Shown here piece by piece: positions 1 to 47,567 of a stretch of 47,567 nt of DNA. Numbering within the stretch: position 1 is the stretch's first letter; every line of letters begins with the position of its first letter. The position numbers and the translations under genes were made by a program. The notes beneath the pieces are model-generated. The model made no database searches. It had not been told where the DNA came from and worked only from the letters and a program-made list of their open reading frames with translations. Origin of the DNA: Rhodospirillales bacterium (GTDB lineage: Bacteria > Pseudomonadota > Alphaproteobacteria > BOG-932 > Roseiterribacteraceae); contig JAQGIE010000056.1 in the NCBI GenBank assembly GCA_028291365.1, positions 1-47,567 of the forward strand, read 5' to 3'.

Positions 1-1322
1 GTGAGGCCGCCGGGAATGATGCGGATGTCGCGCCCGACCAGAACGAACGGACGCAGATCGACATGTCGCGGCGCAATGCCGCTTTCGACGAAGCACGGCA
101 CGGTCGACAAGGCCAAGGTGGGCTGCGCGACGTAATCGTCGGGCCGCGCCTTGATCAGCGCGCTGAATCGGTCGCGTTGGGCCGCGGTCGAGTGCGGCCC
201 GATCAACATGCCGTAGCCGCCCGAACCGCGTGCCTCCTTGACGACGAGTTCGTCGAGCCGGTCGAGCACGTAGGCGCGATCGTCGTCGCGGCCGCATAGA
301 TAGGTCGGCACGTTCTGCAGCAGCGGCTCTTCGCCGAGATAGAAACGGATCATCTCGGGCACGTAGGGATAGACCGCCTTGTCATCGGCGATGCCGGTGC
401 CGATCGCGTTGGCGATGGTGACGGCGCCCGACCGATAGGCCGCAAACAGGCCGGCGACGCCCAGCATCGACTCCGGCTTGAACGACAGCGGATCGAGATA
501 GTCGTCGTCGATGCGGCGATAGATGACGTCGACGCGCTTGGGCCCCTCGGTCGTCCGCATCCAGACCAGCCCGTCATCGACGAACAGGTCGGCACCTTCG
601 ACCAGCTCGACCCCCATCTCGTCGGCGAGGAAGGAATGTTCGTAATAGGCGCTGTTGAGCGGACCGGGCGTCAGCAGCACCACGGTCGGATCGGCACGGC
701 AGGCGGGCGGTGCCGACGATTTGAGCGTCTCGAGCAGTTCTTCGGGATAGCGCGCCACCGGCGCGATGCGATGCGACGATACCAGGTCGGGAAACAGCCG
801 CAGCATCGCTTCGCGATTTTCGAGCATGTAGGAGACGCCCGACGGCGTGCGGCAATTGTCCTCCAGCACGTAGAAATGATCGGCGTCGACGCGCACCACG
901 TCGATGCCCGCGACATGCGTCCAGGCACCGGCGGCGGGCTTCATGCCCTGCATCTCGGGGCGCCAGCTTTCGTTCTTGAACACCAGCGCTTCGGGCACCT
1001 TGCCCGCGCGCAGGATTTCGCCGGCGCCGTAAATGTCGGCGAGAAAGGCGTTGAGCGCGCGCACGCGCTGGGTCAGGCCGCGCGACAGGCGTGTCCATTC
1101 TTCCGCCGCCAGCACGCGGGGAATGAGATCGAAGGGGATCAGTCGCTCGGGATCGCCGCCTTCGCCATAGACCGCGAAGGTGATGCCGATGCGCCGGAAC
1201 AGAAGCTCGGCCTCGCGGCGCTTGACGTCGAGCGCTTCGGCCGGAAGCGCATCGAGCCAGGCCCGGATTTGTTCATAGGGCGGCCGGACCCCGCCATTTC
1301 CGGTCATTTCATCGAAGATCAC
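1..1322 (-). CDS. Circularly permuted ATP-grasp enzyme (COG2308-like), 3' end outside window
   Basis: An open frame runs from a GTG at 1322 off the left edge of the window (about 440 codons visible). The N-terminus VIFDEMTGNGGVRPPYEQIR matches the FDEM...RPHY opening of circularly permuted type-2 ATP-grasp proteins. Further family signatures follow in order: GIDVVRVDADHFYVLEDN, LLTPGPLNSAYYEH, DVIYRRIDDDYLDPL, VVKEARGSGGYGM and APRHVDLRPFVLVG. These enzymes are predicted to form amide or peptide bonds using ATP and are usually encoded next to an alpha-E domain protein and a transglutaminase; those neighbours would lie beyond the left edge. An ATG six codons downstream (1307) is a weaker start because the FDEM motif would be lost. 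The substrate is unknown. Family assignment is firm; function is inferred from the family. Confidence 0.88.
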   Translation of the reverse strand, partial: MIFDEMTGNGGVRPPYEQIRAWLDALPAEALDVKRREAELLFRRIGITFAVYGEGGDPERLIPFDLIPRVLAAEEWTRLSRGLTQRVRALNAFLADIYGAGEILRAGKVPEALVFKNESWRPEMQGMKPAAGAWTHVAGIDVVRVDADHFYVLEDNCRTPSGVSYMLENREAMLRLFPDLVSSHRIAPVARYPEELLETLKSSAPPACRADPTVVLLTPGPLNSAYYEHSFLADEMGVELVEGADLFVDDGLVWMRTTEGPKRVDVIYRRIDDDYLDPLSFKPESMLGVAGLFAAYRSGAVTIANAIGTGIADDKAVYPYVPEMIRFYLGEEPLLQNVPTYLCGRDDDRAYVLDRLDELVVKEARGSGGYGMLIGPHSTAAQRDRFSALIKARPDDYVAQPTLALSTVPCFVESGIAPRHVDLRPFVLVGRDIRIIPGGL

Positions 1323-1503
1323 GGCCGACAACCTAGCAGCAAGTGCGGCAGCGCGGTCGAGATCCCGTACTGCGCCCAGTTCACCGGCCTGATGCCTATC
1401 GGCTGGGCAGCGTTTTGCGCGCAAGGCGGGCAGGGCGAGGGCCCTTGCTGCGCGGCGGCCCGCACCTCAACTTGGCGCCGCTCACCCAGCCAGGAGACTT
1501 CCG

Positions 1504-1905
1504 ATGCGTCCGCTCGCGCTTGTTCTCGCGGTTTCCATGTTCGCCGTTCCGGCGCTGGCCCAGACAGCACCGACGCCCGCACCCGCGGGCGACGGCAAGA
1601 TCCTGCTCACGGTCTTCCTCAAGCACGACCAGTCGATGAATCTCGACGAGATCAACGACAAGCTGCTTCGCCAAGGCTATTACGAAAAATTCCCGCCCGC
1701 GGGCGTGGAAATCGACAGCTGGTACGTGGTGATGGGAATCGGGCAGGTCGTGACGCTCCGGCTGCCGCCGGAGAAATTGCGCGATGTGAACCGCATCCTC
1801 GAAGAGACGGCCTGGGGTGCCTATCGCACCGAATTCTTCCCCGCCTACGACTACAAGAAGATCGCCGAGCAGCAGAAGACGCAGATGCTGCAGAAGAAGA
1901 AATAG
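1504..1905 (+). CDS. Small secreted protein of unknown function (133 aa)
   Basis: The protein opens with a clear Sec signal peptide (MRPLALVLAVSMFAVPALA, cleavage after ALA near residue 19), followed by a Pro/Ala-rich linker and a compact domain of about 100 residues containing LLTVFLKHDQSMNLDEIND, VEIDSWYVVMGIGQVVTL and RILEETAWGAYRTEFFPAYDY. It ends in a Lys/Gln-rich tail (QQKTQMLQKKK). A good ribosome binding site (caggaga) lies a few bases before the ATG. I do not recognise the domain; the beta/alpha pattern suggests a small alpha/beta periplasmic domain. It is divergent from the ATP-grasp gene and stands alone. Confidence 0.8.
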   Translation: MRPLALVLAVSMFAVPALAQTAPTPAPAGDGKILLTVFLKHDQSMNLDEINDKLLRQGYYEKFPPAGVEIDSWYVVMGIGQVVTLRLPPEKLRDVNRILEETAWGAYRTEFFPAYDYKKIAEQQKTQMLQKKK

Positions 1906-2036
1906 GCGCTGCAGCCGTCAAAACTCAAAGAGGGGGTACTTCGCTTAGCCGGACAGAAGTGGGCCAAGCCCGTGCATGACGAACTCTTTTGAACCTTCTC
2001 TCCTACGCGCGGTTCCTCACCGCAGAGGAGCCCCGC

Positions 2037-2183
2037 ATGATCGAAGGACGCAAGCGCCGCATCCTGGAACGCGAAGTTGAACGCCGTGCGCGCGAACTCG
2101 CCGACCTGCGCGAGCGGATGGGCGAAACTCAGCGCGACGGCAACCAGACTTCCAGCGTGCCCGGTCGCGGCTTGGGTTCGTAA
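2037..2183 (+). CDS. Possible small Arg/Glu-rich helical protein (48 aa)
   Basis: An ATG at 2037 has a strong Shine-Dalgarno sequence (gaggag) six bases upstream and opens a 48-codon frame. The first 30 residues are almost entirely Arg, Glu and Leu with heptad-like spacing (RRILEREVERRARELADLRERM), so the peptide would be one long charged helix or coiled coil. The 3' end overlaps the end of the opposite-strand AAA ATPase gene by about 55 bases. Third-position GC is high. No homologue is known to me; it could be a spurious frame in GC-rich DNA. Confidence 0.4.
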   Translation: MIEGRKRRILEREVERRARELADLRERMGETQRDGNQTSSVPGRGLGS

Positions 2184-3640
2184 TAGCGCATCGGCAGCAA
2201 CTCGCTGCGCGGCGCCAGCCCGGCCTGACGCACGAACGCGTCGACTTCGCGTTCCAGCGCCTGGCTGCGCGCGCGGTCGCCGTCAAAGAAGTAGCGCACG
2301 CTCGCCTGGTTGATGCGCAGATCGACCGGGCGCAGTTCGGCGATCGGGAAACCGTGCGTGCGCAGCCGTTCGGCGATGGCCTGCGCCGCCTGTTCGCCGG
2401 CCGCGTCGTCGCGCCGGTAATGTACGAAAACGCGCTGCGGTCCCGCCGGCTCGGGCGGCGGCGTACTCGTGCCGCTGCCGCCGAGCGGCGCCGCGGGCGG
2501 GGGCACCGGCAGCGAGGCGGGCATGATCGCCTGCGGCGCGGGCTGCATCTTTTGCGGCGCGGCCTGGGTTGGCGGACGCGCCGCATCGGCTTCGGTGGCG
2601 GCCGGCATCGTCGCGGAAGCGACCTGTCGCGATTCCGTCGCATCCGACGCGCGCGCCGCGAGCACCAGCGCCGCACCGACGACGAAACTGGCGGCGGCCA
2701 CGGCGACGAGCACCGGCGCGCTGACCCGGGGTCCGGTTGGTCGCGCCGCTTCCGGCCAGACACGTTGCGCAATCAGCGGCCGCGCTTCGCGCCGTTGCGG
2801 CGGCGGCTCGTCCGGTTCCTCCATCGAAGCGGCCAGGGCGAGCGCGGTCTCGAGCATGGCCGGGTCGAGCGGCTCGAGCGGGGCGGGTTCGGCCTTGGTT
2901 GGGTGCGCCGTGGTCGGCTCGACCGTCGTGGGTTCGATCCGCGGCGGGTCGACCATGGCGGCGGGCGGCGCCACCGCTTCGTCGCGTTCAGGATCGGCGG
3001 CGAGCAGGGCAGCGTGTTCTTCGATCGCCTGGCGCGCATGAATCGCGGCGACCTTGTCTGCTTCATCCAGGCTGGCCGCGAACAGCGCGCGCCCGGCCAG
3101 CGCGTCGAGCACGCGCGGCACGCGGGCGGCGGCGTTGCCCAGCCGCGTCACCGCAGCCTCGTCGAACAGGTCCAGCGGCAGGTCGGCCGCGCGCAGCCGG
3201 TGCTGCACATACGGTCCGACCTCATCCGCTTCGAGCGGCGTCAACGTGACCTGCACCGTGTCGTCGGTCCGGCCCGGGTCGGCGAGACCAGCGACAATCA
3301 GGCGCGTCCCGTGCGGACGGGCGAGCAGCGATGCGCGCGTCGTTGCATCGAGCCGGTCGATCTCGTCGACCAGTAGCGTCGCAGCGTGGGGTGCAACGGT
3401 GGCGGGCGGTTGCAGCCAGGCGATCTCGCCGGCCGGCGCCACGTCGCGCGCGATCTGCGCCAGCAGCGCGCTCTTGCCGACGCCGGCCGGGCCGATGACG
3501 GCGATGCGGGTGACGCCGCGCGCCAGCGACGCGGTGGCGTCGGCGCGCGCGCGTTCGAACGCGGCGGAGGGAAAGGGCGAAGACGAAGCGGCCCGCGGCC
3601 GAAACGGATCGCGCGCAGCAGCAACGGCAGTACGACTCAT
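2129..3640 (-). CDS. Membrane-anchored AAA ATPase with C-terminal LytR_C-like domain
   Basis: From the ATG at 3640 the protein has about 503 residues. An N-terminal ATPase domain carries Walker A (GPAGVGKSALL) and Walker B (TLLVDEIDRLD) and resembles ExeA/MshM-type ATPases. It is followed by a Pro/Thr/Glu-rich linker, one transmembrane segment (APVLVAVAAASFVVGAALVL) and a Pro-rich stretch. The C-terminal domain of about 100 residues (QRVFVHYRRDD, GFPIAELRPVDLRI, VRYFFDGDRA, LEVWLPSR) resembles LytR_C-type sequences. The likely topology is cytoplasmic ATPase and periplasmic C-terminus, a layout seen in proteins that couple ATP use to envelope or peptidoglycan binding. An upstream in-frame TTG at 3742 directly abuts a Zur-like box, so the ATG at 3640 is preferred although its Shine-Dalgarno sequence is weak. 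Divergent from the zinc-binding protein gene. Confidence 0.8.
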   Translation of the reverse strand: MSRTAVAAARDPFRPRAASSSPFPSAAFERARADATASLARGVTRIAVIGPAGVGKSALLAQIARDVAPAGEIAWLQPPATVAPHAATLLVDEIDRLDATTRASLLARPHGTRLIVAGLADPGRTDDTVQVTLTPLEADEVGPYVQHRLRAADLPLDLFDEAAVTRLGNAAARVPRVLDALAGRALFAASLDEADKVAAIHARQAIEEHAALLAADPERDEAVAPPAAMVDPPRIEPTTVEPTTAHPTKAEPAPLEPLDPAMLETALALAASMEEPDEPPPQRREARPLIAQRVWPEAARPTGPRVSAPVLVAVAAASFVVGAALVLAARASDATESRQVASATMPAATEADAARPPTQAAPQKMQPAPQAIMPASLPVPPPAAPLGGSGTSTPPPEPAGPQRVFVHYRRDDAAGEQAAQAIAERLRTHGFPIAELRPVDLRINQASVRYFFDGDRARSQALEREVDAFVRQAGLAPRSELLPMRYYEPKPRPGTLEVWLPSR

Positions 3641-3742
3641 CGCCCAGTAATCGAACACGGAAGTGTCAGGTTCCGGCCGCTGCCGTGACTTTTCAGGGGC
3701 AGGCCTTCCGGGCCGCGCTGGCGCCGGCTTTCCTGTCGGCAA

Positions 3743-3755
3743 GTTATACTATAAC
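3743..3755. promoter_or_regulatory. Zur-like box upstream of the zinc-binding protein gene
   Basis: GTTATACTATAAC is a perfect 13-base inverted repeat with one central base. It matches the GTTATA-N-TATAAC core of zinc uptake regulator sites known from alphaproteobacteria. It lies 22 bases before the znuA-like start and in the divergent region shared with the AAA ATPase gene, so it could repress one or both. Confidence 0.75.
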
Positions 3756-3777
3756 GATGCGTGAATCCGGAGGGTTC

Positions 3778-4629
3778 ATGCGCATTTTCTCCTGTCTCGT
3801 GCTCGCACTGGCGATCGCCGCCTCTGCGAACGCGGCTCCGCTCAAGCTGGTCGCCAGCTTCACGGTGTTGGCCGATCTGGCACGTCAGGTCGGTGGCGAC
3901 GAGGTCGAAGTCACGTCGCTGGTCGGGCCCGACGTCGACGCGCATGGGTTCGAACCCCGCCCAGGCGATGCGCGGCTGTTGGCCGGCGCCGACCTGTTCG
4001 TCGTCAACGGGCTGGGGTTCGACCCGTGGAGCGCCAAGCTCGCCAGATCGTCGGGTTTCGCCGGCGCGATGGTCGTCGCCAGCAACGGCGCCGACCTGCT
4101 CGGCTCGGATCCGCATGCATGGCAGTCGGTCGGCAATGCGCGCATGTACGCCAAGAACATTGCCGACGCGATCGCAGCCAGACTGCCGGCGCGCGCCGAC
4201 GCGATCCGGGCGCGCGCCGCGCGCTACGATGCCACGCTCGTCGCGCTTGACGGGAACATCCGCGCGCAACTCGCCCCGATCCCGCCCGAGCGGCGCGTGC
4301 TGATCACCAATCACGAGGCGTTCGACTATTTCGCCAAGGCCTATGGTCTGACGATGCTGGCGGCGCAGGGATTCTCGACCGAAAGCGAGCCGTCGGCCAA
4401 GGCGGTCGCAAACCTGATCCGCGAAATCAAGGCCCGCAAGGTGACCGCGGTGTTCCTCGAAACCATGTCGAACCAGCAGCTGATGCAACGGGTGGCGCGC
4501 GATACGGGCGTCGCAGTCGGCGGCGCGCTATATGCCGACGCATTGTCGAAGCCGGACGGTCCGGCCGCGACCTATGTCGACATGATGCGCACCAACGCGC
4601 GCACCATCGCCACGGCGCTCGCGAAGTAA
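3778..4629 (+). CDS. znuA: Zinc/manganese ABC transporter substrate-binding protein
   Basis: A 283-residue cluster A-I metal-binding lipocalin-unrelated periplasmic protein with a Sec signal peptide (MRIFSCLVLALAIAASANA). Metal ligands expected for the family are present: His56 (DAHGFEP), His113 (DPHAW), His179 (TNHEAFDYF) and Asp254 (LYADAL). The His-rich loop typical of many ZnuA proteins is missing, so the sequence alone does not separate zinc from manganese. The Zur-like box upstream and the His-rich tail of the partner ATPase favour zinc. The ATG at 3778 is chosen because it gives a clean signal peptide and is preceded by ggaggg; an in-frame ATG at 3757 is less likely. The gene converges on the permease gene, with only 7 bases between stop codons. 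Confidence 0.9.
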   Translation: MRIFSCLVLALAIAASANAAPLKLVASFTVLADLARQVGGDEVEVTSLVGPDVDAHGFEPRPGDARLLAGADLFVVNGLGFDPWSAKLARSSGFAGAMVVASNGADLLGSDPHAWQSVGNARMYAKNIADAIAARLPARADAIRARAARYDATLVALDGNIRAQLAPIPPERRVLITNHEAFDYFAKAYGLTMLAAQGFSTESEPSAKAVANLIREIKARKVTAVFLETMSNQQLMQRVARDTGVAVGGALYADALSKPDGPAATYVDMMRTNARTIATALAK

Positions 4630-4636
4630 CGCGGCG

Positions 4637-5479
4637 TTACCGCGTCGCGAAAAGCCGCCGGTTCGATCGCAGTCCCAGCGACGTGACATAGAGCGCCCCG
4701 GCTGCGAGCACGATGCTGGGCCCGCTCGGCAGATCGAACGCATAGGAGGCGATCAGGCCGGCATAGGACGAGAGCAGGGCGAGCCCGGTGGCCAATGCGA
4801 CCGTGCCGGACAGCGACCGTGCCCAAAGCCGCGCCGTCGCGGGCGGCAGGATCAGCAGGCCGACCGACAGGACCGTGCCCAGCGCCTGAAACCCGGCCAC
4901 GAGATTGAGCACCAGCAGCACCAGGAACAGCGTGTGCGCGATGGTGGCGCCGCCGCGCGCGCGCAGGAAATCGGGATCGACGGTCGACACGACCAGCGCG
5001 CGCCAGCACGCGGCGAGCACCAGCAAGGTGAGGCTCGAGACGGCTGCGATCAGCAGCAACGCGGTGTCATCGATCGCAAGCAGGCTGCCGAACAGCACGT
5101 GGACGAGATCGAGATTGCTGCCCGCCGTGCTGAGGATCGCGACGCCGCTGGCAATGGCAAGAATGTAGAGCGCAGCGAAGCTCGCATCTTCCTGGATCGG
5201 CGTGCTGCGCGTGATGAAGCCGGCGGCGACGGCGATGCACAGGCCGGCGACCAGCCCGCCGAACCCCATCCAGCTCAACGAGAAACCCGCGAACAGGAAG
5301 GCGACCGCCGCGCCCGGCAGCACCGCGTGACTCATCACGTCGGCGACCAGGCTGAGCCGGCGCAGCTGCAACAGCGTGCCCAGCGGGCCCGCTGCGAGCG
5401 ACAGCGCCAGCGCCGCGACGAGTCCGCGTCGCATGAAGCCGAATTCGACGAACGGCGCCCACAGATCGTCAACGTTCAC
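4637..5479 (-). CDS. znuB: Zinc/manganese ABC transporter permease
   Basis: A 280-residue polytopic membrane protein with about eight hydrophobic segments and the ABC-3 family signatures RRLSLVADVMSHAVLPGAA near the N-terminus, DDTALLLIAAV in the middle and VGLLILPPATARLWA towards the end. It forms the membrane channel for the metal released by the binding protein. It lies 12 bases downstream of the ATPase gene, so the two are co-transcribed on the - strand, while the binding protein is on the other strand. Confidence 0.9.
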   Translation of the reverse strand: MNVDDLWAPFVEFGFMRRGLVAALALSLAAGPLGTLLQLRRLSLVADVMSHAVLPGAAVAFLFAGFSLSWMGFGGLVAGLCIAVAAGFITRSTPIQEDASFAALYILAIASGVAILSTAGSNLDLVHVLFGSLLAIDDTALLLIAAVSSLTLLVLAACWRALVVSTVDPDFLRARGGATIAHTLFLVLLVLNLVAGFQALGTVLSVGLLILPPATARLWARSLSGTVALATGLALLSSYAGLIASYAFDLPSGPSIVLAAGALYVTSLGLRSNRRLFATR

Positions 5480-5491
5480 GATCGTCGATCC

Positions 5492-6217
5492 TCATGGATG
5501 CACGTGCAGATGCGGTTCGGCGTGCTGATGTTCGGCGGTGGCGAAGGCGAACGCGCTGGCGACCAGCTGCGGCGTCAGCACTTCGTCGGTGGCGCCCCAG
5601 GCAAGCGGACGGCCCGCCACCACCAAAGTCTGCGGGAAGTATTCGCGCACTTCGCCCAGATCGTGCAGCGCCGCGATGATTGTGCGGCCTTGCGTGCGCC
5701 ATTCCGCGAACAAGGCGGCGAGCTGCGCACTGGTGGCCGCATCCATGGCGGTGAAAGGCTCGTCGAGCAGCACGATCTCGGCTTCGTCCAGCAGCAGCCG
5801 CGCGAACAGCGCGCGCTGCAACTGTCCCGCCGACAACGCATCGATGCGGCGGCGGGCGACGGCGGCAAGGCCGACCGTGGCGAGCGCGTCGTCGATCCGG
5901 CCGCGGCGCGCACGGTCGATGGCGCCGAACCAGCCGGTCTCGCGCCACAGGCCGAACGAAACCAGGTCCGACACGGTGATCGGCACGTTGCGATCGACCG
6001 CGCTTTGCTGCGGCAGGTAGGCCATGCGCGCGCCATTGGTATGCACGTAGCCGGCGCAGGGCTTGACCACGCCCGCGATGGCCTTGAGCAAGGTGCTCTT
6101 GCCGCCGCCGTTGGGGCCGACCACGGCGAGCGAGGTGCCGTTGGCGATGGTGCCCTCGACGTCGCTCAACGCGACGAGGTCGCCATAGCGGACGCAGAGT
6201 TGATGGATTTCGATCAT
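5492..6217 (-). CDS. znuC: Zinc/manganese ABC transporter ATP-binding protein
   Basis: A 241-residue ABC ATPase with Walker A (GPNGGGKSTLL), Q-loop region (YLPQQSAVDRNVPITV), signature LSAGQLQRALFARLL, Walker B (EIVLLDEPFTAMD) and the H-loop (AALHDLGEV). The signature motif reads LSAGQ rather than LSGGQ. The C-terminus ends in a short His-rich tail (EHQHAEPHLHVHP), consistent with metal sensing or delivery. The start codon overlaps the stop of the preceding 34-codon frame (ATGA), indicating translational coupling. The substrate is assigned from the neighbouring binding protein and permease. Confidence 0.9.
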   Translation of the reverse strand: MIEIHQLCVRYGDLVALSDVEGTIANGTSLAVVGPNGGGKSTLLKAIAGVVKPCAGYVHTNGARMAYLPQQSAVDRNVPITVSDLVSFGLWRETGWFGAIDRARRGRIDDALATVGLAAVARRRIDALSAGQLQRALFARLLLDEAEIVLLDEPFTAMDAATSAQLAALFAEWRTQGRTIIAALHDLGEVREYFPQTLVVAGRPLAWGATDEVLTPQLVASAFAFATAEHQHAEPHLHVHP

Positions 6218-6318
6218 GCGGCCGACAGTGCCCAGACGACGGCGAGCGCCAGCGGCACCAGCACGACCAGAACGGCAAGCGCGCGGCGCGGTGCCGACCA
6301 GGCGATCCAGCTACTCAT
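6214..6318 (-). CDS. 34-residue membrane peptide heading the zinc importer operon
   Basis: An ATG at 6318 opens a 34-codon frame, MSSWIAWSAPRRALAVLVVL followed by VPLALAVVWALSAA, with a TGA that overlaps the ATG of the ATPase gene by 4 bases. It predicts a short N-terminal segment with two Arg residues and one transmembrane helix of about 20 residues. It lies between the Zur-like box (6348-6360) and znuC, so it would be the first translated frame of the operon. The Shine-Dalgarno sequence is weak. It could be a small subunit of the importer or a leader peptide that couples translation; no family is known to me. Confidence 0.5.
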   Translation of the reverse strand: MSSWIAWSAPRRALAVLVVLVPLALAVVWALSAA

Positions 6319-6347
6319 GTACACACGTCTCGATCCGTGAAAAGCGC

Positions 6348-6360
6348 GTGACATTATAAC
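6348..6360. promoter_or_regulatory. Imperfect Zur-like box upstream of the znuC-znuB operon
   Basis: On the - strand the sequence reads GTTATAATGTCAC. The left half GTTATA equals that of the perfect box at 3743-3755; the right half matches at 4 of 6 positions. It sits 30 bases before the 34-residue frame and 130 bases before znuC, in the short gap after the amidase gene. Two such boxes before the two halves of one importer make Zur control likely. Confidence 0.6.
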
Positions 6361-6388
6361 AGAATGCGGTGACCCGCCAGCGAGGGCT

Positions 6389-8170
6389 TCAGACCAGCTT
6401 CGGCCGTTCGCTCGCCACGCCCAGTTCGCGTTCCAGCGCCCGGCCGACCGTGATCAGCGTGCCTTCCTCGAACAGGGGCGCCCACAGGCTGATCGCGTGC
6501 GGCACGCGGAATTTCGCCGCCGCCGGATCGTTGTTGGGCGGATCGAGCGCGGTCGGCCGCGACGCCAGCTCGCGAAAGCCGGCGCGCAAGGCAAGGCAGG
6601 GATGGCCGGTGAAGTTGGTGATCAACAACATCGAGCCCGCATAGTTGGGGCCGATCATCGCGTCGACGTTCTGGAACACGCCGTCCATCATCTCCATCGC
6701 GCGGCGGCGGAAGCGCTGGCTCTGCACATAGTCGACGCCGCTGATGAAGCGCGCACGGCGCCAGTTGTTCGGCCAGTTGCCGTTGCCCTGCGCGCGCATG
6801 GTGCGGTCTTTGTGGTCGAGCGTGATCTTCTCGAAGGCGGTGGCGGCTTCGACCTCGAGCTGAGTCAGCAGCACGTTCCAGGGCTGGTCGGGAATCGTGA
6901 TCTCGACCATCTTGGCGCCGAGCCGCCTGGCCGCGTCGAGCGCGGCGCGATCGATTTCGGTTGCGTCCTTCTCGAACAGGGCCGGCACGTAGCCGATCTT
7001 GAGGTCGCGCAAATCGCGCGTTGCGTCGAGCTCGAGCCCCCAGCCGATGCTCGAGGCATCTTCGTCGTCGTGGCCGTTGATCACCGAGAGAACCAGACCG
7101 GTGTCGTCGACGCTGCGCGCGATGGCGCCGATCTTGTCGAGCGACCAGCACAGCGCCATGCAGCCGGTGCGCGACACGCGGCCGAAGGTGGGACGCAGCC
7201 CGACCGTGCCGCAGCGATGCGATGGGCTGACGATCGAGCCCAGCGTCTCGGTGCCGATGCCGAACGAGGCGAGTCCCGCAGCCACCGCGCTGGCACTGCC
7301 GGCCGACGAACCGCTCGATCCTTCCTGCCGGTTCCACGGGTTGCGCGTGATGCCGCCGAACCAGATCTCGCCGTTGGCGAACTCGCCGAGCGTCGTCTTC
7401 CCCAGCAAGACGGCGCCGGCGTCGCGCAGCTTGACCGCTACAGTCGCGTCGCGCGTTGCGACGCGATCCTGGAACGGCACGGCGCCCCAGCTCGTCTTGA
7501 TGCCGGCAGTGTCGGCGAGATCCTTCAGCACATAGGGCAGGCCGTGCAGCGGCCCCCGCGCGCGGCCGGTCTTGCGCTCGCGATCGGCGGTCGCCGCCTG
7601 TTCGCGGGCCAGGTCGGCGGTGACGCTGACGAAGCATTCGAGCATCGGCGCGAATTTCGCGATGCGTGCGAGATAGAGTTCGGTGAGTCTGGCGCTGGTG
7701 ATGTCGCCGCGCTGAAGCCACGCCGCCTGCATGCGCGCCGACGCGAACGCGATCGACTCTTCGTCGTCAGGCAGTTTGGCGACGGCCTCGTCCGGCAGCC
7801 GCACGACATTGCGCTGCGTCCGGTAGACGCGCCCGGGCAGGCGCGGATCGAATACCAACGCCGGGGCGAGGTCGTTCGACGGATCGAGCGTGCGCAACCG
7901 GCGGGACCGTTCGAGCTGGTCGTCGATCGAGCTCAGCAATTGCGCGCGCTCGGCGTCGGAATAGTCGACCTGCGCCAGTCGCGAGGCGCCTCTGAGATCG
8001 GCGTCGGTGAGGCCCGACTTGTTGGGCGGCGGCACGGGGGCCGCCTGCGGTGCGATTTTCTCCGGTCCGGCCGCGAACGCCGCGGCGAGTGGCGCGTTTG
8101 CGGCGGTTGCGACGGCAGCCGCGAGCAGGGCCCGCCGGCTGGGCCCGGGATTGTCGTGTTGAATGGCCAT
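6389..8170 (-). CDS. Tat-exported amidase-signature enzyme
   Basis: A 593-residue protein with an N-terminal twin-arginine signal (SRRALLAAAVATAANAPLAAA) followed by an amidase-signature domain. The Ser-cisSer-Lys triad region is visible: Lys in GLPYVLKDLADTAG and the Gly/Ser-rich EGSSGSSAGSASAVAAGLA with GTETLGSIVSPSHRCG after it. These enzymes hydrolyse amides or, as GatA, transfer ammonia; an exported member cannot be GatA and more likely degrades amides or small peptides in the periplasm. The region before the signature (residues about 40-150) is longer than in minimal amidases. An AGGA sequence lies just upstream of the ATG. The gene is upstream of, and in the same direction as, the zinc operon, but the Zur-like box between them suggests separate control. 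Confidence 0.88.
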   Translation of the reverse strand: MAIQHDNPGPSRRALLAAAVATAANAPLAAAFAAGPEKIAPQAAPVPPPNKSGLTDADLRGASRLAQVDYSDAERAQLLSSIDDQLERSRRLRTLDPSNDLAPALVFDPRLPGRVYRTQRNVVRLPDEAVAKLPDDEESIAFASARMQAAWLQRGDITSARLTELYLARIAKFAPMLECFVSVTADLAREQAATADRERKTGRARGPLHGLPYVLKDLADTAGIKTSWGAVPFQDRVATRDATVAVKLRDAGAVLLGKTTLGEFANGEIWFGGITRNPWNRQEGSSGSSAGSASAVAAGLASFGIGTETLGSIVSPSHRCGTVGLRPTFGRVSRTGCMALCWSLDKIGAIARSVDDTGLVLSVINGHDDEDASSIGWGLELDATRDLRDLKIGYVPALFEKDATEIDRAALDAARRLGAKMVEITIPDQPWNVLLTQLEVEAATAFEKITLDHKDRTMRAQGNGNWPNNWRRARFISGVDYVQSQRFRRRAMEMMDGVFQNVDAMIGPNYAGSMLLITNFTGHPCLALRAGFRELASRPTALDPPNNDPAAAKFRVPHAISLWAPLFEEGTLITVGRALERELGVASERPKLV

Positions 8171-8441
8171 TCAGGTCCTGCCCTTTTTTCGTTACCCGGC
8201 CCCGCTTTCGCGGGAATAACCCCCGGCCGGGGTCCAGCGTGACATCCGTGCGCGGTTCGCACGCGCGCTCGGATCGTTACCCGGAGTTTGCCCCAAGACC
8301 AATGCGCCACTGGACCGGCCCAGGGGCAGGTCAAGCGCGCGCGCGACAAAAAAAGCGCGAGCCTTTCTAGGTGCAGCGCGGCATTCTTGGCGCGTCCGGG
8401 GCTGCACTGCACGGCCCCGTCCAGCACCGAAGGACAGGCTT
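8171..8441. other. Divergent intergenic region, amidase / molybdenum hydroxylase
   Basis: This 271-base gap separates two divergent genes and must hold both promoters. It includes the GC-rich palindromic repeat at 8199-8251 and an A7 tract (8346-8353 area) followed by aaggacag, the ribosome binding site of the 2Fe-2S subunit gene. No coding capacity was recognised. Confidence 0.5.
8199..8251. repeat. REP-like palindromic repeat
   Basis: The segment contains the hairpin CCCCGCTTTCGCGGGA followed by the palindrome CCCCGGCCGGGG and then TCCAGCGTGACA. Read on the - strand it would encode the VIPAKAG motif that marks a widespread class of short intergenic repeats in proteobacteria. Only one copy is present in this window, so its repeat status rests on resemblance. 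Confidence 0.45.
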
Positions 8442-8894
8442 ATGGTCACGCTCGACATCAACGGCGCGAAGAAGCAGCTCGACATCGATCCCGAGACGCC
8501 ACTGCTATGGGCCTTGCGCGACGGATTGCATCTCACCGGCACCAAGTTCGGCTGCGGCATGGCGCAATGCGGCGCCTGTACCGTGCATGTCGACGGGAAG
8601 CCGACGCGAAGCTGCGTCACGCCGGTCTCCGCCGTCGCGGGCCAGAAGATCACCACCATCGAAGGCGCCAAGAGCAAGACCGCCGAAGCGGTGCGCGCGT
8701 CGTGGCGCAAGCTCGACGTCGTGCAATGCGGCTACTGCCAGTCGGGCCAGATCATGGCCGCGGTGGCGCTGCTCGAAAGCAACAAGAAGCCGACCGACGC
8801 CGACATCGACGATGCCATGACCGGCAATGTCTGTCGCTGCGCCACCTATCAACGTATCCGCGCCGCAATCCACGACGCGGCGCAGTCGCTGTAA
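8442..8894 (+). CDS. 2Fe-2S subunit of an isoquinoline 1-oxidoreductase-type molybdenum hydroxylase
   Basis: A 150-residue protein with the two cysteine clusters of the xanthine oxidase family small subunit: plant-type ferredoxin [13 protein letters not shown] near residues 43-55 and the C-terminal [10 protein letters not shown] plus [12 protein letters not shown]. It passes electrons from the molybdenum subunit to an acceptor. The gene is followed 16 bases later by the molybdenum subunit gene and then by a cytochrome c gene, the arrangement of IorAB-type aldehyde or N-heterocycle oxidoreductases. A ribosome binding site (AAGGA) lies before the ATG. Confidence 0.92.
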
Positions 8895-8910
8895 GCGCGA
8901 GGACCAACCG

Positions 8911-11097
8911 ATGAAACTCGCAAACGAAAATCTCGGCCGCCGGGGTTTCCTCGCCGGCTCCGCCGCCGCCGGTCTGGTGATCGGCTTCAATCTGCTGCCG
9001 GGTGGCGCGCGCGCCGCCGCTGCGCCCGCCGCCGCGAAGACCTTCGCGCCCAACGCATTCCTGCGCGTCGCGCCCGACGGAACCGTGACGGTGCTGTCGA
9101 AGCATCTCGAAATGGGCCAGGGCAGCTACACCGGCATCGCCACCATCGTCGCCGAGGAACTCGACGCCGATTGGAGCAAGGTGCGCGTCGAAGCTGCGCC
9201 CGCCGACGCCAAGCTCTATGCCAACAAGCTGCTCGGCGTTCAGGGCACCGGCGGATCGAGTTCGATCGCCAATAGCTGGGACGAGCTGCGCGCTGCGGGC
9301 GCAACCGCGCGCGCCATGCTGGTGCAGGCGGCGGCAGCCTCGTGGAACGTGCCGGCGGGTGAAATCGAAACCAGCAACGGCACGTTGCGCCACGCCGCGT
9401 CGAATCGCACCGCGCCCTACGCGCAGTTTGTGTCGGCGGCCGCCGCGCTGCCGGTGCCGGCCGGCGTGAAGCCCAAAGATCCCAAGACCTACAATCTGAT
9501 CGGCAAGTCGGCGCCGCGTCTCGACAGCAACGCCAAGACCGACGGCACCGCGCAGTTCACGCTCGACGTCTACCTGCCCGGCATGGTGACCGCGGTCGTG
9601 GCGCGCGCGCCGAAATTCGGCGCCACGGTGAAAAGCATCGACGCGGCCGCGACCAAGAAGGTCAAAGGCGTGCTCGATGTGGTGCAGATCCCGAGCGGCG
9701 TCGCGGTCGTGGGCAAGGATTTCTGGGCCGCGAAACAGGGGCGCGACGCGCTCAACGTGACGTGGGATTTCGCCGGCGCCGAAACGCGCGGCACCGACGC
9801 GATCGTCGCCGAGTACAAGAAGCTCGCCGAGCAGCCCGGCACCGTCGCGGCGAAGAAGGGCGACGCGGCGCAGGCGCTGGGCCAGGCGGCCAAGCGCGTC
9901 AATGCCACCTACGTGTTCCCGTATCTCGCCCATGCGCCGATGGAGCCGCTCGATGTGGTGGTCAAGCTGACGCCGGCCGGGTGCGAGATCTGGGCCGGTG
10001 ACCAGTTCCAGACCGTCGACCAGAGCAACGCCGCGCGCGTCGCGGGGCTGAAGCCCGAGCAGGTGACGATCCACACGCTCTATGCCGGCGGCAGTTTCGG
10101 CCGTCGCGCCAATCCAGGGTCCGACTACATCGTCGAAGCGGTCGCGCTCGCCAAGGCGATGAAGCAGAAAGTGCCGGTCAAGATCGTGTGGACGCGCGAG
10201 GACGACGTGCGCGGCGGTCTCTACCGGCCGCTCTTCGTGCACAAGCTCGAAGCGGGAATCGATGCCCAGGGCAACGTCACCGCCTGGACCAATCGCCTGG
10301 TCGGCCAGTCGATCCTGAGCGGCACGCCGTTCGAATCGTTCGGCGTCAAGGACGGGATCGACTCGACCTCGGTCGAAGGCTCGAACGACATGCCGTACGC
10401 GGTGCCGAACCTTCTGGTCGACGTGCACAACACCAAGACCGGCGTGCCGGTGCTGTGGTGGCGTTCGGTCGGCCACACCCATACCGCCTTCGCGGTCGAG
10501 ACGTTCCTCGACGACGTCGCCAAGGCGGCGGGCAAGGATCCGTTTGAACTGCGCCGCAGCCTGTTGTCGGACCCCAAACAGGCGCGCCTGAAGCGCGTGC
10601 TCGAACTCGTGGCGGAAAAGGCCGAATGGTCGAAGCCGCTCGAAGCGGGCAGGGGCCGCGGCATCGCGGTGGCGGAGTCGTTCCACTCCTATGTGGCGCA
10701 GGTCGCCGAAGTCACCGCCAAGCCGGACGGCAGCTTCAAGGTCGATCGCGTCGTCGTCGCGGTCGATTGCGGCGTTGCGGTCAATCCCGACGTCATCAAG
10801 GCCCAGATGGAGGGCGGTGTCGGCTTCGGGCTGGGGGCGCTGCTGCACGGCGAAATCACGCTCAAAGACGGTGAAGTCCAGCAATCGAACTTCCACGACT
10901 ATGTGCCGTTGCGCATGAACGAGATGCCCAAGGTCGAAGTGCACATTGTCCCGTCGCTGGAAGCGCCGACCGGCGTGGGCGAGCCGGGCGTGCCGCCGAT
11001 CGGGCCCGCCGTCGCCAACGCGATCTTTGCCGCCACCGGCAAGCGCGTGCGCGACCTGCCGCTGACGCCTGAGAAACTCAAAGCCGCGCAAGCGTAG
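8911..11097 (+). CDS. Molybdopterin-binding subunit of an IorB/aldehyde-oxidase-type enzyme, Tat-exported
   Basis: From the ATG at 8911 the protein has 728 residues. It begins with a twin-arginine signal ([19 protein letters not shown]), so it works in the periplasm with its 2Fe-2S partner carried along. Family signatures include [69 protein letters not shown] and the C-terminal [19 protein letters not shown], which carries the catalytic Glu of the molybdenum hydroxylases. The start at 8911 is preferred because it places the Tat motif at the N-terminus and has gcgagga upstream. Substrate (aldehyde, isoquinoline or another heterocycle) cannot be told from sequence. Confidence 0.92.
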
Positions 11098-11116
11098 GAA
11101 ACTCGAGGAGAAAACC

Positions 11117-11485
11117 ATGAAAACTCATCTCGGACTCTCGGCCATCGCGCTCTCGCTTCTTGTTCTCCCCTCGAGCGTCCGGGCCCAGGATGCGGCGGCG
11201 GGCGAGAAGCTGTTCCAGTCGCGCTGCGGCACCTGTCACGCCTTCGACGCAACCAAGAAGCCCGGCCCGAGTCTCGCCCATATCGTCGGCGCCAAAGCCG
11301 TCGGCAACGACCCGGCGTTCAAATATTCGAAGGCGCTGGCCAGTTCGGGCCTGACCTGGGACGAGGCGACGCTCGACAAATACCTCGCCGCGCCGACGAA
11401 ACTGGTGCCGGGTACCAGCATGCCGGTCAGCGTGCCCAACCCGACGGAGCGCGCCAACATCATCGCGTATCTCAAGACGAAATGA
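11117..11485 (+). CDS. Periplasmic class I cytochrome c
   Basis: A 122-residue protein with a Sec signal peptide ([24 protein letters not shown]), one haem-binding CGTCH motif at residues 37-41 and a distal Met in PGTSMPVSV. It resembles cytochrome c2/c550-type carriers ([37 protein letters not shown]). It lies 19 bases after the molybdenum subunit gene, with gaggag before the ATG, and is the likely electron acceptor of that enzyme. Its last codons overlap the start of the next gene (ATGA). Confidence 0.92.
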
Positions 11486-11973
11486 CTCTGGTGCGCGCAG
11501 CTTCGCCGGTCGCAGCGCTGCTTGCAGCGCTGACGCTGGGCGGCTGCGCGCAGCCGGATCCGCAACAGGTCGCGGCGCGCTGGCTCGCCGGTGCGGATAT
11601 CGGCGGCTATGGCCGCCTGCCGCGCGCCGGCGTCAAAGCGGAACCGCCCGAAGCACCGTCGGTACACGGCACCTTGCTCTATCGCGATCGGATGGCGCTG
11701 CCGCCCAATGCCGTCGCCGAAATCGAGCTGGTCGAAGCCGACAAATCCGGTCGCGTCGTCGCCTCGACGCGCGTGCCGGTCGGCAACCAGGTTCCGATCG
11801 CCTTCACGCTGACGCCGGCCGAGAACGCATTGCAGCCGCACCGTCTCTACGCGTTGCGGGCGCGTCTCGTCGCGGACGGAAAAACCCTGCTCGAGACCGA
11901 GGGCAAACGACCGGTGGCGGTGTCGGCCGCGTCGGGTCCGATCGAGCTGACGCTGGTGGCTGCGCGACGCTAG
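11482..11973 (+). CDS. YbaY-like lipoprotein
   Basis: A 163-residue protein with a lipoprotein signal ending in the lipobox LTLGGC. The mature part carries a single beta-rich domain (VHGTLLYRDRMALPPNAVAEIELVE, TRVPVGNQVPIAFTLT, YALRARLVADGKTLLETEG) typical of the YbaY/YscW family of outer-membrane lipoproteins. Family members are small beta-sandwich proteins whose role in most bacteria is unclear. It is coupled to the cytochrome c gene by a 4-base overlap, so it may be co-expressed with the molybdenum hydroxylase. Confidence 0.82.
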   Translation: MTLVRAASPVAALLAALTLGGCAQPDPQQVAARWLAGADIGGYGRLPRAGVKAEPPEAPSVHGTLLYRDRMALPPNAVAEIELVEADKSGRVVASTRVPVGNQVPIAFTLTPAENALQPHRLYALRARLVADGKTLLETEGKRPVAVSAASGPIELTLVAARR

Positions 11974-12042
11974 CCGGCGCCGTCGATCCGGGCGAGCATC
12001 GGATGTCGATTCGCCGCCGCCTGCAGAACACGGGACCTGACC

Positions 12043-12609
12043 ATGCGCATTCTCGCCGCCATCGCCTGCGTGCTGATCCTGTCGGCCTGCTCGATGGACA
12101 AGGATCCGAAGAAGGCGGCGTCCTCGACCGCCCCGTCCGACGAGGCCTTCCTGATCGCCAATGCGCAGGCGCCCGGCGTCGTCGCGTTCCCCGGCGTGCA
12201 GTACAAGGTGCTGAAAGCCGGACCGACGAACGGCGCCCATCCCAAGCGCGGCAGCACCGTCAAGGTTCACTATGAAGGCCGGCTGATCAACGGCGACATC
12301 TTCGACTCGTCGTACGCGCGCAACGCGCCGGCCGATTTCCCGCTGCGCCGCCTCATCACCGGATGGCAGACGATCGTGCCGCTGATGCGCGCGGGCGACG
12401 TCTGGGAGATCTATGTCCCGGCGGTGATGGCCTATGGCGAGCAGGGCACCGGCGGCGGCAAGATCCCGCCCAACGCGACGCTGATCTTCAAGATCGAGCT
12501 GATCAGCTTCACCGACGAAGAAGCAGCACCGGCGCCGGCCGCGTCGCGCGCACCGGACTATCCGGTTCCTTCGATGCCGGCGCGGTCGGCCCCGATGATG
12601 AAGAAGTGA
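12043..12609 (+). CDS. FKBP-type peptidyl-prolyl isomerase lipoprotein
   Basis: A 188-residue lipoprotein (signal MRILAAIACVLILSAC, lipid on Cys16). The FKBP domain spans roughly residues 55-160: VKVHYEGRLINGDIFDSSY, FPLRRLITGWQTIVPLM, GDVWEIYVPAVMAYGEQG, IPPNATLIFKIELI. It catalyses prolyl cis-trans isomerisation in periplasmic protein folding. A Pro/Ala-rich tail of about 25 residues follows. It lies 69 bases after the YbaY-like gene in the same direction and may belong to the same transcript. Confidence 0.93.
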   Translation: MRILAAIACVLILSACSMDKDPKKAASSTAPSDEAFLIANAQAPGVVAFPGVQYKVLKAGPTNGAHPKRGSTVKVHYEGRLINGDIFDSSYARNAPADFPLRRLITGWQTIVPLMRAGDVWEIYVPAVMAYGEQGTGGGKIPPNATLIFKIELISFTDEEAAPAPAASRAPDYPVPSMPARSAPMMKK

Positions 12610-12636
12610 TGCGGCGCGCATACATGATCCGGGCCA

Positions 12637-12658
12637 GCGGCGAGGAAAATCTCGCCGC
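12637..12658. terminator. Hairpin between convergent FKBP and Lrp genes
   Basis: GCGGCGAG and CTCGCCGC form a perfect 8-bp stem around a 6-base GAAAAT loop, 28 bases after the FKBP stop codon. No T tract follows, so termination is likely but unproven. A second small palindrome, GACCGT-A-ACGGTC, lies at 12700-12712 at the end of the opposing Lrp gene. Confidence 0.5.
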
Positions 12659-12710
12659 GTTCACGCGGTCGGCGCGTGCCTTCCCGACGCCGGCGAACGG
12701 ACCGTAACGG

Positions 12711-13229
12711 TCAGCGTTTAACGCGGCTTTTCGCGATCGAGGCGGTGCCGCCGCCCCCTTTGCGCGGCAACGGCATCGCGGTCGTGTATTTCATTTCGGC
12801 CAAGGTCATGACCGAGCGCACGTCCTGCACACCGGGCAGCTTCATCAGCGTGCTGAAGATGAATTCCTGATACCAGCGCACGTCGGGCGCCACGACCTTG
12901 ATCATCAGATCCAGCTCCCCGAAAACCGAGTAACATTCGACGATCTCTGGCGTGTTGTTGATGGCGCGCTCGAAGGCGACTCGTTCATCGTCGTCTAGTC
13001 GCGCAACTTTGATTTGCGCGAAGATCTGCATGTCGAGGCCAAGCTTGGCGCGATCGAGAATCGCGACTTGGCGTTTTATATAGCCCTCGTCGCGCAATCG
13101 CTGGACGCGGCGCCAGCACGGCGACTGCGACAGGCCGATCTTGTCGGCAAGCTCCGCGGTCGAAAGCGACGCGTCCTGCTGCAGATGTTCGAGAATGCGT
13201 AGATCGATCGCGTCGAGATCTTCCGGCAT
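12711..13229 (-). CDS. Lrp/AsnC family transcriptional regulator
   Basis: A 172-residue protein with an N-terminal winged helix-turn-helix (DAIDLRILEHLQQDASLSTAELADKIGLS, SPCWRRVQRLRDEGYI) and a C-terminal RAM effector domain (IVECYSVFGELDLMIKVVAPD, LPGVQDVRSVMTLAEMKYTTAMPL). A short basic tail follows. Such regulators respond to amino acids and often control the divergent gene. Here that gene is a secreted amidohydrolase at the head of a peptide-handling region, which suits amino-acid-responsive control of this locus. Confidence 0.93.
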   Translation of the reverse strand: MPEDLDAIDLRILEHLQQDASLSTAELADKIGLSQSPCWRRVQRLRDEGYIKRQVAILDRAKLGLDMQIFAQIKVARLDDDERVAFERAINNTPEIVECYSVFGELDLMIKVVAPDVRWYQEFIFSTLMKLPGVQDVRSVMTLAEMKYTTAMPLPRKGGGGTASIAKSRVKR

Positions 13230-13255
13230 AATAATTACAAGCTCTCCCCAGGCCG

Positions 13256-13282
13256 CCGCATAATGTTTTCAGCATTCTGCGG
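13256..13282. promoter_or_regulatory. Candidate Lrp-type operator in divergent promoter region
   Basis: CCGCATAATG and CATTCTGCGG form an inverted repeat matching at 9 of 10 positions with a 7-base spacer. It lies 27 bases upstream of the Lrp start and 98 bases upstream of the amidohydrolase start. Position and symmetry fit an autoregulatory operator, but no binding motif is known for this regulator. Confidence 0.45.
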
Positions 13283-13379
13283 TTCGCGCCGATAGAACGC
13301 AAAGATTTCTCCCGAGCTTTGGCTACAATTGCCAGTGCGTGGACATGCGCGCTTCACAAGAAATGCGTTGGGGGCAGGG

Positions 13380-15509
13380 ATGTCGAGCAAGCATCTGGGG
13401 CTGGCCTTGGTTGCGCTATGCGCGTGGAGCGCCGCCGCCAAGGCACAGACGGTCGAACGTTTCTCGATTATCTCGAACAACGAGAAGATCGGCTTCGTCG
13501 TCGCGACCAGCAATGGACGCACGATCGACGTCGATTATGCGGTCGACGACAATGGCCGCGGCCCCAAGCACAAAGAACATCTGGTGCTGAACGAGGCCGG
13601 CATCCCGACCGAGTGGGCGATCGACGGCACCTCGTCGATGGGCGGCGGCGTGCACGAAACGATGCGTTTCGAGAACGGCGCGACCGAATGGAGCGCGCAA
13701 TCCGACAAGGGCCAGGTCGCGACGCCGTCGCCCAAGCTTTATGTTGCCAACGATCCGAGTCCGTACAGCTCAGGCCTCTATGCCAGCGCCTTGCTGAAGG
13801 CGCCTGGCAACACGCTCGACGTATTGCCGGCCGGCAATCTGCGGCTGGAAAAGCTTCGCGAAGTGGAGGTCGGCGACGGCGCCGACGCGGTTGCGACCGA
13901 CGCCTATGTTCTGTCGGGCATCGACATGACGCCGGAATTCCTGCTGCTCGACCGGCAGGGCAAGTTCTTCGCCATGCTTGGCCGCTCGGTCGTGATGCGC
14001 GAAGGCTTCGAAAAGAGCTTTACCACGTTGCGCGATCTGGGCGAGCAGTTGAGCCTGGAACGGTTGCAGCAGGTGCAGACCAAGATCGCGCATCGCTATG
14101 AAGCGCCGATCCGGATCCGCAATGTCCGCATCTTCGATCCCAAGACCAAGAAGACCGCCGACGCCATGTCGGTGGTCGTGTTCCGCGGCCGTATCACCAC
14201 GATCGAGCCCGACGCAACTGCGACCAATCCATCCGACGAAGTGATCATCGACGGCCAGGGCGGCACCCTGGTCGCCGGCCTGCACGACATGCATGCGCAC
14301 AACTCGCTGTGGTCGGGACCGTTCTATCTCGCCGCCGGCGTCACCACGACGCGTGACATGGGCAACGACAACACGGTGCTGCTGGATCTGATGAAGCGGA
14401 TCGATGCGGGCGAGCTGCCGGGCCCCAGCATCGTCCCATCGGGCTTCCTCGAAGGCCGCAGCCCCTATTCCGCGCACAACGGCTTTATTCCGGAATCGAT
14501 CTCCGAAGGGTTGCGCAACGTCGATTGGTACGGCGACCGCGGCTATATCCAGATCAAGATCTACAATTCGATGAACCCGGATTGGGTGGCGCCGTTTGCA
14601 GCCGAGGCCAAGCGCATCGGCATGCGCACGGTCGGCCACGTGCCCGCCTTCGACAATCCCGATCGCGTGCTGACCGACGGCTATAACGAAGTCACGCATA
14701 TCAACCAGCTGATGCTGGGCTGGCTGCTGTCGCCGGAAGAAGACACGCGCACGCCGCTGCGCCTGACCGGCATGGCCCGCGCTGCGACCCTGGACCTGAA
14801 CAGCGCCAGAGTGCGCAAGACGATCGACCTGTTCAAAAACAAGAATGCCGGGCTCGACACGACCACGGTCATTCTCGAACGACTAATGCTGAGCCGCGCC
14901 GGCACGGTGCAGACGGGCGATCAGCCCTATCTCGATCACGCGCCGATCGCCTATCAGCGCTATCGCAAACGCTCCTTCGTCAACATCAAGGACGCATCCG
15001 AGGACACGCAGTACCAAAGGGCCTTCGATAAAATCATCCAGACGATGACCTTGCTGCACAAGGAAGGCATCAAAATGTGGCCGGGCACCGACGACACGAC
15101 CGGCTTCGCGCTGCATCGCGAGCTGGAGCTGTACGCCAGGGCCGGCATTCCGGCGGGTGAGGTGCTGCGCATCGCGACGTTCGATTGCGACCAGTACATG
15201 TCGCGCGATCAGCTATACGGCAGCATCGAGCGCGGCAAGCGTGCGGATTTTTTCCTCACCGTCGGCGACCCGTCAAAAGACATCAGCGCGGTGCGCCAGA
15301 TCCGCATGGTGATGAAGGACGGCGTGATCTATTTCCCGCGGGAAATCTATCAGGCGCTGAACATCAAGCCGTTCGCCGCGCCCCCGAGCGTCACTGAGCC
15401 GGCCAAGAGCGCTGACGCGGGCAACAAGCGCAGCGCTGCGGCGAGCGCCTTCAGCAGCACGCGCAACGGGTTTGGCGATGACGAAGATGCGCACGAGTTG
15501 GGAGACTGA
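13380..15509 (+). CDS. Secreted amidohydrolase (metal-dependent hydrolase)
   Basis: A 709-residue protein from the ATG at 13380, which gives a Sec signal peptide (SSKHLGLALVALCAWSAAAKAQ) and follows gggggcaggg. The first 240 residues are a beta-rich N-terminal domain not found in minimal amidohydrolases. The TIM-barrel part carries the metal-binding HDMHAHNSLW motif, later histidines in MRTVGHVPAF and EVTHINQL, and the distal aspartate in MWPGTDDTTGF. The C-terminal beta domain ends with RADFFLTVGDPSKDI and MVMKDGVIYFP. Homologues include imidazolonepropionase-like enzymes and bacterial prolidase-type amidohydrolases; the substrate is likely a peptide or amide. Divergent from the Lrp regulator. 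Confidence 0.88.
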   Translation: MSSKHLGLALVALCAWSAAAKAQTVERFSIISNNEKIGFVVATSNGRTIDVDYAVDDNGRGPKHKEHLVLNEAGIPTEWAIDGTSSMGGGVHETMRFENGATEWSAQSDKGQVATPSPKLYVANDPSPYSSGLYASALLKAPGNTLDVLPAGNLRLEKLREVEVGDGADAVATDAYVLSGIDMTPEFLLLDRQGKFFAMLGRSVVMREGFEKSFTTLRDLGEQLSLERLQQVQTKIAHRYEAPIRIRNVRIFDPKTKKTADAMSVVVFRGRITTIEPDATATNPSDEVIIDGQGGTLVAGLHDMHAHNSLWSGPFYLAAGVTTTRDMGNDNTVLLDLMKRIDAGELPGPSIVPSGFLEGRSPYSAHNGFIPESISEGLRNVDWYGDRGYIQIKIYNSMNPDWVAPFAAEAKRIGMRTVGHVPAFDNPDRVLTDGYNEVTHINQLMLGWLLSPEEDTRTPLRLTGMARAATLDLNSARVRKTIDLFKNKNAGLDTTTVILERLMLSRAGTVQTGDQPYLDHAPIAYQRYRKRSFVNIKDASEDTQYQRAFDKIIQTMTLLHKEGIKMWPGTDDTTGFALHRELELYARAGIPAGEVLRIATFDCDQYMSRDQLYGSIERGKRADFFLTVGDPSKDISAVRQIRMVMKDGVIYFPREIYQALNIKPFAAPPSVTEPAKSADAGNKRSAAASAFSSTRNGFGDDEDAHELGD

Positions 15510-15578
15510 GATGTGGCGGGTCAAAACTTTGTGACGCCGATCGCGTTCGCGAACTCGCTAAACCCGACCACTGAGCGC

Positions 15579-17252
15579 TTAGGACGAAGCGCATTTCGCG
15601 TCCGGCACGCCCTTCACCCGCTCCCACAAATAGCCTTTGCGCTTGGCGCCTTCAGGCTTGAACGAAATCGCCAATGTCTGTCCGTCGCGATCGACGGTCA
15701 TGTTGATCGGTTCCGACGGCGTCGCCTGGGCGCGGTCGAGATAGACCGGTGCGATCACCTTGTCGCCGTTGTGCAGGCCCGCGCGCGCGGCGGGCGAGGC
15801 GGGATCGAGGTCGGTGATGACGCGTGGGTACTTCGTCAGGCTGGTCTGCGCAAAACCGAGTTCGAAGCTGGGCATGTCGGCGGCGACGCGTTTGAAACAC
15901 GGACCGAACGCATTCGACGGCGGCACAATCACCTTGCCGTCCATCATTGCCTGGAAATCGGCGCGCGCATTCGGCAGATCCCTGGACACCAGATCCAGCC
16001 ACGCTTCGAGCGTGCCGGGCTTGCCTTCGCGGCGCGCCGCGTAGAATTCGCGGATCAAATTGTCCAGGCTGCGCTTGCCCTTGCTGGCCGCCCGAATCTT
16101 TGCGTCCATGTCACCGAAATAGATCGAGCCGCGATCGTACGGCAGCACGCGACCGCGTGCGTCGGACCAGAAGGCGTCGATCGCGTCCTTCATGGGAATG
16201 TCGTTGCGAACGTTGCTATAGTAGCGGCGCATCGTGCTGTTGAGATCGTTGAGGAAATCTTTGGGCGTGGCGAGGCCGGCGACGAGCTGGAACCGGCGCT
16301 CGTAATGCACCGCGGTTCCTTCGGTGAACCAGCCGCCATGCGTCTGGCCGTCGAGCCCGGTGATGAACACATGCACCATCTCGTGAGTCACCAGGTCGTG
16401 CACCTGCTGGACGGGATTGTTCTTGCTCATTACCGCGAGGAGCGCGGTGGGGCCGGCCGTGCCGCTGGTCGAACCGAACGGGTTGGTGCGGAACATCACG
16501 GTGAAAGGCGGCTCGGTCGGATGGCCGAAGAACGGGTACATGCGTGTGTACGCATGGCTTGTCCAATCCAGCAGGGCATCCGGATCGTCGATATCCACCG
16601 TCGACGCGGCACGGAACGCACCCGCCTTGGACGGATCCTTCGGCGTCGTGTCGATCTTGCCGGCCATGAAATAGGTGTTGCGCAGCCGATCGAGCGGCAA
16701 CGCCTGGTCGCCCGCCGGGAACGAAGTCAAGCCTTGTCCGCCGGCCGGCAGGCCGTCCCACGCGATGCCGATCTTGTAGGCTTGCTTGTCGTCGGGCAGC
16801 ACGAGAAACGCCTGGCCCGAACCGCTGATGCCTTTTGCTTCTGAACGCAGCTCGTAGGACGGGCCGGACGCGGTCTCCTTCGATACCACGACACGATAGG
16901 TGATCGTGATGTCGCCACTCGGCGCCCGTACCAGCTTCCACACGCGGCGCATGCCGCTCATCGGGCCGACGCCGACTGGCTCGTCGCTGGGCGTCAGGCC
17001 GATTGCGCCTTGCGCGTCTTTGACCGTCAGGCCGGTAACGCGATCGGCGATGCGCAGCAGCGGCCCGATCGAAACCGGAATGGTGATGGCGGCAGGGGCC
17101 TGCGACACGCGTTCTTCGACGTCGAACCCGGCGATAAGTCCGTTCTCGACGAAGGGCCGCAGTTCGATCTGCAAGGCGGGCGCGTCGGCGGCGAAGGCAG
17201 GCGCAGCCAGGCAGGTACCGGCGGCGAGCGCGAGAAGCAGCGATCGTTTCAT
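15579..17252 (-). CDS. Secreted M61-like metallopeptidase with C-terminal PDZ domain
   Basis: A 557-residue protein with a Sec signal peptide (MKRSLLLALAAGTCLAAPAFA). The central zinc-binding motif is HEMVHVF (HExxH), with the third ligand probably in GGWFTEGTAVHYE. The C-terminal 90 residues (YPRVITDLDPASPAARAGLHNGDKVI) form a PDZ domain. The architecture is that of the M61 glycyl aminopeptidase family, though the N-terminal beta domain is divergent. A TGAGG ribosome binding site precedes the ATG. It converges on the amidohydrolase gene and lies directly downstream of a decayed aminotransferase remnant. Confidence 0.82.
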   Translation of the reverse strand: MKRSLLLALAAGTCLAAPAFAADAPALQIELRPFVENGLIAGFDVEERVSQAPAAITIPVSIGPLLRIADRVTGLTVKDAQGAIGLTPSDEPVGVGPMSGMRRVWKLVRAPSGDITITYRVVVSKETASGPSYELRSEAKGISGSGQAFLVLPDDKQAYKIGIAWDGLPAGGQGLTSFPAGDQALPLDRLRNTYFMAGKIDTTPKDPSKAGAFRAASTVDIDDPDALLDWTSHAYTRMYPFFGHPTEPPFTVMFRTNPFGSTSGTAGPTALLAVMSKNNPVQQVHDLVTHEMVHVFITGLDGQTHGGWFTEGTAVHYERRFQLVAGLATPKDFLNDLNSTMRRYYSNVRNDIPMKDAIDAFWSDARGRVLPYDRGSIYFGDMDAKIRAASKGKRSLDNLIREFYAARREGKPGTLEAWLDLVSRDLPNARADFQAMMDGKVIVPPSNAFGPCFKRVAADMPSFELGFAQTSLTKYPRVITDLDPASPAARAGLHNGDKVIAPVYLDRAQATPSEPINMTVDRDGQTLAISFKPEGAKRKGYLWERVKGVPDAKCASS

Positions 17253-17258
17253 GGGGCC

Positions 17259-17602
17259 TCAGGTCAGGACTTCGAGCAGCCGTTCGATGTCGCTCGCGAA
17301 ATGCGGATGCGGTTGGGATCGAGCTGGATGTTGATGCCGGCCGCCTCGAGAAGCGGCTGCAGCCGTTCGGCCGCACCGCGATAGGCGAAGGCAACGACGG
17401 GCGAGGTCGTGCCCGGCAGCGTCAACGGCTCGTAGCCGAGCGAAGGTAGTTCGGTTTGCAGCCGGTCGATGAGCGGTTGCCGCGTTTGCTGAATACGCTC
17501 GACGCCGAGACCGAGAATCTTGCGCAGCGACATTGCCACCGCGACCGCCGGCTTGGCCGTCTCCGAAATGAACTTCTCGAGCTCTTTTTTTTGACAGCGC
17601 AA
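17259..17602 (-). pseudogene. C-terminal remnant of a class V (NifS/isopenicillin-epimerase-like) aminotransferase
   Basis: The frame from about 17602 reads PAVAVAMSLRKILGLGVERI, then RLQTELPSLGYEPL and SPVVAFAYRGAAERLQPLLE, ending NRIRIS. This matches the C-terminal small domain of class V PLP enzymes and aligns with the end of the intact homologue at 19875-21074 (LAYLEQIGVARIE..., VRISPALFNSNDDVDRCLEI). The N-terminal two thirds, including the PLP lysine, are absent. At the 3' end the frame breaks after IRIS; the expected ending FASDIERLLEVLT-stop continues in another frame, with a short direct repeat ATTTCG nearby that could explain a small deletion. It is a truncated and frameshifted relic upstream of the M61-like gene. 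Confidence 0.6.
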
Positions 17603-17789
17603 GCCTGGTCGGCTGGTCGCGATACATCATATGGCCGCCTTCGCAGCAGCAATCGGTGAGGCGGCCCGCGAGATCGGGTTCGAGCGAAGAATTGGCATCC
17701 ATGCGATCGTAGCTGCCGCCGCGCAGAAGTTTCATGCGTTCTTGCGCTTTTCCGCCGGGATCGCTGCACGATTTATGTGCGGGATGACC
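17594..17789 (-). pseudogene. Remnant resembling the C-terminus of a secreted peptidase (S10-like GHMMY motif)
   Basis: One frame reads MKLLRGGSYDRMDANSS, then CEGGHMMYRDQPTRLALSK. The GHMMY plus downstream Leu/Ser pattern resembles the final catalytic-His segment of serine carboxypeptidases (S10). The frame runs into an A8 tract (17585-17592); with one A fewer it would continue as KKELEKFISETAK, straight into the aminotransferase remnant. No upstream catalytic domain exists, so this is a relic. The family call is tentative. Confidence 0.35.
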
Positions 17790-17999
17790 GGTGCGACGGA
17801 GGCGCTGACTCCTGTCCAGTGCGCGCAGGGCGCCGCGCCGGCCGGAATTGTATCGGCACATAATCATTCCCGACGCGCAGGAATCGCGAATAAAGATTGC
17901 ACCGCAATTGCAAAACCCTGCCGCATTAGACAAGAAAACCTCCGCCTCCTCGCGATAATTGGGACCGGCCTGGGAGGGCGCGTCTTGAGGACTGAACGG
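17790..17999. other. Intergenic region upstream of the M61 peptidase gene
   Basis: No gene was recognised here. The region is richer in A and T than its surroundings and probably holds the promoter of the M61/aminotransferase/TonB genes. It includes the small symmetric element ATTGC-ACC-GCAAT at 17896-17908 overlapping GCAATTGC (17904-17911). Confidence 0.4.
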
Positions 18000-19868
18000 A
18001 TGGTAAAATCTTTCTTGGCGGTCGCGCTCGTTGTTGGGCTTTTGTCCTCGGCCGCAGCCCGTTCGGCTTCCGCAGATGGCCCGTCGGTCACCCAAGTCAG
18101 CGTGGATGCGACCGACGTTGTTCGCGGCGTCTACCACGTGCGCGAGGTGATTCCTGCAAAGCCCGGTGCGTTGACGCTTCGTTTGGCGAAATGGCTTCCG
18201 GGACATCATTCCGCGAGCGGCCGGATCGATGCGCTCGCCGGGCTGGTTGTCAGCGCGTCAGGCAAGGATTTGCCCTGGGTGCGGGATCCAGATGACATGT
18301 GGGCCTTCAACGTGTCTGTTCCTTCGGGCCAGACTTCTATTCAGGTCCGCTTCGACTTCATCACGCCGCTGCAACCATCGCAGGGGCGGGTTAGCATGAC
18401 GCCTTCCATGCTCGAACTTGAATGGGACATGGTGGTGCTCTATCCGGTGGGCGTGCCAGTCAAGGCGATCCAGGTGGCCGCAAATGTGAAGCTGCCGGAC
18501 GGCTGGTCGTTTGCGACAGCATTGTCGACGCGCACCCCGAGCCGTCATGAACCTATCTTCGCAACGACCGACCTCGCGACGCTGATCGATTCACCACTGC
18601 TGGCGGCGCCCCGACTGCAGACGACGGATCTCGGCGAGATCGGCACGGCTTCCGTCAAAATCGATCTTGCCCAGGACGCCGAAGAGCCCGTGGTGATGAC
18701 CGATGAGCGTCTGAAAGCTTTTCGGGAAATGGTCCGCCAACTTGGCCTGGCTTTCGGCTCACAACCACCTTTCGCCCAATACACAGTCCTGCTGACTGTG
18801 TCGGAGGAATTTGGACGGATCGGGTGGGAACACCTGCGGTCAAGCGAAGTCGGTGTGGCCCCGTCGACGTTCAAGAACTGGAACGGACATGTCGAAGCGC
18901 GAACCGTGCTGGCGCATGAATTCGTTCATGCATGGAATGGAAAATATCGGCGTCCAGAGGGCCTCGACAGTCCTGATCTTGCCAAGCCGATGTCGGGAGC
19001 GTTGCTCTGGGTGTACGAAGGTCTGACGCAATATTACGCGCACGTGATCAGCGCCCGTGCGGGAATCATCTCTGAGGCCGAGGCGCGCGACGCCTTTGCC
19101 GCCAAGGCCTCGCAGCTTGCCTCGGTGTCGGGCCGGCGTTGGCGCCCTCTGGCCGACACGACCAACCAGCCCTCCATCAATCCCTTGCACAATCCGGTGG
19201 CCTGGCAGGATTGGCGCCGCAGCCTGATGGACTATTACGACGAGGGAGCTCTGGTTTGGCTCGACGTGGATGCCAAAATTCGTACCCTTACCCAGGGACG
19301 CAAGTCGCTCGACGATTTCAGTGCCCGCTTTTTCCACGCCGACGCGCCAACGCTCGATCCGAAATTCTATACGCTCGAGAATGTTGTCGCCGATCTGAAC
19401 TCGATCGTTCCTTACGAATGGGCCGATTATTTTCAGCGAACGGTCTATTCAATCCGACCCGAACCGCCGACCAGCGGAATTGAAGCGGCAGGTTGGCGCG
19501 TGACATACGACGCTACGCCTTCGGCTATGCAAACGAGCGACATCCTCGACCTGATCGACTCGATCGGTCTGGCGGTCAATGACAAGGGTGAGGTCCGCTC
19601 TGTCCGGTGGGATGGTCCGGCGTCGAAAGCCGGACTTACCCCCGGCGCTATCATTCTGGCCGTAAATGCGGCGCCGTTCTCCATGGCGACATTTCGCGCG
19701 GGTATTGCACAGCGCGCCGGAAAACCCGGACCGATCGCGCTGATCGTGAAAGCAAGAGGTCGCGTGTTGAATCTGAATGTCGAGTACCATGGCGGCCTGA
19801 CCTATCCGCATCTTTCACGACGCGCCGATGGATCGGACCTGTTGCGTGAAATTCTCGCCGCCAGGTGA
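18000..19868 (+). CDS. Secreted M61 family (glycyl aminopeptidase-type) metallopeptidase with PDZ domain
   Basis: From the ATG at 18000 the protein has 622 residues and a Sec signal peptide (MVKSFLAVALVVGLLSSAAARSASA). An N-terminal beta domain is followed by the M61 thermolysin-like domain with the hallmark HEFVHAWNGKYRRP, where HEFVH supplies two zinc ligands, and the third-ligand region WVYEGLTQYYA. A C-terminal PDZ domain follows (RSVRWDGPASKAGLTPGAIIL). M61 enzymes remove N-terminal residues, often Gly or Ala, from peptides. The ATG at 18000 is favoured by ttgagg upstream and by the signal peptide. The next gene starts 6 bases after the stop, so the two form an operon. Base composition is slightly less GC-rich than flanking genes. 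Confidence 0.92.
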   Translation: MVKSFLAVALVVGLLSSAAARSASADGPSVTQVSVDATDVVRGVYHVREVIPAKPGALTLRLAKWLPGHHSASGRIDALAGLVVSASGKDLPWVRDPDDMWAFNVSVPSGQTSIQVRFDFITPLQPSQGRVSMTPSMLELEWDMVVLYPVGVPVKAIQVAANVKLPDGWSFATALSTRTPSRHEPIFATTDLATLIDSPLLAAPRLQTTDLGEIGTASVKIDLAQDAEEPVVMTDERLKAFREMVRQLGLAFGSQPPFAQYTVLLTVSEEFGRIGWEHLRSSEVGVAPSTFKNWNGHVEARTVLAHEFVHAWNGKYRRPEGLDSPDLAKPMSGALLWVYEGLTQYYAHVISARAGIISEAEARDAFAAKASQLASVSGRRWRPLADTTNQPSINPLHNPVAWQDWRRSLMDYYDEGALVWLDVDAKIRTLTQGRKSLDDFSARFFHADAPTLDPKFYTLENVVADLNSIVPYEWADYFQRTVYSIRPEPPTSGIEAAGWRVTYDATPSAMQTSDILDLIDSIGLAVNDKGEVRSVRWDGPASKAGLTPGAIILAVNAAPFSMATFRAGIAQRAGKPGPIALIVKARGRVLNLNVEYHGGLTYPHLSRRADGSDLLREILAAR

Positions 19869-19874
19869 GCGAAC

Positions 19875-21074
19875 ATGGACATTGATCGTCGTGCATTCGT
19901 TATGGGCGGAGCCAGCCTTGCCGTCCAAGCGCCGGCAGCCATTGCCGCGGTCCCATCCGATTCGTTGGACGTGCGTCGAGACTTCCCGATCACGGCCTCC
20001 GGCGGAATCTATTTGAACTCGGCCTATATCGCGCCCATCCCACGTCAGGTTGTCGATGCCGGGACGGCGTTCCTCACGGCCAAGGCCACGCGTCCCCTGA
20101 AGCTCGACGAATTGCGCGCAGAGTGCGAGACCGTCCGCGCCCAGTTCGCGCGCTTGATCAACGCAACGCCGGACGAAGTCGCACTGCTGTTCTCCACCAC
20201 AGACGGCGAGAACACGGTCGTCAACGGATTGGATCTCGCAGCCGGCGATAATGTCGTGATCGACGAGCTGCATTACGAAGCACAATTCGTCATGTATCAG
20301 GCGCTGGAGGCGACGCGGGGCGTTCAGCTGCGGGTCGTGAAGGCGCGGAACGGTATGGTTGAAGCGCGTGACTTCGAACCGCTCGTGGACCGCCGCACGC
20401 GGTTGGTGTCGGTCGCGTGGATCTCGCATCAGAACGGTTTCCGCCATGACATGCGGCCGATCGCCGATGTCGCACACAGCATGGGCGCGCTGTTCTTTAC
20501 CGATGCGATCCAGGCGGTAGGAGCAATCCAAGTCGACGTGCAAGCGGCTGACGTCGATTTCCTCAGCGCCAATTCCTACAAATGGCTGCTGGCCGGCTAT
20601 GGCGCGGCGCCCCTCTACGTTCGGCGATCGGTGCTCGATCGCATCCGGATCGACCGTTTCGGCGCTAAGCACGTGACCGGCTCCCGGCCTGACGGTAGCT
20701 TCGAGATCAACCGCACCGCGCGCAAGTTCGAATATTCCAGTCGCGCGTTCGGCGACGTCTTCGCTCTGCGCGCTGGCCTCGCCTATCTCGAGCAGATCGG
20801 TGTCGCTCGCATCGAGAGCCATACCGTAGGCTTGGCGCTACGCCTGCAACAGGGCCTCGCGCGCCAGGGTCATCGTCTGTTGACGCCAGCGGGCAATCGC
20901 GCCTCCATCGTCACCTTCCTTGGCAAGCAACCCAGCCCCGAGCTCCGTAGCCGGTTCGATGCGGCGCAGGTCGACGTGACGATCCGCAACGGGCAGGTGC
21001 GGATCTCGCCGGCATTGTTCAACAGCAACGACGACGTCGATCGATGTCTTGAGATCACGGCGAAGCTCGCCTAG
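19875..21074 (+). CDS. Tat-exported class V PLP-dependent aminotransferase-fold enzyme
   Basis: A 399-residue protein with a twin-arginine-type signal at the extreme N-terminus (DRRAFVMGGASLAVQAPAAIAA). The PLP fold follows: GIYLNSAYIAPIP, VIDELHYEAQF, DAIQAVGAIQVDV (Asp contacting the pyridine N) and the Schiff-base lysine in SANSYKWLLAGYG. It resembles isopenicillin N epimerase and cysteine-desulfurase-like members; the C-terminal domain ends VRISPALFNSNDDVDRCLEI. PLP enzymes outside the cytoplasm are uncommon, but Tat can export them folded with cofactor. It sits between an M61 aminopeptidase and a TonB-dependent receptor, which suggests processing of amino acids released from peptides. 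The reaction is unknown. Confidence 0.88.
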   Translation: MDIDRRAFVMGGASLAVQAPAAIAAVPSDSLDVRRDFPITASGGIYLNSAYIAPIPRQVVDAGTAFLTAKATRPLKLDELRAECETVRAQFARLINATPDEVALLFSTTDGENTVVNGLDLAAGDNVVIDELHYEAQFVMYQALEATRGVQLRVVKARNGMVEARDFEPLVDRRTRLVSVAWISHQNGFRHDMRPIADVAHSMGALFFTDAIQAVGAIQVDVQAADVDFLSANSYKWLLAGYGAAPLYVRRSVLDRIRIDRFGAKHVTGSRPDGSFEINRTARKFEYSSRAFGDVFALRAGLAYLEQIGVARIESHTVGLALRLQQGLARQGHRLLTPAGNRASIVTFLGKQPSPELRSRFDAAQVDVTIRNGQVRISPALFNSNDDVDRCLEITAKLA

Positions 21075-21563
21075 CTCGTTCGGTCCACCGCACCGAACAA
21101 CATCTCCGGTTCGATCGGTTACGTTTGATTTGAGGTGATGGGGCGGTGGCGGCGAAGGGCTGACTCGAGACGTTCCGCCGCGCGACCAACTCACGGTCGC
21201 GCTGCCGAGCGCCGCATCATCGATCCTGACAGTTTTCAGCGCGCCGATCCGCTCGTCCGTATGGTGCGCCACAAGGCAGCACGGCATCGCCAAGGCCGCG
21301 CAGCGCACGCAGTAACGCTGGCGGCTATTCGAGCGATATTTCGCGCGAAAAAATGCGGCGGATCGTGCTTCGGGTGCGACGCGGGTCGCGCGCATAACTT
21401 GTTCGCTGCGCAACAGGACGGGAATAATTCATCCGCGGTGAGTGTGAATCGCGCCCTTTAAGAAAAGAAATGCCTGACGGCGTCAGTGATACTCGGCGTT
21501 CGAGACAGGCGCGCGCGAAGTAACGACGCGTGCCGACGAAACCAGCGAACGGAACGGGCAATC
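21075..21563. other. 489-base intergenic region before the TonB-dependent receptor
   Basis: No convincing gene was found. It starts with the hairpin GTTCGGT/ACCGAAC (21078-21098, 7-bp stem, 7-base loop) just after the aminotransferase stop, which may act as a weak terminator. It contains the 13-base palindrome at 21474-21486 and a run of A and T (ttaagaaaagaaatg, 21449-21463) that may belong to the receptor promoter. A + strand frame here is Arg-rich and looks non-coding. Confidence 0.45.
21474..21486. promoter_or_regulatory. Palindromic site upstream of the TonB-dependent receptor
   Basis: CTGACGGCGTCAG is a perfect inverted repeat with one central base. It lies 78 bases before the receptor start codon, a suitable place for an operator. 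No regulator can be assigned. Confidence 0.4.
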
Positions 21564-24314
21564 ATGCGGATTCGACGGAATTCTATCGCGACAGTGGCAA
21601 TGGCGATGGCGCTTGGCGCACTCACGGTTGTGCCGGCATGGGCGCAGACGGACACACCAAGCAAAGGGGATCTGGAAGAGATCCTGGTAACAGGATCGCG
21701 CCTTGTCACCGATGCGACCTCGCCATCGCCCGTCAGCGTGATTACTGCCGAGACTATTCGCGACACCGGCCAGCTCGCCATTTCGGAAGTACTGCGCAAA
21801 GACCCGGCGCTAGGTTCCAACAGCCGCGGTCCCGGCAACACGCTGAATGGCGGTGGTTCGCTGGGTGCCAATCTGCGCAATCTCGGCAATCAACGTACGC
21901 TGACATTGGTCAACGGACGCCGCTTTGCGACCTTCGCCGACGAACTTGGCAACAGTACGCAGGACATCGGCGCCATCCCCACGGGCATGATCAAGCGCAT
22001 CGACATTCTACGCGACGGCGCTTCCACCGCGTACGGCGCCGACGCGGTCGCGGGCGTGGTCAACTTTATCCTGCGCGACGATCTCAACGGCGCCGAAGCC
22101 GAGGGCTATTTCGGCGAGTCGGGGCAGGGCGACGGGATGGGCTATCGCGGCCAGATGGCGGTCGGCACGGTTGGTTCGCGCGGCGCCGTGATGGCAAACT
22201 TCCAGGTCCAGAAGTTCGACGACATTCCGCAGTCCAATCGCAAATGGGCGACCAACCTGATCCAGTCGCTGGCTGGCAACGGCACGTTCAACAGCTCGAA
22301 CACTCCGGGCGGCGTAGTCACGCAAGGCACCACACCGATCGCCTGCTACCCGCTTGCGGGCGGCACCACGAACCAATTACCCAACTGTCCGCGCTATGAC
22401 AGTACGGTGGAAGCCAGCCTTCAGCTCGGCAGTCGCGTCATCAGTGTGGGTTCGACCGCGCATTACGATCTGACCGACACGACTCGCCTCGACTTCGCCG
22501 GTTTCTTCAGCGATCGCAAATCCTTTCAAAGCATCGCAGCGACGCCGATCGACACGACGACGTCGTTCGGTCCGTTCCCGAGCGGCTTCACCATTCCGGC
22601 CAGCAGCCCGAACAATCCCTATGGCGTGCCGATCGGATTGCGCTGGCGGCTGAGCCAGTACGGGGCGCGTCCCAACGTGGTCGATTCGAAACAATTCTGG
22701 GGCACGCTGGGACTGAGCGGGACGCTGTTCAATCGCTTCGACTGGCAAGTTGCGCATACCTATTCCGAAACCTCGCTCAACTCGCAGCGTTACAACAGTC
22801 TCAACGTTTCGAACCTGTTCAATATTTTGAATTCATCGGTCTGCGCCGCCGACCGGCTGTGCTCGCAAGTGGGCGCAATCGGCGATATTCGTGCGCTGCT
22901 GACACGTCAAGCGAGCCTGACCCAGGCGCAGCGTGACTATTTGCTGTTCGACAGCGTCGTCGACTCACGCTTCGTCAGCCAGCAATCGACTGCGACCGTC
23001 CGCGGTTCGTTGTTCTCGTTGCCCTACGGCGAAGTCAAAGCTGCGTTGGGCTACGAACATCGCGAAGAGACGGCTCAGGTGACACCCGACGCGGTCACGG
23101 CATCTGGTGCATCGACCACACTGACATTCCCGACCGACGGCGGCTTCTCTACCAATGAAGGGTTCGGCGAAATGCAGGTGCCGTTGCTGGCCAACCTGCC
23201 GTTTGCGAAAAGCGTCGACCTGAACTTGCAAGGCCGCTTCTCCGATTTCTCGAATTTCGGAACCGCACGTACCTACAAGGCCGGTGTCAATTACACGGTG
23301 AATGACGACGTCCGTGTTCGTGCCGACTACGGTACGTCGTTCCGCGCGCCGACTGTGCTTGAGGCCTATGGCGGCGGCGTCGGTGCGACCGGCAGCATCA
23401 GCGATCCCTGCAACAGTGGCACGGGCAGCTTGCGCGCCACCAATCCGGCGGTGAATGCCAACTGCCTGGCGCTGGGCGCGCCGGCCAACTTTCAACAGAA
23501 TGCGTCGTCGCTGCCGACTCGCAGTGGTGGAAATCCAAACCTGCGGCCGGAAAAAGGCCGCACCTTCACCGCCGGCGTGGTGTTGACGCCAAGCTACGTA
23601 CCCAACCTGACCCTGACCGCGGATTACTATAACTTCCGCATCAGCAACGCGATCGGCACCAACGACCTGACCGCGCTCTTGGCCAACTGTTACAGGGATC
23701 CGAACCTGCAGGCGCGCGCGGCCAACTCAGCCGACAGTTGCTTCGGTCTCTCCAATCGCGTGAACGGGCAGCTCGGCCGTCTTAACAACTACCCGATCAA
23801 TATTGGCACCGCGCGCACGCAGGGGATCGACCTGTCGGCCGCGTACCGCTTCGACAAGCTGGTCGTGATTCCGGGTTCGCTTGGCCTCTCGGCGCGCGTC
23901 ACGCGCCTGATCAGCTTCAATTCGGGCAATGTCGGGTATGCCGGCACGTTCGTCGGCGGTGTCGGTGGTTCGGATTCGTATCCGCGCTGGAGCGGCTATT
24001 TCACCGCGGACTACCGCCTGAACGAGTGGGCGTTCAAGTGGGAAACCCAATACGTCTCGGCGATGCGCGACTTCTCGTACGGGACATCGGTGCCGACCAC
24101 CAATTTCCTGTACTATAGCGGCACGCCTGACTATTTCGTGCACAACATCCTGCTCAAATATTCGCCGATGCCGACTCTCGATCTCGGGATCGGCATCAAC
24201 AACCTGTTCGACAAGGATCCGCCTTATTCCTTCGTCCTGCAGCGCAATGCCTTGACGTCGACGTTTGATTCGATTGGCCGCTATTTCTTCGCCACGGTGA
24301 AGAAGACGTTCTGA
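21564..24314 (+). CDS. TonB-dependent outer-membrane receptor
   Basis: From the ATG at 21564 the protein has 916 residues with a Sec signal peptide ending PAWAQ. A TonB-box-like stretch (LEEILVTGSRL) opens the plug domain, which contains TLTLVNGRRFATF and ILRDGASTAYGADAVAGVVNFIL. A long 22-strand type barrel follows (VRADYGTSFRAPTVLEAYG, NPNLRPEKGRTFTAGVVLTP, TARTQGIDLSAAYRF), ending with the terminal aromatic YFFATVKKTF. No N-terminal signalling extension is present. The type is common in Caulobacter- and Sphingomonas-like bacteria for oligopeptide or glycan uptake. Its place downstream of a peptidase and an exported aminotransferase points to a peptide-derived ligand. The region upstream suggests its own promoter. 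Confidence 0.93.
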   Translation: MRIRRNSIATVAMAMALGALTVVPAWAQTDTPSKGDLEEILVTGSRLVTDATSPSPVSVITAETIRDTGQLAISEVLRKDPALGSNSRGPGNTLNGGGSLGANLRNLGNQRTLTLVNGRRFATFADELGNSTQDIGAIPTGMIKRIDILRDGASTAYGADAVAGVVNFILRDDLNGAEAEGYFGESGQGDGMGYRGQMAVGTVGSRGAVMANFQVQKFDDIPQSNRKWATNLIQSLAGNGTFNSSNTPGGVVTQGTTPIACYPLAGGTTNQLPNCPRYDSTVEASLQLGSRVISVGSTAHYDLTDTTRLDFAGFFSDRKSFQSIAATPIDTTTSFGPFPSGFTIPASSPNNPYGVPIGLRWRLSQYGARPNVVDSKQFWGTLGLSGTLFNRFDWQVAHTYSETSLNSQRYNSLNVSNLFNILNSSVCAADRLCSQVGAIGDIRALLTRQASLTQAQRDYLLFDSVVDSRFVSQQSTATVRGSLFSLPYGEVKAALGYEHREETAQVTPDAVTASGASTTLTFPTDGGFSTNEGFGEMQVPLLANLPFAKSVDLNLQGRFSDFSNFGTARTYKAGVNYTVNDDVRVRADYGTSFRAPTVLEAYGGGVGATGSISDPCNSGTGSLRATNPAVNANCLALGAPANFQQNASSLPTRSGGNPNLRPEKGRTFTAGVVLTPSYVPNLTLTADYYNFRISNAIGTNDLTALLANCYRDPNLQARAANSADSCFGLSNRVNGQLGRLNNYPINIGTARTQGIDLSAAYRFDKLVVIPGSLGLSARVTRLISFNSGNVGYAGTFVGGVGGSDSYPRWSGYFTADYRLNEWAFKWETQYVSAMRDFSYGTSVPTTNFLYYSGTPDYFVHNILLKYSPMPTLDLGIGINNLFDKDPPYSFVLQRNALTSTFDSIGRYFFATVKKTF

Positions 24315-24326
24315 CCGCAGACCTGC

Positions 24327-24369
24327 CCTAAGCACGGCGGCCAGAATTTTCGCCCGCCGTGCTTAGGGA
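24327..24369. terminator. Strong hairpin after the TonB-dependent receptor
   Basis: CCCTAAGCACGGCGG and CCGCCGTGCTTAGGG make a perfect 15-bp stem around a 13-base loop, 12 bases after the receptor stop codon. No T tract follows; the perfect symmetry suggests a bidirectional terminator or a transcript-stabilising structure. Confidence 0.7.
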
Positions 24370-24392
24370 CGATGTCGAGCAATCGTACATGG

Positions 24393-24419
24393 CACAGCCA
24401 GCGAGCCGCTGGCTGTGCA
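24393..24419. terminator. Second hairpin downstream of the receptor
   Basis: GCACAGCCAGC and GCTGGCTGTGC form a perfect 11-bp stem with a 5-base loop, 23 bases after the first hairpin. It may serve as a backup terminator. Confidence 0.5.
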
Positions 24420-24630
24420 CGCATAGTCAATTTGCGGCGCAAAGCGTGACGATTAGCGTTTGCGTCTGAGCCGCGAACCATCCCGCTTTCGAGAGAAGAA
24501 CTATTCGGTCGAGAACGGCCTGCGCCGCGCGGCTCGCGCACGCCGCTGGTGACCTTCGCTTACGAGAATGCGCGGAGCCTGCAGACGACAACGACATGAA
24601 CGGCGTCGAGCGCGCGCTGGCGGCGCTCGC
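24420..24630. other. Intergenic region with possible gene-end remnant
   Basis: No intact gene is present. On the + strand the last 80 bases read VTFAYENARS in one frame and NDMNGVERALAALA-stop in another. Together these resemble the last residues of a class I aminotransferase, so they may be a frameshifted relic. The stop at about 24630 touches the stop of the oppositely oriented aminotransferase gene. Confidence 0.25.
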
Positions 24631-25797
24631 CTAGCGGTTCAGGTCGTGATAGGCGCGCAGCGCCGCGCCCAGGGCGGGCAGGCCGCGACCGAGCGCGTCC
24701 GCCTTGCCGCCGAAGCCGATGCGGATGCTGCCGGCGCGGCCGAAGACTTCACCCGGCGCGACCAGGATGCGGTGCGTTTCCCACAGCCACGCTGCCAGCG
24801 CGCGCGTGTCGAGCACGCCGACCAGCTCGGGAAAGTAGACGCAGCCATAGGCGGGCAGCTCGCCCGCGATCAGCCCGTCCTCGCGCATGCGCTTGGCGTG
24901 CGCTTCGAGCACGGGACGGTTTTCCGCCAGCACCGCGCACCAATGCGCCTCGAACGGATCCATGTCTTCGAGCACCAGCGCCGCGATCGCATGCGAGACG
25001 CGCGACAGGCCGAGTTCGCCGGGATGAGCGGCGCGGATCGATTTCAGCCGCGCCGGGTCGCCGATGATCCAGCCGCATTTGAGCGCGGTGAGGCCGAATA
25101 CTTTGGTCAGGCTGCCGACGGTGATGAACTCATCGCCCAGCAGTGCCGCGGGGCGATGGTGATGGTCGGGCGCGAAGTCGGCATAGACCTCGTCGACCAG
25201 GATCAGGACGCCGGCCGCGCGCGCCACCGCGCCCAGCGCGCGCATCGCATCTTCGCTTAGCAGAACGCCGGACGGGTTGTGCAGATTGGTGAGCACGATC
25301 AATTTGGTGTCGCGGCGGATGCGGCGCGCCAGGTCGGCTGGATCGATCGTGAAGCTGCCTTGGCGCCGCGGCACGAACTCGATCTCGCCACCGGCCTGGG
25401 TCGCCAGCAACGGCAGCAAATCAAAACACGGCGTCTCGACCAGCACATGCCCGCCTTGCTGCAGGCACGCTTTCATCACCATCGCCATACCCGACGTGGC
25501 GCCGGTGGTGCACAAGATCTGCGCCGGCTCGACGCTGTAACGTTTGGCCAGCGCCTCGACCACGAACGGATTGCCGTCGACGAAGACCCCCTGATAGCGG
25601 TCGGTCAGTTCGCCAGCGAATGCGGCGCGTGCCTTGGCGACCAGCAAATCGGTCGGCTCACGGATGGTGCTGTCGAACAAAACGTGCGCCGTCGCCTCGC
25701 CGCGCAGCTGACGCAGCATGCTGCGGATCCAGGTCGTGTAATCTTGCTCGTCGAATGGGCTCGACGACGACTCGCGCTTCGATTTGGTACTCGGCAT
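24631..25797 (-). CDS. Class I/II PLP-dependent aminotransferase
   Basis: A 388-residue fold-type I enzyme from the ATG at 25797. Visible motifs are TTGATSGMAMVMKA (cofactor phosphate binding), NLHNPSGVLLSEDAM (the Asn and Pro of the active site), ILVDEVYADFA (Asp and Tyr) and the PLP lysine in GSLTKVFGLTALKCGWIIG. The C-terminal substrate arginine lies in GSIRIGFGG. It is probably an amino-acid transaminase of the aspartate-aminotransferase superfamily; specificity is unknown. A start 7 codons upstream (25818) is possible. It is divergent from an amino-acid permease gene, which suggests a shared amino-acid theme. No export signal, so cytoplasmic. Confidence 0.9.
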   Translation of the reverse strand: MPSTKSKRESSSSPFDEQDYTTWIRSMLRQLRGEATAHVLFDSTIREPTDLLVAKARAAFAGELTDRYQGVFVDGNPFVVEALAKRYSVEPAQILCTTGATSGMAMVMKACLQQGGHVLVETPCFDLLPLLATQAGGEIEFVPRRQGSFTIDPADLARRIRRDTKLIVLTNLHNPSGVLLSEDAMRALGAVARAAGVLILVDEVYADFAPDHHHRPAALLGDEFITVGSLTKVFGLTALKCGWIIGDPARLKSIRAAHPGELGLSRVSHAIAALVLEDMDPFEAHWCAVLAENRPVLEAHAKRMREDGLIAGELPAYGCVYFPELVGVLDTRALAAWLWETHRILVAPGEVFGRAGSIRIGFGGKADALGRGLPALGAALRAYHDLNR

Positions 25798-26037
25798 TCT
25801 GGTCCCGCGACATGGCAAAGAGCGCTCTCACGCTCTGCCGCGTATTGTAGCGGTCGGGACCGAACTATCTTTGCGTTCTGCGCGCCGATCGGCGCGGGAC
25901 GGGGATATGTTATGCAGGCCGGCCCTGAAGGTGAATTATTATGCCCGCGCTCGGCACGGGCCGGGCACACAACGACAAGAAATGCCGGAGCCGGTCGGCG
26001 ATCATCGGCGCAGCAACACCAGGACCGTCGAGCGCGC

Positions 26038-27327
26038 ATGAAAAAGGCAATCAACCTTCCCGCGGTGATCGCGCTCGGCCTCGGCACCGCGGTGGGAGTC
26101 TCGATCTTCTCGGCGCTGGGGCCCGCCACCGCGATTGCGGGACCGGGCATGCTGATCTCGGTCGTGCTGGCGGCAATTCCGGTGCTGATCATGTCGGTCA
26201 GCTACGCCTTCATGGGCTCGGCGTTGCCGACCTCGGGCGCGTCCTATGAATGGTCGCGCCGGTTCCTGCATCCCTATGTCGGTTTCATCCTGACCTGGAT
26301 CCGGACCATCAGCGCCACCGGCGCGCTGCTCGTGCTGGCGTTGGTGCTGGTGCGCTACGTGTCGATGCTGGTCGACCTGCCGCCGCGCCCGGTGATGCTG
26401 GGTTTGTTCACCGCGCTGCTGGTGCTGCATCATTTCGGCGTCGATCTTGTGGCGCGGGTGCAGACCTTGCTGATGTCGCTGCTGATCGTCGCCTTCATCG
26501 TCTTCGCCGCGCTGGGCGGGCCGTCGATCGACGCCGCGAATTTCGCGCCGCTGCTCAGCTATGGCTGGCCCGGCGTGATCGGCGCGGTGCCGCTGCTGCT
26601 CGGCCTGTTCGCGGGCCTGGAATCAGCGACCGAAGTGGGCGAGGAGATCAGCAACGGCCGCCGCGCGATTCCGATCGGCATCGCGGTCGCGACCGTTTCG
26701 GCGCTGCTGCTCTATCTGATGATCGGCAGCGTCACGCTCGGGGTGCTGGGCCCCGAAGCTTTGGCGGCGAGCAAGGCGCCGCTGCTGGAAGCGGCGAGCA
26801 AATTCATCGGGCCGGCCGCGGTGCCGATGGTCGTGGTCATGGCGGTGGTTGCGATGGGCAAGTCGCTCAATGCGATTTTTATGATCTTCAGCCGCGCCAT
26901 TTTTGCCATGGCCCGCGCCGGCGCGCTGCCATCCGGTCTGGCGCGGCTGCATCCGCGCTGGCAGACGCCCTACATGGCCAATCGTGTCGTGTTCGGCTGC
27001 TGCGTCGTCGGGCTGCTGTTGCCGCTCGACCTGACGTTTCTGTTCATCGCGGTCAATCTGGTTGGCATGATCCAGTCGGCCTCGATCTGCTACATCGCGG
27101 GCCACGTCGTGAACCACCATCCCGACCTCTACGCAGCGGCGTCGTTCAAGCTCGGGCGCCGGACGATGGTTGCGTTCGCATGGGCGGGTGTCGCGGTCTC
27201 AGTCTTGCTCGCGGTGATCGGGTTCGACACCGATTGGAAGCCGTATGTGCTGCTGGCGGCTTGGGGCAGCATCGGAACGCTCGTCTATCTGCTGCGCGCG
27301 CGCAAAGCGGTGCCGGCGACCGTATGA
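26038..27327 (+). CDS. APC family amino-acid permease
   Basis: A 429-residue integral membrane protein with about 12 hydrophobic segments. It opens directly with the conserved first helix (LPAVIALGLGTAVGVSIFSALGPATAIAG), followed by MGSALPTSGASYEWSRRFL and FAGLESATEVGEEISNGRRAIP, typical of the amino acid-polyamine-organocation superfamily. It likely imports amino acids or amines by proton symport. The ATG at 26038 is chosen because it precedes the first helix; an agga lies 13 bases upstream. It is divergent from the class I aminotransferase and converges on the prolyl oligopeptidase gene, so import and catabolism of the same amino acids is plausible. Confidence 0.9.
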   Translation: MKKAINLPAVIALGLGTAVGVSIFSALGPATAIAGPGMLISVVLAAIPVLIMSVSYAFMGSALPTSGASYEWSRRFLHPYVGFILTWIRTISATGALLVLALVLVRYVSMLVDLPPRPVMLGLFTALLVLHHFGVDLVARVQTLLMSLLIVAFIVFAALGGPSIDAANFAPLLSYGWPGVIGAVPLLLGLFAGLESATEVGEEISNGRRAIPIGIAVATVSALLLYLMIGSVTLGVLGPEALAASKAPLLEAASKFIGPAAVPMVVVMAVVAMGKSLNAIFMIFSRAIFAMARAGALPSGLARLHPRWQTPYMANRVVFGCCVVGLLLPLDLTFLFIAVNLVGMIQSASICYIAGHVVNHHPDLYAAASFKLGRRTMVAFAWAGVAVSVLLAVIGFDTDWKPYVLLAAWGSIGTLVYLLRARKAVPATV

Positions 27328-27377
27328 GAAATGGCGGGGCCGCCCGTCATCGTCGTGACTGACGCCGGCAGCCGCGC

Positions 27378-29384
27378 TCAATGCGCCGGCAAGTTCTCGA
27401 TCGGCACGTTCTGCACCGGCTCGGCCGGCGTGAATCCGAACACCTTGCCGAAGAAATAAAGTTCGGTTTCCAGCGTGTGCTGGATGTTCTCGGGCACGTG
27501 GAAGCCGTGGCCTTCATTGGCGTAGGTGACGTAGGCGACCGGGACGCCGTTCTTCTTCACCGCCTCGAAGATCATCGACGACTGGTTGGGCGGCACGACC
27601 TTGTCCTCCAGCCCCTGATAGATGATCAGCGGCCGCTTGATGTTGTCGACATGCTCGATCGGGGCGCGTTCCTTGTAGCGCTGCTCCGCTTCGGGACCGC
27701 GCCCGATCAGGCTGAACGTGTAGTTCTTTTCCAGCTTGTGGCTTTCGAGGTCGAGCCGCTTCAGGTCGCTGACGCCGAACAGATCGACGCCCGCCGCGAA
27801 CACGTCGCGGAACGCCATCGCCGCCAACGTCGTGTAGCCGCCCGCGCTGCCGCCCATGATGATCAGGCGCTTGGGATCGGCCTTCTTCTGCGCCACGAGA
27901 TATTCGGCGGCGGAACACGCGTCGTCGACATCGACCACGCCCCATTTGCCGTTCAGTCGCCGGCGGTAGGCGGTGCCGTATCCGGTCGAGCCGCCGTAAT
28001 TGACGTCGACCACCGCGAAGCCGCGCGAAGTCCAGTACTGGATGCCCGGATTGAAATCGCCGGTCGTGCTCGAGGTCGGTCCGCCATGCACCAGAACGAT
28101 CAGCGGCGGCAGTTCGCCGGCGGGCGCGGTGAAGTCCGGATTGGTCGGCGCGTAGTAGAAGCCGTACGACGTATGTCCGTCCTTGGCAGGGAACTCGATA
28201 TCGACGCTGGTCGAGACCAGCGCCGGATCGAGGCGAAACGCGCCACCTCTGGGCAGCGTCGTGGTCTTGTTGGTCTTGAGGTCGAGCACGACCAGCGCGC
28301 TGCTCTCGGTCGGCATGCCGCGCGTGAAGGCGACGAGACCGTGGCCGATCGCGGGCGAGCGCATCGTCGTGGAGGGCAGGTCGAACGGTCGCGTCGCACC
28401 GGTCTTGAGGTCGACGCGCAACAGGCGCTGGCGTCCTTTCTCGGTCGCCAGCGCGATCGCTTCCTGGTCGCTGACCGGTCCCCAGTTGCTGCGTCCTTGC
28501 GCGCTGACGCCGCCGCCGATATCGGCGTTCAGCGCCGTGACCTGGCGCGTCCTGCCGTCTTTCAGCGCGTAGAGATTGGCGTAGCCGTCGCGGTCGCTGG
28601 CATAGACCAGCGTTCCGTCACGCAGCCACCGAACATCGGAAATCGCTTCCTTGCCGCCGGCGACGATCTCGGCGTCGCCGGCCTTGCCGTCGTCGCCGAT
28701 CCTCGCGACACGCAGCTCGCTCGCATCCCACGACATGTTGGGATGGCTCCAGGTAACGAAGGCGAGGCGCGTGCCCTTGGCGTCGACTTTGGGGTTGGCG
28801 GCGAAATCGGTTTTCTGAAACACCCAGCGCGGTCCATTGCCGCCCGCTGTCCCAGGGGCTGGCTCCAGCGGCACGACGGCGATGCCGTTGGTCGGCTCGG
28901 TCGGATCGCTGCCATAGACTTCGTGCGTGCAGAATAGCTGCTTGTGCGGCGCGTCGAGCGTGCACGCGGCCCAGCGCGACTTGTCGTCCGGCGTCAGCGG
29001 CGTCGCAACCTTGGCGTCGACGCGCTGCATGTACAGGCGCTGGTCCGATGCATTTGAGAAATAGACCGTTCCGTCCTGCACCAGATAATCGCCGCCGCCA
29101 TAGTCGCTGAGCGTCGTGTGCACGCTGTAGGGGGCGGGCGTGACGTCGCGCACGGTTCCGTCTGGCGCGCGCTCGACCAGAACGACACGGCCGCTTTCGT
29201 CGTTGCGGCGCTCGAGCCAGTAGACGCGGCCGCGATCGATCTGCGGCGTTTCGGCATTGGTGCCGGCTCGGCGCGACACTTGCGCCGCCGTAAGCGGCGA
29301 CGCCCACGTGCCGTAGGGCGCTTCGGCCGCAGCCGCAGCCGCCATCGTCGATACACCCAGAAGCAAGACCGTCGCGCGAAGCAT
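27378..29384 (-). CDS. Secreted S9 family prolyl oligopeptidase / dipeptidyl peptidase
   Basis: From the ATG at 29384 (gggagaattgc upstream) the protein has 668 residues with a Sec signal peptide (MLRATVLLLGVSTMAAAAAAE). An N-terminal beta-propeller of about 390 residues is followed by the alpha/beta-hydrolase domain. The catalytic serine is in GGSAGGYTTLAAM, aspartate in YQGLEDKVVPPNQS and histidine in YANEGHGFHVPENI. The oxyanion region VLVHGGPTSSTTGDF is also typical. Such enzymes release dipeptides or cleave after Pro or Ala in short peptides. It fits the peptide-catabolic theme of the region. Confidence 0.93.
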   Translation of the reverse strand: MLRATVLLLGVSTMAAAAAAEAPYGTWASPLTAAQVSRRAGTNAETPQIDRGRVYWLERRNDESGRVVLVERAPDGTVRDVTPAPYSVHTTLSDYGGGDYLVQDGTVYFSNASDQRLYMQRVDAKVATPLTPDDKSRWAACTLDAPHKQLFCTHEVYGSDPTEPTNGIAVVPLEPAPGTAGGNGPRWVFQKTDFAANPKVDAKGTRLAFVTWSHPNMSWDASELRVARIGDDGKAGDAEIVAGGKEAISDVRWLRDGTLVYASDRDGYANLYALKDGRTRQVTALNADIGGGVSAQGRSNWGPVSDQEAIALATEKGRQRLLRVDLKTGATRPFDLPSTTMRSPAIGHGLVAFTRGMPTESSALVVLDLKTNKTTTLPRGGAFRLDPALVSTSVDIEFPAKDGHTSYGFYYAPTNPDFTAPAGELPPLIVLVHGGPTSSTTGDFNPGIQYWTSRGFAVVDVNYGGSTGYGTAYRRRLNGKWGVVDVDDACSAAEYLVAQKKADPKRLIIMGGSAGGYTTLAAMAFRDVFAAGVDLFGVSDLKRLDLESHKLEKNYTFSLIGRGPEAEQRYKERAPIEHVDNIKRPLIIYQGLEDKVVPPNQSSMIFEAVKKNGVPVAYVTYANEGHGFHVPENIQHTLETELYFFGKVFGFTPAEPVQNVPIENLPAH

Positions 29385-29516
29385 GCAATTCTCCCTTTGA
29401 GCCGGGTCATGCCATAGAGGCTGCGATTGCGCGAGCATCGACGCGAATCGCAGCCTCGCCATCGCGGGAGCGACTTATGGGTGGTGGCAGCAAGCGGTTC
29501 TTGCTATCCCGCCCCG

Positions 29517-30398
29517 GTGTCCCGCCCGCTTGCCAATCTTCTTCTGCTGCTTGCCGCGACAATTTGGGGTGCAGCCTTCGTCGCCCAAACGACCGCGATG
29601 GCGTCGATCGGACCGCTATGGTTCATCGCCATCCGTTTCGCGCTCGCCACCATCGTCGTGGCGCCGTTCGCCCTTCGCGAAGGCGAGGGCGGTATCGGCG
29701 GCGCCGCCAGCTGGCGTTACGGGTCGTCGATCGGCCTGTTCCTGTTTGTCGGTGCGCTGCTGCAGCAGCTCGGCCTGCTGACGACGACCGTCACCAATGG
29801 CGGATTTCTCACCAGCCTCTACGTACTGACGACGCCGGTGCTGGGTTTTTTGTTGTTTGGCGAACGTCCGCATCGCGTGATCTGGCCCGGCGCCGCGCTC
29901 GCGCTGGCGGGGACGTGGCTGCTCGGCGGCGGCATCGACCAGCTCAACTGGGGCGATCTGCTGGTGACGATTGGCGCCGTTGCGTGGGGCATGCAGATCC
30001 TGCTGCTCGGGCGCGGCAGCCGCGCGACCGGACGGCCGCTCCTGCTCAGCGTGCAGCAATTCGCGGTCACCGCGGTGCTCGGCCTGATCGTCGCGGCGTC
30101 GTTCGAACCGATCAGTTTCGCCGCGGTGCGCGGTGCCGCGGTTGAACTGTTTTATGTCGGCGTGATGTCGGGTGGTCTCGCCTTCGCGCTGCAGGCGGTT
30201 GGGCAACGCCACACGCCGAACGCCGACGCCGCCATCATCCTGTCGGCCGAGGCACCGCTTGCTTCGCTGTTCGGCATCGCGCTGCTGGGCGAGCACGTGA
30301 ACATGCCGGGCGCGCTGGGCTGCGCGCTGATCTTCGCCGCGATCCTGCTGGTGCAGCTGGCGCCCGAGTTCGAACGGCGGCGCGTCGCGGCTAGCTGA
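29517..30398 (+). CDS. DMT superfamily transporter (EamA domains)
   Basis: A membrane protein of about 293 residues with ten hydrophobic segments in two EamA repeats (LLLLLAATIWGAAFVAQTTAM at the start; GDLLVTIGAVAWGMQILLLG opening the second). Family members export metabolites or amino acids. The GTG at 29517 is preferred because it precedes the first helix directly; an ATG at 29427 would add 30 residues and overlap the divergent promoter region. No strong ribosome binding site is visible for the GTG. Confidence 0.82.
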   Translation: MSRPLANLLLLLAATIWGAAFVAQTTAMASIGPLWFIAIRFALATIVVAPFALREGEGGIGGAASWRYGSSIGLFLFVGALLQQLGLLTTTVTNGGFLTSLYVLTTPVLGFLLFGERPHRVIWPGAALALAGTWLLGGGIDQLNWGDLLVTIGAVAWGMQILLLGRGSRATGRPLLLSVQQFAVTAVLGLIVAASFEPISFAAVRGAAVELFYVGVMSGGLAFALQAVGQRHTPNADAAIILSAEAPLASLFGIALLGEHVNMPGALGCALIFAAILLVQLAPEFERRRVAAS

Positions 30399-30816
30399 TC
30401 GTCGTCGCCAGCGCGGCCACGATCTTCGACCAACCGATCCGCGTGCGATCGGCATAGTCGGCCCATTCCGGCGGAATCATCGCGGTGAGTGTCGCCTCGG
30501 CGCCGGCACCGCTCGCCGCAATGTCGATCGCGACGCGCGACGGATTGCCCATGCCCGCGATGCCCCAGGTGAAGACGATGCGACGCGGCCGGTCGAGCTC
30601 GAGATATTCGCCGACATGGTCGATCTCCTGTCCGTTGCGGCGGACCAGGAAGGAGAAGCGGCCGCCGACCCTGGCGTCGATTTCGATGTGGAGGATCTCG
30701 TCCTGCATGGTGAGGCCGAACATCCAGCGTCCCACTTGCTCGCGATCGAGCCATGCATCGTAGACGAGCTCCGGCGCGGCGGCGAAGGCGTGGCTGACAC
30801 GGATTTCAGTACTCAC
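30391..30816 (-). CDS. SRPBCC (AHSA1-like) domain protein
   Basis: A 141-residue single-domain protein with START-like/SRPBCC signatures (VSHAFAAAPELVYDAWLDREQVGRWMFG, VGGRFSFLVRR, EYLELDRPRRIVFTWG, GWSKIVAAL). The fold binds hydrophobic ligands in a deep pocket. The GTG start overlaps the stop of the upstream amidotransferase-like gene by 4 bases, so it is the third gene of an operon with the amidoligase. Its 3' end overlaps the convergent DMT transporter gene by 8 bases. Its link to the amidoligase is inferred from coupling only. Confidence 0.85.
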   Translation of the reverse strand: MSTEIRVSHAFAAAPELVYDAWLDREQVGRWMFGLTMQDEILHIEIDARVGGRFSFLVRRNGQEIDHVGEYLELDRPRRIVFTWGIAGMGNPSRVAIDIAASGAGAEATLTAMIPPEWADYADRTRIGWSKIVAALATTIS

Positions 30817-31553
30817 TGATTCTCCGTCACGAGTTCGGGGTCGCATTGCGGCCTGTCCTCGACACGATGGCGCGCCGCGTCGACCAGCGAACGAAATAAA
30901 TTCTGTTCGCGCCGATCGAAGACCAGGAACTCGGGATGCCACTGCACGCCGATCAGGAAACGGCAGCGCGGCACTTCGATCGCCTGCACGATGCCCCAGC
31001 GGTCGAGCGCCGCCACGCGCACACCGTCGCCCAGCCGGTCGACCGACTGGTGATGCAGCGCGTTGACCCGCACGCGCGGCTCGCCCAGCAACGCGGCGAG
31101 GCGCGAGCCCTGCGTGATCTCGACCGACTTGCGCGGCAGCACCGTGCGCAGGCGCGGCGCTTTCACGAACACTTCGTAGATGTCGGTATAGAGCGAGCCG
31201 CCGCGATGCACGTTGATCATCTGGCTGCCGCGGCAGATGCCCAGGACCGGCAGATCGCGTTTGGCCGCCTCCGCCAGCATGCGCAGCTCGAGCCGGTCGC
31301 GCTCTTCGTCGATGCGCACCGCGGGCGCGACTTCGCCGCCATACAGCGTCGCGTCGATATCGTCGCCGCCGCCGATGACCAGCCCGTCGAGCCGGTCGAC
31401 GGGGAATTCATCGACCGCATCGATCTGGACCGAACGCGCCCCGGCGCGCCACAAGGCGAATTTGTTGGCCCGCGACATCCAGCGTCCGCCTTTCACCGAG
31501 GCAGTGACACCGATCAGCGGGCGCGGCGTCAGTGATGTAACGGTTCGATCCAA
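30813..31553 (-). CDS. Class I glutamine amidotransferase-like (peptidase C26) hydrolase
   Basis: A protein of about 246 residues with the gamma-glutamyl hydrolase/PuuD signatures: PLIGVTASVKGG, LVIGGGDDIDATLYGG, the nucleophile in VLGICRGSQMINV, GSLYTDIYE, the conserved VNALHHQSVDRLG and the catalytic His-Glu in GVQWHPEFL. It probably cleaves gamma-glutamyl or related amide bonds. The start is uncertain: the N-terminal PLIGV strand must be included, which leaves a TTG at 31553 or a rare CTG at 31532, both overlapping the end of the amidoligase gene. The tight overlap on both sides shows it is the middle gene of a three-gene operon. Confidence 0.85.
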   Translation of the reverse strand: MDRTVTSLTPRPLIGVTASVKGGRWMSRANKFALWRAGARSVQIDAVDEFPVDRLDGLVIGGGDDIDATLYGGEVAPAVRIDEERDRLELRMLAEAAKRDLPVLGICRGSQMINVHRGGSLYTDIYEVFVKAPRLRTVLPRKSVEITQGSRLAALLGEPRVRVNALHHQSVDRLGDGVRVAALDRWGIVQAIEVPRCRFLIGVQWHPEFLVFDRREQNLFRSLVDAARHRVEDRPQCDPELVTENQ

Positions 31554-32551
31554 ATGCGGCTCATCGGAAGATAGACGTCGAAATTCTCGGTCTTGCTGCA
31601 GTCGCGCCAGATCCGGGCGAGCGCCTCGATGCGCGTCGGATCTTCGGCCAGACGCTCGACCACGATCCAGCGGCGCCAGTCGGGCAGAATCGACCAGCCC
31701 GGCACGCCGACGCGCGAATTGGGCAGGCGCCAATGCCAGGTCGGGCGCGGCTTCGTCTGCCGGTCGGCGATGCGTCGCGAAAACAACGCGGGCGCGGCGT
31801 GCGCGAACAGCGGGAACAGGTCGAGCTCGCGGTTGCGCGACGGATTCCACCGCAGATAGTCGTCGAGAAAACGATCGAAATCGGGTGCGTAGCCGGGGTC
31901 GAGCACGTAGGCGACATAGTCGTCCGAAAACGGATCGATGAAAGGCGACAGGCGCCGCGTCGCATCGAGGTCGCTTTCGGCGCGAAGCCACGGTGCCGCC
32001 AGCAGATAGGCGCGCAGCACCGAAACGAGATACGCGACCTCGAAAGACGGAACTTCGGGATTGAAATGCAGGCCGAACGCATAGAGCAGGCCGCCTTCGG
32101 TACCGACCGCGCCTGCCTTGCGCAGGTCGCCGATCAGCGCGTCAATCTCGGGCAAATCGTGGAACTTCACCGGCGGTGCTGCGATCTCGTGCGGCATCAG
32201 CAGCTTGCCGACATGGCCCCAGGCGGTCCGCAGCTCGTCGAGAAACTCGTCGAGCACGTCGGCATCATCGCGCCTTTGCCGGTGCGCCCAGGACAGGTCG
32301 AGCTCGATGGTGAAATCGCCCAGGCGCGAGCCGCGCACCTGGTAGCGGTGCGGATCGATTTCGACCTGGGTGCCGCCAAATCGGCTCGCCACGAGCTGGG
32401 CCGTCGGCTGCGGATCCAGCTCGGCATATTCGAGCTCGACGCCGACGCGGCGAGGCGCACCTTGTGCGTTGTGCGGGCGGGGTACGTCGAGTGGCGGCAT
32501 CGTCACCCGGTAATGAACGATCGGGGCCGCGGCTTGTTCTTCGGAAGGCAT
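31529..32551 (-). CDS. Amidoligase (Amidoligase_2 / glutamate-cysteine ligase-like fold)
   Basis: A 340-residue protein from the ATG at 32551. The N-terminal RRVGVELEYAELDP has the E-x-E metal-binding motif of the glutamine-synthetase-like amidoligases; FTIELDLSW and YAFGLHFNPEVPSFEVAYLV add further family-type motifs, and a conserved region FDVYLPMSRIWIEPLHH closes the protein. Comparative genomics literature predicts that these enzymes ligate an amine to a carboxylate in an unknown metabolite or peptide and that they pair with class I amidotransferase-like hydrolases, as here. The product is unknown. The start codon overlaps that of the divergent membrane protein gene. Confidence 0.82.
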   Translation of the reverse strand: MPSEEQAAAPIVHYRVTMPPLDVPRPHNAQGAPRRVGVELEYAELDPQPTAQLVASRFGGTQVEIDPHRYQVRGSRLGDFTIELDLSWAHRQRRDDADVLDEFLDELRTAWGHVGKLLMPHEIAAPPVKFHDLPEIDALIGDLRKAGAVGTEGGLLYAFGLHFNPEVPSFEVAYLVSVLRAYLLAAPWLRAESDLDATRRLSPFIDPFSDDYVAYVLDPGYAPDFDRFLDDYLRWNPSRNRELDLFPLFAHAAPALFSRRIADRQTKPRPTWHWRLPNSRVGVPGWSILPDWRRWIVVERLAEDPTRIEALARIWRDCSKTENFDVYLPMSRIWIEPLHH

Positions 32552-33557
32552 GGAGGAAACACCGGCTGGGACCGTACACCCGCGTCCGAAGGGGCGGAAC
32601 CGCCCCCGCTTCATGACCTTGATCACGATCGCGGGCGTCGCGGTCGCGATCCTGCTCGTGACGCGGCTGGTCCTGCGCTGGGGATTCGACGGCATTGCGC
32701 GCGCGGTCGCCGCGATTCCGCCCGAGCGCATGGCGCTGGGCGCGGCCTGCGCCGCGTTCGCCTATCTCTGCTTCGCCGGCTCGGATCTGCTCGGGCTGCG
32801 CTGCCTGTCGCGCCGCTTGCCAGTGCGACGAGTCGTGCTGGCGGCATTTTGTTCCGTCGCGATCGGCCACAATGTCGGGCTCGGCGGCCTGTCGGCGGGC
32901 GCGATCCGGTTTCGTTTTTACGGCGCCTGGGGCCTGTCGCCGATCGAGGCGGGATTTCTCGTGCTGTTCGCCGGGCTGACTTTCCTGCTCGGCCTCGCCA
33001 GCGTCGCGGGAATCGCCGCGTTGATCGAGCTCGCGCCGATGCATGAACGCGCGCTCGGACGGGAGTGGGCGCTGGCGGGGCTGGCGCTGCCGCTCGCCTA
33101 TCTCGCCATGTCGTTGTTCGGCCGCCGGCAGTTCACGGTCATGCGGCAACGCGTGCTGATCCCGCCGCCGCATCTGGCGCTGCTGCAGATTCTGATCGGC
33201 ATCGCCAGCGTGGTGGCGATCGTCGGCGCGCTGCAGGCGCTGCTGCCGCCCGGCGTGCCGTGGACGTCGATCGCCACCGCCTATGTCGCGGCCGATCTCA
33301 CCGCGACCCTGTCGACCGTTCCGGGCGGCTGGGGCGTGCTCGAATCGGTCGTCGTCTGGCTGTTGCCGGGCGTCGATCCGATCGGCGCGCTGGTGTCGTT
33401 CCGTGTCGTCTATTACGTCGCGCCGCTGGCCCTCGCGGCCGTGCTGCTGGTCGCGTTCGAGCTCGCGCAGCGCCGCGCCAAATCACGCGTCCGGCGCGTC
33501 CGCTTCAAGGTTTTGCCGGTGCCGGAACGCCATACTGCGTGGCCAGATAGTCGGTGA
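32550..33557 (+). CDS. Lysylphosphatidylglycerol synthase TM-region-like (UPF0104) membrane protein
   Basis: A 335-residue membrane protein with about eight hydrophobic segments. Its family motifs are FCSVAIGHNVGLGGLSAGAIRFRFYGAWG, YVAADLTATLSTVPGGWGVLE and LVSFRVVYYVAPLALA, characteristic of the flippase-like domain of MprF and AglD-related proteins. No aminoacyl-transferase domain is attached. The ATG at 32550 has ggaag just upstream; an ATG at 32613 would remove a 21-residue charged N-terminus. It is divergent from the amidoligase operon with no intergenic space. It may flip or modify an envelope lipid; a link to the amidoligase product is speculation. Confidence 0.82.
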   Translation: MEETPAGTVHPRPKGRNRPRFMTLITIAGVAVAILLVTRLVLRWGFDGIARAVAAIPPERMALGAACAAFAYLCFAGSDLLGLRCLSRRLPVRRVVLAAFCSVAIGHNVGLGGLSAGAIRFRFYGAWGLSPIEAGFLVLFAGLTFLLGLASVAGIAALIELAPMHERALGREWALAGLALPLAYLAMSLFGRRQFTVMRQRVLIPPPHLALLQILIGIASVVAIVGALQALLPPGVPWTSIATAYVAADLTATLSTVPGGWGVLESVVVWLLPGVDPIGALVSFRVVYYVAPLALAAVLLVAFELAQRRAKSRVRRVRFKVLPVPERHTAWPDSR

Positions 33558-33807
33558 TGATCTTGGCGTCGGCGGCTTCGATCGGCGCGCCATAGGCCTT
33601 GATCATCTTCTGCACCACGTCGTTCCACACTTGCGGCGTCATGAAGGTCGAATTCATGCGCACATAATCGAGGCTGTGGCACATGGCACAGTTCTGCTCG
33701 ACCGTGTCGTGCCCGGGCGCCGGTTTGAGTTTGATCGCGTCCTCGTCGGCCATTGCCGGGGCGGCGAAGAAGAGCAGGGAAGCGGCGAGCAGGTTTCGCA
33801 TCATCAT
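33505..33807 (-). CDS. sorB: Sulfite dehydrogenase cytochrome c subunit
   Basis: A 100-residue protein with a Sec signal peptide (RNLLAASLLFFAAPAMA) and one haem-binding CAMCH at residues 40-44; the segment HSLDYVRMNSTFMTPQVWNDVVQKM is typical of the SorB/quinohaem-type small cytochromes. It takes electrons from SorA. Three ATG codons in a row (33807, 33804, 33801) overlap the sorA stop codon; the exact start is ambiguous by one or two residues. The 3' end overlaps the end of the convergent flippase-like gene by about 50 bases. Confidence 0.88.
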   Translation of the reverse strand: MMMRNLLAASLLFFAAPAMADEDAIKLKPAPGHDTVEQNCAMCHSLDYVRMNSTFMTPQVWNDVVQKMIKAYGAPIEAADAKIITDYLATQYGVPAPAKP

Positions 33808-35042
33808 GCTCCGACGTCCAACGTCACGCGCTGCATGACGTTGTGGTGGTACCCGGCGGGATTGGGAATCAGTTCGGCGGTCTGCGTCTGGCCGATCTTG
33901 TTGGAGGCGCGCGCGACGATCACCGCCTTGCCCGAATTCTTGGGCTGGAAGCGGAAGGAGAAGGGGCGGAATGAGAAACGTCCGGGATCGTCGCCGAGAT
34001 TGGCCTCGCTCCAGCTCGAACCGCCATCGGTCGAGATCTCGACCGAGTTGATGCCGTAGCCGCCATCCCAGGCCATGCCGCGTATGTCGACCTGCTGTCC
34101 GACTTTCACGCGCTGTCCGTTGCTGAGATTGCTGATGATCGAATTGACCATGATCTCGGTGATCGGCGCGTTGCTGTCGTTCTCCTGGCCGAGGAAGCGC
34201 TGCACCACCGGGAACTTGCCTTGCGGAATCCGGTACGCCGTCTTCATCCAGTAATTGTCGAGCGGCTTGGTCAGCAGCTCGAGCGAGATGACGTGTTTCA
34301 TCCAATAGGTCGCGGTCCAGCCGGGCACCACGATGCGGGCGGGGTAGCCGTTCCAATGCGGCAGCGGCGCGCCGTTCATCGAGGTCGCGATCAGCACCGT
34401 GTCGTCGAGCGCTTTCCACAGCGGAAGCGATTTGGCGAAGTCGGGCGTCTTCTCGAGCGGCGGTGAATCGGCGCCGTCCAGGCGCAACTCGACCGCTTCC
34501 TTCTTCACGCCGGCCTTGGCCAGCACGTCCTTCAGGCGCACGCCCTTCCATTTCGCGTTGCCGATCGCGCCCTGGCCCCATTGCACGCCGGGCACGTGCG
34601 GCTGGAACAGGCCGCGCCGGTTGCCCGAACACAGGCAGACGGCGGCGATTTCGACCTGCTCGAAGTCGCGATTCAGCTGGTCGAACGTGAGTTCGAACGG
34701 CGTCGTCGCGCCTTCGCCGCCGATCTTGAGCCGCCATTCCTGGGCGTCGACTTCGGGAATGACGGCGAGGTGATAGCGCACGAAGAAGGCGTCGTTGGGC
34801 GTCCACAACTGATCGAAATAGGAGAACGGCGTTTCGTAGTTGGGCGGGCGGTAGCTGAGCTTGATCAGCGGCTTCTTGCCCGGCAGCGCTTCGAGGGTCG
34901 CGATCTCGCGCACCCCGTCGGGCTGTGCCGGGTCGAACTGGATTGCGGCGGGCGGGTCCGCGGCGCGTGCCGCGGCCGGCACCAGAGACAGCAGCGCGGC
35001 ATGGCTTGATGCGCGCAACAGATCGCGTCGTGTAACGTCCAT
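33804..35042 (-). CDS. sorA: Sulfite dehydrogenase molybdopterin subunit, Tat-exported
   Basis: From the ATG at 35042 (ggagggcaaa upstream) the protein has 412 residues. A twin-arginine signal (TRRDLLRASSHAALLSLVPAAARA) is followed by the sulfite-oxidase molybdenum domain with the cysteine ligand in VCLCSGNRRGLF (Cys138), then GAPLPHWNGYPARIVVPGW and a C-terminal dimerisation domain (VEISTDGGSSWSEANLG). It oxidises sulfite to sulfate in the periplasm and donates electrons to SorB. Substrate is inferred from the family; related SoxCD and YedY branches lack this pairing. Confidence 0.9.
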   Translation of the reverse strand: MDVTRRDLLRASSHAALLSLVPAAARAADPPAAIQFDPAQPDGVREIATLEALPGKKPLIKLSYRPPNYETPFSYFDQLWTPNDAFFVRYHLAVIPEVDAQEWRLKIGGEGATTPFELTFDQLNRDFEQVEIAAVCLCSGNRRGLFQPHVPGVQWGQGAIGNAKWKGVRLKDVLAKAGVKKEAVELRLDGADSPPLEKTPDFAKSLPLWKALDDTVLIATSMNGAPLPHWNGYPARIVVPGWTATYWMKHVISLELLTKPLDNYWMKTAYRIPQGKFPVVQRFLGQENDSNAPITEIMVNSIISNLSNGQRVKVGQQVDIRGMAWDGGYGINSVEISTDGGSSWSEANLGDDPGRFSFRPFSFRFQPKNSGKAVIVARASNKIGQTQTAELIPNPAGYHHNVMQRVTLDVGA

Positions 35043-35062
35043 TTTGCCCTCCATCCAGCGCG

Positions 35063-35632
35063 TCACTTCCTGCGCCGGGCGACGATCTCCTGCGTCACGT
35101 TCCAGCTCGAGCCGCGGTCGGGCGACACCATCGAGCGCCAGCGGAACGAGTCGGTCCGAATCTCGCTGAACACCCAGCGCGACGGCCGGCCGTCGGGGGT
35201 GACGCCGTCATGCACGATCTCGTCGCCATGCTGCTTTGCGGTGAAGGTCTGCAGCGTGCCTTGCACCGGCCCGACCCAGGCGATGAACCAGGTGCCGGTC
35301 TTGGGATCGAAGCTGCGCAGGCTCGATCCCCATTCGCGCGGCTGTCCGCCATCGCTGCGCGCCGGAACGATGAACACGTCCTGCACCGCGCGCCCGTCGA
35401 GCACCCACCCGAAATGCCACTCGCCGGTGCTGCGCTGCTGCGCCTGGCCGTCCTGATAGCGCAGGACCTCGCAGTCCCAGTTGCCGACGAACTGCCCGAA
35501 CAGCTTCAACTGGTCGGCGAGGGCCGGGTTGGGGCCGTTCGCTTCGAGACCCTCGACCGCGGCCGAGGCCGGGCCGGCAGCGAGCAGCGACAGAATCAGC
35601 ATCAGAAACCGGAACAGGCGGGGGCCGTGCAT
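35063..35632 (-). CDS. Secreted DUF1579-like protein heading the sorAB operon
   Basis: A 189-residue protein with a Sec signal peptide (FRFLMLILSLLAAGPASA) and a lipocalin-like beta domain (LKLFGQFVGNWDCEVLRYQDG, GEWHFGWVLDGRAVQDVFIV, GTWFIAWVGPVQGTLQTFTAKQ). The GNW motif near residue 50 is typical of DUF1579-type small beta-barrels. A GGAG lies before the ATG. The stop codon is 20 bases before sorA, so all three genes form one operon. Function is unknown; it may bind a small ligand or assist the sulfite dehydrogenase. Confidence 0.78.
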   Translation of the reverse strand: MHGPRLFRFLMLILSLLAAGPASAAVEGLEANGPNPALADQLKLFGQFVGNWDCEVLRYQDGQAQQRSTGEWHFGWVLDGRAVQDVFIVPARSDGGQPREWGSSLRSFDPKTGTWFIAWVGPVQGTLQTFTAKQHGDEIVHDGVTPDGRPSRWVFSEIRTDSFRWRSMVSPDRGSSWNVTQEIVARRRK

Positions 35633-35645
35633 GGGATCTCCTGGG

Positions 35646-35704
35646 GGCGTGACGCCACCGAAACGCCGCGCAACGTGGATCGGCTTGCGGTCCGGTGTCA
35701 CGCC
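35646..35704. repeat. Inverted repeat in the sorAB / amidohydrolase divergent region
   Basis: GGCGTGACGCC (35646-35656) and GGTGTCACGCC (35694-35704) are near-complementary copies, 48 bases centre to centre; each is itself almost palindromic. They lie in the 115-base gap between two divergent genes and could be paired operator sites or a large hairpin. Confidence 0.35.
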
Positions 35705-35747
35705 GTCCGATGCTCCGCCGCCCTGAGTCGAGACCCGGGAGTCGAGC

Positions 35748-37421
35748 GTGAGATTTCGTGTGCGGATTGGCATGGCGCTGGTCGCCGCCTCCTTGGCCGG
35801 AGCGGCATCCGCCGCCGACCTCGTGTTGCTGGGTGGCCGCGTCCGCAGCGGCCCCGAAGCTGCCAAGCTCGTCAGTGCGCTCGTGGTTCGCAACGGCGCC
35901 ATCGTTTATGTCGGCACCGACGAGGGCGCCCGCGCCGCCGCACAGCCCGGCGCGCGCGTGATCGAGCTTGGCGGACGCACCGTCATTCCGGGTTTTCGCG
36001 ACGGGCACGCGCATTTGACCGGGATCGGCCATCGCCTGCGCGCCTTCGACCTGTCGTCGGCGCCGAGCCTTGCTGAATTACTGAACCGGGTGCGCGAGCG
36101 CGCCGCTGCGGCGCAGCCCGGAAGCTGGGTCGTCGGCGAAGGCTGGATCGAAACCGCCTGGCCGGAAAAGCGCATGCCGTCGCGCGCCGAACTCGACGCG
36201 GTTGCGCCCGACAATCCGGTGGCGCTGCGCCGCGGCGACGGGCACGCGATCGCGGTCAACAGCGCCGCGTTCAAGCTCGCCGGCATCGACGGCAGCGCGA
36301 AGGATCCGGCCGGCGGCAGTTTCGTGCGCGACACGCAAGGCGCCTTCACCGGCATCGTGCTCGACACTGCGATGCCGACCATCACCGCCAAGATCCCGGC
36401 GATCGGAAAAAACGAACTGCGCGAAGAATTGCGCGCCGGCATCGACCGCGAAGTGTCGCTCGGCCTGACGCAGCTGCACGAAGCCGGCGGTTCGGCCGAC
36501 GAGCTCGCGGCGCTGCGCGATCTGTGCAGCAGCGGCGGCCTCAAGCTGCGCATCTACTACTCGCTGTTCTGGCCCAGCCCGGCGGCCGAGGAGCTGCTCG
36601 ACAAAGGGCCGCGCGACCTGGGCTGCAACGGGCGGCTGGTCGTGCGCGCGATCAAGCTCTATGCCGACGGGGCGCTGGGCTCGCGCGGTGCGGCGCTGCT
36701 GGCGCCCTATGCCGACGCGCCCAACACGAGCGGTCTGGTGCGGCCCGAGATCGAGCGGATCGGCCCGGTGCTCGAGCGCGCCGCCAGGAATGGCGTGCAG
36801 GTGTGGACGCATGCGATCGGCGATCGCGCCAACCGCGTCGTGCTCGATGCCTATGAAAAGGCTTTCGCTGCCGTCCCGTCCAATGACCAGCGCCGCTGGC
36901 GCATCGAACATGCGCAGATCATCGACGCTGCCGATCTGCCGCGCTTCGCCAGGCTCGGCGTCATCGCGTCGATGCAGGCGAGCCACGCGATCGGCGACCT
37001 GCATTTCGCGCCGGCGCGTCTCGGTCCCGAGCGATTGGGCGGCGCCTATGCGTGGCGCAGCCTGCTCGCCTCGGGCGCGGTCGTGTCGGGCGGTTCGGAC
37101 GCACCGGTCGAAGTCGGCGATCCGCGCATCGAATTCTACGCCGCAACGTCGCGCCGCGACCTCGCCGGCTACCAGGGGGCCAGCTGGCATCCGGAACAGG
37201 CGCTGACGCGGCCGCAGGCGCTGGCCCTGCTGACGCGCGCGCCGGCCTACGCCGCGTTCGAAGAAAAGACTCGCGGCACGATCGAACCCGGCAAGCGCGC
37301 CGACCTGACCGTGCTCGATCGCGACCCGCTGGTGGTGCCGATCGACCAGGTGCCCAAGTTGAAAATCGAAATGACGCTGGTCGACGGCGATATCGTGTAC
37401 GAGGCTCAAGGAAAGCGATGA
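35748..37421 (+). CDS. YtcJ-like amidohydrolase, secreted
   Basis: A 557-residue amidohydrolase-3 family protein starting at a GTG with gggag upstream. It has a probable signal peptide (IGMALVAASLAGAASAA). Metal-binding motifs are VIPGFRDGHAHLTG near the N-terminus, the lysine-containing AIKLYADGALGSRGA, WTHAIGDRANRVVLDAYE, RIEHAQIIDAADLPRF and the distal Asp in VVSGGSDAPVEVGDP. These enzymes hydrolyse C-N bonds of unknown substrates. The stop overlaps the start of the next gene (ATGA), so it heads an operon with the PEP-mutase-like and aldo/keto reductase genes. Confidence 0.88.
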   Translation: MRFRVRIGMALVAASLAGAASAADLVLLGGRVRSGPEAAKLVSALVVRNGAIVYVGTDEGARAAAQPGARVIELGGRTVIPGFRDGHAHLTGIGHRLRAFDLSSAPSLAELLNRVRERAAAAQPGSWVVGEGWIETAWPEKRMPSRAELDAVAPDNPVALRRGDGHAIAVNSAAFKLAGIDGSAKDPAGGSFVRDTQGAFTGIVLDTAMPTITAKIPAIGKNELREELRAGIDREVSLGLTQLHEAGGSADELAALRDLCSSGGLKLRIYYSLFWPSPAAEELLDKGPRDLGCNGRLVVRAIKLYADGALGSRGAALLAPYADAPNTSGLVRPEIERIGPVLERAARNGVQVWTHAIGDRANRVVLDAYEKAFAAVPSNDQRRWRIEHAQIIDAADLPRFARLGVIASMQASHAIGDLHFAPARLGPERLGGAYAWRSLLASGAVVSGGSDAPVEVGDPRIEFYAATSRRDLAGYQGASWHPEQALTRPQALALLTRAPAYAAFEEKTRGTIEPGKRADLTVLDRDPLVVPIDQVPKLKIEMTLVDGDIVYEAQGKR

Positions 37422-38278
37422 CGATGAAACCCGCCACCCGCCTGCGCGCCGCGCTGGCTCATGCCGACATCGTCGTCGCGCCCGGCGTCTTTGATGCGAT
37501 GTCGGCGCTGCTCGCGACGCGCGCCGGTTTCGGCGCGCTGTTCCTGTCGGGCTCGGCCGCGTCCTACGCGCAACTCGCGCGGCCCGATCTCGGCCTCGTC
37601 ACGCTGGACGAGCTGGCGTTGATCGCCACGCATATCTGCGAGCGCGTCGACACGCCGCTGATGGTCGATATCGACCAGGGCTTCGGCTCGGTCGCCAATG
37701 TGCAGCGCGCGGTTCGCGCGTTCGAACGTGCCGGCGCCGCGGGCGTGCAGCTTGAAGACCAGATCGCGGTCAAGCCGGCTGCTTCGCTGCAATCGCGGCC
37801 GGTGCTGCCGCTGCCGGACATGCTGGGCAAGCTGCGCGCTGCGCAGGATGCACGCCATGACAAGGAATTCCTGATCAGCGCCCGCACCGATGCCTATCCG
37901 TTCGACGAGGCGCTGACGCGCGCCGTCGCCTTTGCCGACGCGGGGGCCGATCTGGTGTTTGTCGAATGTCTGCGCACGCGCGACGAGGCGCAGCGCCTGG
38001 CCGCGGCGCTGGCATCCCGGGTGCCGCTCGTGTCGAACTGTCTCGAAGGCCGCCCCCATTTCGCGCGCGACGCAGCCGACCTGCAGGCGATGGGATTCCA
38101 CCTCGCGCTGTATCCCGGCGTCGGCCTCGGCAGCGCGGTCGCCGCGATGGAAGCGTCCTTTGCGAAACTGGCTGCGAACGGCAGCAGCGAAGGGCTGGTG
38201 CGCGCCGACGCTGCGACCTTGAATCAACTCGTCGAGACCGAGCGCTTCGTCAAGAATGCGATGAAGTATTCGGGCTGA
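37418..38278 (+). CDS. Isocitrate lyase/PEP mutase family enzyme
   Basis: A 286-residue TIM-barrel protein with the family motifs VVAPGVFDAMSALLA, LMVDIDQGFGSVANV (metal-binding Asp pair, with Gln in place of the usual Thr), GVQLEDQ and LISARTDAYPF. The KKCGH loop of true isocitrate lyases is missing, so it is closer to oxaloacetate decarboxylase, 2-methylisocitrate lyase or carboxyvinyl-phosphonate mutase relatives. It is translationally coupled to the upstream amidohydrolase. Likely a C-C bond lyase acting on a 2-oxo or 2-hydroxy acid. Confidence 0.85.
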   Translation: MTMKPATRLRAALAHADIVVAPGVFDAMSALLATRAGFGALFLSGSAASYAQLARPDLGLVTLDELALIATHICERVDTPLMVDIDQGFGSVANVQRAVRAFERAGAAGVQLEDQIAVKPAASLQSRPVLPLPDMLGKLRAAQDARHDKEFLISARTDAYPFDEALTRAVAFADAGADLVFVECLRTRDEAQRLAAALASRVPLVSNCLEGRPHFARDAADLQAMGFHLALYPGVGLGSAVAAMEASFAKLAANGSSEGLVRADAATLNQLVETERFVKNAMKYSG

Positions 38279-38294
38279 GCGAAGGAGTCGGGCA

Positions 38295-39254
38295 TTGGAT
38301 TACGTCAACCTCGGCAAAACCGGCCTCAAGGTCTCGCGCCTGTGTTTCGGCTGCATGACCTACGGACTCAAAAGCTGGCGTCCGTGGGTGTTGACCGAGC
38401 AGGAGGGGCGGCCGTTCCTCGATGCGGCGCTCGATGCCGGCATCAATTTCTTCGACACCGCCGATCAATATTCGCTGGGGGAGAACGAGGCCATTCTCGG
38501 CCGGTTTCTTGCCGACCGCGGTGCCCGCCAGCGCGTCGTGGTCGCGACCAAGCTCTATAGTGCGATGTCCGACGATCCCAATGATCGCGGCCTGTCGCGC
38601 CGGCACGTCTTCCAGGCCGTCGACAATTCGTTGAAGCGGCTCGGCACCGACTGGATCGATCTCTACCAGCTGCATCGCTGGGACGATCAGACGCCGATCG
38701 AAGAGACGATCGACGCGCTGAACGACGTCGTGCGGGCGGGCAAGGTGCGCTATCTCGGCGCCTCGTCGATGTTCGCCTGGCAATTCATGAAAGCGGTAGG
38801 GCTTCAGCGCGCCCAAGCGTACGCGCCGTTCGTGTCGATGCAGCCGCAGCTGAACCTGCTCTATCGCGAAGAAGAACGCGAGATGCTGCCGCTGTGCCGC
38901 AGCGAAGGAATCGGCGTCATTCCGTGGAGCCCGATCGCGCGCGGCCGTCTCGCCGGCGCCACCACCACGTCGCGGGCCGAGACCGACGACATCGCCAAGC
39001 GGCTCTATCCCGGCGACGCGCAGGAAGAAGCGATCATCAACGCGGTGCGCACGGTCGCGGACCGACGCGGCGTCAAGCCGGCCACCGTGGCGCTTGCCTG
39101 GGTTCTGTCACGCCCGGGCGTGACGGCGCCGATCATCGGTGCGTCGAAGCCGGGCCACTTCACCGACGCGCTGGCGGCGCTGGCACTGAAGCTCAGCGCC
39201 GACGAGATCGCATCGCTCGAGGCGCCGTACCAGCCGCGCCGGCCGCATATCTAG
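38295..39254 (+). CDS. Aldo/keto reductase
   Basis: A 319-residue NAD(P)H-dependent reductase. The start is a TTG, chosen because it follows GAAGGAG at good spacing and yields the canonical N-terminus DYVNLGKTGLKVSRLCFG. The catalytic tetrad is visible: Asp and Tyr in NFFDTADQYSLGENE, Lys in VVVATKLYS and His in YQLHRWDDQTP. The cofactor site lies in VIPWSPIARGRLAG and ITAPIIGASK-like residues near the C-terminus (VTAPIIGASKPGHF). It follows the PEP-mutase-like gene by 16 bases and probably belongs to the same operon, reducing an aldehyde or ketone. Confidence 0.92.
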   Translation: MDYVNLGKTGLKVSRLCFGCMTYGLKSWRPWVLTEQEGRPFLDAALDAGINFFDTADQYSLGENEAILGRFLADRGARQRVVVATKLYSAMSDDPNDRGLSRRHVFQAVDNSLKRLGTDWIDLYQLHRWDDQTPIEETIDALNDVVRAGKVRYLGASSMFAWQFMKAVGLQRAQAYAPFVSMQPQLNLLYREEEREMLPLCRSEGIGVIPWSPIARGRLAGATTTSRAETDDIAKRLYPGDAQEEAIINAVRTVADRRGVKPATVALAWVLSRPGVTAPIIGASKPGHFTDALAALALKLSADEIASLEAPYQPRRPHI

Positions 39255-39268
39255 CGCCACGGTCGCGC

Positions 39269-40579
39269 TCAGACGCCGTTCGCTTTCGCCTCGGCAACGG
39301 CGGTGATGTAGCGTTTGCGGCCGGCCAGCAAAATGGCGGCGCCGATCATCGTGTTGAGCGCGAACGCGGTCGCCAGCGAAAGGTCGAGACGCGCGGCGCC
39401 AAAGACACGGTCGCTCAAGATGCCCAGTACGGCTGGTCCGATGAACAGGCCGACGATACCGCCGGTGAGCGTGTAGAGCGCGATCAGCCGGCCACGCAGT
39501 TCGTTGGGCGCAATTTGCGCCAGGCCCGCAAAGGCAGAGGCGACGCAGGTATTGGCCATGATCGCCGAGGCAATGAAGCACACGATCGACCAGGTGCCGT
39601 TCGGCGCCAGCGCGGCGGCGATACACCAGATGCCGTAATAGATCGTGCCGATCAGCGCAGTGAGCAGCGGCGCGTCGGGACGGCCGCGCTTGGCGATCGC
39701 GGTGATGAACCAACCGGTGAAAATCGCGCCGGCACCGCCGATCGGCGCGCCGACCAGCCCGACCCAGAAGCCGACGTCGCTCGCCGCCCAATGATGCACG
39801 CGGCCCAGCAGCGACGGGTAGAAGAAGATCAGCGTGTAGATCGTCATCAGGTTGCAGGACACGCCGACGATGATGGTCGCGGCGGCCTGCCAGTTGCGCC
39901 GCAGATACGGCCAAAGCGGCGGTACCGGCGCCAGGCTGGCGTCGCGCACGCGGCGTGGCGGTTCGCGCACGGTCAGTGCGAAGAGCAGCGCCAGCACCAG
40001 ACCGGGGATGCTGGTCAGCATGAACGCGATCTGCCAAGGCTCGAAACTGCCGAGCAGGGCAGGGAATTGCGCGCGCACCGGTGCGGCCACCGCAACCGCG
40101 AATCCGCCGGCAAAGAACGCGACCCCGGTTCCGACCGAAGCGCCGCTGACGAACACGCCATAGGCTTTGGCCCGCCGTTCGCCAGGAAACAGATCGCCGA
40201 TCAGCGACGCAGCGCTGGGGCTGAGCGAGGCTTCGCCGATCCCGACCGCGGTACGCGCCAAAAACAGGCCGAGAAAACTCCGCGCCAGACCGTTCGCTGC
40301 GGTCGCAAGACTCCAGCCCGCGATCCCGATGATGGTGATCAGGCGGCGGTCGAACCGGTCGACCAGCCAGCCGAACGGAATCGCCATGATGCTGTAGCAG
40401 ACGCCGAACGCAGCGCCCGACACCAGCGCGAGCTGGAAGTCGGTGAGCTGGAATTGCGCCTTGATCGGTTCGAGCAGCAATCCGATCACGATCCGGTCGA
40501 GGACCGAGACGGCGTAGCCCGCCGTCAGCAGCCCGACGACGTACCAGGCATAGGCGGGACGGAAATTCTCTTTGGTCAT
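39269..40579 (-). CDS. MFS transporter, spinster-like (second of a tandem pair)
   Basis: A 436-residue transporter with about 12 membrane segments. The MFS loop motif is FGWLVDRFDRRLI and the helix-4 motif TAVGIGEASLSPSAASLIGDLF is typical of the spinster-like group, often annotated as organic acid or sphingolipid-type carriers. The ATG at 40579 overlaps the TGA of the upstream paralogue. The two share most of their motifs, including the N-terminal YAWYVV..LTA.YAV..LDRIVI and the AYGVFV.G.S.GTG segment, so they arose by tandem duplication. Confidence 0.9.
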   Translation of the reverse strand: MTKENFRPAYAWYVVGLLTAGYAVSVLDRIVIGLLLEPIKAQFQLTDFQLALVSGAAFGVCYSIMAIPFGWLVDRFDRRLITIIGIAGWSLATAANGLARSFLGLFLARTAVGIGEASLSPSAASLIGDLFPGERRAKAYGVFVSGASVGTGVAFFAGGFAVAVAAPVRAQFPALLGSFEPWQIAFMLTSIPGLVLALLFALTVREPPRRVRDASLAPVPPLWPYLRRNWQAAATIIVGVSCNLMTIYTLIFFYPSLLGRVHHWAASDVGFWVGLVGAPIGGAGAIFTGWFITAIAKRGRPDAPLLTALIGTIYYGIWCIAAALAPNGTWSIVCFIASAIMANTCVASAFAGLAQIAPNELRGRLIALYTLTGGIVGLFIGPAVLGILSDRVFGAARLDLSLATAFALNTMIGAAILLAGRKRYITAVAEAKANGV

Positions 40580-41877
40580 GCGACTCCAACCGAACGGCGA
40601 TAGGGCCCGCGTCCCGCGAGCAGGATCAGCGCAGCCAGCAGACTGTCGAGTCCGACCGTCGCTGCAAAGGAAAGATCGAGGCGGTTCGCACCGAAGACAT
40701 AATCGCTGAACAAGCCGACCATCAGTGGACCGAGATTCAGCGACACGATGCCGATCATCAGCGTGTAGAGCGCGGTCAGCCTTCCGCGCAGCTCGTTCGG
40801 CGCCAGCTGCGCCAAGGCCGAGAAGGCCGCGGCGGAAAAGCTGTTCGAACACAGGCTGGCGAGGAAATAGAAAGCGATCGAGAGATTGGTGTCGGCGACG
40901 AGGCCCGACGCGACCAGGAAGAGTCCATAGATGACCGACGCGACGAGCGCGACCAGCAAGGCTGCGTCGGTGCGGCCGGCTTGATTGATGCGCGCGATCA
41001 GCCAGCCGCTGCCGACGGCACCGACCAAGGCGGCGGGCGGTCCGATCACGCCCAGCGCGTAGCCGACCTCGCCCGGGCTCCAGCCATGCACGCGGACCAG
41101 CATCACCGGATACCAGGCGATGAGCGCATAGACATTAGTCAGGCTGCAGCACAGGCCGAGAATGATCGCGGCGACGGCGGCTTTCTTGTCGCGCAGAAAC
41201 GGCAGCAGCGTCGCGAACTCGACCTGCGCGGTTCGCTCGCGCCGCGGCGGCTCGCGCACGGTGGTGACGAACAGGAACGCGACGACGAGGCCGGGCAGGC
41301 TCGTCAGCAGGAACACGATCTGCCAATTTTCCAGGCCGGCGAAGAAGCCGCCCGCTTGCGCGCGCACCGCATCGGCCGCATCGATCGCGGCACCGCCGAG
41401 CAGGAACGCGGCGCCGGTTCCGAACGACGTGCCGGCGACGAAGACACCATAGGCTTTGGCGCGCGCCGGTCCCGAAAACAGGTCGGCGATCATCGAGGTC
41501 GCGCTGGGATTGAGCGAGGCTTCGCCGATCCCGACGCCGACGCGCGCGGCAAACAGGCCGCCGAAGCTGCGCGCCAGACCGCAGGCGGCGGCCGCGATGC
41601 TCCAGCCGGTGATGCCCAGCGCGATGATCCACCGGCGGTTGGCGCGGTCGGCGAGCCAGCCGAACGGCAAGGCCATCACGCTGTAGCAAAGGCCGAAGGC
41701 GGCGCCCGACAGCAGCGCGATCTCGGAGTCGGAGAGCGCGAACTGGTGCTTGATCGGTTCGATCAACAGCGAAATGACGATACGGTCGAGCAGCGCGACC
41801 GCGTAGGCGGCGGTCAGCAAGATGACGACGTACCAGGCATAGCGCCGGCTGAATTCCGGCGCCGCGACATCCGACAT
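40576..41877 (-). CDS. MFS transporter, spinster-like (first of a tandem pair)
   Basis: A 433-residue paralogue of the downstream transporter, with FGWLADRANRRWI, VGVGIGEASLNPSATSMIADLF and about 12 membrane segments. It lies in a - strand pair with a 4-base overlap. Clustering with an aldolase, a lyase and a reductase suggests uptake of an organic acid or sugar acid. Two coupled paralogues might work as a heterodimer or take different substrates. Confidence 0.9.
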   Translation of the reverse strand: MSDVAAPEFSRRYAWYVVILLTAAYAVALLDRIVISLLIEPIKHQFALSDSEIALLSGAAFGLCYSVMALPFGWLADRANRRWIIALGITGWSIAAAACGLARSFGGLFAARVGVGIGEASLNPSATSMIADLFSGPARAKAYGVFVAGTSFGTGAAFLLGGAAIDAADAVRAQAGGFFAGLENWQIVFLLTSLPGLVVAFLFVTTVREPPRRERTAQVEFATLLPFLRDKKAAVAAIILGLCCSLTNVYALIAWYPVMLVRVHGWSPGEVGYALGVIGPPAALVGAVGSGWLIARINQAGRTDAALLVALVASVIYGLFLVASGLVADTNLSIAFYFLASLCSNSFSAAAFSALAQLAPNELRGRLTALYTLMIGIVSLNLGPLMVGLFSDYVFGANRLDLSFAATVGLDSLLAALILLAGRGPYRRSVGVA

Positions 41878-41968
41878 CGAGCAAGGCCCCCGATTCGACA
41901 GGCGAGCCTAGCAGGTCGGCCGGCGGGGCACGGCCGGCGCGAACCGCGCGACCATTGGCCAGCCGCCG

Positions 41969-42739
41969 TCAGTCGCGATAACCCGGCGAGACGCGGTCGA
42001 GTTTGCGCAAAAATCCCGTCCAGGCAAGGTCAGGCACCGTGGCGGCGCCCTGGCTGCGCATCGCGCGCACCACTTCTTCGCGAGCCGCCGGCGGTGCTTC
42101 GAGCAGCTCGTCGTCGCCGCCGCTCAAGGCCGCGACCTGCTGGGCGCAGGCGCGTTCGAGCAGGTACATGCGCAGCCAGGTCGCCGCGACGGTCGGTCCG
42201 ACCGCCAGCGTGCCGTGGTTGCGCAACAGCATCAGGTTCTTCGACCCAAGGTCGGCGACGATGCGCTGGCGTTCGTCGAGATCGAGCGCGATGCCCTCAT
42301 AGTCATGATAGGCGAGGTCGGGCAGCGCGATCAGCGCGGTCTGGCTGATCGGCCGCAAGCCGCGCTTCTGCGAGGCGACCGCGACGCCCGCGACCGAGTG
42401 CAGATGCATCACGCAATGCGCGTCGTCGCGCGCCATGTGCACGGCCGAATGAATGACGAATCCGGCCGCGTTGACCGGGTACGGCGTCGGATCGATCACC
42501 TTGCCGTCGAGATCGATCTTGACCAGCGACGACGCGGTCATCTCCTCGAAGAAGACGCCGTACGGATTGATCAGGAAATGCCCGTCGCTTTCCGGCACGC
42601 GCAGCGACAGATGGGTGAAGATCGCGTCGTCCCAGCCATAGAGCGCGACCAGGCGATAGAGCGCGGCGAGATCGACCCGCGCCTGCCACTCTGCGGCGCC
42701 GACGCGGTCGCGGACGGAGTCGGGGCTTGTAGTGTGCAT
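41969..42739 (-). CDS. Class II aldolase/adducin family protein
   Basis: A 256-residue zinc-dependent aldolase-fold protein. Metal ligands are the His pair in HCVMHLHSVAG and the later His in LLRNHGTLAVG; FTHLSLRVPESDGHFLINPYG and MTASSLVKIDLDGKV match the N-terminal half of the family. Members cleave or epimerise sugar phosphates such as fuculose 1-phosphate or ribulose 5-phosphate; many with this profile have no assigned substrate. The ATG at 42739 was chosen over an upstream TTG or GTG-type start at 42778 because it gives the usual short N-terminus. Divergent from the transketolase-like gene. Confidence 0.88.
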   Translation of the reverse strand: MHTTSPDSVRDRVGAAEWQARVDLAALYRLVALYGWDDAIFTHLSLRVPESDGHFLINPYGVFFEEMTASSLVKIDLDGKVIDPTPYPVNAAGFVIHSAVHMARDDAHCVMHLHSVAGVAVASQKRGLRPISQTALIALPDLAYHDYEGIALDLDERQRIVADLGSKNLMLLRNHGTLAVGPTVAATWLRMYLLERACAQQVAALSGGDDELLEAPPAAREEVVRAMRSQGAATVPDLAWTGFLRKLDRVSPGYRD

Positions 42740-42928
42740 AGAGCAGGCTAGGCAGCGGGTCCTGCCGCGATCAAGCACGATCCTTACGCGCGCCCGTGGT
42801 TCGGCGCTGGTTTCGCGCGTTTTCTGCCGTGCTGCCGCAACGCGTTTGCGTTGTCGCCGAAGGTCCGATCAGCGTTTGGCGGCCCTGGGGCCGCTTGCTA
42901 GGCTCATCGCCTTCTTTCGAGGTCTTCG

Positions 42929-45331
42929 ATGATGCAAGCCCAGCCGCGCCGCGTCTCCACGTCAGCCCCATCGGATCATGCCAGCGGGCGTCCGCTCGAT
43001 CCCAAGACGCTCGCCATGTTGCGCGCGCTCGAACGCAAGGTGCTGTGGCTGGCGACCTGGACCATTCACAACGCCAACCATCTGCGCCCGTCGCGCGACG
43101 GGCTGAAAGTCGGCGGCCATCAAAGCTCGAGTGCCAGCGTCGCGACCTTGATGACCGCGCTCTATTTCCACACGCTGCGGCCGGAGGACCGGGTCGCGGT
43201 CAAGCCGCATGCCTCGCCGGTCTTTCACGCCATCCAATATCTGCTGGGCAAGCAGACCCGCGAGAAGCTCGAACGGTTCCGCGCCTATGGCGGCGCGCAA
43301 AGCTATCCGTCGCGCACCAAGGATATCGACGACGTCGATTTCTCGACCGGCTCGGTCGGGCTGGGCGTCGCGGCGACTCTGTTCGCTTCGATCGTGCAGG
43401 ACTACACGCACCTGCATCGCATGGTCCCCGACGAAGCGCGCATGGGCCGCATGATCTCGCTGCTCGGCGACGCCGAGCTCGACGAGGGCAATGTCTACGA
43501 AGCGCTGCTCGAAGGCTGGAAGCACGACGTCCGCAATCTGTGGTGGATCATCGACTACAACCGGCAGAGCCTCGACGGCGTCGTGTCGGACGCGCTGTTC
43601 CGCAAGATTGAAGGCTTCTTCGACAATGTCGGCTGGAAGGTCGTCACGCTCAAATTCGGCAAGCAGCTCGAAGCGGCGCGGCACGGTCCCGCCGGCGAAG
43701 CCGTCCTCGACTGGATCGACCGCTGCGAGAACCAGGTCTATAGCGCGCTGACCTTCAAGGGCGGTGCGGCCTGGCGCGAACGGTTGCAGCGCGACCTTGG
43801 CGGCACGTCGGGCCTGCGCGAATTGCTCGACGGGCACGACGATGCATCGCTCGGCCGCTTGATGACCAATCTCGGCGGACACGATCTCGAGACGATTCTC
43901 GAAGCCTTCGACGCGGCCGACGGCGATGAGACGCCGCATTGTTTCGTCGCCTACACGATCAAGGGCTGGGGCCTTCCGCTTGCGGGCCACAAAGACAATC
44001 ACGCCGGGCTGATGAACCCGGACCAGCTGCGCACCTTCCAGCAGCTGATGAACGTGCCCGAAGGTCATGAGTGGGAACCGTTCGCGGGGCTCGACATCGA
44101 CGAGCAGGCGACGCGCTCCTTCCTGTCGCGCGTGCCGTTCGCGCAGCGTGCGCCGACGCCGCCGTGCGAAACGATCGCGGTTCCCGCGATCGAAGCGCCA
44201 AAAGGCGAGCGGATGAGCACGCAGGAAGGGTTCGGCAAGATCCTGTTCGAGCTGGCACGCGAACGCACCAAGCTGGCCGAGCGCATCGTCACCACGTCGC
44301 CCGACGTCACCGTGTCGACCAACCTGTCGGGCTGGGTCAATCGCCGCGGCATCTTTCATCGCACCGAACGCGGTGACGCGTTCCAGGCCGAGAAGATCGC
44401 CAGCCCGCAGAAATGGCAGATGGCGCCGGCCGGCCAGCATATCGAACTCGGCATCGCCGAACACAATCTGTTCCTGCTGCTGGGCCAGCTCGGCCTTGCC
44501 GACAAGCTGCACGGCGCGCGGCTGCTGCCGGTCGGCACGGTCTATGACCCGTTCATCAATCGCGGCCTCGATGCGCTGATCTATGCCTGTTACCAGGGCG
44601 CGCGCTTCATGATCGTAGCGACGCCGTCGGGCGTCACGCTGGCGCCCGAAGGCGGCGCGCACCAATCGATCGGCACGCCGCTGATCGGCATGAGCCAGGA
44701 CGGGCTGACCTATTACGAGCCCGCTTTCGCCGACGAACTCGCGGTCGTGATGGAGCACGGCTTTCACCACATGCAGGCGGACGAGGGCGGGTCGCTCTAT
44801 CTGCGTCTCTCCACGCGCAGCATCGAACAGATCCAACGTCCGTTGGATGCGGGTGACGTGGTGAAAGGCGGCTACTGGCTGCGCCATCCGACCGGAAGCG
44901 CTACGCTGGCGCTCGCCTATTGCGGCGCCATCGCGCCCGAAGCGCTGGAAGCGGCGACCGAACTGGCGCAGTCGCATCCAGGCATGGGTGTGTTGGCAGT
45001 GACGTCGCCCGACGCGCTCTACAGCGAATGGGACAAGGTGCAACGCGCGCGGCGCAAGGCCTGCCCTGGGCAACGACCCGGGGGCGAGCGGGCGACCAGC
45101 CATGTCGAAACCTTGCTCGCCGAGCTGCCGGAGGACGCGGCGCTGGTGACGATCCTCGACGGGCATCCGGCCAGCCTGTCGTGGCTCGGCTCGGTGCAGC
45201 GCAATCGCACCCAGGCGCTGGGCGTGACGCGGTTCGGCCAGTCGAGCGACCTGCAAGACGCGTTTCGCCTGCACGGGCTCGACGCGGAGTCGATCGTCGC
45301 GGCGGCGAACGCGCTCGTCCGCGGCCGGTGA
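42929..45331 (+). CDS. Transketolase / pyruvate dehydrogenase E1-like ThDP enzyme
   Basis: An 800-residue protein combining an N-terminal ThDP-binding half (HQSSSASVATLMTALYFHTLRPEDRVAVKPHAS, then GDAELDEGNVYEALLEGWKH and WWIIDYNRQS, the GD...N cofactor motif) and a C-terminal pyrimidine-binding half (HIELGIAEHNLFLLLGQLG, MIVATPSGVTLAPEGGAHQSIGTPL). The layout resembles the homodimeric AceE subfamily and transketolases but is shorter than AceE (about 890 residues). No lipoyl-bearing partner (E2) is encoded nearby, so a two-carbon transfer or a decarboxylase-like reaction on an unusual 2-oxo acid or ketose is possible. It is coupled to the next gene by a GTGA overlap. Confidence 0.88.
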   Translation: MMQAQPRRVSTSAPSDHASGRPLDPKTLAMLRALERKVLWLATWTIHNANHLRPSRDGLKVGGHQSSSASVATLMTALYFHTLRPEDRVAVKPHASPVFHAIQYLLGKQTREKLERFRAYGGAQSYPSRTKDIDDVDFSTGSVGLGVAATLFASIVQDYTHLHRMVPDEARMGRMISLLGDAELDEGNVYEALLEGWKHDVRNLWWIIDYNRQSLDGVVSDALFRKIEGFFDNVGWKVVTLKFGKQLEAARHGPAGEAVLDWIDRCENQVYSALTFKGGAAWRERLQRDLGGTSGLRELLDGHDDASLGRLMTNLGGHDLETILEAFDAADGDETPHCFVAYTIKGWGLPLAGHKDNHAGLMNPDQLRTFQQLMNVPEGHEWEPFAGLDIDEQATRSFLSRVPFAQRAPTPPCETIAVPAIEAPKGERMSTQEGFGKILFELARERTKLAERIVTTSPDVTVSTNLSGWVNRRGIFHRTERGDAFQAEKIASPQKWQMAPAGQHIELGIAEHNLFLLLGQLGLADKLHGARLLPVGTVYDPFINRGLDALIYACYQGARFMIVATPSGVTLAPEGGAHQSIGTPLIGMSQDGLTYYEPAFADELAVVMEHGFHHMQADEGGSLYLRLSTRSIEQIQRPLDAGDVVKGGYWLRHPTGSATLALAYCGAIAPEALEAATELAQSHPGMGVLAVTSPDALYSEWDKVQRARRKACPGQRPGGERATSHVETLLAELPEDAALVTILDGHPASLSWLGSVQRNRTQALGVTRFGQSSDLQDAFRLHGLDAESIVAAANALVRGR

Positions 45332-46014
45332 AGCAGCACGGCAAACGCATCGGACTGGTGCACGGGCTCGGGCCCGGCGCCACCTCGCATTACTATCACG
45401 CGCTGGTGCGCGAGCATGCGGCGCGCGGGCTGGAGATGCAGCTCCTGATCACCCATGCCGAAGTGCAGCGCGTGTTCGGCTTCATCAGCGCGGATGATCT
45501 GTCGGGGCTCGCCGCCTATCTCGCCGGCTTCATCGAACAGCTCGGCCGCGGCGGCGCCGAATTTGCCGCGATCGGGGCGGTGACGCCGCATATCTGCATG
45601 CCGATCCTGTCGCGCATCACGCCGCTGCCGCTGATCGACATCGTGCAGGTCACCGCCGACGAGCTGAAAGCGCGCGGCGTCAGGCGCGTCGCGGTGTTCG
45701 GCACGCGCTTCGTGATGGAATCGAACCTGTTCGGCGGTCTCGGCGACATCGAGATCGTCGCGCCGAGGCCGGCCGAACTCGACCGCATCCAGGCGCTCTA
45801 TCTGTCGATCGTGCAGGCGGGAAGCGGCACGCAGGCGGTGAGGCGCGAGCTGGTCGAGATCGGCCAGGAACTGCAGCGTCGCGAAGGCGCCGAAATGATC
45901 GTGCTGGCGGGCAGCGAGCTGGCGCTGGTGTTCGACGAAAACGAAACGGCGCTGCCGGTGTTCGACTGCGCCCGCGCGCATCTCGATGCGATCATGCGGG
46001 CGGTGGCGGAATAA
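45328..46014 (+). CDS. Aspartate/glutamate racemase superfamily protein lacking both catalytic cysteines
   Basis: A 228-residue protein starting at a GTG that overlaps the transketolase-like stop. The fold of Asp/Glu/hydantoin racemases is recognisable from RIGLVHGLGPGATSHYYHAL, RRVAVFGTRFVMESNLF and IVLAGSELALVF. The first catalytic Cys (CNT motif) aligns with Ala84 in IGAVTPHIC and the second (GCTE) with Gly195 in LAGSELAL. Cys90 and Cys214 remain but at other positions. A conventional two-base racemase mechanism is therefore unlikely. Similar Cys-less members occur in proteobacteria, function unknown. The coupling suggests a job linked to the ThDP enzyme. Confidence 0.8.
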   Translation: MKQHGKRIGLVHGLGPGATSHYYHALVREHAARGLEMQLLITHAEVQRVFGFISADDLSGLAAYLAGFIEQLGRGGAEFAAIGAVTPHICMPILSRITPLPLIDIVQVTADELKARGVRRVAVFGTRFVMESNLFGGLGDIEIVAPRPAELDRIQALYLSIVQAGSGTQAVRRELVEIGQELQRREGAEMIVLAGSELALVFDENETALPVFDCARAHLDAIMRAVAE

Positions 46015-46217
46015 AGCGTCACTCCGGAACGAGTTCAAACGTCGGCGGTTTGGGCCGCGGCGGCAGGTTGCTTTTGTTGGCCGGCGGGGCCGCGGCGTCA
46101 GCCGCTCGGGTCCCAGCAGCGCGCAGATATTGAGGCTCGCGATCAGCGTCAGCTGCTGCAGCCGATCCTTGCTGCGCTCGAAGGTGCGTCCGGCATCCTT
46201 CGGTCCGAAAACTCGAA

Positions 46218-46231
46218 CAACCAGCCGGTTG
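46218..46231. promoter_or_regulatory. Operator-like inverted repeat, copy 1
   Basis: CAACCAGCCGGTTG has 5-bp perfect arms around 4 bases. Its right arm overlaps a consensus -35 hexamer TTGACA (46229-46234). A second copy lies exactly 40 bases downstream. Confidence 0.55.
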
Positions 46232-46256
46232 ACAATCCGACCGGCGGCGCTAAACA
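46229..46256 (+). promoter_or_regulatory. Candidate promoter of the ArsR-SRPBCC operon
   Basis: A perfect -35 hexamer TTGACA (46229-46234) is followed after 16 bases by TAAACA (46251-46256) as a weak -10. Transcription would start near or at the ATG at 46265, so the message may be leaderless. Confidence 0.45.
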
Positions 46257-46257
46257 T

Positions 46258-46271
46258 CAACCACATGGTTG
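46258..46271. promoter_or_regulatory. Operator-like inverted repeat, copy 2, over the start codon
   Basis: CAACCACATGGTTG (with flanking T/A giving 7-bp arms) contains the ATG of the ArsR gene. It shares CAACCA and GGTTG with copy 1 at 46218-46231, at a centre-to-centre distance of 40 bases, about four helical turns. Binding at both would block the promoter. Confidence 0.55.
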
Positions 46272-46624
46272 AACGAAAACGAGCCGACCTCGACGCGGTG
46301 TTTGCCGCGCTGGCGAGTGAACCGCGCCGGCGCATGCTGGAACGGCTGCGTGCGGGTCAGGCGAACATCTCCGAGATCGCCGAGCCGTTCGACATGTCGC
46401 TGTTCGGCGTATCGAAGCATCTCAAAGTTTTGGAACAGGCCGGGCTGGTCCGGCGCGAGATCGTCGGGCGCGAACATCGATTCGCGGCCGAGATCGACGC
46501 CATCGCCGATGCTGAACGCTGGATGCAGACGCATCTCGCCTTCTGGCATCTGCGGCTCGACGCGCTCGACAAACATATCCAGAAAAGTTCAGTGCCGACT
46601 AAACGCGGGAAGAAACGCACATGA
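46265..46624 (+). CDS. ArsR family winged-helix transcriptional regulator
   Basis: A 119-residue regulator with the ArsR HTH (DAVFAALASEPRRRMLERL, ISEIAEPFDMSLFGVSKHLKVLEQAGLV) and the wing RREIVGREHRFA. No cysteine metal-binding motif is present, so it belongs to the metal-independent SdpR-like group that is typically paired with SRPBCC genes. A Trp/His-rich C-terminal helix (AERWMQTHLAFWHLRLDALDKHI) is typical of that group. The stop overlaps the start of the SRPBCC gene (ATGA). There is no usual Shine-Dalgarno sequence before the ATG. Autoregulation through the two inverted repeats is likely. Confidence 0.92.
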   Translation: MVERKRADLDAVFAALASEPRRRMLERLRAGQANISEIAEPFDMSLFGVSKHLKVLEQAGLVRREIVGREHRFAAEIDAIADAERWMQTHLAFWHLRLDALDKHIQKSSVPTKRGKKRT

Positions 46625-47034
46625 CGACGCAGGTCAAAATCCGCCGCACCTACGATGTGCCGGCGCAACGGATCTATGATGCATGGACCGACCCAGAACA
46701 GGTCCGCCAATGGTTGACGCTGGGTGGCACCTACGAAGGTACCGTGCGCGTCGGCGGCAAGTACCAGCTCAACATGATCGACGACGGCAATGTGAAGGAG
46801 CAGAGCGGCACATATTTGCATCTCGACCCGCCGCACCTGATCGAATTCACCTGGTTCAGCACGTGCGGCACCTACGGCAAGGAGTCGTTGGTGCGGATCG
46901 AAATCACCGATCTCGGATCGTCCTGCGAAATGGTGCTGACGCATACCAAGCTGCCCGAAGACAAGGTCCAGGGTCACACCGAGGGCTGGACTCAGTTCGC
47001 CGAAATTCTCGCCAAGCAGGTGGGAAGCCGGTGA
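46621..47034 (+). CDS. SRPBCC (AHSA1/ATPase activator-like) domain protein
   Basis: A 137-residue single-domain protein with the family pattern IRRTYDVPAQRIYDAWTDPEQVRQWL, VRVGGKYQLNMIDDG, GTYLHLDPPHLIEFTWF and CEMVLTHTKLPEDKVQGHTEGW. It is encoded directly after, and overlapping, the ArsR gene, the usual pair in which the SRPBCC protein binds a hydrophobic ligand or acts on it. The function is unknown. Its stop overlaps the GTG of a collapsed second copy. Confidence 0.9.
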   Translation: MTTQVKIRRTYDVPAQRIYDAWTDPEQVRQWLTLGGTYEGTVRVGGKYQLNMIDDGNVKEQSGTYLHLDPPHLIEFTWFSTCGTYGKESLVRIEITDLGSSCEMVLTHTKLPEDKVQGHTEGWTQFAEILAKQVGSR

Positions 47035-47209
47035 CGGTCGAAATCACGCTGCGTCGCTCGTACGACGTTCCCGCGCAACGGATCTACGACGCCTGGACCC
47101 GAGCTGCGAAATGGTGCTGACGCACACCAAGCTGCCCGACCAGAAACAGGCCGCACGCCGGCTGGAGCGAGTTCCTGGAGATCATCGCCAAACATGTCGG
47201 CAGCGCCTG
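47031..47209 (+). pseudogene. Collapsed tandem copy of the SRPBCC gene
   Basis: A GTG overlapping the upstream stop opens VEITLRRSYDVPAQRIYDAWT, which matches the first 24 residues of the intact copy. The frame then jumps to a segment matching its last 40 residues: CEMVLTHTKLPDQKQA in one frame and GWSEFLEIIAKHVGSA-stop in another. About 240 bases of the middle are missing and at least two frame changes are present. It is a tandem duplicate in decay. Confidence 0.8.
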
Positions 47210-47417
47210 AACCGCAGTAACACGCTGACATACGATCTGGCGCGAGCCTGTCGTCGGCGCCGTTACCGCGCGTCAGCGCCGGAAACAAACCTGGATTTGC
47301 TTGCCGCGCGGCAGATTCCGTCGTCATCGCGACGGCGGAAATGCTCACGCAAATTTGGCATGAAGTTTGGACCTCCAACGGCGCCGCCAAGTGCGGCGTG
47401 TTTGTTTGGAGGTTTCA
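47210..47417 (+). promoter_or_regulatory. Structured leader before the last gene
   Basis: This untranslated stretch is less GC-rich than its neighbours. It contains the hairpin CCGTCG/CGACGG (47318-47335) and the nested hairpin at 47371-47413 that masks the ribosome binding site. No gene was recognised within it. Confidence 0.45.
47371..47413 (+). promoter_or_regulatory. Shine-Dalgarno-sequestering hairpin
   Basis: ACCTCCAA (47371-47378) pairs perfectly with TTGGAGGT (47406-47413), which contains the GGAGG ribosome binding site of the next gene. Inside lies a second stem CGCCGC/GCGGCG (47382-47387 and 47393-47398) with a CAAGT loop. TTTGG also occurs upstream at 47354-47358 and 47366-47370, so the CCAA arm has competing partners. 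This layout suits translational control. Confidence 0.5.
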
Positions 47418-47567
47418 ATGAGTATCCAGCCGCTATTGCCATCGGGGTATACCTCGCTGGTGCAATCGCTGCAGAAGAGTACGAGTACGAGTAGTACGAA
47501 CAACGCGTCAGCAAGCCAGTTCGACCCGCTGTCGATCCTGACCGGCTCGGCTGATGGCACGTCCGGC
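47418..47567 (+). CDS. Start of an unidentified Ser/Thr-rich protein (3' end outside window)
   Basis: An ATG at 47418 with a strong GGAGG five bases upstream opens a frame that runs off the right edge (50 codons visible). The N-terminus MSIQPLLPSGYTSLVQSLQK is followed by a Ser/Thr/Asn-rich stretch encoded partly by AGTACG hexamer repeats (47478-47498), then FDPLSILTGSADGTSG. It has no signal peptide. The composition is like that of secreted or flagellar-type proteins exported without a cleaved signal, but the visible part is too short for a call. Confidence 0.65.
   Translation, partial: MSIQPLLPSGYTSLVQSLQKSTSTSSTNNASASQFDPLSILTGSADGTSG

Follow-up and report, generated by a model that had tools for sequence, protein, structure and literature searches.

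Do four adjacent genes for an amidoligase, a class I amidotransferase-like hydrolase, an SRPBCC protein and a flippase-like membrane protein form one system, and what reaction might its true core carry out? We addressed this question in a stretch of 47,567 nucleotides (the window), which is the whole of contig C63 in an alphaproteobacterial genome of 4.37 Mb. An earlier note on this DNA had placed the four genes here, and profile matches for all four proteins bear this out (Table 1).

Table 1. The four genes of the locus, with positions in the window and profile matches
Feature	Position	Strand	Profile match
AHSA1-type SRPBCC protein, 141 aa, GTG start	30391..30816	-	PF08327 4e-20
Peptidase C26, gamma-glutamyl-amide hydrolase type, TTG start	30813..31553	-	PF07722 3e-47
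Amidoligase_2 ligase	31529..32500 (proposed ATG start) or 32551 (longer frame)	-	PF12224 4e-50
Stand-alone MprF flippase-half-like membrane protein	32550 (or start 32613)..33557	+	NF033480 4.6e-47

The four genes do not stand together by chance: their arrangement recurs in Rhodospirillales bacterium TMPK1, a sister genome of the same genus. Differences between the two in these genes lie mostly at third codon positions, and dN/dS values of about 0.19-0.31 against TMPK1 point to purifying selection on all four. TMPK1 keeps the whole neighbourhood too, including EamA and SorAB. The SorA/SorB-type sulfite dehydrogenase genes (33505-35066, - strand) adjoin the flippase gene in the window and are likewise kept in TMPK1, while the SRPBCC gene and the convergent EamA transporter gene have 8 nt of their 3′ ends in common (30391-30398), again as in TMPK1.

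The minus-strand genes had been described as coupled by overlapping ends, and this appears to hold. In TMPK1 as in the window, the SRPBCC gene, with its GTG at 30816, shares 4 nt with the end of the C26 gene. The C26 gene in turn shares 25 nt with the amidoligase gene, given a C26 start at the TTG at 31553, its most likely start; the same position is GTG in TMPK1. The start codons of the amidoligase and flippase genes, on opposite strands, had also been reported to overlap. This is probably an artefact of choosing the start of the longest frame, because the amidoligase ATG at 32551 in the window is ATC in TMPK1, whereas a second ATG (32500-32498) is kept in TMPK1 and fits the N-termini of homologues, which begin approximately 17 codons downstream of the 32551 ATG. 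The flippase ATG at 32550 is itself kept in TMPK1, and with an amidoligase start at 32500 the two divergent genes would lie about 49 bp apart, an unremarkable distance.

We surveyed 56 loci, TMPK1 among them, around relatives of the amidoligase from alpha- and other proteobacteria and from plasmids, which with the window gave 57 loci that are not mutually independent; genes in unannotated loci were called with a simple codon-usage script. A C26 gene lies directly downstream of the amidoligase gene, on the same strand, in 48/57 loci (window included) from many proteobacterial families, commonly with a 4-nt overlap. The pairing of an amidoligase with a class I amidotransferase-like protein, on which the earlier note had built, is therefore genuine and widely conserved. 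Amidoligase_2 is patchily distributed, being present in 15 of the 144 alphaproteobacterial genomes sampled; the amidoligase was absent from the other sampled genus of the same family. A search for viral or phage relatives of the amidoligase subfamily found none. On plasmid pDSHI02 of Dinoroseobacter shibae (locus L063), the pair lies downstream of a dihydroneopterin aldolase gene, in a stretch that also carries PRC-barrel and small membrane-protein genes.

The amidoligase is a full-length member of its family, matching PF12224 over positions 2-245 of 245 with 171 bits (cut-off 22). ExE, D85, E122, R239, D244, R269, H273 and R275 are invariant in every aligned row, and such acidic and basic residues would fit an ATP-dependent ligase, although the roles of individual residues are presumed. 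Structural modelling did not confirm a GS/GCS-type fold: the AF2 model, built from five sequences, was poor (pLDDT 62) and gave a weak partial VIA-align match to glutamate-cysteine ligase (2gwc, Z 5.0) among unrelated rows. Its Foldseek matches, mostly to kinases at E > 0.2, are meaningless and were discarded.

The partner belongs to Peptidase C26 (PF07722, 162 bits) and has the Cys107-His206-Glu208 triad, each residue of which is invariant in 48/48 amidoligase-linked C26 proteins. Its profile lies closest to the solved structures Lin1909, SpuA and PuuD (2e-48 to 9e-35), while glutamine amidotransferases match it at 5e-13 or worse; in sequence, the linked C26 proteins resemble gamma-glutamyl hydrolases much more than glutamine amidotransferases. 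In a maximum-likelihood tree of the 48 linked and 30 unlinked alphaproteobacterial C26 proteins, the linked ones form one clade (support 100/98). As these first 30 unlinked proteins were the best Pfam scorers, we added 25 lower-scoring ones, bringing the unlinked sample to 55, and none of the 25 fell within the linked clade (FastTree support 0.97). One position sets the linked clade apart. Residue 190 lies a short way before the GVQWHPE stretch, in which the catalytic His and Glu reside; all 48 linked proteins have Gln at this position, and all 53 unlinked proteins that cover the column have Glu. The equivalent residue is also Glu in SpuA and Lin1909, as well as in the other strong C26 match of the window's genome (L087). 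The linked C26 proteins thus lack both marks of the PuuD/SpuA-type unlinked group, namely Glu at 190 and grouping with unlinked C26.

Nine amidoligases, from Azospirillum, Microvirga, Rhodovastum, Indioceanicola and others, have no adjoining C26 gene; they form a single clade (0.997), and their key residues are unchanged. Four whole genomes of this clade were searched for a Gln190-type C26 and none was found: one genome gave no C26 match, the three matches with a readable motif carry Glu, and the remaining match scored 108 bits. The hydrolase therefore seems dispensable in this clade, and one loss would be the simplest reading. A very divergent Amidoligase_2 (43 bits; L207, G117:C6, about 3871-4866) was also recorded, with no C26 found in the surrounding 9 kb. 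The pairing as such had been predicted before; the linked C26 clade, its fixed Gln190 and the single clade of solitary amidoligases are new. This may have practical application, as a distinct lineage confined to linked loci and marked by one fixed substitution makes further members cheap to find and provides a hypothesis on specificity that can be assayed.

The pairing is conserved, the catalytic residues are intact and the hydrolases form a dedicated clade. We therefore consider the functional unit to be the two-gene amidoligase-C26 pair, and give an even chance to the reading that it comprises an ATP-dependent gamma-glutamyl ligase and a dedicated deglutamylase acting on an amine. The amidoligase would activate a carboxylate with ATP, probably the gamma-carboxyl of glutamate, and join it to the amine group of a small molecule; the co-translated C26 would hydrolyse the same amide through Cys107, His206 and Glu208. 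By acting on the amide of its own partner ligase, the hydrolase would enable the pair to mask and unmask the amine, in the manner of AtdA1/AtdA2 and PuuA/PuuD. We infer the glutamate donor, the amine acceptor and the order of these steps. To our knowledge, neither a substrate for any member of this subfamily nor a product of the pair has been reported, and the pair stands as a named prediction. The Pfam entry PF12224 reportedly names GAT-like peptidases in proteobacteria and Aig2-type cyclotransferases in firmicutes as partners, and glutamate is favoured as the donor because these two unrelated partner types act on gamma-glutamyl bonds. In phages, amidoligase clusters include a putative gamma-glutamyl cyclotransferase, a further enzyme type that cleaves gamma-glutamyl bonds (PMC11945000).

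A different amide is conceivable. All linked C26 proteins have replaced the Glu190 of all unlinked ones by Gln, and hence the substrate may not be a gamma-glutamyl amine of the Puu type. We tentatively entertain, as possible although short of probable, that the pair makes and breaks an amide other than the known gamma-glutamyl amines, an unrecognised metabolite or modification of patchy occurrence in Proteobacteria, with the Glu-to-Gln change marking a switched substrate. Neighbouring genes point to no consistent acceptor. Among 69 neighbouring proteins scanned against Pfam, no family recurred in more than three members; operonic neighbours are diverse (permeases, hydrolases, GreA/B, sortase, anthranilate synthase and others), and no amine oxidase, aminotransferase, polyamine or PuuB/PuuC-like gene recurs beside the pair. 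Polytopic membrane proteins account for 12/40 neighbours against 62/450 (uncorrected p = 0.01, two close-relative pairs included), a modest excess that weakens once close relatives are merged. In three loci from two proteobacterial classes (L036, L041 and L127), a CitMHS/TrkA_C-type (citrate-transporter-type) permease gene lies upstream of the amidoligase gene on the same strand. Two apparent themes were rejected. A link to sulfur, suggested by SorAB in the window and TauE in two close relatives (L039/L040), was dropped, TauE and SorAB not being found together; and the S9 peptidases near the amidoligase in the window and in Oleisolibacter (L005) show marginal direct similarity (4e-8), with no S9 peptidase detected beside the pair in TMPK1.

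Rather unlikely, in our view, is a role in modifying peptidoglycan or a peptide tag, whereby the ligase would attach an amino-acid side chain to a cell-wall precursor or to a protein and C26 would trim it. It has a precedent in LUZ24-like phages, where a GGCT, an ATP-grasp protein, an amidoligase and a COOH-NH2 ligase form a putative peptidoglycan modification module (PMC11945000). However, this phage module has several ligases and the window locus one, and cell-wall genes do not recur among the pair's neighbours, which include one transglycosylase and one sortase.

We also doubt that the two proteins form a glutamine-dependent amidotransferase, in which the C26 protein as glutaminase would feed ammonia to the amidoligase for conversion of a carboxylate to a carboxamide, in the way that GatD/MurT or CTP synthase work. 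Such a complex would be in keeping with the class I GAT fold and triad of C26 and with the tight co-translation of the two genes. Against it speak the much closer kinship of C26 to gamma-glutamyl hydrolases than to GATases, the lack of any amidoligase-C26 fusion among the loci seen, and the nine amidoligases that stand alone with key residues unchanged.

Whether the SRPBCC and flippase genes belong with the ligase and hydrolase is a separate matter. The SRPBCC protein is a member of AHSA1/SRPBCC (PF08327, 72.7 bits against a gathering cut-off of 22.1), and the window holds another AHSA1-type SRPBCC gene (46621-47016, + strand), whose product is 35% identical to that of the copy at 30391. The flippase-like protein has no Pfam match; it aligns with positions 6-312 of 841 of NF033480 at 160.8 bits, against a cut-off of 600, and matches solved MprF structures at 1e-25. 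Of the flippase and LPG-synthase halves that make up a bifunctional MprF, it matches the flippase half only. A probable full-length MprF is encoded elsewhere in the genome (G000:C249:5373-6272, L071), judging from a match inside an 865-904-aa open frame, so that the window gene would be a stand-alone flippase-half paralogue.

When HMMs for both proteins were run over the 56 wide loci, TMPK1 alone matched besides the window (two genomes of one genus), although, used as queries, the two proteins detect paralogues of 30-39% identity at other places in genomes. Outside the genus, none of the surveyed loci has either gene next to the pair, so the pair commonly occurs without them, an outcome of the four-gene neighbourhood search that the earlier note itself had named as speaking against its proposal. 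The four-gene system was accordingly rejected, the SRPBCC and flippase genes standing beside the pair only in the window genome and TMPK1. We regard them as lineage-specific neighbours of the pair, with at most the co-translated SRPBCC protein as an accessory in this genus; such a role is possible because its co-translation is kept there. The amide-modified lipid or envelope compound that had been proposed lacks support on this view, its adjacency argument being confined to two congeneric genomes, and the lipid reading of the locus draws on genus-level gene order only. A pathway in which all four proteins make, bind and move such a compound thus appears very improbable: the four genes lie side by side in the two genomes of the genus, where SRPBCC is also co-translated with C26, but the flanking EamA and SorAB genes are equally conserved there, the start-codon overlap is not, and no other surveyed locus has SRPBCC or flippase next to the pair.

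How, then, does the locus compare with known systems? Relative to MprF/LpiA, the lysyl-phosphatidylglycerol flippase-synthase, the divergent gene of the window corresponds to the flippase half without the synthase half. For the pair, Iyer et al. are said to have predicted in 2009 that Amidoligase_2 (PF12224) would be paired with a GAT-like thiol peptidase. Our pair resembles theirs in ligase family (4e-50), kind of partner and conserved neighbourhood; whereas theirs was a general prediction, the partner here is a dedicated Gln190 C26 clade, to which the window genus adds a co-translated SRPBCC protein. Adjacent genes for a ligase (gamma-glutamyl arylamide synthase) and a GAT-like hydrolase also act on aromatic amines, where the hydrolase reverses gamma-glutamylation by a glutamine-synthetase-like ligase, as established for AtdA1/AtdA2 (aniline) and proposed for NpaA1/NpaA2 (naphthylamine) (PMC11335346). 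Those ligases differ in family from the PF12224 ligase of the window, and dioxygenase genes accompany them that are absent at the window pair. Finally, the C26 protein is homologous to PuuD and SpuA of putrescine and polyamine catabolism, although it belongs to a clade of its own, in which residue 190 is Gln and not Glu, and has no recurrent PuuB/PuuC-like neighbours, and its partner ligase comes from a different family than PuuA. Nevertheless, the logic of PuuA/PuuD, to ligate and then to hydrolyse, is the one we propose for the amidoligase-C26 pair.
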